From positions 23,889 through 87,888 of the forward strand of contig JAMCWO010000150.1 of NCBI GenBank assembly GCA_023481165.1: 64,000 nucleotides of DNA, given 5' to 3'. This DNA is from Planctomycetota bacterium. Its GTDB lineage: Bacteria; Planctomycetota; Phycisphaerae; Sedimentisphaerales; Anaerobacaceae. Shown here one piece after another: positions 1-64,000 of this stretch (positions are counted from its first letter, which is position 1; every line of letters begins with the position of its first letter). Both the position numbers and the translations under genes were made by a program. The notes beneath the pieces are model-generated. The model saw only the letters and a list, made by a program, of their open reading frames with translations. It was not told the origin of the DNA and ran no database searches.

Positions 1-2
1 CC

Positions 3-1025
3 ATGGTGACGGCGCAGATCGAGGTCTTTCGCGTGCGGAACCTCCAGACCGGACAGTACGAACTCTTCGAGGGCGACCGCCTGCCCAAGGATCCGAACGT
101 CTACGATGTGAAGGGGGCCGAGGAGATCGACGGTAAGGAGGAACTGCTGACCTTGACAGCCCCCAAGGCCCTGGAATACGGCATCGCGCGGGCGGTGGTC
201 ATGGACCGCGCGGGGGCGCTGGCCTTTCTGGCGAAGCGCGATGGCGTGACATTTGGGCCCCAACCGCAGGTGCTCGAACCGACTTGGTCGGAGCGGATGG
301 TCAGTTGGGTCAACTCGCCCGGCGTGATGGCGGTCCTGGTCATGCTGGCGCTGCTGGGAGTCTACGTCGAGTTCAGCACGCCGGGATTCGGCCTGGCCGG
401 CATCGTGGCCTTGATCTGCTTCGCGACTATCGTGGGCAGCAAGTACCTGGTCGGCATGGCCAATTGGGTGGAGGTCCTCCTGCTGCTGGTCGGAATCCTG
501 CTGCTGTTGGTGGAGATCTTCGTGCTGCCCGGGTTTGGGATCGCGGGAATCGTGGGAATCACGGGCATCCTGCTGGGGCTGTTCGGGATGCTGGTCCGCA
601 ACGCACCGGATGAATTGCCTTGGCCCCAGACGACGGGAGATTGGCAATCGCTGTCGTCCGGCGCTATCTCGCTGGCCGTGGGATTCACAGGTTTCATCGT
701 TCTGGCCTGGATGGCATCGCGGTATCTCCCCAAGCTGCGCTTCATGAGCGGGCTGGTCCTGGCGCCGAATCCGGCCCCGTCCGGTGGCGGCACGCCGATC
801 AGCATGACAACCCCGCCGGAGAGTATCGCGCCCGGAGTAAGGGTCGGCGCCATCGGCGAAGTGGCTTCCAAGCTCCGCCCGGCCGGCAAAGCTCGCTTCG
901 GCGATGCCCTGGTGGATGTGGTCGCCACGGGCGAATTTCTTGACAAGGGCGCGCGAATCGAGATAATCGCGATAAACGGTAGCCGCGTCGTCGTCAAAAG
1001 GGCCGCAGAGGGCGGGGCGGCCTAA
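3..1025 (+). CDS. NfeD-family membrane protein (C-terminal part of NfeD/ClpP-class membrane serine protease; 5' end probably outside window)
   Basis: Several TM segments with GFGLAGIVAL / GFGIAGIVGITGILLG repeats and a C-terminal OB-like domain (GAIGEVASKLRPAGKARFGDALVDVVATGEFLDKGARIEI) typical of NfeD; followed by a short NfeD and floA. Confidence 0.8.
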   Translation: MVTAQIEVFRVRNLQTGQYELFEGDRLPKDPNVYDVKGAEEIDGKEELLTLTAPKALEYGIARAVVMDRAGALAFLAKRDGVTFGPQPQVLEPTWSERMVSWVNSPGVMAVLVMLALLGVYVEFSTPGFGLAGIVALICFATIVGSKYLVGMANWVEVLLLLVGILLLLVEIFVLPGFGIAGIVGITGILLGLFGMLVRNAPDELPWPQTTGDWQSLSSGAISLAVGFTGFIVLAWMASRYLPKLRFMSGLVLAPNPAPSGGGTPISMTTPPESIAPGVRVGAIGEVASKLRPAGKARFGDALVDVVATGEFLDKGARIEIIAINGSRVVVKRAAEGGAA

Positions 1026-1063
1026 CGGTTGGATGGCGTTGCCAAGGGTACAAGGAAGCACCT

Positions 1064-1558
1064 GTGGATTGGTGGTTGTTACTTGCCGTTTTCCTCTACG
1101 CAATTTGCGCGGCGTTGATCGCGGCGGAGGTGTTCATTCCGAGTGGAGGTCTGTTGGGCCTTGGGGCCGTAGCGTCCCTGTTGGCGGGCGTGGTGATCTT
1201 CTTTCACCACAGTGCCTTGGCGGGATGGATCGGGGTGGTCGTGGGTCTGGTTATGGTGCCATCCCTGCTGGTGGCAGCCTACAAGATTCTGCCGCGGACC
1301 CGCTTTGGCAGGCAGGTGATTCTGGCACCACCGGTGCGGCAGCGAGGCGATGCCATCGCCGACACGCCGGAACTGATCAAGCTGTTGGGCCGGACGGGCC
1401 GGGTCCTCACCACATTGCGACCCGTCGGTATGTGCGGTTTTGACGGCCAACGCGTCGAATGTGTCGCCGAAAGCGGGTTCGTGCCCAAGGGCCGGATGGT
1501 CAAGGTCATTCACATCGAGGGAACGCAGGTGACCGTGCGGGTCACCGAAGAGGCTTAG
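1064..1558 (+). CDS. Short NfeD-like protein
   Basis: 164 aa; N-terminal TM pair plus C-terminal OB-like domain (LLGRTGRVLTTLRPVGMCGFDGQRVECVAESGFVPKGRMVKVI). Confidence 0.75.
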   Translation: MDWWLLLAVFLYAICAALIAAEVFIPSGGLLGLGAVASLLAGVVIFFHHSALAGWIGVVVGLVMVPSLLVAAYKILPRTRFGRQVILAPPVRQRGDAIADTPELIKLLGRTGRVLTTLRPVGMCGFDGQRVECVAESGFVPKGRMVKVIHIEGTQVTVRVTEEA

Positions 1559-1573
1559 GGAAAGGATTGAACA

Positions 1574-2584
1574 ATGTGGCAGATGGGACAGATGTTGTTG
1601 CAGCTCGGCGAGCCGGCGCTTATCGGCGTCCTGATCATCATTCTCGTCGCGATCCTGGTGGTCGCGCTGCTGATGCTGAAGTTCGCGCGGCTGTGGCTGC
1701 AGGCGTATTTCTCCCGGGCCGATGTGCGGCTCACGGAGCTGATCGGCATGTGGCTCCGCAAGGTGGACATGCGCACCATCGTGCTCAGCAAGATCACGGC
1801 CGTGCAGGCAGGCCTGCAGTTGACGACGAGAGACCTTGAAAGCCATTATCTGGCGGGGGGGCGCGTGCCCAACGTTGTGCGGGCGTTGATCGCGGCCGAC
1901 CGCGCCAATATCGATCTGTCGTTCAAGACGGCCACGGCCATCGATCTGGCGGGCCGCGACATCCTCGATGCGATTCAGACGAGCGTCAATCCGAAGGTGA
2001 TCGACTGCCCGGACCCCAAAAAAGGCAAGGAGACCATCGACGCCGTGGCCCAGGACGGCATTCAGCTCAAGGCCAAGGCACGCGTGACGGTCCGGACCAA
2101 CATTCAGAGGCTGGTCGGCGGCGCCACGGAAGAGACGGTGATCGCCCGCGTCGGTGAAGGCATCGTCACGACCATCGGCAGCTCCATCACCTACAAGAAC
2201 GTTCTGGAGAATCCCGACCGGATCTCCAAGGCGGTGCTGGAGAAAGGCCTGGATGCGGGTACGGCGTTCGAGATTCTCTCGATCGATATTGCCGATGTGG
2301 ACGTGGGCGAGAACGTCGGCGCCCAACTTCAGGCGGCCCAGGCGGAGGCCGATATGCGTCGGGCCAAGGCCGAGGCCGAGAAGCGTCGGGCCATGGCCGT
2401 CGCCCGCGAGCAGGAAATGCGGGCCCTCGTGGTCGAGAACGAATCGAAGGTGCCGCTGGCGATTTCCGAAGCCTTCCGATCGGGCAATCTGGGCATCATG
2501 GATTATTACCGGCTCAAGAACATCGGCGCCGACACCCAGATGCGCGAATCGATTGCGAAACCCAAGAGACCCGATGCGGCGTGA
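1574..2584 (+). CDS. floA: Flotillin-like protein FloA (SPFH/UPF0365)
   Basis: 336 aa; N-terminal TM, SPFH domain, [29 protein letters not shown] coiled coil; adjacent to nfeD genes. Confidence 0.88.
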
Positions 2585-2611
2585 TGCCGACCTGGTGGAG
2601 ACAAGCCGCTC

Positions 2612-3328
2612 ATGGGACTTCCTGCACAATTCGGCCTGCTGGCCCAGGGCGATGACTGGGCGAATATCCTGTTCGTTGCGGTCATGGCGGTCCTGTGGCT
2701 GCTGGGAGCGCTGGTCAAAACCGTGAGTAAGAAGAGCGCGCCACCGGAGCGGGCGGACCCGGAAGATGCCCTCAAGGAGCGACGCCAGCCGCGTGAGACC
2801 TGGCAAGAACGCCTGAGGCGCAAGGTCGAGGAGATGCAGCGCCGCATCGAGGAAGAGGCCGGCCTGCGGGAACCGGGTAAACCGACTCGACCGGCGCATC
2901 CGGCCCCTCCGCGCGCCCCCCAAACCCCGGGCGGTAAAATCACGATTCGTTCGGACTCAAGAGGGGAGTCCATCATGGTCTACGAGCCGGCACCATCGCC
3001 GTCCTCGACGCAGCGAGAACATCAGGCCGCTCGTCAGCGCGAGGCGCAGCAAGCCGTGGCCGCCGCCGGACAATACGCCGCCAAACAGGAATCTCCGGTT
3101 GAAATGCCAATCGCGATGAATGTCCCCACGCTTGAGCCGGTGCTGGAGGGCCTGTCCAGCGTCACGGCGCAACCGCCCAAACCACTGGAGCCTGCCGGTT
3201 TCGAGGCGACCGCCGTTATTGACTACAGCGATCCGGATGCTCTGAAGAAGGCTCTCCTTCACTACGAGATTCTCGGCAGACCCTTGGGACTGCGCGACAC
3301 GCCTGACCAGACATCCATCTTCTGGTAG
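2612..3328 (+). CDS. Hypothetical membrane-anchored protein, charged/proline-rich
   Basis: 238 aa; one N-terminal TM then low-complexity charged/Pro-rich region; co-directional with floA. Confidence 0.6.
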   Translation: MGLPAQFGLLAQGDDWANILFVAVMAVLWLLGALVKTVSKKSAPPERADPEDALKERRQPRETWQERLRRKVEEMQRRIEEEAGLREPGKPTRPAHPAPPRAPQTPGGKITIRSDSRGESIMVYEPAPSPSSTQREHQAARQREAQQAVAAAGQYAAKQESPVEMPIAMNVPTLEPVLEGLSSVTAQPPKPLEPAGFEATAVIDYSDPDALKKALLHYEILGRPLGLRDTPDQTSIFW

Positions 3329-3407
3329 CCGTCACCAGCCGCCCCGAAGACTCTTACCAGTCCGAACGCCCTGCCGGTGCATATTATCAGACCATCAACA
3401 CCGAGCC

Positions 3408-3968
3408 TCATGCGTCCCGGTCCATATTCCTGCGCACGGCTTCCAGAAAGGCATCCGGCAGGTGCGGCGAGATCACCATTTTTGCCCCATTCGTCCTCGT
3501 GATAAGCACAAGATCCCGCCGGTTCGTGGCGCAGGCCCGGAACTCCCCCAGGCGGCGGCTGCGAAACAGGCCAAACCAACCCAGGAAGCCTGCGGAGCCA
3601 AACACCCGCCAGGCAAAGCCGATTTCCTGGCGATGCGTACGCCGCACCTCGCGGATTCCCTCGTACGGTATCATCAGCGGCGACCCCAGCCGGCCGACCA
3701 CAATGGCATCCCGCCGCACGATATAGTCCCAAGGTGCAAACCGCGCAATGCCAGCAAAGATGCCGACAGACAGCAACACCCCAAGGACAGCCACCGATTG
3801 GCCTGGTTGACCTCGCGACGAGGTGTATGCAGCTCGAACCAGCAGGACCTCCGCGACCGCAACCAGCAGCAGCACTCCGAGCGTGACACACCAGACCAAG
3901 CGCGACCATCGGGCCTCAAATCGCAACGAACCAACAGACATCAACGGCTCCCTATATGAATCTTCCAA
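3408..3968 (-). CDS. Hypothetical membrane protein, bacterial PH-like
   Basis: Two TM segments followed by WDYIVRRDAIVVGRLGSPLMIPYEGIREVRR ... DLVLITRTNGAKMVISP, PH-like layout. Confidence 0.55.
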   Translation of the reverse strand: MEDSYREPLMSVGSLRFEARWSRLVWCVTLGVLLLVAVAEVLLVRAAYTSSRGQPGQSVAVLGVLLSVGIFAGIARFAPWDYIVRRDAIVVGRLGSPLMIPYEGIREVRRTHRQEIGFAWRVFGSAGFLGWFGLFRSRRLGEFRACATNRRDLVLITRTNGAKMVISPHLPDAFLEAVRRNMDRDA

Positions 3969-4135
3969 CCAGCACTTTGGCCGCCAGTATACCGCATACC
4001 CAGCCCCAAAGGCTACGGTGCGGGCGCAAAAAACGCCCGATCCGGAACGTCCTATAAGATATGTTATGTTTCATTCGGCTGATTTGCAGGGTCGCGCCCG
4101 GAATGACCGCTTGGGCCTTTCTGCGGCGAGTACGA

Positions 4136-5767
4136 TCACGCACTGGCCATGCTGGCGTGCGCGGCAGTCTGGCAAAGGTTCTCCCACATCAAGCCCGTGG
4201 TGTCGGACAGGCCGAGATTCTGGAGGACGATGGAGATGTTCGTGGCGGGATCGAGGCCGGAGGCACACTGCCGCGCTGCGGCCGCGTTGCCGCTGCCCGC
4301 CTCGATCTCGTGCTGGAGGTTGATCAGGGAGGAGGCGAACTTGACGCGGTTGCAGTACAACAGCGCGGTTCGGTAATAGAGATCGAGCGTGGTCGCGTCG
4401 TAGTCCTGCTGCGGCATGATCAAATCGAGGGCCTCCTCTTTGTGGCCAGTCTCGAACAGGCAGACGGCCAGCTTCATGGCGGCCCGGGAAAAAGTGGGAT
4501 TGATCGCCAGGGCGGCCTTGAAACGTTCGGACGCCTGCGCCAGGCGGCTGCCATTCATGTGCAATAGTCCCAGCCGGTAATGCAGGTCCGGATTGTTCGG
4601 GCACTGGGCCAAGTGGTGCTGGTGGGCCGCCAGGACGCCTTGCTCGAAGAGTTGTCCATCCGGCGGCGCCGGCAGCAGGTTGGCTTCCAGGGCGGCCTTG
4701 AGGATCAACTTGGCCGTCTCGGTGAACAGAAAGGAAGTGTTCGGCTGAATCGCGGCGGCCAGCGAAAGGGTGTTGGCCGCTTCGGGGGACCGCCCGGCCA
4801 ACCTCTGGGCGGCCGCCAGGCCCATATAGGCTTCCACGATCTTATCGTTGATCTCGATGGCCCGGTTGAACTGCTGGGCGGCAAGCTGATCGGCGTGCAT
4901 CTTCAGGAAACAGGTCCCCAGCTTGATCGTCGCTTCCAGGAAATCCGGGCAGATGCGCAGGGCCTCTTGGTACCGGGCAATCGCGTCGCTGATGCCTCCC
5001 ATCATGGCGAGAACGTCGGCCTGCTTGGCGATCAGATCGGCCCGCTCGGGCTCATCGGTCAGACGTACATCGATCTGGTCGAGAGCTTCCTGAAGCTGCC
5101 CGGAATAGACCAGCTCATCCAGGGAATCATCGTGTATCACGAAGTTATCCGGATGAATCAGAATGGCGGTGTTGAAGGTCTCGACCGCGATGGGATATTG
5201 GCCGGTCGCGATATACAGGTGGCCCAGCGTCACCAAGGTCGAGATGTCATCGGGATACTGTTCCTTCAGCGGCTCGTACTGGGCGATGACCTCATCCAGG
5301 CGTTCCTCTTTGAAATAAATTGCCCCCAGGCGCTGGGCCGGCAGTTGCAGATAACTGTTGAATTTGATGCAGTCCTGGTAAAACTCGACGGCCTGAGCCT
5401 GATGGCCGAGACGCTCCCAACAATGGCCGAGGAGATACAGTGCCAGCGTATTGCTGGGCTGACGCAGGTAGATGGAATTCAACTCCTCCAAGGCCTCCTT
5501 GAGATCGTTGTCCTGCAGCGCCAAGGCGGCGGCGGCCATCCGCCCGTCACAGCAGGACGGGTTCGCAAAGAGATACAGCCGCACCTGCTCTCTGGCCTCG
5601 GAGAATTTGCCCAGGCCCATCAGGTCGATGATATGACTCAAGCGAGGATTCTCTTGGGGCTGGTCGCCATTGGCCTGGGTCTCGCGCCGCTCGCTGAGCC
5701 AGTGCCAAATCAGCCCCGGCGTGTCGATCGTTATCGCCCTGCCCAGAATCTCCAGCAATCCACCCAT
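4136..5767 (-). CDS. Tetratricopeptide repeat protein
   Basis: 543 aa with many TPR-like helices (ALYLLGHCWERLGHQAQAVEFYQDCIKFNS; TLVTLGHLYIATGQYPIAVETFNTAILIHPDN). Confidence 0.8.
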   Translation of the reverse strand: MGGLLEILGRAITIDTPGLIWHWLSERRETQANGDQPQENPRLSHIIDLMGLGKFSEAREQVRLYLFANPSCCDGRMAAAALALQDNDLKEALEELNSIYLRQPSNTLALYLLGHCWERLGHQAQAVEFYQDCIKFNSYLQLPAQRLGAIYFKEERLDEVIAQYEPLKEQYPDDISTLVTLGHLYIATGQYPIAVETFNTAILIHPDNFVIHDDSLDELVYSGQLQEALDQIDVRLTDEPERADLIAKQADVLAMMGGISDAIARYQEALRICPDFLEATIKLGTCFLKMHADQLAAQQFNRAIEINDKIVEAYMGLAAAQRLAGRSPEAANTLSLAAAIQPNTSFLFTETAKLILKAALEANLLPAPPDGQLFEQGVLAAHQHHLAQCPNNPDLHYRLGLLHMNGSRLAQASERFKAALAINPTFSRAAMKLAVCLFETGHKEEALDLIMPQQDYDATTLDLYYRTALLYCNRVKFASSLINLQHEIEAGSGNAAAARQCASGLDPATNISIVLQNLGLSDTTGLMWENLCQTAAHASMASA

Positions 5768-6033
5768 CCCTCACTCCTATATCTATCCGGTCGTGTGATA
5801 CCCAAAACCCGGTACTGTTGACGTATCGTCCAATTTCGCCGGGGTGTTAACTTCGGTCGCGACATCCGCGGGAGCCCCGGCGCACTTGGGCCGGTCGGGA
5901 TGGCGCTTGTGTGTGCTGTAGGGTTTGTTTGGGCTGGGAAAGCGAAGTTATCGGTCGCGCCGAGGCGGGGACCGTGCGGCCAAGGCGTTAACGAAGGCGC
6001 CGGATTGCCACACTCCCGACCGCGACGTCCGGG

Positions 6034-6564
6034 TCACTCAAGAGGCCTTGACCGCCGCTCCGCGGCGCCCGGCGGAGCGGCGGCGGCGGTTTGGGTCTGT
6101 TTCTCGACTTCGCTCAGATAGGCCATCGTGCGCTGCAGGCGGTCGGTCAGGTGCTTGAGTTTGAGCATCGTGCGAATGCGGGTCAGCAATTCGAGCTTGT
6201 TGATCGGTTTGCTGACGAAATCGTCGGTGCCGGAGTCGATGCCGCGCTCGATGTCGCCGAATTCGTTCAGGGCCGTCACCATGATGACGGGAATCGTGCT
6301 CGTGTCGGGAGCGCTCTTAAGCCGGCGACAGACCTCGAAGCCGCTCATCTTGGGCATCATGACGTCCAGGAGAATCAGATCAGGTTTCGCCGCGGCCACC
6401 AACTCGAGCGCTTCGATGCCGTCGCGGGCGGCGACCGTCTCGCACTCGATGTCCTCCAGGTAGGCCTGGACCAGCTCAAGATTCTGCTGATCGTCGTCCA
6501 CGACGAGAATCGTGGGCCGTTTGTCCGCGTCCCTGTTGGGTTGATCCATTGGCGACTCCATCAT
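6034..6564 (-). CDS. Response regulator, CheY-like receiver with short C-terminal helical tail
   Basis: ILVVDDDQQNLELVQAYLEDI ... PDLILLDVMMPKMSGFEVCRRLKS ... VIMVTAL ... DFVSKPINKLELLTRI. Confidence 0.85.
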   Translation of the reverse strand: MMESPMDQPNRDADKRPTILVVDDDQQNLELVQAYLEDIECETVAARDGIEALELVAAAKPDLILLDVMMPKMSGFEVCRRLKSAPDTSTIPVIMVTALNEFGDIERGIDSGTDDFVSKPINKLELLTRIRTMLKLKHLTDRLQRTMAYLSEVEKQTQTAAAAPPGAAERRSRPLE

Positions 6565-6818
6565 TCAGCATGATTTTCCAGAAAAAGACGCACTTCCGGA
6601 CGCAGATAGATCGTCTCGATATCCACCAGCTTCAGAACGGCGTCGGCACACAGCGCCGCCACCTCGGCGCTGGTCGCCTCCGTATCGACGAAGAAAAGCC
6701 TCTCGCCCTTCATGGCGGCCAGTCCGCCGCCCCGGCCGCCCAGCGGCTCGCGCCGGATCTTCACGTGCTGCGCCTCCAAGAGGGCCAGCAGCTCTTCCAG
6801 AATCCTTTGGTCATTCAT
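6561..6818 (-). CDS. Small hypothetical protein, 4-nt overlap with response regulator
   Basis: MNDQRILEELLALLEAQHVKIRREPLGGRGGGLAAMKGERLFFVDTEATSAEVAALCADAV...; start chosen from overlap and divergence from the kinase gene. Confidence 0.55.
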   Translation of the reverse strand: MNDQRILEELLALLEAQHVKIRREPLGGRGGGLAAMKGERLFFVDTEATSAEVAALCADAVLKLVDIETIYLRPEVRLFLENHAE

Positions 6819-6840
6819 ACTTGCAAAGTAACCCGTTCCC

Positions 6841-7695
6841 GTGGATAATACCGGGGTATGGATACCCTGTGAAGGATTGTATGCAAGGAGTGGGCCGTTG
6901 GCAAGCATCATCGAAAGACGTCAGTCGTTGCATCATTGTCTCGCCCAGAAAGAGGAGGAGAACCGGGCGCTGAAGTCCCAGAATCTGCAACTGCAAGCCC
7001 TCGCCAATCTCGGCTCGGCCACGTGCATGATTGCCCACGAGATCAATAACCTGCTGACGCCGCTGGCGAACTATGCGGCCTTGGCGGCGCAGAATCCCGG
7101 CGACCAGAAGCTGGCAGAGAAGGCCCTGGACAAGACCGTGCGCAACTGTCAGCGGGCCGCGAAGATCATGCAGAGCATCCTGGCGCTGGCCAACGGTCAG
7201 AAACAGCAGCGCGAGACCGTCGCCGCGAAAGCCCTGATCGAGGAAGTATTCTCGTGCTTGTGCCGGGATTTCGGTAAAGACGGCATCCGGGTCGAGATCG
7301 ATGTTGCCGACGCGTTGCAGGTGAGTTGTATTCCGGTGCAGATTCAGCAGGTGTTGATGAACCTGGTGCTCAACGCCCGGGACGCGATGCTGCCGGGCGG
7401 AGGCTGCCTCCGGGTGGCGGCGGCCGCGGATCACGAGCACATCGACCTGGTCGTCAGTGACACCGGCCGCGGCATCACGCCGGAGAATCTCAAGAACATC
7501 TTCCGCCCGTTCTTCACGACCAAAACCGGAAAGGACCGCCCCGCCGGCTCGGATTCCGGCTCGGGGGTCGGACTGGCGTTCTGCCGGCGGACCGTGGAGG
7601 CTCATGGCGGCGAGATCACGGTCCAATCGCAGCCCGGCCGGGGAAGCACCTTCACGATTCGCCTGCCGCGCGTGCCGCTGCCTGGCGTTCGATGA
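6841..7695 (+). CDS. Soluble sensor histidine kinase (start uncertain; TTG at 6898 also possible)
   Basis: H-box MIAHEINNLLTPLANY, N-box VLMNLVLNARDAM, DTGRGITPENLKNIFRPFFTTK, GSGVGLAFCRRTVEAHGG. Confidence 0.85.
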   Translation: MDNTGVWIPCEGLYARSGPLASIIERRQSLHHCLAQKEEENRALKSQNLQLQALANLGSATCMIAHEINNLLTPLANYAALAAQNPGDQKLAEKALDKTVRNCQRAAKIMQSILALANGQKQQRETVAAKALIEEVFSCLCRDFGKDGIRVEIDVADALQVSCIPVQIQQVLMNLVLNARDAMLPGGGCLRVAAAADHEHIDLVVSDTGRGITPENLKNIFRPFFTTKTGKDRPAGSDSGSGVGLAFCRRTVEAHGGEITVQSQPGRGSTFTIRLPRVPLPGVR

Positions 7696-8957
7696 TCGCG
7701 CCGCTCTATCAAACCCTGGGCAATGTCCTGTTGCTGCTCCTGCTGGTGGCATGTTCGGCGTTGTTCTCCGGATCGGAGACCGCCTTCTTCAACCTCACTC
7801 AGCGGCAGATCAAGCAGTTCGAGGCCTCCCCGGTCCGACTCCAGCGACTGACCGCTCATCTGCTGCACCGGCCGGGACACCTGCTGAACTGCCTGCTGTT
7901 CGGCAACATGATCGTGAACGTCCTGTTCTATGCCGTCTCGAGCGTGCTGGTCTTGACCATCCGTCACGCCGGGGGGCTCGGCGCCGCGACCGTCGCGGCT
8001 TTCGCCACGTTCCTTTTCCTGGTGCTGTTCGGCGAGATTCTGCCGAAATCGCTGACGTACGCGAGCGCCCGGTCCCTGGCGGTGGCGGCGGCCTTGCCGA
8101 CCTTTCTCGTCGTGCGGATTCTGGGGCCGATCACGTCGGTCTTTCGCCTCCTGTTCCTGGAGCCGGTTCTGCGGATCTTTTTCGGCTCCGCACGCCTGCC
8201 GCGGACAACCACGCTGGCGGAGTTCCGCTCGCTCGTGGATCTGAGCCGCCGGCGCGGGCTAATCGGCGAGGATGAGAACCGGTTGCTCGGAGAGGTGGTC
8301 GAGTTGAGTCTGCTCAAGGTTCGACACGTGATGCAACCACGCGTGGACCTGATCGCGTGTGACATCGCCGAGCCTCCCGACGCGGCCCGCCGGCTCATGC
8401 AGGAACATCACTTGACGAAGATCCCCGTCTACGCGGGAAGCGTGGACAATATCGTCGGCGTGGTCGCTTTGCGGCAGTTATTCCTGAAGGCCGGCGCGCC
8501 CCTCGACCGTCTCGTGCAGCCGGTGCCATTTGTGCCGGAGCAGAAGACCGTGGAATCCCTGCTGGAGTTCTTTCGCAAGACCGAGACGGACATGGCCGTC
8601 GTGGTGGATGAATACGGCGGCATCGCCGGCTCCGTGCGGCTGGAGGACATCGCGGAGGAGCTCTTCGGCCGGATCGAGACGCCGCCCAAGCTGGAGCCCA
8701 TCAAGCTGGTGGGGCCCTTCCAATATCGGCTGGCGGGCGATCTGGCGATCCACGACTGGGCGGAAGTCCTCGGAGTTGATCTGGAAGAGACACGCGTGTC
8801 TACGATTGGCGGCCTGGTGACCGTCCTGCTGGGGAGAATCCCACGGAAAGGGGATACGGCCTATCTCGGGAATCTGAAGTTCACGGTCGAGCGGGTGCGC
8901 CGGCATCGGATCGAGACCATCATCCTGTCCCTGGAGCCTCTGGCCGGCCATGAGTAG
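7692..8957 (+). CDS. CNNM/CBS-domain transporter-like protein with CorC/HlyC domain
   Basis: LVACSALFSGSETAFFNLTQRQIKQ (CNNM), CBS pair, VDEYGGIAGSVRLEDIAEELFGRI, C-terminal CorC_HlyC. Confidence 0.85.
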   Translation: MIAPLYQTLGNVLLLLLLVACSALFSGSETAFFNLTQRQIKQFEASPVRLQRLTAHLLHRPGHLLNCLLFGNMIVNVLFYAVSSVLVLTIRHAGGLGAATVAAFATFLFLVLFGEILPKSLTYASARSLAVAAALPTFLVVRILGPITSVFRLLFLEPVLRIFFGSARLPRTTTLAEFRSLVDLSRRRGLIGEDENRLLGEVVELSLLKVRHVMQPRVDLIACDIAEPPDAARRLMQEHHLTKIPVYAGSVDNIVGVVALRQLFLKAGAPLDRLVQPVPFVPEQKTVESLLEFFRKTETDMAVVVDEYGGIAGSVRLEDIAEELFGRIETPPKLEPIKLVGPFQYRLAGDLAIHDWAEVLGVDLEETRVSTIGGLVTVLLGRIPRKGDTAYLGNLKFTVERVRRHRIETIILSLEPLAGHE

Positions 8958-9954
8958 CGCGGTTTCCATCCTGCTGATCGTCCTGATGATGCTGACGGCC
9001 GGTCTCTTTGCCGGCTGCGAGACCGGGATCTACCGGCTCAGCCGGCTGCGCCTGCGGCTGGGCGTCGAGAGAGGCAAGTGGCGGGTGATTCTGCTGGCCG
9101 ACGTGATGCAGGACAGCTCGGGCCTGCTCCTGTCGCTGCTGGTGGGGACCAACCTCGCGCATTACGTGGCGACCAGCCTCATCACCGGGCTGTTCCTCGG
9201 CCGCGTGGCGTCCGAGCGGGTGGCGGAGCTCGAGGCGATGGCCGTGGCGGCCCCCCTGCTCTTTGTCTTCTCCGAGCTGATTCCCAAGAATGTCTTTCTG
9301 CATCGAGCGAATGTCCTGACCGCGCTCGTGGCGCCGCTGCTGTACGCGAGCCATAAGATCTTCACCTGGTGCGGGGCGGTGCCGCTGTTGCGGCTGCTGT
9401 CGCGTTTCTTCGTGCGGCGGCTCGGTTCGCCCGTCTCGCCCAAGACCCTGATCGCCTCCAGCCAGAGTCATCAGGTGCGGGCGATCCTGCGCGAGACCCA
9501 GGAGGAGGGGATTCTCAGCGATGTGCAAACGCAGATGATCGACCGCATTGCCAATATCCCCGGCGTTCGCCTGAGCATGGTGATGGTCCCCTTGAACCTG
9601 GTTCAGGCCGTGCCGCTGCGCACCGATCGTGCGGCGCTACTGAAGGGATTGGAGAAGCACGCGTGGGCGCGGCTGCTGGTGTGGGACAATACCCCTTTCG
9701 AGATCGTCGGCTTCATCAACGTCTACGATGTCCTCGGCACGGGCGAGGAATTCACCGATCTGCGGAAATTCCTCTTGCCGCTGCGGAGCCTGGACGGCGA
9801 TACTTCGATCACGGAAGCCATCAACATCATGCGGCGCGAGCAGTTGCGCATCATCCTGGTCACGCGCCAGCGCGGCCGACGCGAGGTGCCGATGGGGATC
9901 GTCACAATGAAAGATCTGGTGGAGGAGCTCTTAGGTGAACTCGTCGAGTGGTAA
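8950..9954 (+). CDS. Second CNNM/CBS-domain protein
   Basis: MLTAGLFAGCETGIYRLSRLRLRLG ... FVFSELIPKNVFLHRAN ... MGIVTMKDLVEELLGELVEW; overlaps preceding gene by 8 nt. Confidence 0.8.
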   Translation: MSSAVSILLIVLMMLTAGLFAGCETGIYRLSRLRLRLGVERGKWRVILLADVMQDSSGLLLSLLVGTNLAHYVATSLITGLFLGRVASERVAELEAMAVAAPLLFVFSELIPKNVFLHRANVLTALVAPLLYASHKIFTWCGAVPLLRLLSRFFVRRLGSPVSPKTLIASSQSHQVRAILRETQEEGILSDVQTQMIDRIANIPGVRLSMVMVPLNLVQAVPLRTDRAALLKGLEKHAWARLLVWDNTPFEIVGFINVYDVLGTGEEFTDLRKFLLPLRSLDGDTSITEAINIMRREQLRIILVTRQRGRREVPMGIVTMKDLVEELLGELVEW

Positions 9955-11563
9955 ACCCCAGGGACGACGGATGACAGAGGACAGACGACGGCACGTGCCG
10001 GCGTCTCCAGCCGCCCAGCCTTCATCGTCCGTCGTCTGCCTTCTGTCCTCTGTCGTCGGGATCTCCGTGCTGGGGGCCGCCCTGCTGGCCAATAGCATGA
10101 CGAAGGAAGTCAGCCGGGATGAGCAAATGTACTGTACGGCCGGCGTCCTGCTCGGGCAGGGTCAGATGATCTATCAGGACTTCTCCTATCCCTCGCAACT
10201 GCCCTACCACCCGCTCCTGTTGGCGGCCCTCTACCGTAGCCTCGGCACGACGCACTACCTGCTCGCTGGCCGGCTCGTCTCCGTCCTGTGCGATATCCTC
10301 GTCGTGATCCTCATTCTCCTGATCTATCGATCCATCTTCGGCCCGGATCGGCGCGCCGGCCTACTGCCGGGCTTGGCGGCGGCCGTTCTGTACGTCTTCA
10401 ATCCGCTCGTGGATTATGCGGCGGGATACGCGTGGAATCACGATGTGGTGATCCTGGGCGTCGTTGCCTCCCTCTGGTTGTTCGTGACGACAGACTTCCA
10501 AAAGAGGTCTCGCTTCTGGCGCATGGGCCTTGTGGGGGCCCTGCTGACCCTCGCGACGTGCATGCGCGTCACCACTGTCCTGGTCGAACTACTGTTCCTT
10601 GGGGCCGTACTTGTCGTCGCCGGCGGGCCGGTGCGCAACCGGCTACGGACCGCCCTATCCTTCTGTGCGGCGGCATTAATCGTCGCACTCTGGCCCCTTT
10701 GGGTGATCGCGCAGGCGCCGCAGTCTTTCTGGCTCAATCTCGTCCACATTCCCACCCTCTACGGCCGGTGGTTGCACGAGATCGGCAAGACGTATGGCAA
10801 GGCCACCCTCACCCTGGACGCCCTGACGCAGCCGGGATACCTCGCGCTGCTGGCTTTGGGCGTCTATCTCATCGTCCTCGGGTGGCGGCAAAGGTCCAAA
10901 TTAGATCGGACGGAGAGACAGAAAGCCGTCCTGGTCGCCCTGCTGCCGCTTTTGTTCCTTGCGATCGCCTACATTCCGCCGACGATGTGGCATCAGTATC
11001 TGGCCGTGCCGGTGCCATTCCTGGCCATCGCCCTGGCGTATCCCTTGGCCGCGCTGCGGCGGCATACCGAGGAATCGAGAAACCCACGCTGGTACTGGCT
11101 GACGTGCGGCCTCGTGGGGGCCGCCGCGATGGTCGCAGTCTGGGCCGGTCCTCTCATATTGTATCGCTGCCTGTTTCTCGCCGTTCCGGAGAAGTGGACC
11201 CCCGTGGAGTTTCACAAGGCCTCGGTGAAGATCGGGGCCGGCTTCACCGAACCGGGGCCGGTCTTGACACTGGGCCCGCTCCACGCCCTGGAAGGCGGCC
11301 GGGATATTTATCCGGAGCTCTCCTGCGGCTCGGTCGTCTATCGCGTCGCGGATCGTATGTCCGCGCAGGAGCGGCAGATCACCCACACCATCGGCCCGGA
11401 ATCGCTCCCGGAACTGGTCCGTGCCCATCCTCCTGCCGGGATCATCGTGGGCGTCGAGCCGTCCTATTTCGCCTCTCTGGAAGAGCCCTTGCGAAAGCTC
11501 GTCCCGCCCGACTGGCTGCGGGACACGTACGGCGATACTCTCCAAGTATATCGCCGTCGTTGA
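9935..11563 (+). CDS. Polytopic membrane protein, probable GT39/ArnT-like glycosyltransferase
   Basis: 542 aa multi-TM, SRDEQMYCTAGVLLGQGQMIYQDFSYPSQLPYHPLLLAALYR; apparent N terminus lies in a 7-bp repeat, start uncertain. Confidence 0.65.
   Translation: MNSSSGKPQGRRMTEDRRRHVPASPAAQPSSSVVCLLSSVVGISVLGAALLANSMTKEVSRDEQMYCTAGVLLGQGQMIYQDFSYPSQLPYHPLLLAALYRSLGTTHYLLAGRLVSVLCDILVVILILLIYRSIFGPDRRAGLLPGLAAAVLYVFNPLVDYAAGYAWNHDVVILGVVASLWLFVTTDFQKRSRFWRMGLVGALLTLATCMRVTTVLVELLFLGAVLVVAGGPVRNRLRTALSFCAAALIVALWPLWVIAQAPQSFWLNLVHIPTLYGRWLHEIGKTYGKATLTLDALTQPGYLALLALGVYLIVLGWRQRSKLDRTERQKAVLVALLPLLFLAIAYIPPTMWHQYLAVPVPFLAIALAYPLAALRRHTEESRNPRWYWLTCGLVGAAAMVAVWAGPLILYRCLFLAVPEKWTPVEFHKASVKIGAGFTEPGPVLTLGPLHALEGGRDIYPELSCGSVVYRVADRMSAQERQITHTIGPESLPELVRAHPPAGIIVGVEPSYFASLEEPLRKLVPPDWLRDTYGDTLQVYRRR
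9963..10060. repeat. Inverted pair of 7-bp-periodic repeats, (GACGACG GATGACA GAGGACA GACGACG) and (CGTCCGT CGTCTGC CTTCTGT CCTCTGT CGTCGGG)
   Basis: Direct reading; arms 9963-9990 and 10026-10060. Confidence 0.8.
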
Positions 11564-11614
11564 CGCGGGCGACACTCAGACCGTACGGATCAAGACTGAT
11601 TCATGTGGCCTTTT

Positions 11615-11711
11615 GTCATCCTGAACGGAGCGTAGCGGAGTGAAGGATCTGGGTCGCGACGAAGAAAGATATCTATCTGATGGCCAGATCCTTCGCTACG
11701 CTCAGGATGAC
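11615..11711. repeat. Palindromic intergenic repeat, family 1 copy A
   Basis: GTCATCCTGAACGGAGCGTAGCGGAGTGAAGGATCTGG ... CCAGATCCTTCGCTACGCTCAGGATGAC; same family as 30961-31067. Confidence 0.85.
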
Positions 11712-11743
11712 AAGCGCAGCACACGGATTGATCCGAATCCGTA

Positions 11744-13243
11744 TCACTTGGCGTTGGCGCCGTACTCGTCCATGACGGCTTTGGCGACGTTATTGATGGC
11801 GTCGCGACTAAGACCCTTCGGGCCGTTTGAGAGAACGGAGAAGAGGTACGGGCCGGTGTTCGTGAGGCAGACGCCGGACAAGGCCCGCACGCCGCTGATG
11901 TAGCCGGTCTTGGCGTGGATCTTGCCCCGGTACTTAGGCTCATTGAAGTACTTGTCGATCGTGCCCTCTTCGCCTGCCACCGCCAGAGAGGCCTGGAAAA
12001 GACTCCAATTTTCGCCTCGGTACAAGTCGAGGAGGATCTTCGTAAGAGCGTCTGTGGTCAACCGGTTGCGGCGGCTCAGGCCGCTGCCGTCGTCGATGAC
12101 GAACTCCTCCGCCGGAATGCCCAACTCGGTCAGGTACTTGCCGATCAACTCCCGCCCCCCCGTCCAGCCGCCGTTCTTGTGATCCGGTCTGCTGTAGGCG
12201 TCGATCGTTTTGAGCAGCGCTTCCGCCGCGAGGCCCAGACTGTCCGTATTGGCGCGGCGCACACAATCGATCAGCGGCGTCGCGAATTCGACGAGCGGCT
12301 TGAAACCGGCCTCCACGTTGACCGCCTTCTCCAAGAGCTTGCCCTTTGGCGTGATGCCCGCCCGGGCCAGGTTCTCCGCCAGACAAAAGCCGAAGAACGC
12401 CCCCGGTTGCTCGATGGCCACGCGGAAGGGACCTTCCCGGGTCTTGCATTTCCCGAAGAGGGTAATCTTGTTCGGCTGCTGGGTACGGTTGGCGCCGATG
12501 GCGCTGTCGCCGCTGGTCACCGGCTCCGCCTCGTTGATGATTTGCACGAAGGAGGTGCGCGGCTGGATACTGATGGCCACGTGGTCCCCCTGATTGCTGG
12601 CGGTGACCTCGATGCAGTTGTCGTTGTAGTTCAGGCCGCAGATCTCGCAGGCGTACCACTTGTTGTAGTCCCGGGCCGGCCAGCTTGGATGCACCCGCTG
12701 GTCGTCGAACACCGTGGTGTCGACGACAATGTCGTTGACCTCGGTGATGCCCTGCTCGCGCAAGGCCTGCACGATTTTTTCGAAGATCCAACCGGCCGGC
12801 CGGCTGTACCGATCATCCGTGTTCTGATCGCCCAGGAGCGGGTCGCCGCTGCCGATCACGATGAGCGTGCCGTTCTGCCAGCCGACCTTCGTCCGGTACT
12901 CGAAATCCGGCCCGAGATACTTCAACGCGGCCGCCGTGGTCACGACCTTCATGTTGGAGGCCGGCATCAGCGGCGTATGGGCGTTGTGACTGTAGACCAC
13001 GGTCCCGGAATTGGGCTCGACAACCTGGATGGAATAGGCGTTGGCGTCCTGCTGCGACCCGAGCGCCTTGACCAGCCGCTGGGTTAGTCCGCCGCGACTA
13101 ACGCTGCAGAAACACACGGTCAGCAAGGCAATCGTGGGTGTGAAGCAGGAAAGGGGAAGTGTGATTTTCGATTTCTGATTCTTGATTTGGGCCAATCGCT
13201 TCGTACTTCCAACTTCCAACATCAAGCTTCTCACTTCAAACAT
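11744..13243 (-). CDS. dacB: D-alanyl-D-alanine carboxypeptidase/endopeptidase (PBP4 family)
   Basis: HTPLMPASNMKVVTTAAALKYLG (SxxK), IDDGSGLSRRNRLT (SxN), IHAKTGYISGVRALSGV (KTG). Confidence 0.88.
   Translation of the reverse strand: MFEVRSLMLEVGSTKRLAQIKNQKSKITLPLSCFTPTIALLTVCFCSVSRGGLTQRLVKALGSQQDANAYSIQVVEPNSGTVVYSHNAHTPLMPASNMKVVTTAAALKYLGPDFEYRTKVGWQNGTLIVIGSGDPLLGDQNTDDRYSRPAGWIFEKIVQALREQGITEVNDIVVDTTVFDDQRVHPSWPARDYNKWYACEICGLNYNDNCIEVTASNQGDHVAISIQPRTSFVQIINEAEPVTSGDSAIGANRTQQPNKITLFGKCKTREGPFRVAIEQPGAFFGFCLAENLARAGITPKGKLLEKAVNVEAGFKPLVEFATPLIDCVRRANTDSLGLAAEALLKTIDAYSRPDHKNGGWTGGRELIGKYLTELGIPAEEFVIDDGSGLSRRNRLTTDALTKILLDLYRGENWSLFQASLAVAGEEGTIDKYFNEPKYRGKIHAKTGYISGVRALSGVCLTNTGPYLFSVLSNGPKGLSRDAINNVAKAVMDEYGANAK
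13163..13190. repeat. 7-bp-periodic repeat (GATTTTC GATTTCT GATTCTT GATTTGG)
   Basis: Four consecutive heptamers starting GATT. Confidence 0.8.
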
Positions 13244-13252
13244 CCTACTTCA
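13204..13252. repeat. 7-bp-periodic repeat (TACTTCC AACTTCC AACATCA AGCTTCT CACTTCA AACATCC TACTTCA)
   Basis: Seven consecutive heptamers; covers the dacB start codon and the stop codon of the upstream gene. Confidence 0.88.
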
Positions 13253-14468
13253 ATGCCGCCTTGATCTGCGCGATGGTCACCCCGAGCGTTGCCTTGGCGA
13301 TGGGATCGAGTTGAGCCTCGCTACCGGCAAAATGGTACGTGCGATGGGTGTGGAGAATACTCGCGCCGGGCGCCAGAGCGGCCGCGGGCGAGGACGTCTC
13401 CAACTCATAGAACGGGCCGAGCGGTTTGCCGCCGGGCGGGGTCGGCCCATCATTGTAGGAGTTGACGACGTCGCCGCGATAGGGCTGGTCCTGAATCTTC
13501 CACATCGAGTTGACGTAATCCACCACGCCTTCGGGCTTGTTGTACTGGACGATCGTGAGCACTCCGTGGACGGCATCGTAGCTGCCCAGCATCGTCTTGG
13601 CTCGTTGGGGCGACAAACCGATCTTGCTGCGGTACTTGCCGTCGCCGCTGAAGAACAGGACACCGTCTTTGACGACCAGGCGCCCCACCGGCACTTTTCC
13701 GAAGTAGGTGTCGTTGACGATGGGTCCGAGTTGATCCTCCGGGCCGGGCATGAAGGGAACTACGATCGTGATCTCGGGCGAGGGGTTGAACATGCCCAGA
13801 ATCCAGATCGACAGCAGGCCGGTCTCCTTCTTCCAGGGCTCCCGGCCGGTATTCGTGACTTTGTTGTCCGATTCATAGGCCACCATCTTGACGTCCGAGC
13901 CGGCCGTCACACCCAGCCGCTGCAAAGCGGCGGTCCGCTCCAGGACGCGCACCTCGCGGTCCGCCCGCAGATCGAAGACCGTGCCGGAGTAGTTCGTCAC
14001 CTGCATCGTCTTGCGCAGGGAAGCGGAATGCGCGGTCTTGCCGACCAGTTCCCAGGCTTCCGTATCGACCGGGGCCGGCGTGAACCAGTGGTCCATATCA
14101 AAGGCGACCCCTTTGGCAAAGAAGATGGAGAATTGCCCGCCCTCGGGCCCCAGCCAGAAGCGGTCCTCGCCGCCATAGGCATTCATGTGCTCGACGGGCT
14201 TGCCTGCTACCAGCTCGCGATTGATCCAGCCGAAGCTGTAACCGTTGGGTCCGGCCGCGGTGCTGGTCATCACCCGCCCCTGCATCTTCGGCAGCACCGC
14301 CACGCGCCCCTGCTCGGATTGGTCCGTCAGGACCACGACATCCGTGTGCTGTTGCAGAAATGCCACGTCATTGTGGAAACCCTGTTTCTCCGTGGCCTGC
14401 GGGCCGGCCGTCGTGCAGCCGGCCAGCGCTGTCACGATCACCCCAAGTGCAATGGTCCTCAAACCCAT
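13245..14468 (-). CDS. Lipoprotein, DUF6786-like hypothetical protein
   Basis: MGLRTIALGVIVTALAGCTTAG lipobox; FGWINRELVAGKPVEHMNAYGGEDRFWLGPEGGQFSIFF. Confidence 0.6.
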   Translation of the reverse strand: MGLRTIALGVIVTALAGCTTAGPQATEKQGFHNDVAFLQQHTDVVVLTDQSEQGRVAVLPKMQGRVMTSTAAGPNGYSFGWINRELVAGKPVEHMNAYGGEDRFWLGPEGGQFSIFFAKGVAFDMDHWFTPAPVDTEAWELVGKTAHSASLRKTMQVTNYSGTVFDLRADREVRVLERTAALQRLGVTAGSDVKMVAYESDNKVTNTGREPWKKETGLLSIWILGMFNPSPEITIVVPFMPGPEDQLGPIVNDTYFGKVPVGRLVVKDGVLFFSGDGKYRSKIGLSPQRAKTMLGSYDAVHGVLTIVQYNKPEGVVDYVNSMWKIQDQPYRGDVVNSYNDGPTPPGGKPLGPFYELETSSPAAALAPGASILHTHRTYHFAGSEAQLDPIAKATLGVTIAQIKAALK

Positions 14469-14723
14469 TCCCGGTCTCCTTACGGTCGTAAGCTGTTGGT
14501 CTGGCCCCGAACGTGGCCACCTCGCGTCCGGGAAGGCCTCCGACAGGCCATATTTCGCCTGTGCGGACCCGAACCCGGTCGCTAATCCTGGGCTCCTGAC
14601 AGTCACCGGCTAACATAGTCCATCGCTGGTCCGTTGGCAAGCCTCTCTGTCACCGATTTCAGGATCCACGCAAAGCTGCCCGCCGGAGAGCACATTCATG
14701 TCATTGCGAGGCATGTCTTTTTC

Positions 14724-14769
14724 GCTGGTCTGCCATGTCTGCGCAAAGCCGCAGACATGGCAGACCAGC
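14724..14769. repeat. Perfect 20-bp inverted repeat with 6-nt loop
   Basis: GCTGGTCTGCCATGTCTGCG - CAAAGC - CGCAGACATGGCAGACCAGC. Confidence 0.92.
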
Positions 14770-14979
14770 AGTGAGTCTCCCCGGAGTCTCGCCCGGCGGA
14801 TGGCGCAATCCATACAAAGCCAATCTCTGCGCGTCCGGCGGACCCGATGGATCTGCAACCCGCCACTGTATGCCGTCCACACCCCCCCTGCTGTCCCCTG
14901 CCCTGTTTCGTCTGGTTTGTGCTTGACCTTGGCCCTCCGGTCGTTTATTAAGACGGGTTTATTTTGGGAAGGTGACCTT

Positions 14980-16305
14980 GTGAACGAGCAACGTGTACGG
15001 GTGGGATTGGTTGGATTCGGCACCGTCGGGACCGGCGTCGCCAAGCTGATCTGCGAAGACGGGGACGCCATCGCATCCAAGACGGGGGTGCGGCTGGAAT
15101 TGGCCTGCGTGGTGGACGTAGATACGCAGAGGCCGCGGCCCGTGCCGTTGCCCGAAGGCGTGCTGACCAGCGATTTGAACCGGCTTCTGGGAGATCCCAG
15201 TATCACAGTAGGGATTGAGCTGGTCGGCGGCACGAGCATCGCCAAGGAGATCCAGCTCAAGATGCTGCGGGCGGGCAAGGACGTGGTCACGGCCAACAAA
15301 GCCCTGCTGGCGGTCCACGGGGGCGAACTGTACCGGGTCGCCCATGAGAGCGGCCGATGCATCGCGTTCGAGGCCAGTTGCGCCGGCGGGATTCCCATCA
15401 TCGGGGCCATCCGCACGGGGCTGGCCGCCAACACGCTGACGGGTATGTTCGGCATCGTCAATGGCACGTGCAACTACATCCTCTCCAACATGAGCATGAA
15501 GGATGAGGCGTTTTCCGCCGCCTTGGCCAAGGCCCAGAAACGCGGCTATGCCGAGGCGGACCCAACCCTGGATATCTCCGGGGGCGACAGCGCCCACAAG
15601 TTGGCGATCCTGGCCTCTATCGCTTTCGGCTACGAGATTCACCTAGAGGACATCTATGTCCAGGGGCTGGACGGGATCGCGCGGGAGGATATCCGTTACG
15701 GGCGCGAGATGGGTTACTGCCTCAAGCTGTTGGCCATCGGCCTGAGGAACCCGCAGGGCAAGATTTCGTTGCGGGTCCACCCATCGTTCATCGCGGCTGA
15801 TTCCTGGCTGGCGCGCGTGGACGGCTCCTTCAATGCCATCAGCGTCTTCGGCAACGCCGTGGGCGAGACCTTCTACTATGGGCGCGGCGCCGGCATGATG
15901 CCCACGGCCAGCGCCGTAGTGGCGGACCTGATCGACGTAGCCTTGGGCAACTCCCGGAAGACCTTCGAGAGTCTGCGGCTGCGGCCGCGGGACGAGGTCC
16001 TACCGCTGCTGGAAAAGATCGATGATATCGTAAGTCGCTTCTACGTGCGCGTGATGGCCAAGGATAAGCCGGGTGTGGTGGCCCGCTACGGCAAGGTCCT
16101 GGGCGACCATGAGATCAGCATCTCGGGCGTCCTCCAGCACGAGGGGTCGGGCCCCTCCAACACGGTGCCCGTGGTGATCACGACGCACAAGACACAGGAG
16201 AAGAACATGCGGGAGGCCCTGGCGGAATTGCTGCGCACCGATGTCATCAGCGGCAAGCCGGTGTGCATACGCATTGTGGATATTCCGCAGGATAAGGACA
16301 CTTGA
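14980..16305 (+). CDS. hom: Homoserine dehydrogenase (GTG start)
   Basis: VRVGLVGFGTVGTGVAKLI, VTANKALLAVHG, GIVNGTCNYILSNM, C-terminal ACT domain (DKPGVVARYGKVLGDHEISISGVLQHE). Confidence 0.92.
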   Translation: MNEQRVRVGLVGFGTVGTGVAKLICEDGDAIASKTGVRLELACVVDVDTQRPRPVPLPEGVLTSDLNRLLGDPSITVGIELVGGTSIAKEIQLKMLRAGKDVVTANKALLAVHGGELYRVAHESGRCIAFEASCAGGIPIIGAIRTGLAANTLTGMFGIVNGTCNYILSNMSMKDEAFSAALAKAQKRGYAEADPTLDISGGDSAHKLAILASIAFGYEIHLEDIYVQGLDGIAREDIRYGREMGYCLKLLAIGLRNPQGKISLRVHPSFIAADSWLARVDGSFNAISVFGNAVGETFYYGRGAGMMPTASAVVADLIDVALGNSRKTFESLRLRPRDEVLPLLEKIDDIVSRFYVRVMAKDKPGVVARYGKVLGDHEISISGVLQHEGSGPSNTVPVVITTHKTQEKNMREALAELLRTDVISGKPVCIRIVDIPQDKDT

Positions 16306-16307
16306 TT

Positions 16308-16328
16308 GATTGCGGATTTCGGATTACG
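16308..16328. repeat. 7-bp-periodic repeat (GATTGCG GATTTCG GATTACG)
   Basis: Three heptamers between hom and the apgM-like gene. Confidence 0.65.
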
Positions 16329-16388
16329 AATGAGCGTGGCGAGTCCAATCCGCAGGCCGCTTTGGAACGATTTGAGACTCGGGTCGGA

Positions 16389-17576
16389 ATGACAAAATAC
16401 GTTGTGGTAATTCCGGATGGTGCGGCGGACGAGCCGCTGGACGAACTCGGGGGCAAGACGCCCCTTGCGGCGGCGCAGACTCCCAACCTGGACCGGATCA
16501 GCACGGAGGGCCGCCTGGGCCTCGTGCGCACGGTGCCGGAGGGCTTCGAGCCGGGCAGCGATGTCGCCCAGATGAGCCTTCTGGGGTATGATCCCGCGCG
16601 TTATTACAGCGGCCGGGCACCCATCGAGGCCGCGGCCCGCGGCATCCGGCTGGGGATGGAGGACTGGGTCTTCCGCTGCAACCTGGTGACCATCGCGGAC
16701 GGCTTGATGGTCGATCACAGCGCCGGGCACATCTCCACGGAGGAAGCGAGCACCCTCGTGGAGGAGTTGCAGTCGCACCTCACGGATGAGCGTGTCTCCC
16801 TGTACCCCGGCGTCAGCTATCGGCACCTGCTGGTGTTCCGCGGCATGGAGTTCGAGGTCCGCACGTATCCGCCCCACGACCACATCGGCAAAGCCGTCGA
16901 GAAGATCCTGCCGCGCGGCAAGGGCGCGGACGTGCTGATCCAATTGATGAACCAGTCGCAGCAACTGTTCGCCGGACACGATATCAACCGGGTCCGGCAG
17001 GACCTCGGAGAGAATCAGGTCAGCTCCATCTGGCTCTGGGGCCAGGGCAAGCAGGCGCGTCTGGACAGCTTCCGCAAACGCTATGGCCTCCGCGGTGCGG
17101 CCATCACGGCGGTGGATCTGGTCCGAGGTCTGGCCAAGCTGGTGGGATTCGACCTGATCGAGGTGCCCGGGGCCACCGGCTTTATCGACACGAATTACGA
17201 AGGCAAGGGGCAGGCCGCGATCGAGGCGATGGAGAAGTACGATCTGGTTTTCGTCCATATCGAAGCCCCGGACGAGGCCGGCCATGAGGGCAACGCCGCG
17301 GCCAAGACCAAGGCCATCGAACAGGTGGACCGATACATCGTAGGCCCTGTATTGCACGCCCTCGAACGATGCGAGAGCTGGCGGATCCTGGTATTGCCGG
17401 ACCACCCGACGCCGGTCCACGGCGGCGCCCATTCGGCCGCGCCGGTGCCGTTTGCGATGGCCGGAACGCAAGTGTCCGGGGCTTCGATATGGACGAAAAG
17501 CGAAGCGAACGCCGCCCAAACGGGGCTGCGCATCGAAAAGGGATGCGAGTTGATGGAGTATTTCCTGAAGAGTTGA
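16389..17576 (+). CDS. apgM: Cofactor-independent phosphoglycerate mutase-like protein (proposed homoserine kinase subfamily)
   Basis: MTKYVVVIPDGAADEPLDELGGKTPLAAAQTPNLDRIS; VHIEAPDEAGHEGN; lies between hom and lysC. Confidence 0.85.
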   Translation: MTKYVVVIPDGAADEPLDELGGKTPLAAAQTPNLDRISTEGRLGLVRTVPEGFEPGSDVAQMSLLGYDPARYYSGRAPIEAAARGIRLGMEDWVFRCNLVTIADGLMVDHSAGHISTEEASTLVEELQSHLTDERVSLYPGVSYRHLLVFRGMEFEVRTYPPHDHIGKAVEKILPRGKGADVLIQLMNQSQQLFAGHDINRVRQDLGENQVSSIWLWGQGKQARLDSFRKRYGLRGAAITAVDLVRGLAKLVGFDLIEVPGATGFIDTNYEGKGQAAIEAMEKYDLVFVHIEAPDEAGHEGNAAAKTKAIEQVDRYIVGPVLHALERCESWRILVLPDHPTPVHGGAHSAAPVPFAMAGTQVSGASIWTKSEANAAQTGLRIEKGCELMEYFLKS

Positions 17577-17580
17577 GATA

Positions 17581-17681
17581 GAAGTTTCAAGTGTGAAGTC
17601 TTGGGTGCCACGCGCAAAGAGACAAGCGTCAGCTTCTCGGACTTCAAACTCCAAACTTGACACTTCAGACTTTGAGCTTTT
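17581..17681. repeat. Inverted pair of 7-bp-periodic repeats (GAAGTTT CAAGTGT GAAGTCT ... GACTTCA AACTCCA AACTTGA CACTTCA GACTTTG AGCTTTT)
   Basis: Arms 17581-17601 and 17640-17681, opposite orientation. Confidence 0.85.
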
Positions 17682-17700
17682 TGAGGGCGACAAGACGATT

Positions 17701-18939
17701 ATGGCAATTGTTGTGCAGAAATTCGGCGGCACCTCGGTGGCGGACGCGGAAAAGATCCGCCGGGCCGCCCGACGGGTCATTGAGAGAAAGCAGGCGGGCT
17801 ACCAGGTGGTCGTGGTCGCCTCCGCCCGGGGACAGCAGACCGATGAGCTGGTCCGGGATGCGCTGGAGCTCAATCCCAACCCACCCCAGCGGGAGATGGA
17901 CCAGTTGCTCAGTACCGGCGAGCAGCAGACCGTGTCGCTGTTTGCCATGGCGCTCGAGGCGATGGGCTACAAGGCCATCAGCTTCACCGGCGGGCAGATT
18001 CGCATGATGACCGACGGCGTCTATTCGAAGGCCCAGATCAAGAGCATTGACGCCGATTTCGTTCGGCGCGAGCTGAACCAGGACCAGGTGGTGATTGTCG
18101 CCGGCTTCCAGGGCATCGACGAATTCGGCAATATCACGACGCTGGGCCGGGGCGGCTCGGACACGAGCGCCGTAGCCCTGGCGGCGGCCTTGAAAGCCGA
18201 GGAGTGCGAGATCTTCACCGATGTGGACGGCGTATACACCACGGACCCGCGCCTCTTCCCGAACGCTGTAATGCTCGACGAGATCAGCTACGATGAGATG
18301 CTGGAAATGGCCAGCCTGGGGGCGGGCGTGATGCACATTCGCTCCGTGGCGTTCGGCAAGCGCTACAACGTCAAGATTCGTGTGAGAAACAGCGGAAACG
18401 ACAATCCGGGAACGGTCATAACTCATGAGGTGCCGCAGATGGAAGGCGTGCTGGTATCCGGTGCGACCATACAGAAAGACATGGCGAAAATCAGCTTGAT
18501 CGGGGTCCCCAATGTGCCGGGGATGGCCGCCCAGGTGTTCACGCGCCTGGCGGAAGCCAAGGTGGTGGTGAACGATATCATTCAGACGGAAATCAGCCCC
18601 GAGAAGGCGAACATAGCGTTCCTGGTGGGCACGTCCGACCTGCCGACGGCCCGACAGGTGGCGGACGACCTGCAGAAGGAGTTGCACTGCGAGAACGTGT
18701 TTGTGCGGGACGACATCGCTTTGGTCTCCGTGATCGGGGTAGGCATGCGGTCCCACTACGGCGTGGCCGAAAAGACGTTCGGCGCTTTGGCCAAGGCGAA
18801 GGTCAACATCGACTCGATCACCACCAGCGAGATTCGCATCAGTTGTGCCGTGGGGAAAGACGAAGTGGAACGCGCGCTGGAGGCGGTCTGTCTGGCGTTC
18901 GAGCTGGATAAGCCCGCCCGGCAGCGCAAGCCCGTCTGA
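17701..18939 (+). CDS. lysC: Aspartate kinase
   Basis: MAIVVQKFGGTSVADAEKIRR; TLGRGGSDTSAVALAAALKAEECEIFTDVDGVYTTDPR; two ACT domains. Confidence 0.95.
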   Translation: MAIVVQKFGGTSVADAEKIRRAARRVIERKQAGYQVVVVASARGQQTDELVRDALELNPNPPQREMDQLLSTGEQQTVSLFAMALEAMGYKAISFTGGQIRMMTDGVYSKAQIKSIDADFVRRELNQDQVVIVAGFQGIDEFGNITTLGRGGSDTSAVALAAALKAEECEIFTDVDGVYTTDPRLFPNAVMLDEISYDEMLEMASLGAGVMHIRSVAFGKRYNVKIRVRNSGNDNPGTVITHEVPQMEGVLVSGATIQKDMAKISLIGVPNVPGMAAQVFTRLAEAKVVVNDIIQTEISPEKANIAFLVGTSDLPTARQVADDLQKELHCENVFVRDDIALVSVIGVGMRSHYGVAEKTFGALAKAKVNIDSITTSEIRISCAVGKDEVERALEAVCLAFELDKPARQRKPV

Positions 18940-18959
18940 CGGGCAAGGAGCCCTCGTCC

Positions 18960-19817
18960 GTGGCGCGCAGGCGAAGGAGCAACCAGGCGCTCAGCAGGCG
19001 GCAACGAGCCATCCTGACCGCCCTTGGCCTGATCGTGACGGCCCTTCTTGTCTGGCTCGACCGCAATGTCGTTTCACGGCCCGGGTCGGGACCCTCCTCG
19101 CCGCGGCAGCAGACGCTCGCGACGGACAGGGCCCGTTATCACGGCCAACGCTTCGAAGTCGTCCGAGTCGTCGACGGCGACACGCTGCATCTGGGCGTGC
19201 CGGACCTCGGCGGCGACTCGACCAAGGTCCGGCTGCTGGGCATCGATGCGCCGGAAATGGGAACCAACAGGAGCGAGAGAATGTACTACGCGGAGGAAGC
19301 CACGGCGTTTGCCCGGCGCCTGGCTCTCCATCAGGAGGTGCGTGTCTACCTGGACGAGCGGGCGGGCAGCCGGGATCGCTACCAACGACTGCTGGCGTAC
19401 ATCGAGCTGCCGGATGGGAAGTTCCTCAATGAAGAGCTGCTTTCGCAAGGCTACGCCTACGCCGACCGGCGGTTCCGGCACAGCTACTACCAGAAGTACC
19501 TGCAACTGGAGGCCAGCGCGCGCGCGCTGGGACAAGGACTGTGGAAGAATGTGACGCCGGAGCAGATGCCGCCCTGGCTCCAGAAACGTCTCGAAAAGCA
19601 GTCCACTATGGCCCCCGATCAACGCCTACAGGTTGTACTCGCGGATCTTACGGTAGAGCGTCCGCTCGCCGATTCCCAGAATCTTGGCGGCTTTCTCGCG
19701 ATTGCCCTGCGTGCGGGCCAGGGTGTCGGCGATCGCCTTCTTCTCCAATTCGTTCAGGGAGACGCCAGCCAGACTTGCCGGAGAGGCCGTGGTTCCCGGC
19801 AGTTGCCGGCGGGGTGA
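18960..19817 (+). CDS. Thermonuclease (SNase-like) with N-terminal TM; C-terminal tail overlaps the convergent gene
   Basis: VVRVVDGDTLHLGVPDLGGDSTKVRLLGIDAPEMG ... VYLDERAGSRDRYQRLLAYIELPDGKFLNEELLSQGYAYAD. Confidence 0.85.
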   Translation: MARRRRSNQALSRRQRAILTALGLIVTALLVWLDRNVVSRPGSGPSSPRQQTLATDRARYHGQRFEVVRVVDGDTLHLGVPDLGGDSTKVRLLGIDAPEMGTNRSERMYYAEEATAFARRLALHQEVRVYLDERAGSRDRYQRLLAYIELPDGKFLNEELLSQGYAYADRRFRHSYYQKYLQLEASARALGQGLWKNVTPEQMPPWLQKRLEKQSTMAPDQRLQVVLADLTVERPLADSQNLGGFLAIALRAGQGVGDRLLLQFVQGDASQTCRRGRGSRQLPAG

Positions 19818-20984
19818 GATCTCCGGCGGGAGATCCGGGACATCGATCTGGAGCCGGTCGCACATCACGACCATCGTGCGGATCGCGTTCTTGAGCTGGC
19901 GAATGTTGCCCGGCCATTCGTAGGCGACGAGAATGCTCATGGCAGCCTCGGTGATACCCGTCACCTTGGATCCGGTATCCTCGACCGCCTCGCGCAGGAA
20001 GTGCGCGGCGAGGATCGGGATATCCTCGGGCCTGTCCCGCAGGGCCGGCAGCACCAGGTTCACGCCGCGGATACGGAAGTACAGGTCCTGCCGGAACGTG
20101 TTGCGCTCGATGAGCTTTGTCAGGTTGTGATTCGTGGCACTGATGACGCGGACATCCACGACGGTCGCCTTGTTGGAGCCGACCGGCGTGACGACGCCGT
20201 CCTCCAGCACGCGGAGCAACTTCGCCTGCATCGTCAGCGGCATGTCACCGATCTCATCGAGAAAGAGCGTGCCTTTGTCGGCGATCTCAAACAGGCCTTT
20301 GCGGTCCGTGTTGGCCCCGGTGAATGCGCCCTTGACATGTCCGAACAGTTCGCTCTCCAGCAGCGTCTCGGTCAGCCCGGCGCAGTTGACCGGCTTGAAA
20401 GGCTTGTCGCGCCGCAGGGAGTTGTTATGAATCGCCCGCGCCAACAGCTCTTTGCCGGTGCCGGAAGGACCTTCGATGAGAACGGAGATGCCCGTGGGGG
20501 CGATGCGGCGGATGACCTCGAAGATGCCCTGCATCACCGGACTGACGCCCTTGATGCCCTCGAACACCAGGGATTCCTGCTCCTGGTCGGTGCGGGCGTG
20601 GCGGGAGCAGGCCGCTTCGACCAGCGTCCGCAGTTGATCGATGTCGAGTGGCTTGACAAGGTAATCGAACGCCCCCTGCCGCAGAGCCTCCTTGCAGTTG
20701 TCGATGGTGGCGTAGGCGGTGATCAGGATCACTTCTGTGCCGTTGCCGCTGCGTTTCGCTTCGCGGAGCACTTCCAGTCCATCCACCTGTCCCTCCAGTT
20801 TCAGGTCCGTGACCACCACGTGGACGCGCTGACTGCGCAGCACCTCAAGGGCATGCTCGCCCGTATAGACGGCGAGCGCCTCCACGGGCAGCTTGCCCAA
20901 GGCTTCTACCATGCCATCGGCGTGGTCCCGCTCGTCGTCCACCACGAGGACGACCGGCTTCTGCTCTGTCCAACGATTGTTCAA
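19626..20984 (-). CDS. Sigma-54-dependent response regulator, NtrC family
   Basis: Receiver + AAA ([31 protein letters not shown]) + C-terminal Fis HTH ([27 protein letters not shown]). Confidence 0.93.
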
Positions 20985-21131
20985 AGCCCCACCCAGGTAT
21001 CCTGTTCCAGATCACGCCTGCGGACCAGAGAAACTCGCTCTGTTGGCCGTACCCCAGCGCCGCGGCCGATACTCCCTTCTCCGACCATGCGTTCCGTGCG
21101 CAGCCCATTCTACGCCGGAGGTCCGCGTGCA

Positions 21132-22544
21132 TCAAGAGTTCTTTACAGGTTCGCCGTCTGCCGTGTTCGGCGGCAGGACCGATTGGCGTATGTCGGAGAT
21201 GGCTTGGAGATAGCGCCGCGCGGTGGGCTCGTCCTTGGCCTCCACGATCACTCGCATCACGGGCTCGGTATTGCTCGTGCGCAGGTGGATCCAGCCGTCG
21301 GGGAAATCGAGCCGCAGGCCGTCGGCGATGTTCACCGTGGCCTCGTCGAACTTGGCCAGCGCCAATTCCTGGATCTGCCTGGCCTGCTGCGCATCGGCGG
21401 CGAACTTATCTTTGTGCATGGAATAGCCGCCGATCTCCTGCACCAACCGGCTGATGCTCTTACCCGTCTCGGCCATCAATTGCAGAATCAGACCGATTCC
21501 GACGAGGCTATCCCGGATCGGGCCCACCCGCAGGTCGATCACACCGCCGTTGCCTTCGCCGCCGATGATGCAGTGGTGCTCGATCATGGCGTTGGCCACG
21601 TTGGCCTCGCCCACCGGCGTGCGGATGACGCTGCCGCCCGCGCGCCGGGCCACATCATCGATCATCCGCGAGGTGGACAGGTTCGCCGCCGCCGGGCCGG
21701 TGCGCTGGGAGAAGACCTGCAGCGCCGCCAGAGCGAGAGTGTACTCTTCCCCGATATAGTCGCCCTTCTCATCGACAATCGCCAACCGGTCGGCATCCGG
21801 ATCTTGGGCGAACCCGAGGTCCGCGTGCTCCTGCTTCACCCGCCAGCACAGACCCGTCAGATTCGCCGCCGTGGGCTCCGGCTCGTGCGCAAAGAGCCCC
21901 GTGGGTTCATCGTTGACCGCCACCACGTCGCAGCCCAACTCAGCCAGCAGGATCTTCGTAATCCCCGCACCGGCGCCGTTGACGCTGTCGAGAACGATCC
22001 GGTACCGTTTCGCAGCGATCCGTGGGGCCTCCACGATGCCCAGGACCTTCTCCACGTGCACGCGATGGGTTTCCGTGTTGTAAGTCAGTTTGCCGCAGCG
22101 TTCGGAGCTGACAAAGTGAAAGTGCCGGTCCCAGAAGGTGCGCCGGATCTCGTGGGCCGTGGCTACCGGCGGGGCCATCCCATTGCTCAGCAGCAGCTTG
22201 ATGCCGTTGTAGGGAATCGGGTTGTGGGAGGCCGTGATGATGATGCCTCCTTCGCAGCGCAGCCGGCGCACCATGATTCCCACGCTCGGCGTCGGAACGA
22301 TCCCCAGGTCGATCACATCGATCCCGACCGCACACAGGCCGGCTGTGATCGCCGCCATCAGCATGGGGCCGCTGACACGGGAATCCCGTCCGAGGCAGAC
22401 CGTGAACGGCCGACCGCCCGTATCGACGCTGCTGCGCAGGAAGGTCCCGAAGGCAGCGCCGTACTCGGCCGCCACCAGTGGGGTGAGGTTTTCACCCACC
22501 ACACCCCGCATACCGCTGACGCTGATGATGAGGTCTTCCGCCAT
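21132..22544 (-). CDS. glmM: Phosphoglucosamine mutase
   Basis: IITASHNPIPYNGIKL, DPDADRLAIVDEKG, EGNGGVIDLRVGPIRDSL, RTSNTEPVMRVIVEA. Confidence 0.85.
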   Translation of the reverse strand: MAEDLIISVSGMRGVVGENLTPLVAAEYGAAFGTFLRSSVDTGGRPFTVCLGRDSRVSGPMLMAAITAGLCAVGIDVIDLGIVPTPSVGIMVRRLRCEGGIIITASHNPIPYNGIKLLLSNGMAPPVATAHEIRRTFWDRHFHFVSSERCGKLTYNTETHRVHVEKVLGIVEAPRIAAKRYRIVLDSVNGAGAGITKILLAELGCDVVAVNDEPTGLFAHEPEPTAANLTGLCWRVKQEHADLGFAQDPDADRLAIVDEKGDYIGEEYTLALAALQVFSQRTGPAAANLSTSRMIDDVARRAGGSVIRTPVGEANVANAMIEHHCIIGGEGNGGVIDLRVGPIRDSLVGIGLILQLMAETGKSISRLVQEIGGYSMHKDKFAADAQQARQIQELALAKFDEATVNIADGLRLDFPDGWIHLRTSNTEPVMRVIVEAKDEPTARRYLQAISDIRQSVLPPNTADGEPVKNS

Positions 22545-22545
22545 G

Positions 22546-24135
22546 TCAATCCAGCCCGCAGACGTAGAGCTGGTTGACGAAATCGAGCTTGCGCAGGTCC
22601 TCGATGGTGGCCGCATCCGGCTCCTTGTCGAGGCTGACGGCCAAGACCGCCTTCTGCATCTCCAGCTTCTGGCCGACACCCATCGTGCCGATGTTGATGC
22701 CGTGCTTGGCCAACAGCGTGCCGACGGCGCCGATGACGCCGGGTCGGTCATCATTGAAGATCACCAACACAGTGCCCTGGGGCGTCATTTCGATGTGGAA
22801 GCCGTCGACTTCGATAATCCGCAGCAGAGTCTCGCCGAAAACCGAGCCCCGGACCGTCCGGGTAGCCTGATTCGTGGTAACCGTGGCGCTGAAGCTGGAA
22901 GCCACATCGCGGGCCTCGGTATTCTTCGTTTCGTCGATGCTGATGCCGCGTTCCTTGGCCAGGACCGGCGTATTGACCATGTTCAACGGCATGTCGAAGT
23001 GCTTTTGCAGCAGGCCGATGGCAAAGTTCAGGGTAACGGGCTCGACGCTCATGCCGGCGATGCCCCCGCGATACTGGACTTGGACTTCCTTGATGCTGCC
23101 GGGCACGATCATGCTGAGCAGCTTGCCCACCCGCCGGGCGAGATCGGCGTACTTGCGCACCACCGGCGGCATCGCTCCCGCCGTCGAAGGCGCGTTGACC
23201 GCATTGCGAATCGGGCCGCCGTTGACGGCATCGAGCAGGATCTGAGCGGCCTCGACGGCCACCTCCACCTGGGCCTCCTCGGTGCTGGCGCCCAGATGCG
23301 GGGTCACGATGCAGTTGTCGAGCTTCGCGAATTGCAGATTCTTCGGCGGCTCCTCCGAGAACACGTCCAAGGCGGCTCCGGCGATCTTCTTCCTGGCCAG
23401 AGCATCATACAGAGCGTCCTCATTGATGATGCCGCCTCGGGCGCAATTGACCAGGCGGACTGTCGGCTTCATCATGGCGATCTGATCGGCGCCGACCATA
23501 TTCAATGTCGTCGGATTGCGCGGCACGTGCACCGTGATGAAATCCGCTTCCCGGAAGATGCGCTCGACGCTATCCGTCACCTGGATGCCCAACTGCTCGG
23601 CATTCTTGGGCGCGGCCAGCGGATCGTAGCCGACAACTTTCATGTTGAAGCCGCGAGCCATGTGCGCCACGGCCATCCCGATGCGCCCGAGGCCGATCAC
23701 GCCCAGGACCTTGTTGTTGAGCTGGTTGCCCATGTACTTCTTGCGGTCCCAGGCGCCGGATTTGAGGCTATTGCAGGCCTGGACCACGTTGCGGCTCATG
23801 GCCAGCATCAGGGCCATGGTGTGCTCCGCCGCACTGAGCGTATTGCCGCCCGGCGTGTTCATCACGAGGATGCCCTTGCGGGTGGCGGCCGGCACGTCGA
23901 TGTTGTCGACACCTACACCCGCCCGCGCCACACCTTTCAGCCGGCCGGGATTGGTCAGCACCCTGGCCGTCACCTTCGTCTCGCTACGCACAATCAGACC
24001 ATCGTAGTCGCGGATGATATTTGCCAGCTCATCTTCACTGATTCCGATCTTAATCACGGCCTCCGCACCCGGCGTGGCGTTGATCAGATCGATTCCTTCC
24101 TGCGCGAGTTTGTCGGTGATGAGCACTTTAGCCAT
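22546..24135 (-). CDS. serA: D-3-phosphoglycerate dehydrogenase
   Basis: VLITDKLAQEGIDLI, GVARAGVGVDNIDVPAATRKGILVMNTPGGNTLSAAEH, GVIGLGRIGMAVAHMARGF; long form with ACT domain. Confidence 0.95.
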   Translation of the reverse strand: MAKVLITDKLAQEGIDLINATPGAEAVIKIGISEDELANIIRDYDGLIVRSETKVTARVLTNPGRLKGVARAGVGVDNIDVPAATRKGILVMNTPGGNTLSAAEHTMALMLAMSRNVVQACNSLKSGAWDRKKYMGNQLNNKVLGVIGLGRIGMAVAHMARGFNMKVVGYDPLAAPKNAEQLGIQVTDSVERIFREADFITVHVPRNPTTLNMVGADQIAMMKPTVRLVNCARGGIINEDALYDALARKKIAGAALDVFSEEPPKNLQFAKLDNCIVTPHLGASTEEAQVEVAVEAAQILLDAVNGGPIRNAVNAPSTAGAMPPVVRKYADLARRVGKLLSMIVPGSIKEVQVQYRGGIAGMSVEPVTLNFAIGLLQKHFDMPLNMVNTPVLAKERGISIDETKNTEARDVASSFSATVTTNQATRTVRGSVFGETLLRIIEVDGFHIEMTPQGTVLVIFNDDRPGVIGAVGTLLAKHGINIGTMGVGQKLEMQKAVLAVSLDKEPDAATIEDLRKLDFVNQLYVCGLD

Positions 24136-24168
24136 AGCATTCTCCCAGAAGCCCTACCCATCTTGCGC

Positions 24169-24636
24169 TCAGGTCTGAGCCGCCACGGCCCGGGCAAGGG
24201 TCACGGCCCATCCGGCGGCCAAGATCACGAGCAGACCTGCAACCACATATTTGACTTTGAGTTCGGCCCACAGCCGATCAAAGAAGTGGAAATATACGCC
24301 AAAGACAGCCGTCAGAAAAGCGAAAAATGCCGCGACGATCAAGAGCGAACAGACGAGCGCTCCCGCCGGTTGGACATAGAAGGCCGTCAGCACCTCGCCC
24401 CGGGCGAAGGCCAGCACGCACGTAGTCATCCCGCAGGTCGGACAGGGCAAACCTGTCCTCTGCTTCATGCCACAGGGGCCGAAGAGCAACCCGAAATCGA
24501 ACCCCGCTCGCTGCAGGAGCCACAGGCCGCCAAAGAGAGCCACAACGCCGGCGGCAAGAAGAGCTGCCGTCCTGCGCCCTCGGGCAGACGCCCGTCGCAC
24601 ATACTTGCTGCCGTTAACCTGTTGGCGTTTCTCCAT
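24169..24636 (-). CDS. DUF2752 membrane protein
   Basis: GPCGMKQRTGLPCPTCGMTTCVLAFARGEVLTAFYVQPAG motif plus TM segments; ATG at 24636 chosen, 24678 also possible. Confidence 0.75.
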   Translation of the reverse strand: MEKRQQVNGSKYVRRASARGRRTAALLAAGVVALFGGLWLLQRAGFDFGLLFGPCGMKQRTGLPCPTCGMTTCVLAFARGEVLTAFYVQPAGALVCSLLIVAAFFAFLTAVFGVYFHFFDRLWAELKVKYVVAGLLVILAAGWAVTLARAVAAQT

Positions 24637-24645
24637 ATACCCTGT

Positions 24646-24674
24646 AGAATATGCCCTGCTTACGACAATGTCAA
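24646..24674 (-). promoter_or_regulatory. Candidate sigma-70-type promoter: TTGACA - 17 nt - TATTCT
   Basis: Direct reading of the minus strand upstream of the DUF2752-serA-glmM run. Confidence 0.45.
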
Positions 24675-24693
24675 CCAAGGTGGCAGGAGCCCT

Positions 24694-25545
24694 ATGTCCT
24701 TAGAACAAAAAGACTTAAGTGAGATGCTCGAAACGGCCATCGTGGCGGCGCGGCTCGCCGGACAACATGCGATGGAGGAGATGAATTACGTCAAGGCCGT
24801 CAGAAAGAGCGAGGTCGAATTGGTCACCCAAGCCGACGCCCAGTGCCAGAAGATCATCATCCAGAGAATCCGCGAGACCTATCCCGATCATGGCTTCATC
24901 GCCGAAGAAGGCGAGAGGGGCAAGTTGTTCAAGCGCGCGCCCCTCGCCGAGCCGGCCATCTGGTGGGCGATAGATCCGATCGATGGAACGAACAACTTTG
25001 CCCATGGTATCCCGGTGTTCGCGGTCAGCGTCGCCGCCTTGTCCGGGGGTGAGCCGGTGGTCGGCGTGATCTTCCAGCCTGCGAGCGAGTCCATGTTCAC
25101 GGCCGTCAAAGGTGAAGAAGCCCAGTTGGACGGCCGGCGCATCTGGACCGGCGAAGAGGAGATCGGGCCACTGACGAGCGTCGGCTTGGACAGCCATTTT
25201 AACGATACCCTGCCGCCCTGGGTTTGCGATCTGATCCGCCGGTCGCGGTTCCGGAATTTCGGCACGACCGCCCTGCATCTGGCCTACGTCGCCCGGGGCG
25301 GGTTGGTGGCCGCTCTGATGTGCACGCCGAAGCTATGGGATATCGCCGCCGGCGTCGTGATCGCCGAGGCTGCCGGAGCGATCGTGACCGACTGGAACGG
25401 AGAGAGGATTTTTCCCATCGACCTCGACAGTTATGAGGGGCAGACCTTCCGCGTGGCCGCGGCAAACAGGAAAACGCACCCCGGCCTTCTGCAAGCCATC
25501 CAAGGTGATGCCTCCGCAAGACAGACCCGGCACGAGAATCGATAG
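24694..25545 (+). CDS. Inositol monophosphatase family protein
   Basis: HGFIAEEGERG, WAIDPIDGTNNFAHGIPVFAVSVA, KLWDIAAGVVIAEAAGAIVTDWNG. Confidence 0.9.
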   Translation: MSLEQKDLSEMLETAIVAARLAGQHAMEEMNYVKAVRKSEVELVTQADAQCQKIIIQRIRETYPDHGFIAEEGERGKLFKRAPLAEPAIWWAIDPIDGTNNFAHGIPVFAVSVAALSGGEPVVGVIFQPASESMFTAVKGEEAQLDGRRIWTGEEEIGPLTSVGLDSHFNDTLPPWVCDLIRRSRFRNFGTTALHLAYVARGGLVAALMCTPKLWDIAAGVVIAEAAGAIVTDWNGERIFPIDLDSYEGQTFRVAAANRKTHPGLLQAIQGDASARQTRHENR

Positions 25546-28170
25546 CTACCTGGGGTCAGGCACGGGATATAACGCGACGATGCGGACCTTGTCGCGGGCC
25601 GAATTCACCCGGCTCCGGTCGAGAATCGCCAGGACCCGTCGCTGCGGCCCATTCGTCCCGATCCGGGTCAGAATATAGGTCGTGAACACATCGCTCTGCA
25701 CGGTCACCAGGTTACTGATCCGCGTGAAGATCAGGTCGCGCTCCTCAAAGTCGTCGCGCGCCGTATCGGGCGTCATGTCGGGTCCGCGGGGCGCATCGGT
25801 GTGCTGATTGTCCTTGCCGTCGAAGCCTGGGGCACACAGGGCATCAACCTGCATTAGGTCGCCGATGCTCCAGTAAGGGCCGTGGCTGTCTCGATAGTCG
25901 ACGATGGCCCGCGCTTTCTGGAGTGCCGCCGTGTCATCGTATTGCATCCACGGCAGTTGCGCGAGGACGAACGCCGGCGCCGTGTTGACGTTGATCCGCC
26001 CCATGATGCGCGTTTCCTCGGCGCTCAGGTCCGGATGCTGGGACGGATCGATTACAGTAAGGTAATTGAAGAGCCTTCGGTAGATGGGATTCCGCAGATC
26101 GATCAGACAATCGGCCGGCATCGCCCCTTCCGGGACACTGTAAGCGCTGCGGGCCAGGATCAGGCCCAATTCACCGATGTTAGTCAGCGGCTTGTTGGCC
26201 GGATGGGCCTGGATCAGCATCTCGGGCTGCTGAGGGTCCACATAGTTGCCCATGGCATTGCCGAGCCCCGGTGTCGAGGCGTCGGATGCCCAGAGCCGCC
26301 GAATACACTTGTACGGCGAAACATCCCGCTGCAGGCTGCGGGCGACGCCATCCGCCACAATCCACGCGTCGGGCACTCTCTTGGAATCCACGATCAGCCA
26401 CTTCCCCGCCGACTGGACCCGGCGCTGCAGGGAGATCGTGGCGCCCGACTCAAACATTGCCTGGCCCAGGTCCTGCACCGCCTTCTTGTACGTGTTGCGG
26501 TCGTACCCGAAGCGGGGCATCGTGTCGACCGGCTCCTGAGGGTCGGAGAATACGACATAGTCTTTCGCCAAGGGAGCCGCCGAGTCCTCGGCCAGCAGGA
26601 CGTGGAACCGCCTCGATCCCGACCACACCACATCCAGCTCCACATCGGCGGCGGAGGGATTATCGATCACGATCTTCCAGTCGCCGGGCCGCGGATCGTT
26701 ATCTTCAAAGTAGGGCCGGTAGAGCTCGATGGCGTACGACGTGTGCAACTGGCCGGTAGTTGGGTCCTTCACCTGCCGGTAGGCCAACTCGGAGAGGTAC
26801 ACGCAAGGGCGCTCAAAGCCATAGTATGGGGAGGAAAGGCCCTGGACCACGGTGATCTCATCATCATCGTCAATGTAATCCATCAAGTTGGCCGTGATCT
26901 GAATTGCCTTCTCCGTGATCCCGATCGTATTGGGGTCCGCTTCCGACAACGCGGCGGCGACGGCCGCGCGAATAGTCAGTTCGTCCGCCGTATTGACGTT
27001 CACCATTTTGCGGAACTTCGCCCCGGTGTCGGTTGTCACCGGGTGCGGCGTGAGGATCCGATCCACGTTGTACGTGGTCGCGAGGGGGCGATACGAGTAA
27101 CTGGGATCCAGCGCCCCGCTCGCGTCGTGCACGCGCAGGAACCAGGCAGCGAGCAGGTCCTTTTCCGCATCCTGCGGTTTCTTGTTGGTCCGCGCCAGCT
27201 CGTCGGCGGACGGCAGCGCCACGGGCGTGGTCAGCGTGCTGGCCCGGAAAGAGCCCCAGTTCTCCAAACGGGTATCGACCGCCGTCTGATTCAGGAGGAA
27301 ACGATAGCGAAGCTCCAGCTCATCCGAAAGATCGAAGGGCGTATAAGGAGACAAGCCGTTCGCGCTCTGGGCCACATAGGCCGCCGGGTCCGGGTATTGC
27401 CAGAGGACCTGCTGCTCGTAGGCGGTCAGGTTCAACGCGGCGGGATTCGCCGTGTTGTTCACGCGGGCGCCGAGCAAAGCCGCTTCGTTCGATAGGGCGA
27501 CCGCCTGGCCCGGGGCGCTCGCCAGCGCCAGGACATTCACCTGGAGCTGGCTGCGGCCGTCCACGCGGGCCGTGTTCGCGTCGCCGGGATCGAACTTGTA
27601 GCCGGTATTCACGTTGAGCATGCTGCTGTTATCGAGAATCCGCACGGCGGCATAGATCGGCCGGCCCTTGCTCGACATCACGCCGGGCACCGAGAACCAT
27701 CGCGCATCTCCCACCCCATCCCCATCAGCATCGGCGTTCGTTTCGGCCCCGTTCGGATCCTTGATGGGCTCGCGCTCCACCACCAGGCGGATACGGACGT
27801 TCCTGGTGTCGGTGGCCGGCAGACCGGCCACATTGCTGATCTGCCGCCAGGAATAGTTGCCTCCGGACTCGTACGGCTCGGCCTCCGCCAGCCACGCGTT
27901 ATTCGCATCCGGATAGTCGTAAGATCCCGCCGTGCTCCCGGCGCCGGGAACATCCGCGGCTAGTGTCTCGCTGATCTCGGCCAGAACGGTATCGACGGCC
28001 AAGCCCAACTCCCGACTGTCCGCCGTGGCGGAGGTGGCCATCTTGTCGATCCGGGTCGCCATCACAAACAGCACGCCGATGACAGCCAGCAGACTCGTCA
28101 GGACTACCGCCAGGATCAGGGCCGAGCCCCGACGAAAGACGACCGTTGTTGGTTCAATCCGCTCCATCAT
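25546..28170 (-). CDS. gspK: Type II secretion minor pseudopilin GspK-like
   Basis: FRRGSALILAVVLTSLLAVIGVLFVMATRID N terminus; large helical domain; GRINVNTAPAFVLAQLPWM motif. Confidence 0.8.
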   Translation of the reverse strand: MMERIEPTTVVFRRGSALILAVVLTSLLAVIGVLFVMATRIDKMATSATADSRELGLAVDTVLAEISETLAADVPGAGSTAGSYDYPDANNAWLAEAEPYESGGNYSWRQISNVAGLPATDTRNVRIRLVVEREPIKDPNGAETNADADGDGVGDARWFSVPGVMSSKGRPIYAAVRILDNSSMLNVNTGYKFDPGDANTARVDGRSQLQVNVLALASAPGQAVALSNEAALLGARVNNTANPAALNLTAYEQQVLWQYPDPAAYVAQSANGLSPYTPFDLSDELELRYRFLLNQTAVDTRLENWGSFRASTLTTPVALPSADELARTNKKPQDAEKDLLAAWFLRVHDASGALDPSYSYRPLATTYNVDRILTPHPVTTDTGAKFRKMVNVNTADELTIRAAVAAALSEADPNTIGITEKAIQITANLMDYIDDDDEITVVQGLSSPYYGFERPCVYLSELAYRQVKDPTTGQLHTSYAIELYRPYFEDNDPRPGDWKIVIDNPSAADVELDVVWSGSRRFHVLLAEDSAAPLAKDYVVFSDPQEPVDTMPRFGYDRNTYKKAVQDLGQAMFESGATISLQRRVQSAGKWLIVDSKRVPDAWIVADGVARSLQRDVSPYKCIRRLWASDASTPGLGNAMGNYVDPQQPEMLIQAHPANKPLTNIGELGLILARSAYSVPEGAMPADCLIDLRNPIYRRLFNYLTVIDPSQHPDLSAEETRIMGRINVNTAPAFVLAQLPWMQYDDTAALQKARAIVDYRDSHGPYWSIGDLMQVDALCAPGFDGKDNQHTDAPRGPDMTPDTARDDFEERDLIFTRISNLVTVQSDVFTTYILTRIGTNGPQRRVLAILDRSRVNSARDKVRIVALYPVPDPR

Positions 28171-28180
28171 TGCCGTACCG

Positions 28181-29305
28181 TCAGTTGTCCAAATAGACGA
28201 TGTGAGTGAACATCCGGCCGCCCTTGATGAGGCCGCGCGAGTCATACAGAGTGAACGTGAACTTCAGAGCGCGACCCAGGCCGGGAACTGTGTTGAAATC
28301 TCTATGCAACGGGTTGAGCGCGGTACTCCCAATGATCGCCGGTCCTCGGGGATACCATACCCCCGGGATGCTTCGTGGGTCCAGATCCGATCCCTCGTGG
28401 GGATTCCACTGGCCGGAGACGTCCGGCGGACGCACCTTGTCTCCTTCCAGGACAAAATCGGAGTCGTCTTTCAGGCTCGCGTCTCCGTTCGGGTTGACTT
28501 GCGGAATCCAGCGGTGTTCGGCGTCGCTCCAGCCCTGGACCTTGAATTGGCCGACCCCGCGGCACATAAAGGCGTGAAGCGAGTCCGGCTTGTTCGGGTC
28601 GAGCGTCACGCCGCCGATCGTGACGTTCTTCTTGCTCGTGTTCTGCTCGCCCAGCCCGACCTCGACGTCCCCAATGACCGACAGAATATCCATCTTCTTC
28701 GCCAGAGGGATCAACTCCCACCCGCGCAGGGAGATGGAATCGGACTCGGCGCTGCTGAGCCAGTCGCGCCACTGGCTGTCCGTGAATTTGCCGGTGCCGA
28801 GCGGGTCACAGGGGTCCGTTGCGGCGGACGGCGCCACGAGAATGTGCTCCGTGCGCGCCAGGATGCGTCGTTCGGGCTTCTGCGACTGGGGCCGGTTCGG
28901 CTCGGCGGGATTGGCCGACGGGCCGCTCGCCAACGCGTAGGAGATCCGCGCCAGGTTGCCGCGCACCGCCGGGTTGGCCCGGTAGGTCTGGAAGTCCCCG
29001 TCGGCGAAGAACATGATCCGATCGAACCGGTCAAAGGCTTCTTCCGCGTTGCGGTTGGTGCCGTTGTAGTTCGCCTTGCGCTGGGCCCGCCAGAAGACGA
29101 GGACCTCTCCATCCTTGCGCAGCCCGCGGAAGTCCGAGTCCAACTGCTCCGTGAGCGCGCGGAGCTTCTGCATGATCTCGGCATTGGCCAGCGCCAGCCG
29201 GTGCGAATCGGTGCTCACCTGGAAGATGACGCCGGCGAAGGACATCACCAGCGCCATAATTCCCAAGGCGACCACCAACTCCATCAATGTGAACGCTCTG
29301 CGCAT
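28181..29305 (-). CDS. gspJ: Prepilin-type protein, GspJ-like
   Basis: MRRAFTLMELVVALGIMALVMSFAGVIFQVSTDSHRLALANAEIMQKLRALTEQLDSDFRGL. Confidence 0.75.
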   Translation of the reverse strand: MRRAFTLMELVVALGIMALVMSFAGVIFQVSTDSHRLALANAEIMQKLRALTEQLDSDFRGLRKDGEVLVFWRAQRKANYNGTNRNAEEAFDRFDRIMFFADGDFQTYRANPAVRGNLARISYALASGPSANPAEPNRPQSQKPERRILARTEHILVAPSAATDPCDPLGTGKFTDSQWRDWLSSAESDSISLRGWELIPLAKKMDILSVIGDVEVGLGEQNTSKKNVTIGGVTLDPNKPDSLHAFMCRGVGQFKVQGWSDAEHRWIPQVNPNGDASLKDDSDFVLEGDKVRPPDVSGQWNPHEGSDLDPRSIPGVWYPRGPAIIGSTALNPLHRDFNTVPGLGRALKFTFTLYDSRGLIKGGRMFTHIVYLDN

Positions 29306-29306
29306 G

Positions 29307-30104
29307 TTACGATCCCGGGAACCGAACCACATCCTGGTAGACAGCGACCACCGGATTTCTGCCGCCGGAAGCCGCCGGGGGGACCACCCACGCCCAGCCG
29401 CCGGCCGGGGCGCTCAGGGCGCCGCCGGTCCAGGGCCGATCCAACCTGATCTTGTCCGGCGGGCCGGCATATCGCTCCAGCACCTGGTAGATCTGCCCCG
29501 TCTTGTCATCCACAAGGAAACAGCCATCGTTGACGAAGGCCAACTCATCGATCCCGTCATCGGGGACGGCATCCTTCAGCCCAACGTCGGTCGTATTGGT
29601 CGAATTGGCATCTGCCACCAGATTGACGCGTACCGGCCGCGGCAGATCGGGATCCGGAGTCCCGAGCTGCAGCCCATTCCCCTCGGTCTTGCGTGTCCAG
29701 TACGTCGCCCCGGCGGTCTGGCGGCTGATGAAGACGGTGCACTGAACGAGCCGGCTGCCGGCGCTCATCCGCCGGCACAGCGCCGCCCAGGAGTACTGCC
29801 GGGTCGATTCCTCGCGCGTGGACGGGTACAGGTACTCCTCCCCCGGAATTGTCATCAGTTGCTCGTAGGGCACGAGGCCATCGTCTTTCAGGTTCGCATT
29901 GTTCGGGTCCAGACCGTAGATCCGCATTTTGGCCAAGGCCTCATCCGCTGCCACCGCGCCGATGGTCCGTTCCGTCGACGTGGTCGAGAAATACACCCCC
30001 GTCAGGAACGTACCGGCGATGAACATCAGGCCGATGGCCAGCGTCCCGACGGCCAGCAACGTCTCCGTCAACGAGAATCCAGCTTGTCGCCTGTTCTTAG
30101 CCAT
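29307..30104 (-). CDS. Prepilin-type protein, GspI/PilV-like
   Basis: RRQAGFSLTETLLAVGTLAIGLMFIAGTFLTGVYFS. Confidence 0.75.
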   Translation of the reverse strand: MAKNRRQAGFSLTETLLAVGTLAIGLMFIAGTFLTGVYFSTTSTERTIGAVAADEALAKMRIYGLDPNNANLKDDGLVPYEQLMTIPGEEYLYPSTREESTRQYSWAALCRRMSAGSRLVQCTVFISRQTAGATYWTRKTEGNGLQLGTPDPDLPRPVRVNLVADANSTNTTDVGLKDAVPDDGIDELAFVNDGCFLVDDKTGQIYQVLERYAGPPDKIRLDRPWTGGALSAPAGGWAWVVPPAASGGRNPVVAVYQDVVRFPGS

Positions 30105-30113
30105 AGCGGTCCA

Positions 30114-31103
30114 TCAATGCGACGAAATCAGGTTTCCTGCGTAGGGGCTTACGTACAGTGTTTCGTTCGTCAATTTGCCCAGATACGTGGACCAGGGCGT
30201 CCGGGCCCCGTAGGCCGCCCGCAACAGCGGCAGTTCGTAAATCACGAGACTCGTGCGGCTGTCCTCCTTGCCCAGCCCGAACTCCACATTGTCCGTGCTG
30301 TTGCGCCGGGAATAGTCGTCCTGGAGGAACATGCCTTGCTTATACCGGCAGATATTGTCCACCGAGTTGAATATATCATCGGTGGAGGTCTGGGTGGAAC
30401 CGGCCGTATTGTTGGGCCGGTAGACGCCATTGCGATTGCGCACGCGAACTTCGTGCACCGCCAGCTTGCCCGAGGGCGCAAAGACAACGGAGAAGGTCGT
30501 GGCGTCGCTCAGCTCGGACAACTCGTCGATGGCCGCATCGCTGGTGATCCCCGTCAGATCGATCACACCCATCGTGTCGGGCAGCTTCATCGGCTCCAGT
30601 CCTTCGACCGCCCGGAACCCGTTGGCCAGGCCGCCCATATTCTTCGGCTCATCATGCACGATGAAGATCATGTACTGCGGGGCGTCCAGCACGGTCTTAA
30701 GGGGATCGAGCGGGTCCTCCGAGGTGCACAGCTTCTGGAAACGGACGCCCACGTACTTCTGCTGACTCATCGCCATGGCGCGGGCGGAGCTCAACGCCGC
30801 GTCGATCATGCTCCGCACGCCGTTTTCTGTTTGGAACGACTTCATCAGCGAGCGGACCACCGGCACCGCGAAGCCCATCAGCAGCGCCATGGTCCCGATG
30901 ACCAGGGTCATCTCGATCAGCGTCAAACCCGCCGTCCTGCGTGCCCGCCCACACGCGCTTGTCATCCTGAGCGCAGCGAAGGATCTGGGCCGCGAACGAG
31001 ATTCCCCGTCCGGGCTCGCCGCGCAGTTCCGTTCGCTGGCCAGATGCTTTGCTGCGCTCCGCATGACAATTTCAGTATCTGGTTGGCGAAATACGTTCTT
31101 CAT
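30114..31103 (-). CDS. Prepilin-type protein, GspH-like, with repeat-derived leader
   Basis: AGLTLIEMTLVIGTMALLMGFAVPVVRSLMKSF; leader encoded by the palindromic repeat at 30961-31067. Confidence 0.75.
   Translation of the reverse strand: MKNVFRQPDTEIVMRSAAKHLASERNCAASPDGESRSRPRSFAALRMTSACGRARRTAGLTLIEMTLVIGTMALLMGFAVPVVRSLMKSFQTENGVRSMIDAALSSARAMAMSQQKYVGVRFQKLCTSEDPLDPLKTVLDAPQYMIFIVHDEPKNMGGLANGFRAVEGLEPMKLPDTMGVIDLTGITSDAAIDELSELSDATTFSVVFAPSGKLAVHEVRVRNRNGVYRPNNTAGSTQTSTDDIFNSVDNICRYKQGMFLQDDYSRRNSTDNVEFGLGKEDSRTSLVIYELPLLRAAYGARTPWSTYLGKLTNETLYVSPYAGNLISSH
30961..31067. repeat. Palindromic repeat, family 1 copy B, inside the 5' coding region of the GspH-like gene
   Basis: GTCATCCTGAGCGCAGCGAAGGATCTGGGCCGCGA ... 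TGGCCAGATGCTTTGCTGCGCTCCGCATGAC. Confidence 0.85.
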
Positions 31104-31582
31104 CGCACGCCTTTGTTGCTAAGGTCGTCGCCGGTGCCGAATTGCCGGTCCGGCCCGGCCGAGATCAGTTCGGGAAAGGTGCTATCCGGCAGACAAACGT
31201 AGTCCATCACGGTTCCCCAGGGGTCGCGCATCGACCGCAGATCCGCGCTGCCCCCTTCCCCTTTGACCACGCCGGGAGCGAGCCTGTCCAACACTTGCCG
31301 CGACGCCGGCACCAAACGAAGCTCCTGGCACATTGACTCGATATGCGCCAGGGCGTTGGCGGGATTCCGCTCCGCCTGCGGCGGGAACTGACCCTTGGCC
31401 TCGTAGTACTCGCGCAGGGCGCTGCCGACGAGGGCGAAGGCGTTGCGCAGCGCGTTCTCCTTCGATTGCGTGTCGACGCGCAGCGTCACCGTGACCACGA
31501 TGCCGGCCAGGACCACGATGATGCCCAGCACGACCAGCATCTCCACGAGCGTCACGCCGCTATGGTATCGCGAGTTGGCCAT
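31100..31582 (-). CDS. Pseudopilin, GspG-like (short)
   Basis: SGVTLVEMLVVLGIIVVLAGIVVTVTLRVDTQSKENALRN ... ISAGPDRQFGTGDDLSNK. Confidence 0.8.
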   Translation of the reverse strand: MANSRYHSGVTLVEMLVVLGIIVVLAGIVVTVTLRVDTQSKENALRNAFALVGSALREYYEAKGQFPPQAERNPANALAHIESMCQELRLVPASRQVLDRLAPGVVKGEGGSADLRSMRDPWGTVMDYVCLPDSTFPELISAGPDRQFGTGDDLSNKGVR

Positions 31583-31609
31583 ATGCCGCCCCCGCCCGAT
31601 CCTTCGAGA

Positions 31610-32557
31610 CTACTGTCCGAAATTGCGAATGTCGTCGTTCGTGCCGTAGATGCCGTCCGCGCCGGCGGAGATCAGCAGATAGGAATCCGGCCGATACGGG
31701 TAAGGCCGCGCCTGCACCCGGGGATCGCGGATGTACTCGTAAAAGTAGTTGGCGTCCTCCAGCGGATGCTGCCGGCGCGCCGCGAGCGGCTTGAGGCCAT
31801 CGGCCAGCAATCTCAGGCTGACCAGCGGCCAATTGTCCCTGACATTGTAGATCCGCGTCTCGGGGTCGCCCGTGTCGAGCACTTTGCTGGCCGGATTCGC
31901 CTTGTAGTACAGAATCGGCGTGCCCGGGGACACCATCTTGGCGGCTACCCCCGGTACCGCAAGAGTGCCGGGGTCCTCCAGAACCTTGCACTCTCTCACC
32001 GTGAACACATCGCACAAGACGTACGTGCGCGCGGCCAGCGGCTGCGGGTTGCCCGAGCTGTTGGACGTATCCGGGAACAGTCCGTCCCTCAATCCCACCG
32101 CGCTGTCCCCGAGCCGGAAGGCGTTGGCGTGCTCCAGTTCTATGTAACGCCCCTTCCGCTTGTCCAGCGTCTGCGCGGCCGGATTGACCTTCAACGGATC
32201 ATACGTCGTCGGCCCGCCGTTGCGGTCCAAGCCGTCCCCGCGCCAGGCGGAATCCGGATGAAAGCCCAGCAGGTCCCAGCCCAGCAGGGCCTCCGCCAGC
32301 TTCTGCGCGCCGCAGTAGTCCGTCCGGCCGCCCGGCAGGTTCGGGTTCGTCCAACTCGACGGCGGGTAATCCCCGTAATCGCTCTTGAAGGCCGCCAGCC
32401 CCAGCTCGATCGACGTGAACTGGGCCTTCTGCTTCGTCTCCTTGGCCATCTTCTGCACCGTATGCACCGCCGGCAGCAGCAGCCCGACGAGCAACGCAAT
32501 AATGCTGACCACGACCAGGATCTCAATGATGGTCAGGCCTGACGTTCTCGTTCTCAT
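31610..32557 (-). CDS. Pseudopilin, GspG-like (long)
   Basis: SGLTIIEILVVVSIIALLVGLLLPAVHTVQKMA ... DYGDYPPSSW ... YLLISAGADGIYGTNDDIRNFGQ. Confidence 0.8.
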   Translation of the reverse strand: MRTRTSGLTIIEILVVVSIIALLVGLLLPAVHTVQKMAKETKQKAQFTSIELGLAAFKSDYGDYPPSSWTNPNLPGGRTDYCGAQKLAEALLGWDLLGFHPDSAWRGDGLDRNGGPTTYDPLKVNPAAQTLDKRKGRYIELEHANAFRLGDSAVGLRDGLFPDTSNSSGNPQPLAARTYVLCDVFTVRECKVLEDPGTLAVPGVAAKMVSPGTPILYYKANPASKVLDTGDPETRIYNVRDNWPLVSLRLLADGLKPLAARRQHPLEDANYFYEYIRDPRVQARPYPYRPDSYLLISAGADGIYGTNDDIRNFGQ

Positions 32558-32691
32558 GGTATTCCTCTTTCAGTAGCGAGGGTTCTCACCATAAAGCGCT
32601 CCTTCACCCTCCTCGACTGCTCGATCCAAGAGCGACATCCCGTGCGTCGCCCCACATTCAAATTGGCAACGCGCTTCGCGAAGACCGGCCG

Positions 32692-33609
32692 CTACTCATT
32701 GTACCGCCAGTCGAAGTTGCAGATGTCGTCGGCGGTGCCGTACTCGCCGTCCCAACCGGCGGAAATCAGGATGAAGGTATCCGCCCGGAAGGGACGCATG
32801 GTGGTTTTGACCTGCGTGCTCCGCGTATTCCTGTAGAAGCGCACCGGATCGGCCATTTTGTGAGTTGCGGCGGCTGCCCCGCCCGAGGTCCCCGCCGTCT
32901 GCCACGGCTTGCCAAGCTGAACGAGGGCGTGATTGTCCCAGTAGTTGAAGATATTCCCCCGGCTGTCCGCCGGTGTCATCGCTTGGACAAAATTAGGGTC
33001 GTGGTAACTGTTGGCCGTGTCCGCCTTGTAGTAGAGGATCGGCATCCCGGTCTTTTCTGCGGACTGCATCGGGCGCTCGTAGACGTCGCACAGGACAAAG
33101 GTCGTACCAAGATACGGACCGACGTTGGTGCCGTAGATATCCTGCATCCGCCAGGCTTTGGCGTTCTCCACCTGCAGGAATGGGCCTTTGCGAGCCTTGA
33201 GGTTGTTGTCCCGCAGAGCCGGCGGCATCGCGTCGATGTTCGGCGGATACAGGAGGAGCTTCCCGGCGGCATCCAACCCATCGCGCCGGAAAACCGAACT
33301 CGTGTGAAATCCGAGCAGGTCCTGGCCCATAAGAGCTTCACAGAGCTTCATCGCGCCACAGTAGGGCTGGTTCATGGAGTCCACGGCCGTGGAGGGCGGA
33401 TAGCCGTCGAATTCATTGTTGAAGAGCTCGACGGCCGCATTGATGGCATTGAACTGGGCCTTCTGCTGCACGTCGCGCGCGTAGCGTCGGACCTTGTTGA
33501 GCGCGGGCACCATCAGCCCGATGAGGATCACGATGATGCTCATCACGGTCAGCAACTCGATGATGGTGAAAGCTCTGGGCTTTCTGGCTTGGGTCACGGT
33601 CGGTTTCAT
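32692..33609 (-). CDS. Pseudopilin, GspG-like (long), paralogue of the neighbouring gene
   Basis: RAFTIIELLTVMSIIVILIGLMVPALNKVRRYA ... EFDGYPPSTA ... FILISAGWDGEYGTADDICNFDW. Confidence 0.8.
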   Translation of the reverse strand: MKPTVTQARKPRAFTIIELLTVMSIIVILIGLMVPALNKVRRYARDVQQKAQFNAINAAVELFNNEFDGYPPSTAVDSMNQPYCGAMKLCEALMGQDLLGFHTSSVFRRDGLDAAGKLLLYPPNIDAMPPALRDNNLKARKGPFLQVENAKAWRMQDIYGTNVGPYLGTTFVLCDVYERPMQSAEKTGMPILYYKADTANSYHDPNFVQAMTPADSRGNIFNYWDNHALVQLGKPWQTAGTSGGAAAATHKMADPVRFYRNTRSTQVKTTMRPFRADTFILISAGWDGEYGTADDICNFDWRYNE

Positions 33610-33666
33610 GGTCTTCTCCTTTTTCAGATGCACACTCTTGGATCTTCGATCTTGCGGAAGTTTCGA

Positions 33667-34920
33667 TTAACCGGCAGCACTGAGGCTGGTAATCACCTGA
33701 ATCATGGGCAGGAACACCGCCAGCACGATGACCATCACCGTGCTGCCGAGCACGAGAATGATCATCGGCTCGAGCATGGACATCAGACTACCGACGAGCA
33801 CGTCCACCTGCTCATCATATTGATCGGCCACTTTCAGCAGCATCTTGTCCAGATCGCCCGTTTCCTCGCCGACGGCCACCATGTTGCTGACCAGCAGGTC
33901 CACGGTCTTGGAGGCCCGCAGCGGGCCCGCGAACGTATCGCCCTGGCGAATGGAGTTGTGGACGTTGGCCAGCATTTTCGCGTAGACTTCGTTGCCGGCG
34001 GTCTCGCGGGTCACGTTGATGGCGTCGAGAATCGGCACGCCGGCGCTGATCAGGGTGCCCAGCGTTCTCGTCCACCGCGTGATCGAGATTTTGCTCGACA
34101 ACTGCCCGATGACCGGCAGTCTCAAAGTGACGGTATCCAGCACAAACCGGCCCGGCTGGGTCTTACGCACGAGCCGCAACAGGAGGACAATCCCGAAGGG
34201 AATCCCGATCAGCACCGCCCACCCGTAGCGATGAGCAATCCAGTCGCTGATCCCGAGCACGGTCATCGTCACCGGATTCAGCTTGCCGCCGACCATTTCC
34301 TGCAGCACGCCCTGGAAGGTGGGGATCACGAACGTCATCAGGCCCAGCACGATGCCGAACGCCGCCGTCATGACGACGACCGGGTAGATCATGGCCCCTT
34401 TGACGCGTCCCTTGAGGCGGATGGCCTTTTCCTTGAAGTCGGCGATACGGGCCAGGATCAGATCGAGCACGCCGCCCGCCTCCCCCGCCGCCACCATGTT
34501 GATGAACAGCCGGTCAAAGGCCCGGGGGTACTTGGCAAAGGCCTCGGAAAGGGTCGAGCCGCCCTCGATGTCGTCGGCCACGTACCCGATGATGCGTTTG
34601 AAGTTCCCCGCCTTCTGCTGCTCTTCGAGAATGCGCAGCGACCGCAGGATCGGCAGACCGGCGTCCTGGAGCGTCGAGAGCTGCCGGGCGAACTGCGTGA
34701 CATTCTTGACCTTGACGCGGGCCCCGGCCCCCCGCCGCCTCTTCGGTTTGGCGCCTGCCTTGCCCGCGCCGGCCTTGGAAGCCGACTTGGGACGGACCTT
34801 CGTGGGGAAGTACCCCATGGTGCGGATCTTGCTGATCGCTTCCTTCTCGCTAAGGGCCTCGATCTCGTCCTTGATCTCCACACCCTGGGAGTCCAGCGCT
34901 ACGTACTGAAAGACAGGCAT
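33667..34920 (-). CDS. gspF: Type II secretion/type IV pilus inner-membrane protein GspF/PilC
   Basis: MPVFQYVALDSQGVEIKDEIEALSEKEAISKIRTMGYFP; AAGEAGGVLDLILARIADFKEK; VGEETGDLDKMLLKVADQYDEQVD. Confidence 0.92.
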   Translation of the reverse strand: MPVFQYVALDSQGVEIKDEIEALSEKEAISKIRTMGYFPTKVRPKSASKAGAGKAGAKPKRRRGAGARVKVKNVTQFARQLSTLQDAGLPILRSLRILEEQQKAGNFKRIIGYVADDIEGGSTLSEAFAKYPRAFDRLFINMVAAGEAGGVLDLILARIADFKEKAIRLKGRVKGAMIYPVVVMTAAFGIVLGLMTFVIPTFQGVLQEMVGGKLNPVTMTVLGISDWIAHRYGWAVLIGIPFGIVLLLRLVRKTQPGRFVLDTVTLRLPVIGQLSSKISITRWTRTLGTLISAGVPILDAINVTRETAGNEVYAKMLANVHNSIRQGDTFAGPLRASKTVDLLVSNMVAVGEETGDLDKMLLKVADQYDEQVDVLVGSLMSMLEPMIILVLGSTVMVIVLAVFLPMIQVITSLSAAG

Positions 34921-34981
34921 CTTCCTACCTCACTTTTCACGCTATCCGTTCCCACTCACCTGGCTGGGGCTCTTGACCCCG

Positions 34982-36745
<1,764 letters not shown>

Positions 36746-36963
36746 CGCGATACACCCTCAAAGACCCTACAACCCTTATACGACCGAATTGTAGCAAAGT
36801 AAACAATGATGGTAAAGAAAATTACGAATTGGACACCTGGTTAACGAGACGCCGCCAAGTGCCCGAAAACCACCGATAACTTTTGGAGTATCATTTCCGA
36901 GATGACACGGCCCCCTTGTCCCCCGCCCCTGCGCCCGACTGATACGCCGTCGAATTCCAACCG

Positions 36964-38118
36964 TCACGTCTTGAGAATCGGCCCGAGGTCTTCGAGCTCC
37001 TTGGCCGCCTCTTCGGCCTTTTTCTTCATCTTGGCGCCCTTGGCACCATTGATCTTATTGAGTGCTTTTTGCTGCAGAGCGCCCGGCTGGCGTCCTTTTT
37101 CCAGCATACTCTCGAGGGTAATCTTGCCGGCGTCGTAGAGGCTCCAGAGGTGCTCATCCAGCAGTTGCATGCCCAGCTTCTTACCCGTCTGGATGCTCGA
37201 ATCAATACGGTAGGTCTTGTTCTCGCGAATCAAGTTGGCGATAGCGGGGGTCACGACCATGAACTCGTAGGCCGCGCACCGGCCGCGTCCCGTCGCCAAC
37301 GGGCAAAGCTCCTGGCTCAACACGGCGATCAGGTTACCGCCGAGCTGGGTTCGAATCTGCTCCTGCTGCTCGACCGGGAACACGTCGATGATACGGTTCA
37401 CCGTCCCTGCCGCACTGGTGGTGTGCACGGTGCTGAAGACCAAGTGGCCGGTTTCGGCCGCACGGATGGCGTTGCTGATCGTCTCCAAGTCGCGCAATTC
37501 ACCGACGAGGATCACATCCGGGTCCATACGCAGCACACGCCGAAGGGCCTCGCCAAAGCTCGGCACATCGACCCCAACTTCACGCTGATTCAGAATGGAC
37601 TTCTTATGGGGGTGATAGTATTCGATGGGGTCCTCGACCGTGACAATATGCCGGTCAAAGTTCTCGTTGATGTAGTTGATCATGGTGGCCAGCGTAGTAG
37701 TCTTGCCACTGCCGGTTGGTCCGGTAACCAGGAACAACCCACGGGGTCGCCGGCACAGCGCGGCGCAGATCTTCGGCAGACCGATCTCCTCAAAGGTCAG
37801 GATCTTATAGGGAATCTGCCGCAACACCATCGAGACGCAGCCTTTCTGCTTGAAGACGGAGACGCGGAACCGAGCCGACTCGCCAAAGGCAAAACCAAAG
37901 TCGGTTCCCCCTTCCTCCTGGAGTTCCTGCTGGCATCGATCCGGCGTGATGCTCTTCATCAGGGCGACACTATCCTCCGGCTCGAGCACCTTTGTCTCCA
38001 GTGACCGCAGATGACCGTCGATCCGCAGGACCGGCGGCCGGCCCACGCTGATATGAATGTCCGATGCCCCCTGCGAGACACACGCATGGAGCAGCCGATC
38101 CATGTTCAAACTTCCCAT
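36964..38118 (-). CDS. pilT: Twitching motility ATPase PilT-like
   Basis: ASDIHISVGRPPVLRIDGHLR, VTGPTGSGKTTTLATMINYINE, VGELRDLETISNAIRAAETGHLVFSTVHTTSAAGTVNRIIDVFP. Confidence 0.93.
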   Translation of the reverse strand: MGSLNMDRLLHACVSQGASDIHISVGRPPVLRIDGHLRSLETKVLEPEDSVALMKSITPDRCQQELQEEGGTDFGFAFGESARFRVSVFKQKGCVSMVLRQIPYKILTFEEIGLPKICAALCRRPRGLFLVTGPTGSGKTTTLATMINYINENFDRHIVTVEDPIEYYHPHKKSILNQREVGVDVPSFGEALRRVLRMDPDVILVGELRDLETISNAIRAAETGHLVFSTVHTTSAAGTVNRIIDVFPVEQQEQIRTQLGGNLIAVLSQELCPLATGRGRCAAYEFMVVTPAIANLIRENKTYRIDSSIQTGKKLGMQLLDEHLWSLYDAGKITLESMLEKGRQPGALQQKALNKINGAKGAKMKKKAEEAAKELEDLGPILKT

Positions 38119-38135
38119 CTCAACGTCCCCTAAGT

Positions 38136-39875
38136 CTATTCTTCCACGACGCCCTCGACCTGCGCGTTCCGCGAGATTTCTTCGGGCGTGCTGATTCCCT
38201 TGAAAACCTTGAGCACCCCATCCTCTGCGAGCGTTCGCATGCCGCTGGCCTTGGCCGCGATCCTCAATTCACTGGTCGGAGCTCTCTTGTAAGCCAATTC
38301 CCGCAGCTCGTTGTTCATTTCGATCATTTCGAAGATACCCAGCCGGCCCTTGTAGCCCGTGTTGTGACAGGCGGCACAACCGGCCCCCTTGTATACCGGC
38401 CGCTTCTTGGTCTCCGCCGGATCGATTCCCAGAAGCCGCAGATGCAGCGGGTTCGGGTTCTCATCCACCACCTTGCATTTCTTGCAGATGACGCGGATCA
38501 GCCGCTGGGCCATGATGGCCTGAATCGAGCTGGCAACCAGGAAGGGCTTGACCCCCATATCGATCAGACGGGTGATCGCGCTGCACGCATCGTTCGTGTG
38601 CAGTGTACTGAACACCAGGTGTCCAGTCAGAGCGGCTTGGATGGCGATATCCGCCACTTCACCATCGCGGATTTCACCCACGAGGATGATATTGGGCGCC
38701 TGACGCAGCATGGCGCGGAGGATCTTATCGAAGGTCAGGCCGATTTCCTCCTTAACCTGGCACTGGTTCATGCCGGCGAACATATACTCCACCGGGTCCT
38801 CGGCCGTAATGATTTTCTTGTCCGGCTTATTCAGTTCCTGCAAGGCCGCGTACAGCGTCGTCGTCTTGCCACTACCGGTCGGCCCGGTCACGAGGAAGAT
38901 GCCATTGGGCCGCTTGATAATGCCCTGGAACTGCTCGTAGTTATCCTGCTCGAATCCCAGCGACTCAATGCCGATATTGACGGCATCCGGCCGCAGAATA
39001 CGCAGCACCACGCTGGGACCGTGAACCCCCGGCAGGGAGGAAACACGGAAGTCGATGTCGCTGCCGGCGATGTTCCGCTTGATACGACCGTCCTGCGGCA
39101 GGCGCTTCTCGGCAATATCCATGCCCGACAGAATCTTGAAACGCGCCACCAGCGGGGCCTGCATGTTCTTGGGGATATTGTCCTTCTCCAGGCACACGCC
39201 ATCGACGCGGTACCGGATGCGCACGCGATCGGCCATTGGTTCGATGTGAATATCGCTGGCCCGCATGTGGTAGGCGGTGTCGATGATCAGGTTCACCAGC
39301 CGAATGACGGGGCCTTCGTCGTCGCCCCCCGCCGCCTGGATGCGCAGGGCCTCCGCCTGGAGCTCGTGACCCGCTTCGGCCAGTTCCGCCGCCGTGGCAT
39401 CGATACTGTGCTTGAGCCGGTCATCCTCCGGCGCGACAACCTTGTCTGCCAGGGAGTTTTCGATGTAATCCCGGATCTTCTTCGGATTGGCGACATGACA
39501 GTCCAGCTCCTTGTTGAGCCGAAGCCGGACCGAATCCATCATGTCCAAGTCCATCGGATCGCTGATAATCAGCCGCAGGCGGCCGTCGTTGACGCCCAGG
39601 GGCAGGATATTGTGCCGCTTGATGAGATCTTCCGGGATGATTTTGACGGCATCGTGGGGGATCGTGACCTCGTCGAGGTCCACGTACTTGAGGCCGAACT
39701 GCTTGGCGATGGCCTTGGCCAGCGTATCCTCGTTGATCAGACCCAGTTCCAGCAGAACCTGCCCCAGCCGCTTGTTGCTCGACTTGGCCGTCTTGATAGC
39801 GTTGATCAAAGCCTGCTTCTCAACCAAGCCTGCCTTGAAGAGGATTTCCCCTAGATGCATCCGTTGTTTGGCCAT
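38136..39875 (-). CDS. Type II secretion/pilus assembly ATPase GspE/PilB (copy 2)
   Basis: VTGPTGSGKTTTLYAALQELN, ILVGEIRDGEVADIAIQAALTGHLVFSTLHTND, CKKCKVV...CAACHNTGYKGRLGIFEMIE. Confidence 0.93.
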   Translation of the reverse strand: MAKQRMHLGEILFKAGLVEKQALINAIKTAKSSNKRLGQVLLELGLINEDTLAKAIAKQFGLKYVDLDEVTIPHDAVKIIPEDLIKRHNILPLGVNDGRLRLIISDPMDLDMMDSVRLRLNKELDCHVANPKKIRDYIENSLADKVVAPEDDRLKHSIDATAAELAEAGHELQAEALRIQAAGGDDEGPVIRLVNLIIDTAYHMRASDIHIEPMADRVRIRYRVDGVCLEKDNIPKNMQAPLVARFKILSGMDIAEKRLPQDGRIKRNIAGSDIDFRVSSLPGVHGPSVVLRILRPDAVNIGIESLGFEQDNYEQFQGIIKRPNGIFLVTGPTGSGKTTTLYAALQELNKPDKKIITAEDPVEYMFAGMNQCQVKEEIGLTFDKILRAMLRQAPNIILVGEIRDGEVADIAIQAALTGHLVFSTLHTNDACSAITRLIDMGVKPFLVASSIQAIMAQRLIRVICKKCKVVDENPNPLHLRLLGIDPAETKKRPVYKGAGCAACHNTGYKGRLGIFEMIEMNNELRELAYKRAPTSELRIAAKASGMRTLAEDGVLKVFKGISTPEEISRNAQVEGVVEE

Positions 39876-39916
39876 ACGAACCTCATGTGCTGCCGCCGCA
39901 GGTCCTTGTCATTATA

Positions 39917-41188
39917 TCAGATGGGCACGGGACCTGTCAAATTCAGCTTCAAACGCAGGGTGTTCAACGCTGTCTGGGCCGCACGCAAACGCACGGAGCT
40001 TCGATCAAACGAGAAAATATATCGCGACGTGTCCGTACCGTCTCGGTTGTCCACCGCAATATATACCAGTCCGACCGGCTTTTGTTCGCTGCCGCCACCC
40101 GGTCCGGCTATGCCGGTTATGGCGACAGCATAGTCTGTACCGGCCTTGCGGCGTGCGCCCTGCGCCATGGCCCGCGCCACCTGCTCGCTGACGGCACCAT
40201 GCATGTCAATCATCTCCCGAGGCACCTCCAACTCGGTGCATTTGGCCTCATTGCTGTAGGTGACCCACCCATAGGTAAAATATCGGCTGGAACCAGGGAT
40301 ATCCGTAATCAGTTCCGCCAAAAGGCCGCCCGTGCAGGATTCGGCGACAGCCAGGGTTTGGCCGGTTCGCACCAAAGCCTCGCCCACGACCTCGGCAAGC
40401 GTCTGATCGTTCGTCCCGTAGACCAACTGGCCCAGTGCGGTGCGGAGAGAGCATTCCTCCCGCTCGGCCATTTTCTCCGCTTCCGGCCGGTCAGCGGCGC
40501 TGGCTACAACCTCCAGGCTGATAATGCCGGCGTGCACAGTGCAGTTGACGAGGGGATTTCTGCCCCGCTCCATGGCGTCGCCGATCCTCTCCGCGACTTT
40601 GGATTCCCCCGCTCCGAAGCACTTCAACCGCCGCACGGCGATGGCCTGCCCGCCCACCAGCGGCCGCAGCTCAGGCAGAACCTGCGTGTCAAACATGTGC
40701 CGCATTTCCGCCGGCACCCCCGGCAAAGCAAACAGCCGTTTGCCGTCCTTCCAGGCCCAAATGCCAGGGGCCGTCCCCATATTGTTCTCGATGGCGCTCG
40801 CCCCCTGGGGGACACAGGCTTGAATGGAGTTCCGGGCCGGCATCTCGATCCCGCGCCGATCGAAGAACTCCTTGAGCTTCTCCAACAACTCGGGGCGCAG
40901 CACCAATTCCACCCCCAGAAATCCGGCGAAGGCCTGTCGCGTCACATCATCATCGGTCGGCCCCAGCCCGCCCGTAGCCACCACGATATCCGCCTCGCGG
41001 GCAGCCAGGGCCAGCGTGCGTTCTATCGCGGGTTGCTCATCAGGCGCGGTGTGCACACTCACGACCGGCAGGCTGATGGTCCTCAGCCGCCCCGCGATGT
41101 AGGCGGCGTTCGTATCGACGGTTTTGCCGTTCAGCAGCTCGTTGCCGATGCTGACGAGGGCAGCTTTCTTGATGTGTTCATCACCCAC
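39917..41188 (-). CDS. cinA: CinA family protein (MoCo-binding-like + nicotinamide-nucleotide amidase-like domain)
   Basis: ALVSIGNELLNGKTVDTNAAYIAGRL; VVATGGLGPTDDDVTRQAFA; LAVAESCTGGLLAELITDIPGSSRYF; AITGIAGPGGGSEQKPVGLVYIAV. Confidence 0.93.
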   Translation of the reverse strand: MGDEHIKKAALVSIGNELLNGKTVDTNAAYIAGRLRTISLPVVSVHTAPDEQPAIERTLALAAREADIVVATGGLGPTDDDVTRQAFAGFLGVELVLRPELLEKLKEFFDRRGIEMPARNSIQACVPQGASAIENNMGTAPGIWAWKDGKRLFALPGVPAEMRHMFDTQVLPELRPLVGGQAIAVRRLKCFGAGESKVAERIGDAMERGRNPLVNCTVHAGIISLEVVASAADRPEAEKMAEREECSLRTALGQLVYGTNDQTLAEVVGEALVRTGQTLAVAESCTGGLLAELITDIPGSSRYFTYGWVTYSNEAKCTELEVPREMIDMHGAVSEQVARAMAQGARRKAGTDYAVAITGIAGPGGGSEQKPVGLVYIAVDNRDGTDTSRYIFSFDRSSVRLRAAQTALNTLRLKLNLTGPVPI

Positions 41189-41200
41189 GGAAACTGGTTC

Positions 41201-42235
41201 TCACATTTCTATCATGGCCTTGACGACGCCATCCCGGTAGCCCGCGACGAGCTCAAATGCCTCCTGGACCTGGTCGAGCTGGAAACGATGGGTCACCATG
41301 AAATCCGCCTGGACCTTGCGTGCGGCCACCAGGTCCATGGTTGCGCGGGTGCACCCATTCTGCCGGCGCACGTTCACAATCGTGATCTCCTTGCGCCGTA
41401 TCTTGTCGATGGACAAGGAGATACGATCCTCCCGCGGGATGCCGATCAGGATCAGCTTGCCGCCGGGCTTGAGGAGATCGACCGCCTGATCGACCGTCTC
41501 CTGCTGGCCGGCGCACTCGTACACCACATCCATCCCTAACGGCTGCTGGTGCAGGATGGACATCACTACATCTTCCTGCAAGGGGTTGCCGACCCAGGTC
41601 GCCCCGGCCTTCCTGGCTGTCTGCACGCGCTGCGGGATCTTGTCCGTCATATAGCAGGTTCGCACGCCCTCGGCCCTGGCACAAACCATGCAACTCAGGC
41701 CGATGGGGCCGGCCCCGAGCATCGCCACATCGGCCGCCTTGGGCAGCCGGGATTGCCTGACGGAGTAAAAGCCAATGGTCAGCGGCTCGCATAGGGCGCC
41801 CTGCTCCAAGGTGAGCTTGCCCCTGGTCGGCAGGCAGCACTCCTCCGGCATGATGAGATACTCACAGAGACAGCCCCCGCCCTGGCCCGGTGTGCCGAGA
41901 AAATGCAGATTGAAGCACGTATTCTCCCGGCCCTGGCGGCACTGGTCGCAGTTGTGGCAAGGGACCGCGGGTTCGACCACCACCTGCTCGCCCATTCTGA
42001 CATGGTGAACGGCCTTGCCGACCGCCACTACCGTCCCGGCGCATTCGTGGCCCACGATAAAGGGGTATTTGACGATCTGAGATCCGATCCTCCCGGTCTC
42101 GAAGTAGTGAACATCCGAGCCGCAGACACCCACCCTCTCAATCTTCAGCAGGACATCCGTATCCTTCTCGATCTTCGGGTCAGGAACCGGCCCGACCTCC
42201 ATCCGACGGAGCCCCGTCAGCATTGCCGCTTTCAT
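41201..42235 (-). CDS. Zinc-dependent medium-chain dehydrogenase (sorbitol/threonine dehydrogenase-like)
   Basis: VGVCGSDVHYFETGRIG, PFIVGHECAGTVVAVGKAV, CHNCDQCRQGRENTC, LGAGPIGLSCMVCARA. Confidence 0.88.
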   Translation of the reverse strand: MKAAMLTGLRRMEVGPVPDPKIEKDTDVLLKIERVGVCGSDVHYFETGRIGSQIVKYPFIVGHECAGTVVAVGKAVHHVRMGEQVVVEPAVPCHNCDQCRQGRENTCFNLHFLGTPGQGGGCLCEYLIMPEECCLPTRGKLTLEQGALCEPLTIGFYSVRQSRLPKAADVAMLGAGPIGLSCMVCARAEGVRTCYMTDKIPQRVQTARKAGATWVGNPLQEDVVMSILHQQPLGMDVVYECAGQQETVDQAVDLLKPGGKLILIGIPREDRISLSIDKIRRKEITIVNVRRQNGCTRATMDLVAARKVQADFMVTHRFQLDQVQEAFELVAGYRDGVVKAMIEM

Positions 42236-42249
42236 CTATGACTACGCTC

Positions 42250-43320
42250 CTACACGTTGAACCTGAAGTTGATGATGTCACCATCCTTTACTACATACTC
42301 TTTGCCCTCCAGCCTCATCTTGCCGGCGGCCTTTACGGCCTTTTCGTCGCCCAGCGTCTTCAGGTCGTCATAAGCCATGGTCTCGGCGCGAATGAAGCCG
42401 CGCTTGATGTCGGAGTGCACCTTGCCCGCCGCGTCCACGGCGATGGTCCCCTTGCGGATCGGCCAGGCCCGTACCTCATCCGACCCGACCGTCAAGAAGC
42501 TGATCAAGCCCAGGGCGGAGTAGCAGATCGTCACGAACTTCTCTGCGGCGGACTCCTTGATCCCCAGGTCCGACATGAACGTGGCACGGCTTTCCTCGTC
42601 CAATTGGGCCAGCTCATGCTCCAGCTTGGCAGACATTGTGACCACGGGCACGGAGCCGCCCATCACCTCGCCCAGATCGAACGGCTTGCCGAGGTCGTTC
42701 TCGCCGACATTGATCACGACGGCCATCGGCTTGAGGGTCAGGAAGCCCAGGGACTTGATGATCGTCAGCTCATCCTCCGTCTGGACCACCGAGCTGATGG
42801 GCTTCTCGGCTTCGATAGCTTCCTGGAGCCGCTTCTGCAAGGCCAGTTCCGCCTTGTCCTGTGCCTGCGTCTTGGTGGGCTTGGTAACCTGCTTTTCCAG
42901 CTTCTCGATTCGCGTCGTCACCAACTCCAGATCAGCCAACAGCAATTCCGTCTGGAGTTCCGCCAAATCCCGCTTGGGATTGACACTGTTGCGGTAAGGC
43001 GGCACCGAGGGGTCTTCGAAGGCTCGGACCACCAGCACCAGCATATCGACAGTCCGGATCTGGCCGATCAGCCGCCGGGCCGCCGTCCGCCCGTGCTCAT
43101 CGGTGAAGCTAAACCCCGGTAGATCCAGGACATCCATCGTCGCGTGGACCCTCTTCTGGGGCTGGTAGAGCTTTTCCAGCCACAGCAGCCGCTCATCGGG
43201 TACCGGCACGATGGCCTCTTCGATGACGTTCAGGCCCGCCATGGGAATGGCCTTGCCGCTGATGGCGGAAAAGATCGTACTTTTGCCGGATTGCATGAGT
43301 CCGAGCAACGCTGCTTTCAT
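42250..43320 (-). CDS. YchF/OBG-family GTPase with TGS-like C-terminal domain
   Basis: MKAALLGLMQSGKSTIFSAISGKAIP; DVLDLPGF; SFLTVGSDEVRAWPIRKGTIAVDAAGKVHSDIKRGFIRAE. Confidence 0.8.
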   Translation of the reverse strand: MKAALLGLMQSGKSTIFSAISGKAIPMAGLNVIEEAIVPVPDERLLWLEKLYQPQKRVHATMDVLDLPGFSFTDEHGRTAARRLIGQIRTVDMLVLVVRAFEDPSVPPYRNSVNPKRDLAELQTELLLADLELVTTRIEKLEKQVTKPTKTQAQDKAELALQKRLQEAIEAEKPISSVVQTEDELTIIKSLGFLTLKPMAVVINVGENDLGKPFDLGEVMGGSVPVVTMSAKLEHELAQLDEESRATFMSDLGIKESAAEKFVTICYSALGLISFLTVGSDEVRAWPIRKGTIAVDAAGKVHSDIKRGFIRAETMAYDDLKTLGDEKAVKAAGKMRLEGKEYVVKDGDIINFRFNV

Positions 43321-43321
43321 C

Positions 43322-43864
43322 TCACACTCCAGACAATGTTGCACCGTCGTAGACACTGCCGCCGGCGGCATCATAAGCAACGATGACAGGGAAATCAACC
43401 ACCTCTAGTTTGCGAATGGCTTCTGTGCCCAAATCCTCATAGGCGACAATCTCGGCCCGGACGATGTGCCGGCTAAGCAGGGCGCCTGCCCCGCCCAGCG
43501 TGGACAGGTGAACCGCGCCATACTGAATGAGCGCCTGGCGGACTTCCTCACTGCGGTAGCCTTTTCCGATCATCGCCCGCAGTCCGTGCGCGATCAGTTT
43601 CGGGCTGAAAGCGTCCATGCGGGCGGAGGTGGTCGGTCCGGCGGCCCCGATCACCTGACTCGGACGGGCCGGCGTGGGGCCCACAAAATAGAGAATCGCT
43701 CCCTCCAAATCGATGGGCAGGCCCTCGCCCCGGTCGATGCTCTGGCAAAGACGCCGGTGGGCCATATCGCGAGCCGTGTACACGATCCCGCTGACAACGA
43801 CCTCGACCGACGCCCGCAAGCGGCGCACCTCGGCCTCCATCAGCGGCGCACGTAGCTCTTTCAC
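43322..43864 (-). CDS. Class I fumarate hydratase beta subunit/C-terminal domain
   Basis: GIVYTARDMAHRRLCQSIDRGEGLPIDLEGAILYFVGPTPARPSQVIGAAGPTTSARMDAF. Confidence 0.88.
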   Translation of the reverse strand: MKELRAPLMEAEVRRLRASVEVVVSGIVYTARDMAHRRLCQSIDRGEGLPIDLEGAILYFVGPTPARPSQVIGAAGPTTSARMDAFSPKLIAHGLRAMIGKGYRSEEVRQALIQYGAVHLSTLGGAGALLSRHIVRAEIVAYEDLGTEAIRKLEVVDFPVIVAYDAAGGSVYDGATLSGV

Positions 43865-44020
43865 GCAATCGACCTCCTGAAAACCTGTTCACCTCGGCTC
43901 ATCCACCGGCAAGCGGAGGAATCCGTAAGCGTGGAGTGTATATCATGTTTGCCCTTCCCTCAAACCAATTTGGCAGATTCCTATCGCTTTGCCGCATGCC
44001 GGCCCGGTATAATGGTGGGC

Positions 44021-44653
44021 ATGGCGAAGTACCCGATCTTTCTGGAGCTGCACGGCCGGCGGGTCGTGGTCGTTGGCGGCGGAGCAGTGGCTGCCCGCAA
44101 AGCCGAATCTCTCCTGGAGGCCGCAGCGCGCCTGGTGATTGTCGCCCATAAGCCCAGCGACGCCATCATCGATCTATGCACCCGTCATGGCGCCGAGTTG
44201 ATTCGCGCGAAATACTCCAAAGAGTACATCGCCCAGGCAGTGATCGTCATCGCCGCCACGAATGATCCGGCCGTCAACGAGCAGGTGTACCGGGATTGCC
44301 AGGAATTGGAGATTCTGTGCAATGTGGTCGATGAGCCGCGGCTTTGCGATTTCTTCGTCCCGGCGGTGGTCAGACGCGGGGATCTGCAAATCGCCATCGG
44401 GACGGACGGCAATTGTCCCGCCTACGCCGGCCATCTTCGCAAGAAGCTCGAAGCGATGTTCACGGAAGAACACGGCCGGTTTCTGGCCGAGCTGGAGCAG
44501 GTGCGCCGGGAGATTATCGAGCAGATTCCCGAACCCGACCGCAAAGCGGTGCTGGGCAGGCTTGTGGACGATGAATCGAGATCGGAAGTTCGCGCGAATG
44601 GTCCGGCCGCCTGGCGCGAAAGAGCCAAGGCACTGGTTGCCTCACAAGCCTGA
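44021..44653 (+). CDS. Precorrin-2 dehydrogenase / siroheme synthase N-terminal family
   Basis: MAKYPIFLELHGRRVVVVGGGAVAARKAESLLEAAARLVIVAHK; CNVVDEPRLCDFFVPAVVRRGDLQIAIGTDG. Confidence 0.88.
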   Translation: MAKYPIFLELHGRRVVVVGGGAVAARKAESLLEAAARLVIVAHKPSDAIIDLCTRHGAELIRAKYSKEYIAQAVIVIAATNDPAVNEQVYRDCQELEILCNVVDEPRLCDFFVPAVVRRGDLQIAIGTDGNCPAYAGHLRKKLEAMFTEEHGRFLAELEQVRREIIEQIPEPDRKAVLGRLVDDESRSEVRANGPAAWRERAKALVASQA

Positions 44654-44717
44654 AGGCACACACAATCCCCGCCTAGCAGCGCACTATGATGCGCCGGAAT
44701 CAGTATAATCTCCGTGG

Positions 44718-46550
44718 ATGAACGGCAGAATTGAACTACTGGCTCCGGCGAAGGATGGCCCTACGGCCCGTGCCGCAATCCTGTGCGGTGCGGATGCAGT
44801 CTACCTCGGCGCGGATCGCTTTGGCGCCCGCGAGGCCGCCGGCAATGCCTTGTCTGTCATCCGGGAAGTCGCGGATTTTGCCCACCAGTACTACGCCAGG
44901 GTCTACGTGACTCTGAACACTCTGCTCCATGATCGCGAGCTTGCGGGGGCCCAGACGATGGCTCACCAACTCTATGGCATCGGCGTCGATGCTCTGATCC
45001 TCCAGGATGTGGGGTTGCTGGAATTGGATCTACCGCCTCTGCCGCTGATCGCCAGTACTCAGATGCATAACGCCACGGTGGAGAAAGTGAAGTTCTGGGA
45101 GGAGGTCGGATTCTCACGCGTAATCCTGGCCCGGGAGCTGACCCTCGAACAGATTCGGCAGATTCGCCGTCGGACCAGCATCGAGTTGGAGTGTTTTATT
45201 CATGGGGCCTTATGCGTGGGAGCCAGCGGGCAGTGCTACCTGAGCTACACCCTGGGGGGCCGCAGCGGCAACCGCGGTCAATGCGCCCAGCCCTGCCGGC
45301 GGCGGTACAGTCTCCAGGACCAGCGCGGCAAGTTGATCGCGAAAGACCGCCATCTTCTTTCTCTGAAAGACCTGAATCTCTCCGAGCACCTGGAAGACCT
45401 GATTGATGCCGGGATCACCTCATTCAAGATCGAGGGACGGCTTAAGGACCTCCCCTACGTTGCCAATACGGTAGGCTTCTACCGGCAGAAGCTCGACGCA
45501 ATTCTGCGTAGAAAGGATCTGCCACGAGGCTCTTCCGGCTCGGTACGCCTGGCTTTTCAGCCGGATCCCGGCAAGACCTTCAATCGGGGCTTCACCGACT
45601 ACGGCTTGACCGGCAAGTCCTCCTCCGTCGCCTCGTTGGACACGCCGAAATCGATAGGCGAATACGTGGGAACGGTGGCCCGCGTGGAAGAGTCCAGCTT
45701 TGTGCTCGAAGGGGCCCACGATCTGCACAACGCCGATGGAATCTGTTTCTTCGACCACGGGAGGAACCTCGATGGAACGGTCGTGAACCGCGTGGAGGGC
45801 CTGCGCGTCTATCCGCAGAAGATGCACGGTATCCGCACCGGACAAGAGATTCACCGCAACTTCGATTACACCTTCTCACGCCAACTCACCGGCCGGGTCG
45901 CGGAGCGGAAGATTCGCCTCTCCCTGCTTCTGGAGGAATCCGCGCAGGGTCTAATCCTGTCCGGGATGGACGAGGACGGAAACCGGGCGCAGGTGGAGAT
46001 CGCGGGAGAGAAACAACCAGCTCGGAAAAAGGAGGCCGCCCGGCAGACGATCCTGGCCCAACTGACCAAGCTCGGCAATACGATTTTTGAGTGTCCCAAC
46101 GTTCAACTCCACACGGCGGACACGTACTTCTTGCCGGTTTCGCGGCTCAATGCCGCAAAACGCGAGTTCGTTGAGCAACTCCTGCGAACGCGCCAAGCCA
46201 ATCGCCCGCGCCCAACCGGTGGGGTCCGAAAGAGCGAGGTTCCCTATCCGGAGAAACACTTGACCTACCTGGGCAACGCGCTCAACGAGAAGGCCTGTAC
46301 CTTTTACCGCCGTCATGGCGTCGAGAGCATCGCGCCGGCGGCCGAATCGGGCTTGGACCTGTCCGGGCAGGTCGTGATGACAACGAAGTACTGTCTGCGC
46401 AAGGAGTTGGGGTTGTGCCGGCGCGAGGGCTCGGAACCTGCCGAGCCGCTGATTCTGGAGGACGAGGACGGCCGCCAATTCGAGTTGCGGTTTCGTTGCG
46501 GCTCCTGCGGCATGGAGATCTTCCTGGGGAGAAAGGATGGGACTGCGTGA
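44718..46550 (+). CDS. Peptidase U32 family protein with DUF3656-type extension (RNA hydroxylation-related family)
   Basis: IELLAPAKDGPTARAAILCGADAVYLGADRFGAR; FIHGALCVGASGQCYLSYTLGGRSGNRGQCAQPCRRRY; ITSFKIEGRLKD; C-terminal Cys-rich YCLRKELGLC ... RCGSCGM. Confidence 0.88.
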   Translation: MNGRIELLAPAKDGPTARAAILCGADAVYLGADRFGAREAAGNALSVIREVADFAHQYYARVYVTLNTLLHDRELAGAQTMAHQLYGIGVDALILQDVGLLELDLPPLPLIASTQMHNATVEKVKFWEEVGFSRVILARELTLEQIRQIRRRTSIELECFIHGALCVGASGQCYLSYTLGGRSGNRGQCAQPCRRRYSLQDQRGKLIAKDRHLLSLKDLNLSEHLEDLIDAGITSFKIEGRLKDLPYVANTVGFYRQKLDAILRRKDLPRGSSGSVRLAFQPDPGKTFNRGFTDYGLTGKSSSVASLDTPKSIGEYVGTVARVEESSFVLEGAHDLHNADGICFFDHGRNLDGTVVNRVEGLRVYPQKMHGIRTGQEIHRNFDYTFSRQLTGRVAERKIRLSLLLEESAQGLILSGMDEDGNRAQVEIAGEKQPARKKEAARQTILAQLTKLGNTIFECPNVQLHTADTYFLPVSRLNAAKREFVEQLLRTRQANRPRPTGGVRKSEVPYPEKHLTYLGNALNEKACTFYRRHGVESIAPAAESGLDLSGQVVMTTKYCLRKELGLCRREGSEPAEPLILEDEDGRQFELRFRCGSCGMEIFLGRKDGTA

Positions 46551-49150
46551 CCGATCATGCCACCGCACTGACAACCGGCTTACCAGGGTTGGACCGGGTC
46601 CTGAAAGGCATCCTGTCCGGCGACAATATCGTCTGGCAGGTGGATACGATCGGCAGCTATCTGGCCCTGGTCGAGCCCTTCTGCCGGGCCGGGCTGCAAT
46701 CCGGGCGCAAGGTCATCTATTTTCGCTTTGCCAGCCATCCCCCGCTCGTCGGTCCCGACAGCGGGGCCGAGATTCACGAACTGGACCCCGCGGACGGTTT
46801 TGAGACCTTCATCGCCAAGATCCACGCCGTGATCGAAAACGCCGGCCGCGGGGCACTCTACATCTTCGACTGCATGTCGGAACTGGCCGCCGATTGGTAC
46901 TCCGACTCGATGCTGGGCAACTTCTTCATGCTCACGTGCCCCTACCTCTACGACCTGGAGACCGTGGCCTATTTCGCGCTCTTTCGCAACTATCACAGTT
47001 CCAAGGCCATCCGTCCCATCACCGAAACGACACAACTGTTCCTGGAACTGTACCGTCAGGCCGGCACCCTGTATGTCCATCCGCTCAAAGTGCAATTGCG
47101 CTATTCGCCCACGATGAACATGCTGCACGTGTGGGAGGGCGACGAATTCCGGCCCGTGACCTCCAGCGTGCTGATTTCGTCCATTCTCGCCTCCGTGAAC
47201 TGGACGGACCTGAATTCCGAGGCCCGGCCGGGCTACTGGGAACGGACGTTCCTGGAGGCCCAGGGTGTCCAGGAGGCCGTGCAAGCCGGCCGTTGTCCCC
47301 CGCCGCGCGAGCAGGCGGTCTTCTACCATTTGTGTCGCATGGCGATCTCCCGCGACCCGGAAATGCTCACGCTCGTTTCCCGCTATCTCACGCTCGCCGA
47401 TGTGCTGAGCATCTGGCGGCGCATGATCGGCTCGGGGCTCATCGGCGGCAAGACGGTCGGCATGCTTGTCGCACGCAACATTCTCAAACGCCAGTCGCCG
47501 CGCTTTGCCGAGCTTCTCGAGGAGCACGACTCCTTCTACGTCGGCTCCGATGTTTTCTACACGTATCTCGTGCGCAACGGCGTCTGGTGGCTGCGGCAGA
47601 AGCAGCGCCATCCGGAGACCTTCCTCGAAGGCGCGGTCCAGGCCCGCCAGCGGATTCTCCTGGGCCAGTTCCCCGATTACATCGTCGAGCAGTTCGAGCA
47701 GATACTGGACTACTTCGGCCAGTCGCCGATCATCGTCCGCTCCAGTTCGCTGCTGGAGGACAACTTCGGCAACTCCTTCGCGGGCAAGTACGAGAGTGTG
47801 TTCTGCCCGAACCAGGGGCCCCGGGAGCGCCGGCTGGAGGATTTCCTGTCGGCGGTGCGCACGATCTACGCCAGCACGATGAGCGAGAAGGCGTTGCGCT
47901 ACCGGGAGCAGCGCGGGCTGTTGAACCAGGATGAGCAGATGGCCCTGTTGGTCATGCGGGTGTCCGGCGCGATGCACGGCCGCTACTACTATCCCCACGC
48001 GGCCGGCGTCGGATTCTCGTTCAATCCGTACGTCTGGCACGAGACCATCGATCCCCAAGCAGGCGTGTTGCGGCTGGTGTTCGGCCTGGGCACCCGGGCC
48101 GTGGATCGCGCGGACGACGATTACACCCGGCTCGTCGCCCTGAACGCTCCGCAAAGACGCCCCGAATCCAATTTCGACCAAGTCTGCCAGTACGCCCAGC
48201 GGCGGGTGGACTACCTGGACCTGCAGGCCAACCGGCTGATGTCCGGCCATTTTCTCGATGTCATCGCCGAGAGCGCCGATGTGCCGGTGGAACTGTTCGC
48301 CTCCGCGGACGAGTCCGTCCCTGAAGCCCCTCCGGGCTCACGCAAGGTATGGGTCCCGACATTCGACCATCTGCTTGGCGCCACCAACTTTGTCAAGGAT
48401 ATGCAGGAGATCCTTCGGACACTCCAGGATGCTTACGCCCACCCGGTGGACGTGGAATTCGCGCTGAATTTCGTCGAGGCTCGTTCCTACAAGATCCACG
48501 TGGTCCAGTGCCGACCTCTGCCCGTCCGAGGAATCGAGGCGCCCAGGTTATCCGCCGCGTCGGTGACGCGGGCCGATACGATTCTCGAAGCTGCCGGTGC
48601 TGTCATCGGCCACAGTCGCCGCATTCGCCTTGATCGATTCATCTATGTGGCTCCCTCTGCCTATAACCGACTGGCAATTCAGGATCGCTACGAAGTGGCT
48701 CGGCTGATCGGCCGGATCAACCACGCCTCTCCCGGGCGCGGAGCAGGCGGCACGATGATCCTGGGGCCCGGCCGCTGGGGCACGAGCGACCCTTTCCTGG
48801 GAATTCCCGTCGCCTTTGCGGACATTAACCGGGCGGCCGCGTTGTGCGAAATCGTTGCCATGCACGAGCATTTGATGCCGGATGTCTCCCTCGGCACGCA
48901 CTTCCTCAACGAGCTCGTAGAGACGGACATGTTGTACCTGGCCCTGTTCGCGCAACGAGGGAACAACTACTTGAACACGGCGTGGCTGGAAAGTTCACCC
49001 AACCGGCTCCTGGCGGTCGTGCCCAAAGCCGACAGGTGGGTGGACGCGATCCGAGTCGTCGACACGGCCCCGGCATCCGGGGAAACCGGGAGCATCCTTC
49101 TGGATGCCGATCCGTTCGAGCAAAGGGTGATCTGCTATTTCAAACGGTAA
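46547..49150 (+). CDS. Degenerate RecA/KaiC-like domain fused to PEP-synthase-type ATP-grasp domain (GTG start)
   Basis: N-term TTGLPGLDRVLKGILSGDNIVWQVDTIGSYLALVEPFCRAGLQSGRKVIYFRFASH; IIVRSSSLLEDNFGNSFAGKYESVF; VDVEFALNFVEARSYKIHVVQCRPLP; C-term GPGRWGTSDPFLGIPVAFADIN. Confidence 0.75.
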   Translation: MTDHATALTTGLPGLDRVLKGILSGDNIVWQVDTIGSYLALVEPFCRAGLQSGRKVIYFRFASHPPLVGPDSGAEIHELDPADGFETFIAKIHAVIENAGRGALYIFDCMSELAADWYSDSMLGNFFMLTCPYLYDLETVAYFALFRNYHSSKAIRPITETTQLFLELYRQAGTLYVHPLKVQLRYSPTMNMLHVWEGDEFRPVTSSVLISSILASVNWTDLNSEARPGYWERTFLEAQGVQEAVQAGRCPPPREQAVFYHLCRMAISRDPEMLTLVSRYLTLADVLSIWRRMIGSGLIGGKTVGMLVARNILKRQSPRFAELLEEHDSFYVGSDVFYTYLVRNGVWWLRQKQRHPETFLEGAVQARQRILLGQFPDYIVEQFEQILDYFGQSPIIVRSSSLLEDNFGNSFAGKYESVFCPNQGPRERRLEDFLSAVRTIYASTMSEKALRYREQRGLLNQDEQMALLVMRVSGAMHGRYYYPHAAGVGFSFNPYVWHETIDPQAGVLRLVFGLGTRAVDRADDDYTRLVALNAPQRRPESNFDQVCQYAQRRVDYLDLQANRLMSGHFLDVIAESADVPVELFASADESVPEAPPGSRKVWVPTFDHLLGATNFVKDMQEILRTLQDAYAHPVDVEFALNFVEARSYKIHVVQCRPLPVRGIEAPRLSAASVTRADTILEAAGAVIGHSRRIRLDRFIYVAPSAYNRLAIQDRYEVARLIGRINHASPGRGAGGTMILGPGRWGTSDPFLGIPVAFADINRAAALCEIVAMHEHLMPDVSLGTHFLNELVETDMLYLALFAQRGNNYLNTAWLESSPNRLLAVVPKADRWVDAIRVVDTAPASGETGSILLDADPFEQRVICYFKR

Positions 49151-49196
49151 CCATGGTGAGCCTCCAACGGAATAGCGTCGGACGCACGCCCCCTTT

Positions 49197-49265
49197 GTCA
49201 CCCCCGCGCAGGCGGGGGTCCAGGAGAGCCGCGGCGAGATGGATTCCCGCCTGCGCGGGGGTGAC
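49197..49265. repeat. Palindromic intergenic repeat, family 3 copy D
   Basis: GTCACCCCCGCGCAGGCGGGGGTCCAGG ... GATGGATTCCCGCCTGCGCGGGGGTGAC. Confidence 0.85.
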
Positions 49266-49325
49266 AGGAGCGAACCCTGTTGTTCAGGTATCCTTCGGAG
49301 GCTCTGAGAGTTGGCGGGGAAGGAG

Positions 49326-49652
49326 CTACCCTTCGATTTTGTCGATGGTGATCAGCAGGTGCTTCTGGCGGTGGCCGATCCGGCGCTGGCTGCTCTTACG
49401 CGTGCGGAAAGTGGTAACGTAAAGCTTCTTGCCCTTGACGACCGCCGCGGCGGGCGAGGGGAACGAGCCGATGACCTTGGCGCCCTCGAGATAGGGTTTG
49501 CCGATCCGGTTGTTGCCGTCGCCGCCGATGAACAGGACCTTGTCCAGCTCGATCGTCTTCGCCTCCGGGGCCAGATCGGTCAGCTCGATCTCGATCTGGT
49601 CGCCTTGGGCCACTTTATATTGTTTGCTGCCTTGTTCGATAATCGCGTACAT
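49326..49652 (-). CDS. rplU: 50S ribosomal protein L21
   Basis: MYAIIEQGSKQYKVAQGDQIEIELTDL ... VLFIGGDGNNRIGKPYLEGAKVIG ... FRTRKSSQRRIGHRQKHLLITIDKI. Confidence 0.95.
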   Translation of the reverse strand: MYAIIEQGSKQYKVAQGDQIEIELTDLAPEAKTIELDKVLFIGGDGNNRIGKPYLEGAKVIGSFPSPAAAVVKGKKLYVTTFRTRKSSQRRIGHRQKHLLITIDKIEG

Positions 49653-49787
49653 TCGGAACTCCCGGTCCAAAACTGCCATCTTGGGAAAACCAATACGATA
49701 GAGCCGAATGGTCCTTCTGTAAAGATTTTTCTGTACTATTTTTGCACCCTAGTGGCCGATATCAAGGATGTTTTTGGAGTGCCCGGC

Positions 49788-50621
49788 ATGAAGTTGGCAA
49801 TGGTGGATGACAAGATTACGTCTTTTGAGGAGTTGGACCCCGTCCATTTTGACCGCGGGATCTACTTTGGCGATGGCGTCTACGAGGTCTTGCGGAGCTA
49901 TCGCGGCAAGATTTTTGCCTTGGAGGAGCACCTGCAGCGGTTTGCAGGGAGCCTGGCGGCGATCCGCATTACCGGTATTGACGTCGGCGTCATTCGTCAA
50001 CGGGTGGAGCGGGCTTTCTTGGCGGCCGGTTTTGCCAACGCCAAGATCTACTTCCATGTGACCCGCGGCTCAGAACCCCGCAGCCACACCTGGAAGCCGG
50101 ACCTCAAGCCGAACTTCTTCCTGACGGTGAGCGAACTGGTGGATAACCCCGAGGAGAAAGCCAAAGGAATCGCCGTCTGCACGCACCCCGATGAGCGCTG
50201 GAAGCGGTGCGACATCAAAAGCCTCAACCTGCTGCCCAACATCCTGGCCAAGCAGGCCGCTGCCGAGAAGGGCTTCAGCGAGGCGATTCTGGTCGATGAC
50301 GCCGGCTTCATTACCGAGGGCGCCGGCTCCGCCTTCTTCGCCATTGTCAAAAGAGCGCTGCAGACCGCCCCGCTATCGGCCAATATTCTCCCGTCCATTA
50401 CGCGGCAGTTCGTCACCAAGACGGCCAAGAACACCGGCTTGGCCATCGAAGAGCGATGTTTGACGCCGCAGCAGGCTGCCACCGCGGATGAGTTGTTCCT
50501 TGCGGTCACGACCAAGGACATCGTGCCGGTGGTCCGCTTCGACGACGCCACCATCGGCGACGGCCGCCCCGGCCCCTGCACGAAGGCGCTGATAGCCGAA
50601 TTTCAAAAGTTTACGGTCTGA
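49788..50621 (+). CDS. Class IV PLP aminotransferase (D-amino acid/branched-chain type)
   Basis: HFDRGIYFGDGVYEVLRSYRGKIFALEEHLQRF; DIKSLNLLPNILAKQAAAEKGFSEAILVDDAGFITEGAGSAFFAI. Confidence 0.88.
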   Translation: MKLAMVDDKITSFEELDPVHFDRGIYFGDGVYEVLRSYRGKIFALEEHLQRFAGSLAAIRITGIDVGVIRQRVERAFLAAGFANAKIYFHVTRGSEPRSHTWKPDLKPNFFLTVSELVDNPEEKAKGIAVCTHPDERWKRCDIKSLNLLPNILAKQAAAEKGFSEAILVDDAGFITEGAGSAFFAIVKRALQTAPLSANILPSITRQFVTKTAKNTGLAIEERCLTPQQAATADELFLAVTTKDIVPVVRFDDATIGDGRPGPCTKALIAEFQKFTV

Positions 50622-50630
50622 TCGGTCGGC

Positions 50631-51845
50631 TTACGCAGCTTCTTTGAACAACAGAGTCAGTGCGAGCACGCACATCAGCATGATCACACCGGGCACCATC
50701 CAGAGCCGACTCCACTGGAATCGCCCTTCCACTCGGCACTTGTCCATGACAATGCCGGCGAACTGCGTCCCGAGGAAAAGTCCGACACCGCTCTGGGCCG
50801 TGAAGATCAACGCCTGCATGGACGCTCCAGCCCCCTTGGGCGCCACAAGCCCGGCGAACATCTGACCCGCGATGATGAAGAAGACATACGCCAAGCCGTG
50901 AAACGCCTGGCTCGCGCCAAGCAACACCGGCGGCCTCGGCGTCACATAGACGACATAGAGAACCAGCCAGGAGCCGGCCCCCAGCGTCAGGGTCCACTTG
51001 TACCCGGCTCTCTGGACAATCCAGCCCAGCACGAACAGCGTCGCCACCGCCTGCATCACCTGGGCGACGGCCATAGCGGCGGGGACATTCTTCGGCGCTA
51101 TGCCGTTGTCCTGCATGAACTGAGCCGTGCCGAGGAAATAGAACTGCATCATGCCCGCCCCGACCAGCGAGATGATGATGAAGATCAGGAAGTTCGTGTC
51201 CTTCAGCAGACCCAGGGCGCTTCCCACAGAGGACCCCGCGCCGGCCGCCACAGCGGTGGGCACAGTGGCGGGGAGCAAAGCACCACAGACGACGGCCATC
51301 ACGACCGACAGTACGCCTGCCAGGATGAGACAATCCCGTCCTTCTTCGCCCGTCTTGAAGACCCAGCGCCAGCCGGTCAGGAAATAGCCGGCCAAGGCCC
51401 AGGCGATGGGAGCCCACATGAAGATGTACGGCGATTTGGCGTTGGCGTCGACGTGGTTTGCCGCCAGGTGATAAAACATCAGAGAGTTCACCAGGGGCAA
51501 CGTCGCCGCAAAGAACAGAGCGTACACCAGCAGCGTCACAAACAGCGAGCGGAACTCGCGTTTCCATGCCGCGACGAAGAGCAGCAAAGTGCCCACGAGG
51601 TGGGCGCCGGCCAGAATGAACTCCGTGTTGATCCAGCGGTCAGCGATCTGCCCGGCGATGAGCGGCATGAAGATGCACCCCAGGGGCAGCGTGGCGTAGA
51701 TCCAGCCGGTCTGCTTGCCGCTGAACTTCAACGGTCCCAGGAGCCGGGCGGCCAATACGGGGTACCAGGCTCCCCAGACGGCAAACTCCAGGAACATCAT
51801 CGCGCTCAACCGGATGTACAGACCCGCATCCATTCCGGCGATCAT
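50631..51845 (-). CDS. MFS transporter, nucleoside:H+ symporter-like
   Basis: 12-TM-like pattern; LSAMMFLEFAVWGAWYPVLAARLL; LPLGCIFMPLIAGQIADRWINTEFILAGAHLVG. Confidence 0.8.
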   Translation of the reverse strand: MIAGMDAGLYIRLSAMMFLEFAVWGAWYPVLAARLLGPLKFSGKQTGWIYATLPLGCIFMPLIAGQIADRWINTEFILAGAHLVGTLLLFVAAWKREFRSLFVTLLVYALFFAATLPLVNSLMFYHLAANHVDANAKSPYIFMWAPIAWALAGYFLTGWRWVFKTGEEGRDCLILAGVLSVVMAVVCGALLPATVPTAVAAGAGSSVGSALGLLKDTNFLIFIIISLVGAGMMQFYFLGTAQFMQDNGIAPKNVPAAMAVAQVMQAVATLFVLGWIVQRAGYKWTLTLGAGSWLVLYVVYVTPRPPVLLGASQAFHGLAYVFFIIAGQMFAGLVAPKGAGASMQALIFTAQSGVGLFLGTQFAGIVMDKCRVEGRFQWSRLWMVPGVIMLMCVLALTLLFKEAA

Positions 51846-51874
51846 GACGCTCTCCTTAATTCCACCAAAATGCT

Positions 51875-52693
51875 CTATTTGCAGGCGGCGGTCAGCCGCT
51901 CGATGGCGACTTTGATGTCGCCCTGGCGGTTGTCCCCGGCTTCCCGCTCGATGGCCATGGCGCCGTCGAAACCGACCTCCTCCAGGACGTCCAGGAACCG
52001 CTTCACGCCGACCTGACCGTCGCCCCAGGGGACTTCCGCGCCCCAGGTACCCGGCTGCTTGGTGCGCAGCGCGTCCTTGACGTGCAAGTGCCGAATCCAC
52101 GGCGACAATACGCGCACCGCCTCGACCGGGTCGCCCTTGTCGTACAGGATCATATTGGCCGGATCGAAATTGACACCGACAGACTTGTGGTTCAGCGTCT
52201 CCAGGAAGTGCCGCAGATCCTTCGCACTCTCCTGGCCGGTCTCCAAGAGCAGGATGACGCCGTTGTCGGCCGCAATGTTCGCCAGGTCGCGGATGCGGGA
52301 GTAGATCTTCTCGACATACGCCTTATTACTCTCGTCGATGAAGCCGGCGTGCATCGAGAGGTACTTGACGCCCAAGCCAGCCGTAGCGAGGACCGCGCCC
52401 ATGAACAGGTTGTGATTTTGCTGCCACTGGGCGTCCGGGACCACCCCGCCCGTGACCTTGATGGTGTCGAGGGTCGAGTAGTCCTCCTGGGGAAAGTCGA
52501 TCATCGTGCTCGTGATCGTCCACTTCTGGGCCTTGATCGTTTCCATCACCTTGCCGCTGCTGTCTTCCACGGCGGCGCGGATTCCCAGATGAATGTGCCG
52601 CAGACCGAGCTCTTTCATCGCCTTGGCCACGCCCGCCACATCCGTCCGCAGCGACCAACTGCACACCCCCACCGGCCATTTTTTGCATTTCAT
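51875..52693 (-). CDS. Sugar phosphate isomerase/epimerase (AP endonuclease family 2 fold)
   Basis: WPVGVCSWSLRTDVAGVAKAMKELGLRHIHLGI; VGVNFDPANMILYDKGDPVEAVRVLSPWIRHLHVKDAL; VPWGDGQVGVKRFLDVLEEVGFDGAMAIERE. Confidence 0.88.
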   Translation of the reverse strand: MKCKKWPVGVCSWSLRTDVAGVAKAMKELGLRHIHLGIRAAVEDSSGKVMETIKAQKWTITSTMIDFPQEDYSTLDTIKVTGGVVPDAQWQQNHNLFMGAVLATAGLGVKYLSMHAGFIDESNKAYVEKIYSRIRDLANIAADNGVILLLETGQESAKDLRHFLETLNHKSVGVNFDPANMILYDKGDPVEAVRVLSPWIRHLHVKDALRTKQPGTWGAEVPWGDGQVGVKRFLDVLEEVGFDGAMAIEREAGDNRQGDIKVAIERLTAACK

Positions 52694-52708
52694 AGCTGCC
52701 TTCCACTT

Positions 52709-53728
52709 TCACCGGATCATAATCTTCTCTCTGCGATTGATGGACTTCTTCTCGGCTTCGACAATGCGCACCGAGTTGCGGGACTGTTCCAGCGTGAGAA
52801 CGTCCTCCACCGGCTGGCCCCGCACGGTCTTGGCAAAATGCTCGATCTCCCGCAGGTAGCCATCGCCGCTCACCACCTCCGGCGTGAACGCCTCCCCCGT
52901 CGTGGGACAGACGCGGAACATGGGCTTACGCGTCAGATCGTAGACGATCGTCGCCTTCTCCAGGACCAGGTTGAAGCTCATCTCGAAGCCAAACCCGGTC
53001 GTCATGCCCCAGCCGCCTTCGGCGATAATCAACCGGTCTTCCCCGTAGTCATAGGTCGTGACCATGTGAATCAACTGCCCGCCCGACGTCTTGGCCCCGT
53101 GGCTGCACACGCCCCGGGGCATGCCGAACAGGTATTGCACATAGTCCGTATCGTGAATGTGCAAATCCAGCGCGACGCCGCCGCTGCGTTTTTCATCGAG
53201 GAACCAGTTGTCCACGCTCCAGGCCGGCGCCGCTCCCAGGCGCTGGAACATTCCCGCCACGACCCGGCCGTACTTGCCGCTGTCGACGATCTCCTTGGCC
53301 TTGGCGTACTCGGGCCAGAAACGCACACAATGGCCGATCTGGAGGACCTTGCCGCTCTTGCGGGCCGCCTGGATCATCCGGTCGCAATCGGCCACCGTCA
53401 GCGCCATGGGCTTCTCACACAGCACGTGGACGCCCTGGGCCAGGGCCTTCTCCGAACACTCGGCATGCAGATACGTGGGGAGCGTCAGAGAGATCGCGTC
53501 CGGCTTGGCCTTGGCCAGCATCTCCTCCAGGTCGCGGAACAACTGGACACTATCCAGATCGATGTCACCCTCGGCGCCCTGGATGTTGCCCACCGCCTTC
53601 TTGGTGTCCTCCTTGATATTGGGGTTCGCGTCGCAGACCGCCACGATCTTGGTGTCCGGCACCATCTTCCAGTGCCGAAAATGCATCCGCCCCATGAACC
53701 CGAATCCCACAATCCCGACTTTCAACAT
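52709..53728 (-). CDS. Gfo/Idh/MocA family oxidoreductase
   Basis: MLKVGIVGFGFMGRMHFRHWKMVPDTKIVAVCDANP; HVLCEKPMALTVADCDRMIQAARKSGKVLQIGHCVRFWPEY. Confidence 0.92.
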   Translation of the reverse strand: MLKVGIVGFGFMGRMHFRHWKMVPDTKIVAVCDANPNIKEDTKKAVGNIQGAEGDIDLDSVQLFRDLEEMLAKAKPDAISLTLPTYLHAECSEKALAQGVHVLCEKPMALTVADCDRMIQAARKSGKVLQIGHCVRFWPEYAKAKEIVDSGKYGRVVAGMFQRLGAAPAWSVDNWFLDEKRSGGVALDLHIHDTDYVQYLFGMPRGVCSHGAKTSGGQLIHMVTTYDYGEDRLIIAEGGWGMTTGFGFEMSFNLVLEKATIVYDLTRKPMFRVCPTTGEAFTPEVVSGDGYLREIEHFAKTVRGQPVEDVLTLEQSRNSVRIVEAEKKSINRREKIMIR

Positions 53729-54006
53729 TGCGGCACCTCCCGCGCACAGCGCGATCCCCAAGAGGGTTCCCCACAGCGCTTCTGCGCACAGGGCATCCCG
53801 GTCTTGTCTTTCAATGACTCTTGAAGTGTTCTCTTCTGCCTGGCCACAACTGGACACCTCAACGCAGCTCAGCCTCCGGTTTTTTCTGCGGCGACAGATT
53901 TTACCAGACCGCCCGGCGGTTCGCCAAACGATTTTTCTTGCACTTCGGACGAAAAACTGCCGCGCAGACAGTCCGATAATGGATACCGCCGACCGGGTGT
54001 CAACTT

Positions 54007-54027
54007 TGAAGTCTGAAGTGCAAAGTG
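54007..54027. repeat. 7-bp-periodic repeat (TGAAGTC TGAAGTG CAAAGTG)
   Basis: Three heptamers, reverse orientation of the ACTTCAA-type arrays; 8 nt from a palindromic repeat. Confidence 0.7.
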
Positions 54028-54035
54028 CGAGAAAT

Positions 54036-54111
54036 GTCATTGCGAGGAGCGCAGCGACGCGGCAATCTCAATCCGTGGGATGGGAGATTGCTTCGCTTCG
54101 CTCGCAATGAC
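54036..54111. repeat. Palindromic intergenic repeat, family 2 copy C
   Basis: GTCATTGCGAGGAGCGCAGCGACGCGGCAATCTC ... GAGATTGCTTCGCTTCGCTCGCAATGAC. Confidence 0.88.
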
Positions 54112-54206
54112 ACAGGGACGGGCGCCATGGCGCCCACTTGCCGCTCCCCCGATGTGGCGCGCGGCAGCCACTTGAAAGTTGGCGCTCGAAAGTCTACACT
54201 TCCCCT

Positions 54207-55229
54207 ATGACACCGAAAGAACGAATTCAGGCGACCCTGCGGGGCCAGCCCGTAGACCGCCCCGCCGTGACACCGATCTTCATGTCGTGGGCGGCCGGCT
54301 TCATCCGTCGCACCTACCGCGACTACTATCTCGACGGCGATGTCCTCGCCGCGTCGCAACTGGCCGTGACGAAGGCGTTCAACCTGGATCAGGTCAGTGC
54401 CATCAGCGACCCCTGGCGCGAAGCCTCGGCGTACGGGATGGAGTTCGATTATCCTGAGCATGGTGTGGGCCGCCCCCACAGCGTGCTGATCCGATCACCC
54501 CAGGACATCGCGCGTATTCGGCCCTTTGCCATCGAGCAGGCCGAACGGCCCGCCCAGCGGATTGCGAGTGTACGTAAGATGGCCCAGGCCGTCGGCCGGA
54601 CGCACAGTGTCCTCGGCTGGGTGGAGGGACCTTTGGCGACGTATGCCGATCTCCGCGGCGTGGAGAGCATGTTCCTCGACCTGATCGACAACCCGCAGAT
54701 GTACCTCCAAGCCGCTGAGGTCATCATCGACAACCAGATCCGCTTCGCCCGGGCCCAAGTGGCCGGCGGCGCGGACATGGTCGGCGTGGGCGATTCCGTC
54801 GCCAGCCTGGTCAGCCCGCCGATGTACCAGCGGTTCGTCCTGCCGTTCGAGAAGCGGCTCTTCGACGCGATCCATGGGGCCGGGGCCGCCGTCAAGCTCC
54901 ACGTCTGCGGCGACATCAGCAACAGCATCCAATTCATGGCGCAGACTGGTTGTGACATCATCGACGTCGACTGGATGGTCGCGCTGGACGAGGCAAGAGC
55001 GGCGGTCGGGCCGGAGATCACCCTCGCCGGCAACTTCGACCCCTCCGCGGTCCTCTTGCAGGGGACGCCCCAGGAGGTAGCCGATGCCGCGCGGCGCAAT
55101 ATCGAAATGGGCGGCCAACGGTTCATTCTCCAGCCCGGCTGTGAGGTCCCCCCCGGCACCCCCGAAGCGAACATCCGGGCCTTCTGCCCCTGCGAAGGTT
55201 GCCTGATCCGCAAACGATTCGCTCTCTGA
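54207..55229 (+). CDS. Uroporphyrinogen decarboxylase-family protein (HemE / MtaA-CmuA-like methyltransferase)
   Basis: MTPKERIQATLRGQPVDRPAVTPIFMSW; VKLHVCGDISNSIQFMAQTGCDIIDVDWMVAL; LAGNFDPSAVLLQGTPQEV; FILQPGCEVPPGTPEANIRAF. Confidence 0.85.
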   Translation: MTPKERIQATLRGQPVDRPAVTPIFMSWAAGFIRRTYRDYYLDGDVLAASQLAVTKAFNLDQVSAISDPWREASAYGMEFDYPEHGVGRPHSVLIRSPQDIARIRPFAIEQAERPAQRIASVRKMAQAVGRTHSVLGWVEGPLATYADLRGVESMFLDLIDNPQMYLQAAEVIIDNQIRFARAQVAGGADMVGVGDSVASLVSPPMYQRFVLPFEKRLFDAIHGAGAAVKLHVCGDISNSIQFMAQTGCDIIDVDWMVALDEARAAVGPEITLAGNFDPSAVLLQGTPQEVADAARRNIEMGGQRFILQPGCEVPPGTPEANIRAFCPCEGCLIRKRFAL

Positions 55230-55274
55230 TTATGAGATCAGGCGAAGGTCGGCCGAAAGCGAAATGAAGTGCGA

Positions 55275-56399
55275 TTACGAGTTGAACAAGCGTGTGAGCC
55301 GATCCGCAACCTCGTCCATCTCCGCCTGCGTGGTCGTCCTGCCAAGGCTGAAGCGTATGGCTCCCAAACCAATGTCTGGCGGCAGGCCCATCGCATGAAG
55401 CACCGGCGACATCTCCTGCCGTCCCTCGTGGCAGGCGGACCCCGTAGAAGCGGCTATACCGTCCAATGCGGCCAGCAGCTCGGCCCCGATGCACCCCCGG
55501 AGGGAAACGTTGAGCGTGTTCGGCAGCCGCAAGTCCGGATGCCCGTTGAGGATGACCCGTTCGCCAAGCGATGCATGGAGTCGTTCCCAGAGCCGATCTC
55601 TCAATTGGCGGACCGACGGCATGCCCAACCACGGCTTGGCAATCCGGCACGCCGTACCCAGGCCCACGTCCAGTAGAACGTTCTCGGTTCCCGCCCGGCG
55701 TCCCGACTCGTGGCCCGCACCGTGGATCAGCGGCTCAAGGGGTGTGGCCCGGCGCACATAAAGCGCACCGACACCTTTCGGTGCATACAGCTTGTGGCCG
55801 GCCACGGTGAGCAAGTCCACACCCAACTCGTCCACCTGTGTCTCGATCTTGCCGACAGTCTGCGCTGCGTCGGTATGAAACGTCACACCTCGCTCGCGTG
55901 CGATCGCGGCGATTTCGCCGATGGGTTGAATTGTGCCGACTTCGTTGTTCGCGTGCATCACCGTTATCAGAATCGTCCGGCGGGTGATGGCCCTTCGCAC
56001 ATCTTCGGGATCGATCATGCCGGTACGATCTACCGGCAAGTATGTCACTTGTGCCCCGAGTTTCTCTAAAAAGCGGCAAGGTTCGAGCACCGCCGGGTGC
56101 TCAATCTGACTGGTGATGATATGTTTGCCACGGTCGCGGCGTGCGAAGAAGACCCCCTTGATGGCGTGGTTGTTCGACTCGCTGCCCCCGCTCGTAAAGA
56201 CGATTTCCGAGGGATCGCAGCCCAGGAGTCCCGCCACTTCCGCGCGGGCGTGCTCCACGGCATCCTTGGCGGGCGCACCGGCCCAGTGGTGGCTGGAGGG
56301 ATTGCCGAAGTGCTCGGACAGGTAGGGTCGCATGGCCTCCGCAACTTCCGGCGCGATCGGCGTGCTGGCGTTGAAGTCGAGATAAATCCTGCTTCGCAT
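55275..56399 (-). CDS. Cysteine desulfurase (NifS/IscS-like)
   Basis: IYLDFNASTPIAPEVAEAMRPYL; FTSGGSESNNHAIKG; HTDAAQTVGKI; VAGHKLYAPKGVGALYVRR; STGSACHEGRQEMSPVL. Confidence 0.93.
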   Translation of the reverse strand: MRSRIYLDFNASTPIAPEVAEAMRPYLSEHFGNPSSHHWAGAPAKDAVEHARAEVAGLLGCDPSEIVFTSGGSESNNHAIKGVFFARRDRGKHIITSQIEHPAVLEPCRFLEKLGAQVTYLPVDRTGMIDPEDVRRAITRRTILITVMHANNEVGTIQPIGEIAAIARERGVTFHTDAAQTVGKIETQVDELGVDLLTVAGHKLYAPKGVGALYVRRATPLEPLIHGAGHESGRRAGTENVLLDVGLGTACRIAKPWLGMPSVRQLRDRLWERLHASLGERVILNGHPDLRLPNTLNVSLRGCIGAELLAALDGIAASTGSACHEGRQEMSPVLHAMGLPPDIGLGAIRFSLGRTTTQAEMDEVADRLTRLFNS

Positions 56400-56426
56400 A
56401 TCCGATATCCTTATACCGCTGCTGTC

Positions 56427-56663
56427 TCAAAAACTGTAGCGCATGGCGGCATACACGTTCGTGTCGTCGCGAAACTGGCCAAAGGACGTTTGCGGGCTTT
56501 GGCCGAGAAAAGCGTTTGCCCCTCCTTCCACAGACCAGTGGTCATTGATCCGGTAGTGTGCGTTGGGCCGGAGATACGCGTCGTTGTCCGAAGGAGAGTA
56601 GAAAATGAACAACGATAGTCTGAGATTCTGGTACAGGGCCAGCTTTGTCAATCTCAAGGTCAG
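56427..56663 (-). pseudogene. C-terminal remnant of an outer-membrane beta-barrel protein
   Basis: YQNLRLSLFIFYSPSDNDAYLRPNAHYRINDHWSVEGGANAFLGQSPQTSFGQFRDDTNVYAAMRYSF: barrel-like C terminus ending in F, no start codon or N-terminal part. Confidence 0.6.
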
Positions 56664-57064
56664 AACGTGCCGTTCGCAGGAAAACGAGCAAACAGTTCTT
56701 TCAGCTTCGGATTGAAGACAAACGTCCCCCAATAAAGAATCGCGCCGATGCCGGCCACAGCGGTCAGCTTGACGCCCAGAGCGATCCAGCCGCTCACCGC
56801 CAGATTCATGATCGTGCCGTGGAACAATAGGTGCACGGCGGGAAAGGCAAAGCCCGTGGTCACCAGCACGAGCAGGGCCGCCCAACAGATCGGCGGCTGC
56901 GTGGTGATCACATCCTCCATCAGCCGATCCATGTTGTAGATGATCCGTTTCTCGTACCGGGATCGGGCCCTCACGATGCGGGCCATGTAGAAAGGCCCTG
57001 CAACGCAGGCCACAACCGCGAGGTTGTGCAAGGCCAACAGAATGCTGTAGATCGCCTTTTCCAT
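56660..57064 (-). CDS. Four-TM hypothetical membrane protein, possibly 3'-truncated
   Basis: MEKAIYSILLALHNLAVVACVAGPFYMARIVRARSRYEKRIIYNMDRLMEDVITTQPPICWAALLVLVTTGFAFPAVHLLFHG... Confidence 0.65.
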   Translation of the reverse strand: MEKAIYSILLALHNLAVVACVAGPFYMARIVRARSRYEKRIIYNMDRLMEDVITTQPPICWAALLVLVTTGFAFPAVHLLFHGTIMNLAVSGWIALGVKLTAVAGIGAILYWGTFVFNPKLKELFARFPANGTF

Positions 57065-57085
57065 TGTCTCGTGTTCCTTTCTCGC

Positions 57086-57893
57086 TCAGGATATGATTGC
57101 GTGGTCTGCGTCCTTCCAGGCTTGTGCCAGCCGGAGGACCAGAGCAACCATCGCTCTATTTCCGTTCGCTTCGCCCTTCTCGAAGTCGTTCTCAACCGTT
57201 CCCATCAATCACATTCGTGACACGGGCGAAGCAAATGACCGGGCAGTCCTTGGCTTGGGCAAACGCATAGAGCGCCGCGGCTTCCATTTCGACCGCTAAT
57301 AACCCTTCACTGCGAGCGAAAGCAATTGCCTCTGCGGTTTCACGAAACGGCGCATCCGTAGTCCACGCACCCCCTGGTACGACACGGGGTTCGCCGGACA
57401 ACACGCTCTGTGCGATATCCCGAAGGGATGGCGACAGGTGCGCATAGGCCGCCGGCGGCAGGTAGTGATAGCTGGTTCCTTCATCCCGCAGCGCCCGGTC
57501 GATGAGCACGAAGTACGGCGGATCGCCCGCAGGGTGAAGCTGCCCGGCCGAGGTGACGCTGACCAGCAACCGGCACCCCGAGGCAAACATCTCTTCGGCC
57601 ACCAGGACAGCAAACGATGCGCCGACCGCGCAACCTACTACCCCGATGGTTGCGGTGGGATGCGCCAGCTCGAACATCTCCGTGTGATAGCAGGCCCAGT
57701 GAGGATGGCGGCGTGCGCCGCCGGCGCGCAACTGCCGCCAAAGGTCCCCGTCCGGGTCGAGCACACAGATTTCCGACACAGAGCCGGTCGGCACGGCTTT
57801 CTGTCGGCGCGCCTCGCGCAACAACCCTTCCGGCGAAAAGACGGAAGGCCGGTCAAAATGCTTGTGGTTGAGGATCGGACTCATCCTACCCAT
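57086..57893 (-). pseudogene. Nucleoside phosphorylase (uridine phosphorylase-like), frameshifted near 57203-57215
   Basis: Frame 1: ...LLAVEMEAAALYAFAQAKDCPVICFARVTNVIDGNG*; frame 2 directly continues the family C terminus MGTVENDFEKGEANGNRAMVALVLRLAQAWKDADHAIIS* ending at 57086. Confidence 0.75.
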
Positions 57894-57903
57894 CTCAGCA
57901 CGC

Positions 57904-58236
57904 TCAGTGAGTGAACTCGATAATCTCCACATTGTTGCCGACCTTCCTGGCTACGGTATCGCGCATGGTCGCGTAATGCGGACAGGGAAACCCGACAGGG
58001 GTTCCCTTGGAGATGCAGGAAGCGAAGGCGATGGCTTCCGCGCCGCGATCCACCATGATCTTCGCGCGGAACACCGCTCGTTTTCCCGGACAACCGCCAC
58101 AACTGGTGAATCCCACGATCTCGACCGGACCCGTCTTTTCAAAGGCGAGCTTGCCCTCGGACGCGACTTTGAAATCGGTGGTTCCGGGACAGACATCCTC
58201 GGTTTGTTGACAGTGAATGATCCCAACCTTCTTCAT
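57904..58236 (-). CDS. CGGC-domain protein
   Basis: MKKVGIIHCQQTEDVCPGTTDFKVASEGKLAFEKTGPVEIVGFTSCGGCPGKRAVFRAKIMVDRGAEAIAFASCISKGTPVGFPCPH. Confidence 0.85.
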   Translation of the reverse strand: MKKVGIIHCQQTEDVCPGTTDFKVASEGKLAFEKTGPVEIVGFTSCGGCPGKRAVFRAKIMVDRGAEAIAFASCISKGTPVGFPCPHYATMRDTVARKVGNNVEIIEFTH

Positions 58237-58928
58237 TTCGATTCCTTCACGGCAGGCATAGGTTCTGTTTCCAGGGGGAGTCCTCGCGCCCGCCAGTCCC
58301 AGACTCCCAGGTCGAGACGGACCGCGTGAAAACCTTTCTCGCGCAGCCGCCGCACCGCCTCGACCGCCAGCACGCAGTACGGCCCCCGGCAATAGGCCAC
58401 GATCTCGCGTCCACGAGGCAGCTCCGCCAGCCGGCCCTCCAGCCCCTCCAGCGGGACCGAGAACGCCCCAGGCAGGTGCCCCGCCCGGTATTCCTCGGGT
58501 GGACGCACGTCGATGACGAACGCCTCGCCTTCGCGCACCCGGCGAACGAGTTCGTCCCGGCCGACCGGCTCCGCCTCGTTCAATTCGGTAACCAGGCGGT
58601 GTTTTGCCTGCTCCAACTGGACTGCCTGACTGTCCGCCAGCACCCGCAGCGCCCTGATGAATTCGCCCACCTCGCGGACGGCGAGACGATAACGGGCGAA
58701 GAGCCCTTCCTTGGAGCGATCCACGAGCCGGGCGCGCAGGAGTACCTGCAGGTGCTGGGAGGTGTTGGCCACGGTCTGGCCGGACATCTGGGCCAACTCC
58801 TCCACAGTGCGGTCGCCCTGCGCCAGCAGGTCCAGCAATTCCACCCGCACCGGGCTGGCAACGGTCTTTCCCACGCCCGCCAGTGCGGCGTAAACAGCAT
58901 TCTTCAACTTTCGTCCTTGTATGGCCAT
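58233..58928 (-). CDS. ArsR-family HTH fused to rhodanese domain
   Basis: VASPVRVELLDLLAQGDRTVEELAQMSGQTVANTSQHLQVLLRARLVDRSKEG (HTH); FVIDVRPPEEYRAGHLPGAFSVPLEGLEGRLAELPRGREIVAYCRGPYCVLAVEAVRRLREKGFHAVRLDLGV (rhodanese). Confidence 0.92.
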   Translation of the reverse strand: MAIQGRKLKNAVYAALAGVGKTVASPVRVELLDLLAQGDRTVEELAQMSGQTVANTSQHLQVLLRARLVDRSKEGLFARYRLAVREVGEFIRALRVLADSQAVQLEQAKHRLVTELNEAEPVGRDELVRRVREGEAFVIDVRPPEEYRAGHLPGAFSVPLEGLEGRLAELPRGREIVAYCRGPYCVLAVEAVRRLREKGFHAVRLDLGVWDWRARGLPLETEPMPAVKESK

Positions 58929-59224
58929 GCGGCGCCCACTATTCAAGAAATCTCTTGAATATTATATCTGAGCACGACCGCCCGTCAAGAAGAAAGAACC
59001 GGGCGCTTTGGGAAGAGACTGGTGTCGGCCAGGTATTCGCAGCCTCCTGCGAAATGACGATTGCGCGCCCCCACACCGCGCGCTTTCCGTGGCTTGGCCA
59101 GGATTACCAGGTCTCGCACCGCAAGCAAGCTTCTCTCCCGCCCTCCAGATTCGTCCGCTTGGCTCGGCAACAGATGGCTCAAATGCTCACGCGGTAGCCG
59201 TGTGGTAGTGGCTTGGCGTATGCG

Positions 59225-61288
59225 TCACTCGGTTGTAACCATGTGGTAGATGCGGAGAATCTCGGCTACGCTCCAAGCTTGGGCGGGGCAGCCGGCGGGC
59301 CGGTGTGGCGGGTCGCCGTCGAAGACCTCGGAGATGCTGCCGAGACAACCGTCTTCCACCAAGTGACGGAGCAACGGGCGCAGGAATTCGGCTGCATCGC
59401 TCTTGCTTTCCACGCTGTGGCCACGGACCTTCAGATAGGCTTCGAGGAAGGGACCCATCAGATAGGGCCAGACCGTGCCCTGGTGATAGGCCTCATCCCG
59501 GCACCGGGGCGAGCCTTCGTAGCGGCCTTTGTACGCCGGATCCCGGCTGCTCAGCGTGCGCGGTCCATAGGGTGTCAACAGTTTCTGCTCCATGGTGTTC
59601 ACCACGGCCCATTGCTGCGCGCGGGTCAGGGGCGGGCCGAACGGCAGCGCTACGGCGAAAATCTGGTTTGGGCGCAGACTGGCGTCCACCGTTCCGTCCG
59701 GCAGCACCACATCGTTGAGGTACCCCAACTCCGCATTCCAAAACAGCTTGCAGAAGCTCCGACCAGCCTGCTCAGCCATGGCCGCATACCGGCGGGCCTC
59801 GGGCAACTGCTGCCCCTCGCAGAATCTCTGCAGGCGAAGCAACGCGTTGTGCCAGAGGGCATTGATCTCGACGGCTTTGCCATAACGAGGCGTAAACGCG
59901 ATCCCGTCGCACTTGGCGTCCATCCACGTCAATTGCGTGTTCTGGTCCCCCGCCGTAATCAGACCATCGGCGTCGGCGTGAATGCCGAAGTGCGTCCCCG
60001 CCTGATAAGCGTCAATGATCCCCCGGATCGCCGGCAGGAGCCGCTGGGAGAATTCATCAACATTCCCGGCGGCCTCCAGATACTCGAAGGCCGCATGGAT
60101 GAACCAGAGCGAGGCATCGACACTGTTGAACTGGGCTTCACCGGTGCGGTCGTCGAACCGGTTCGGGATCATGCCGCGATCGGCCGCGGCCGCGAAGGTG
60201 CTCAACACCGACCCGGCTTCCTTGTGCCGTCCCGTGGCCAGCAGCAGCCCGGGGAGAGAGAGAAACGTGTCCCGGCCCCAATCCGCGAACCACGGGTACC
60301 CCGCGACAACAGTCGTCCGATCACCGCCGCTGCTGCGACGCTTGACAACGAACTGGTCGGCGGCCAGGCACAGGATGCGGTGGGTCTTTTCCCGGGCGGC
60401 GGCTTGCTCCCAGAGCCGCTGCTGATGAAGCCGCAGATCCTCCTTGATGGCGTCGGGCCCAACCGCTGGTTCGGATTCCCCGGCCGCCCCCAAATGCGCC
60501 CAGAACACGAAGCGTGTGCTGCCCTCGATATGTGTCTTGAAGAATCCTGGGGCCCACAGATCCTCCCGATAGGACAGACCCCGGTCCCGGTTGACGCGGT
60601 AGATGAAATTGAACCACCACTGCGGATCACTCTGGAATCGCGCCGGGGGACAGCTCAGCAGCAACCCGCAATCGGGGACCGCGGCATTCTGGATGTGGAC
60701 CAGATTGTCCGTAATCCGGCAAGTGAGGGGCGCACCCGACCTTTGGAGGGTATGGAAATCCCGCATGCCGACGAACGGACGCAGGACAAAATCGACAGGC
60801 TCGCGAACCTCCTCGAATGTATATTCCACGAGGACCGTGTCGGTATCCCGGGCCAAGTAGACCGATTTGCACAGATCGGCCGGCTGTGTGCGATACAGAA
60901 AGTGAGCGCCGATATCCCGGCGGAACTCCTGCTGCTGCGTGTACCCCTGCGGGGCGAAGCGGTCGGAGAACTCGAAGGTGGACAGTTCCAGGGCTGGTCC
61001 GTTCCACAAAAGCATTTCGAGGCAATTCGATAGTGTCATCAGCCGGCGGACCAGCGGATCGGGCGAGCCGACCAACAGGCCGTGGTAACCGCTGGTGTGG
61101 CCGCCGACGACCGTAGAGGAGGCGAAACTTCCCCGCGAATTCGTGAGAAGCCACTCCTTCTTCAGGAGGTCTTCGATCTTCCTGCCCCGGGTCGTGACCC
61201 GGACAATTTCTTCCGGGCTGTCCGCGTTGAAGTATGGAGTTTGAGTGTTGATGGTTGATTGGGGAGAGCCACTTCGTACTTCAAACAT
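59225..61288 (-). CDS. Glycogen debranching enzyme / amylo-alpha-1,6-glucosidase
   Basis: EWLLTNSRGSFASSTVVGGHTSGYHGLLV; GYPWFADWGRDTFLSLPGLLLATGRHKEA; HFGIHADADGLITAGDQNTQLTWMDAK; YHQGTVWPYLMGPFLEAYL. Confidence 0.92.
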   Translation of the reverse strand: MFEVRSGSPQSTINTQTPYFNADSPEEIVRVTTRGRKIEDLLKKEWLLTNSRGSFASSTVVGGHTSGYHGLLVGSPDPLVRRLMTLSNCLEMLLWNGPALELSTFEFSDRFAPQGYTQQQEFRRDIGAHFLYRTQPADLCKSVYLARDTDTVLVEYTFEEVREPVDFVLRPFVGMRDFHTLQRSGAPLTCRITDNLVHIQNAAVPDCGLLLSCPPARFQSDPQWWFNFIYRVNRDRGLSYREDLWAPGFFKTHIEGSTRFVFWAHLGAAGESEPAVGPDAIKEDLRLHQQRLWEQAAAREKTHRILCLAADQFVVKRRSSGGDRTTVVAGYPWFADWGRDTFLSLPGLLLATGRHKEAGSVLSTFAAAADRGMIPNRFDDRTGEAQFNSVDASLWFIHAAFEYLEAAGNVDEFSQRLLPAIRGIIDAYQAGTHFGIHADADGLITAGDQNTQLTWMDAKCDGIAFTPRYGKAVEINALWHNALLRLQRFCEGQQLPEARRYAAMAEQAGRSFCKLFWNAELGYLNDVVLPDGTVDASLRPNQIFAVALPFGPPLTRAQQWAVVNTMEQKLLTPYGPRTLSSRDPAYKGRYEGSPRCRDEAYHQGTVWPYLMGPFLEAYLKVRGHSVESKSDAAEFLRPLLRHLVEDGCLGSISEVFDGDPPHRPAGCPAQAWSVAEILRIYHMVTTE

Positions 61289-61311
61289 CAGACTTCACAC
61301 TTCCAACTTCC
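61234..61311. repeat. Inverted pair of 7-bp-periodic repeats (ATGGAGT TTGAGTG TTGATGG TTGATTG ... TACTTCA AACATCA GACTTCA CACTTCC AACTTCC)
   Basis: Arms 61234-61261 and 61277-61311; contains the debranching-enzyme start codon. Confidence 0.88.
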
Positions 61312-61315
61312 AAGG

Positions 61316-62563
61316 TCAGGCCGGCACCGGCACGCGTGACTCGCCGGCGGGCTGGAAGGAGCCGGCGACCGCAGCCGCACGCTCGCACGCCTCGCACCGC
61401 CCCTGCAGATGGTCGAGGACGTTCATGAAATTGATGTACGAATCGTAGGGCGAATCATAGGGATTGAAGTACTTATGGACGTCGCCGTCCGCAAAGTACT
61501 TCGTGCACATGTAATAGAAATGATCCGACGTTTGCAGTTTCCGCCAGTCGGTGAGGATGCGGGCATCATTCGCCCTTTTGATCCTTTTCTCCAGCCGGTA
61601 GAGCTCGTGGATGGCGTTGGACTGCATGGGGTTGCCGAGCCACGCCGAGAGATCGCGCTCCGTGTCCGCCCAACTGATCACGTGCGGGACATCGACCACA
61701 TCCAGCGGCTCATACATCGCGGCCACCTCGCTGGGCGTCTTGAAATTGTTGTCCGGATGCTTGAAGACTTCATCCGGCAGATGGCGCATGAAGTCAAAGA
61801 TGCCGGTGTCCTCCCACTGGTGCTCACCCAGGGTCTCATAGTCCATGAACAGGTTGACCACCTGGCCGCAACCGTTGATGGCGCTGATCCAGTGGCCGAA
61901 CTTGTCGGCCGTCAGCGGCCACTCGGCCCAGTGGCGGTTGGAGAAGCGAAAAGCGATATCGTCGCTCATCGAATAGTTCTTCAGCAGCAGCTTGAGCCGC
62001 CGACACCCGCGGGGCCGGTAGACAAAATTCGCGATGCGGTAGCCGAGGATGTGGTCCGCCCCTTCCGTGATAATCGCATCGAAGCAGCCCATCGCCTCAA
62101 TGAGCAGGCCCAAGTCGTTGTTGTAGATCAGCTCGGTGTTGCGGAACACCAGCGGCGTCTGGCCAAAGAGCTCCTTGATCGTCGCCGCGTGCTTCTTCAC
62201 CTGCTCGATGAACTCCTGGCGCGAGTACAGGAAGCTCAGGCTGTGGTAATACGTCTCCGCCAGGAACTCCACACACCCGGTCTGGGCCAAGGCGTGGAAC
62301 GTGCTGAGCACTTCCGGGCAGTACCGTTGCAGTTGTTCCAGCAGGATGCCGGTCAGGCTGTAGGCAATCCGGAATCGTCCCTTGTGCTGCTGAATGAGCT
62401 TCAGCAGCATGCGGTTGGCCGGGAGATAGCACTTGTTGGCCACCTTCTTGCAGATGGCCGCGTTCTTGGACTCGTCGAAGTACCGGTCATCGTTATCGAA
62501 GACCGTGTAGTGGCGCAGCCGCATCGGCTGGTGAACCTGGAAGTAGAAGCACACCGAAGGCAT
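61316..62563 (-). CDS. Glycoside hydrolase family 57 protein (alpha-amylase-like)
   Basis: MPSVCFYFQVHQPMRLRHYTVF; CVEFLAETYYHSLSFLYSRQEFIEQVKKH; VVNLFMDYETLGEHQWEDTGIFDFMRHLP. Confidence 0.88.
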   Translation of the reverse strand: MPSVCFYFQVHQPMRLRHYTVFDNDDRYFDESKNAAICKKVANKCYLPANRMLLKLIQQHKGRFRIAYSLTGILLEQLQRYCPEVLSTFHALAQTGCVEFLAETYYHSLSFLYSRQEFIEQVKKHAATIKELFGQTPLVFRNTELIYNNDLGLLIEAMGCFDAIITEGADHILGYRIANFVYRPRGCRRLKLLLKNYSMSDDIAFRFSNRHWAEWPLTADKFGHWISAINGCGQVVNLFMDYETLGEHQWEDTGIFDFMRHLPDEVFKHPDNNFKTPSEVAAMYEPLDVVDVPHVISWADTERDLSAWLGNPMQSNAIHELYRLEKRIKRANDARILTDWRKLQTSDHFYYMCTKYFADGDVHKYFNPYDSPYDSYINFMNVLDHLQGRCEACERAAAVAGSFQPAGESRVPVPA

Positions 62564-62619
62564 GATGACACCCCATCCTTTCGCTAATCCATCGATCCTT
62601 CTCTGCGTGCCGGGACGCT

Positions 62620-63921
62620 CTACACCGGCACGAGCATTTCCTGGTAAATCTCCAGGCAGCGCCGCGCTGCGTCCCGCCACCGCAGTTTGCGGACCTCGAA
62701 ATTGCCATGGCTGCGCAAAGTCATCTGCAGCGGCGGATATTTCAACACGGCCACCATCTTGTTGGCCATCTCGTTGACATCCCAGAAATCGACCTTCAGC
62801 GCGTGCCGCAGCACCTCGGAGACACCGCTTTGCTTGCTGATGATGACCGGGACATCGTTGTCCAGCGCCTCCAGCGGCGCGATGCCGAACGGCTCGGAAA
62901 CCGACGGCATCACATACAGGTCCGCCATCTTGTAGATTCGGCGGACATCGCCCCCGCGGAGAAAGCCCGTGAAGAGCACCCTGTGGCCGATTCCCAACTG
63001 GGCCGCCAGCTCGACCGAGCGGTGCATCATATCGCCCGACCCGGCCATCACGAACTTGACGTTGTCCATCACCTCGAGCACTTTCTTGGCGGCATAAAGG
63101 AAATACTCCGGGCCTTTCTGCATCGTGATGCGGCCCAGGAACAGCACGATCTTCTCCTCCCGGCGAATGCTGATCGGCGCGACCGACCAACTCCCGTTGC
63201 GCTCCACCCCGTTATAAACGACCTCCACCTTATCGCCCGGGATTCCATAACGGCTGATGACGATCCCGCGCGTGAACTGGCTGACGGCGATCACCTTGTC
63301 GGCCTGCTCCAGACCTTGCCGCTCGATGTCGTACACCAGTTGATTGACGTGCTCCCCGCTGCGATCGAACTCCGTCGAGTGGATGTGTACGACCAGGGGC
63401 TTTCCGGTCAGCGCGGCCACGCCGACGGCGGCCGGATACGTCATCCAGTCGTGGGCGTGGATCACATCGAACTCTTCCTCCTGCGCCAACTCCATCGCCA
63501 TCGCGGCATAGCGGTGCACTTCCCGGTAGAGATCGCCTGCGTAATCGAGACCGGCGTTCGCCTCCGTCAGACTCGCGGCGCCGCCTGCGGCGCGCCGGCA
63601 GCGCAGGATCTCGCTGATCTTCTCATCATAAGCCGCCGGCGTGGCGTACGGCCGCAGCGGCGACAGGATCGACCGAAACGTGACATTCTTCAGTTCCTGC
63701 TGCCGCGCCGCTGTGCCGTCGCGCCGGCGCAACCCCGGCGTCAGCAGCCTGACATGGGTGGCATACTGGCCGTCCACCATCTTGGGCAGAACAAAGGTCA
63801 CCTTCACGCCGAGCTGGTCCAGCGCCTTCGTCAGTCCGTAGCAGGCCGTTCCCAACCCCCCGCTGATGAATGGCGGGAACTCCCAGCCCAGCATGAAAAC
63901 TCGTACATGTGCCCCACGCAT
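62620..63921 (-). CDS. Family 4 glycosyltransferase (glycogen/starch synthase-like)
   Basis: VFMLGWEFPPFISGGLGTACYGLTKAL; VIHAHDWMTYPAAVGVA; VLFLGRITMQKGPEYFLYAAKKVLE; DLYVMPSVSEPFGIAPLEALDNDVPVIISKQSGVSEVL. Confidence 0.9.
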   Translation of the reverse strand: MRGAHVRVFMLGWEFPPFISGGLGTACYGLTKALDQLGVKVTFVLPKMVDGQYATHVRLLTPGLRRRDGTAARQQELKNVTFRSILSPLRPYATPAAYDEKISEILRCRRAAGGAASLTEANAGLDYAGDLYREVHRYAAMAMELAQEEEFDVIHAHDWMTYPAAVGVAALTGKPLVVHIHSTEFDRSGEHVNQLVYDIERQGLEQADKVIAVSQFTRGIVISRYGIPGDKVEVVYNGVERNGSWSVAPISIRREEKIVLFLGRITMQKGPEYFLYAAKKVLEVMDNVKFVMAGSGDMMHRSVELAAQLGIGHRVLFTGFLRGGDVRRIYKMADLYVMPSVSEPFGIAPLEALDNDVPVIISKQSGVSEVLRHALKVDFWDVNEMANKMVAVLKYPPLQMTLRSHGNFEVRKLRWRDAARRCLEIYQEMLVPV

Positions 63922-64000
63922 GTTGCGGTGCCGGTGTGTCCCCGATCCGGCCTCCCTATTGTTTTGTCACCCTTGTCCTGCGGGACGGTCCACCGGCCAA

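What the first reader, a model, noticed from the sequence alone, without database searches (positions are those of the whole stretch)
30955..31103. Palindromic element inserted in frame within the leader of a GspH-like prepilin
The gene starts at 31103 with a 4-nt ATGA overlap to the upstream gspG-like gene, as expected for an ancestral operon junction. The prepilin motif AGLTLIE begins only after ~57 codons. Codons in between (MRSAAKHLASERNCAASPDGESRSRPRSFAALRMT) are the palindromic repeat 30961-31067. The reading frame is intact, giving an unusually long leader before the prepilin peptidase site.
Basis: partly seen in the sequence, partly recalled or inferred. Interest (0 to 1): 0.72.

Follow-up and report, generated by a model that had tools for sequence, protein, structure and literature searches.

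The report
Repeat palindrome abutting a pseudopilin gene
A common short repeated palindrome has landed in the gap between two secretion-system genes, and because the downstream gene has lost its old start codon it now reads in frame with the repeat, whose last bases probably supply the new start; this is a tidy example of a known kind of event rather than a new system.

Summary
A 107-nt palindrome (30961-31067) lies in frame inside the open frame 31103-30114(-), before the prepilin motif G|LTLIE. It is one copy of a dispersed repeat: 52 arms in this genome, 0 with the reversed control pattern. Its anatomy is that of a CGTC/TGTC-tagged REP inverted dimer. None of 29 copies examined overlaps a gene, judged by codon usage. 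All 7 congeneric orthologues start gspH with a 10-residue leader after a 17-144 nt spacer, and the closest one carries a different REP dimer in that spacer. So the element is intergenic by origin. An open frame through such an element is common: 11 of 46 gene-facing arms. The ATGA overlap at 31103 is not the ancestral start in this genus. What is unusual is that the ancestral ATG position now reads GCG. The only in-frame starts left are the ATG in the repeat's own terminus (30965, 13-residue leader), one at 31064, and 31103 (59-residue leader). Leader conservation favours 30965. Ribosome-site signals and RNA folding favour 31103. In every case the repeat-encoded residues lie in the cleaved leader, so the mature pseudopilin is unchanged. 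This is a new instance of a known kind; interest is low to moderate.

The parts
30961..31067 (.). REP inverted dimer (107 nt); inverted repeat extends to 30959-31069
30961..30986 (+). REP arm 1, GTCATCCTGAGCGCAGCGAAGGATCT (exact family consensus)
31042..31067 (-). REP arm 2, GTCATGCGGAGCGCAGCAAAGCATCT (22 of 26 identical to arm 1; other stem version, so a heterodimer)
30963..30965 (-). ATG in the terminal ATGAC of the repeat; candidate gspH start with 13-aa leader MTSACGRARRTAG
   Evidence: inferred start
30954..30956 (-). GCG codon where all 7 congeners have the gspH start ATG (10 codons up to the cleavage Gly)
31101..31103 (-). Upstream in-frame ATG overlapping the gspG-like stop (ATGA); rival start with 59-aa leader, SD-like AAAGG upstream
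30114..30926 (-). gspH-like pseudopilin body from LTLIE on; strong coding signal
31100..31582 (-). Upstream gspG-like pseudopilin gene (N_methyl)

Best explanation
The element is an ordinary intergenic TGTC-tagged REP inverted dimer that sits in the spacer between a gspG-like and a gspH-like pseudopilin gene of a type II secretion-type operon. Shown: it is a dispersed repeat, it is intergenic as a family, and the same spacer holds other repeats in relatives. Inferred: after insertion, the rest of the spacer and the ancestral ATG were lost (that codon is now GCG), which left gspH in frame with the repeat. Translation most likely begins at the ATG in the repeat's terminal ATGAC (30965), giving a 13-residue, Arg-rich leader close to the conserved 9-10. 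Prepilin peptidase then cuts at G|LTLIE, so no repeat-derived residue remains in the mature protein. The hairpin in the mRNA may also stabilise or separate gspG from gspH expression (inferred, as for other REPs).
For: Dispersed family: 52 arms in the genome, 0 in the control. Covariation inside each arm: positions 6:22 read CG, GC or TA in 79 of 79 arms, 11:17 read GC or AT in 77. None of 29 copies overlaps a gene called by codon usage, and the frame upstream of LTLIE has non-coding-like codon usage (low power for so few codons). All 7 congeners have a leader of exactly 10 aa, and most of the other relatives examined 9-10. Congeneric spacers are 17-144 nt (sequences); a start at 30965 gives 134 nt. 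G002 has a different REP dimer in the same spacer. G033 has a further REP-like palindrome there with a clear ATG downstream.
Against: ATG 30965 has no Shine-Dalgarno-like site and is predicted fully base-paired at the foot of the hairpin. ATG 31103 is more accessible and has a modest SD-like match, -3.9 kcal/mol. No expression data exist. The loss of the ancestral ATG rests on one draft assembly.
Confidence: 0.52

Rival explanations
1. gspH is translated from ATG 31103 by coupling to gspG termination. Ribosomes read through and melt the hairpin, making a 59-aa leader that contains the REP-encoded peptide, which prepilin peptidase removes.
For: Best initiation context of the three ATGs: ATGA overlap, SD-like AAAGG, start codon largely unpaired. 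Frame open throughout. Leader length is variable among type 4 prepilins (PMC10191384). R. conorii proteins with N-terminal RPE-1 are expressed (PMC3733652).
Against: No congener starts there, and all have 10-aa leaders. The AAGG context is part of the conserved gspG C-terminal coding (SxKG). The same ATGA in G007 leads to a stop after three codons. Codons 1-46 score as non-coding, though the short leader does too. Open frames through these repeats are common.
Confidence: 0.38
2. Assembly or base error, or a decaying gene: the real sequence has an ATG near 30956, or gspH is poorly expressed.
For: Draft genome of 376 contigs; a single sequence; two base differences separate GCG from ATG.
Against: The nine codons after GCG align without gaps to congeners and the gspH body is intact with a strong coding score. 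Downstream pseudopilin genes are open.
Confidence: 0.08
3. The element was recruited as a functional protein segment or as a regulator of pseudopilin export (selected in-frame insertion).
For: The frame is intact and the element sits next to the processing site.
Against: The peptide would be cut off. The family is intergenic in all 29 copies examined and frame openness is at background.
Confidence: 0.02

Closest known systems
CGTC-tagged REPs (Di Nocera et al. 2013, PMC3733652)
   Same: TGTC variant of the tag, stem beginning AT, inverted heterodimers, intergenic location. That paper also reports REPs at ORF N-termini that are probably extragenic because translation starts downstream.
   Different: Stem has a tandem G-A step and a 3-nt loop; tail is CT rather than CCA. 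Not assignable here to any of the four described families. A start codon supplied by the repeat is not mentioned in the passages searched; TAG stop codons supplied by GTAG REPs are.
REPIN/RAYT systems (Bertels and Rainey 2011, PMC3116915)
   Same: Two REPs in inverted orientation, short and dispersed, presumably non-autonomous.
   Different: Different tag; the genome's five Y1_Tnp genes are not flanked by this repeat within the loci fetched.
Rickettsia palindromic elements (RPE-1, RPE-4, RPE-6)
   Same: Palindromic repeats read in frame within ORFs; RPE-4 and RPE-6 are CGTC REPs.
   Different: RPEs lie within coding sequence and persist in proteins. Here the residues are outside the mature protein and the family avoids genes.

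Membership tests
CGTC-tagged REP superfamily | CGTC tag, often TGTC or CCTC | tested here: met
   TGTC in 77 of 79 arms
CGTC-tagged REP superfamily | Stem whose first two residues are complementary A and T | tested here: met
   4:24 AT in 75 of 79, 5:23 TA in 78 of 79
CGTC-tagged REP superfamily | Stem of 8-9 bp with 4-5 nt loop | tested here: inconclusive
   Five plus two standard pairs around a tandem G-A/A-G step, 3-nt loop; covariation at 6:22 and 11:17
CGTC-tagged REP superfamily | Unpaired tail, mostly CCA | tested here: not met
   Tail is CT (then mostly GG) in nearly all arms; the source says most, not all, tails are CCA
CGTC-tagged REP superfamily | Inverted dimers common, heterodimers frequent | tested here: met
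   Most copies paired at about 85-125 nt; C versus G stem versions differ between arms in about 17 of 30 listed copies
REPIN mobilised by RAYT | REPs flank a RAYT gene in the genome | tested here: not met
   Five Y1_Tnp genes found; neither repeat family found in the loci fetched around them
Rickettsia palindromic element-type in-gene insertion | Element lies inside a gene whose orthologues are translated on both sides of the insertion point | tested here: not met
   Orthologues have only untranslated spacer at the site; their ATG lies downstream
GspH-like pseudopilin (type III signal peptide) | Gly followed by hydrophobic residues with Glu at +5 | tested here: met
   G|LTLIE conserved in all congeners; no Pfam hit for P0001 with its long leader

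The most novel reading that the evidence does not exclude
A mobile REP dimer has donated the start codon of a conserved secretion gene: the terminal ATGAC of the repeat replaced the lost ancestral ATG, and the repeat-derived residues are disposed of because they fall in the cleaved prepilin leader.
Probability: 0.5. Interest if true: 0.4.

Novelty: new member of a known kind. Interest (0 to 1): 0.25.

Why it matters
It shows how a short intergenic repeat can become the translation start of an operon gene, and why prepilin leaders would tolerate such events: the leader is cut off. It also warns annotators that open frames across CGTC-like REPs add spurious N-termini.

Tried and rejected
Codon-usage scoring of codons 1-46 against the leader: too short to decide, since the short leader scores negative too. 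Rfam: only sub-threshold miRNA matches, which reflect the hairpin. Protein scan of genome contigs for close orthologues: no relative. Search for the repeat's 19-mers in papers: none. Recruitment of the repeat's ATG as a general habit: among 126 arms of two repeat families, 46 face a gene, 6 have the terminal ATG in frame, and only the window's copy has no other ATG or GTG before the coding region. My first run of the facing-gene script had a frame bug and was replaced. The 20-nt element-to-ATG distance printed for L010 is wrong (a variable was overwritten); by the sequence it is 44 nt. In one search the spacer numbers of several hundred nt come from matching an earlier gene; spacers for L013-L015 were read.

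Full report
What is there. The minus-strand frame 31103-30114 is open and overlaps the upstream gspG-like gene by ATGA. Before the prepilin motif G|LTLIE lies a 107-nt palindrome, 30961-31067, with arms GTCATCCTGAGCGCAGCGAAGGATCT and GTCATGCGGAGCGCAGCAAAGCATCT. As RNA it folds at -62.8 kcal/mol, z -5.1.

The element. The own genome holds 52 arms at up to 3 mismatches and none of the reversed control. Most are inverted pairs 85-125 nt long. In 79 arms with distinct flanks from the genus, the base before the arm is T in 77, giving a TGTC tag. Each arm has its own hairpin with covariation: 6:22 is CG, GC or TA in all 79, and 11:17 is GC or AT in 77. Partner arms often carry different stem versions, as here. 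These traits match the CGTC REP superfamily of Di Nocera et al. (PMC3733652), where TGTC is a common variant of the tag and inverted heterodimers are frequent. The CT tail and the G-A step with a 3-nt loop do not match the families described there, so I call it CGTC-like and do not assign it to one of them. None of 29 copies overlaps a gene called by a codon-usage model trained on the window. The five Y1_Tnp genes are not flanked by the repeat in the loci fetched, in line with the report that CGTC REPs lack a dedicated transposase.

Orthologues. Seven congeneric orthologues (58-77% identity) all start gspH with a leader of exactly 10 residues of the pattern MxxxAxxTxG before LTL. Their start lies 17-144 nt after the gspG stop. 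Most other relatives in the family and order have 9-10 residues before the cleavage site. None of the congeners starts at the gspG stop. In G007 the same ATGA overlap exists but is followed by a stop after three codons. A few more distant relatives do start at or overlapping the upstream stop, but with a 9-residue leader (L017, L018, L019, L029). The closest relative, G002, has a different REP-like dimer (GTCATTGCGAGCGAAGCGAAGCAATCT) in the same spacer, ending 44 nt before its ATG. G002 has no copy of the window's repeat at up to 2 mismatches, but 77 of that other one. G033 has another palindrome in this spacer (GGATTCCTGCTTTCGCAGGAATGAC), also in an open frame, with a normal ATG downstream giving 9 residues. 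The spacer therefore collects repeats, and the element is intergenic by origin.

Is the intact frame meaningful? Among 46 gene-facing arms of the two repeat families in four genomes, 11 have a gene frame open at least 90 nt back through the repeat; in the own genome 4 of 20 are open through the whole element. An open frame is thus expected about one time in four. The special point is different: at the position of the congeneric ATG the window reads GCG (30956-30954), and no other in-frame ATG or GTG lies between the repeat and LTLIE. Only the window's copy among 126 arms has this. The remaining starts are ATG 30965 in the repeat's terminal ATGAC (13-aa leader), ATG 31064 (46 aa) and ATG 31103 (59 aa).

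Which start? For 30965: the leader length and the Arg-rich leader fit the conserved leader, and the spacer would be 134 nt, as in congeners. Against: no SD-like site, and predicted pairing of the ATG close to 1. For 31103: a modest SD-like match (-3.9 kcal/mol), moderate pairing, and translational coupling. Against: no congener uses it, and the SD-like bases belong to the conserved end of gspG. I put 30965 slightly ahead. Both may be used. Either way the type III leader is cut at G|L, leader length is variable among prepilins (PMC10191384), and the mature protein contains nothing from the repeat. That explains why the event is tolerated.

Comparison with what is known. Di Nocera et al. describe REPs at ORF N-termini, judged mostly extragenic by comparison with shorter homologues, and GTAG REP termini that supply TAG stop codons. 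The present case is a new instance of this kind, with a probable start codon instead of a stop. I found no report of a REP-supplied start codon in the searches made, but these searches are limited to open-access text. Verdict: ordinary in kind, with one neat twist.

Noticed in passing
window 11686-11711 (-): Another copy of the same repeat arm; its outer context is intergenic (L051).
   Followed up: partly
window 54085-54111 (-): A copy of the second repeat family, GTCATTGCGAGCGNAGCGAAGCAATCT (43 arms in this genome, 77 in G002).
   Followed up: partly
The cross-phylum identity of so short a repeat is striking, and no held paper contains its 19-mer.
   Followed up: no
L010, L011, L015, L023, L031 gspG-gspH spacers: The same operon spacer holds unrelated palindromes or tandem repeats in several relatives, as if it were a tolerated landing site.
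   Followed up: partly
G000 L039-L043: Five Y1_Tnp (RAYT/IS200-like) genes, none flanked by either repeat family in the loci fetched.
   Followed up: partly
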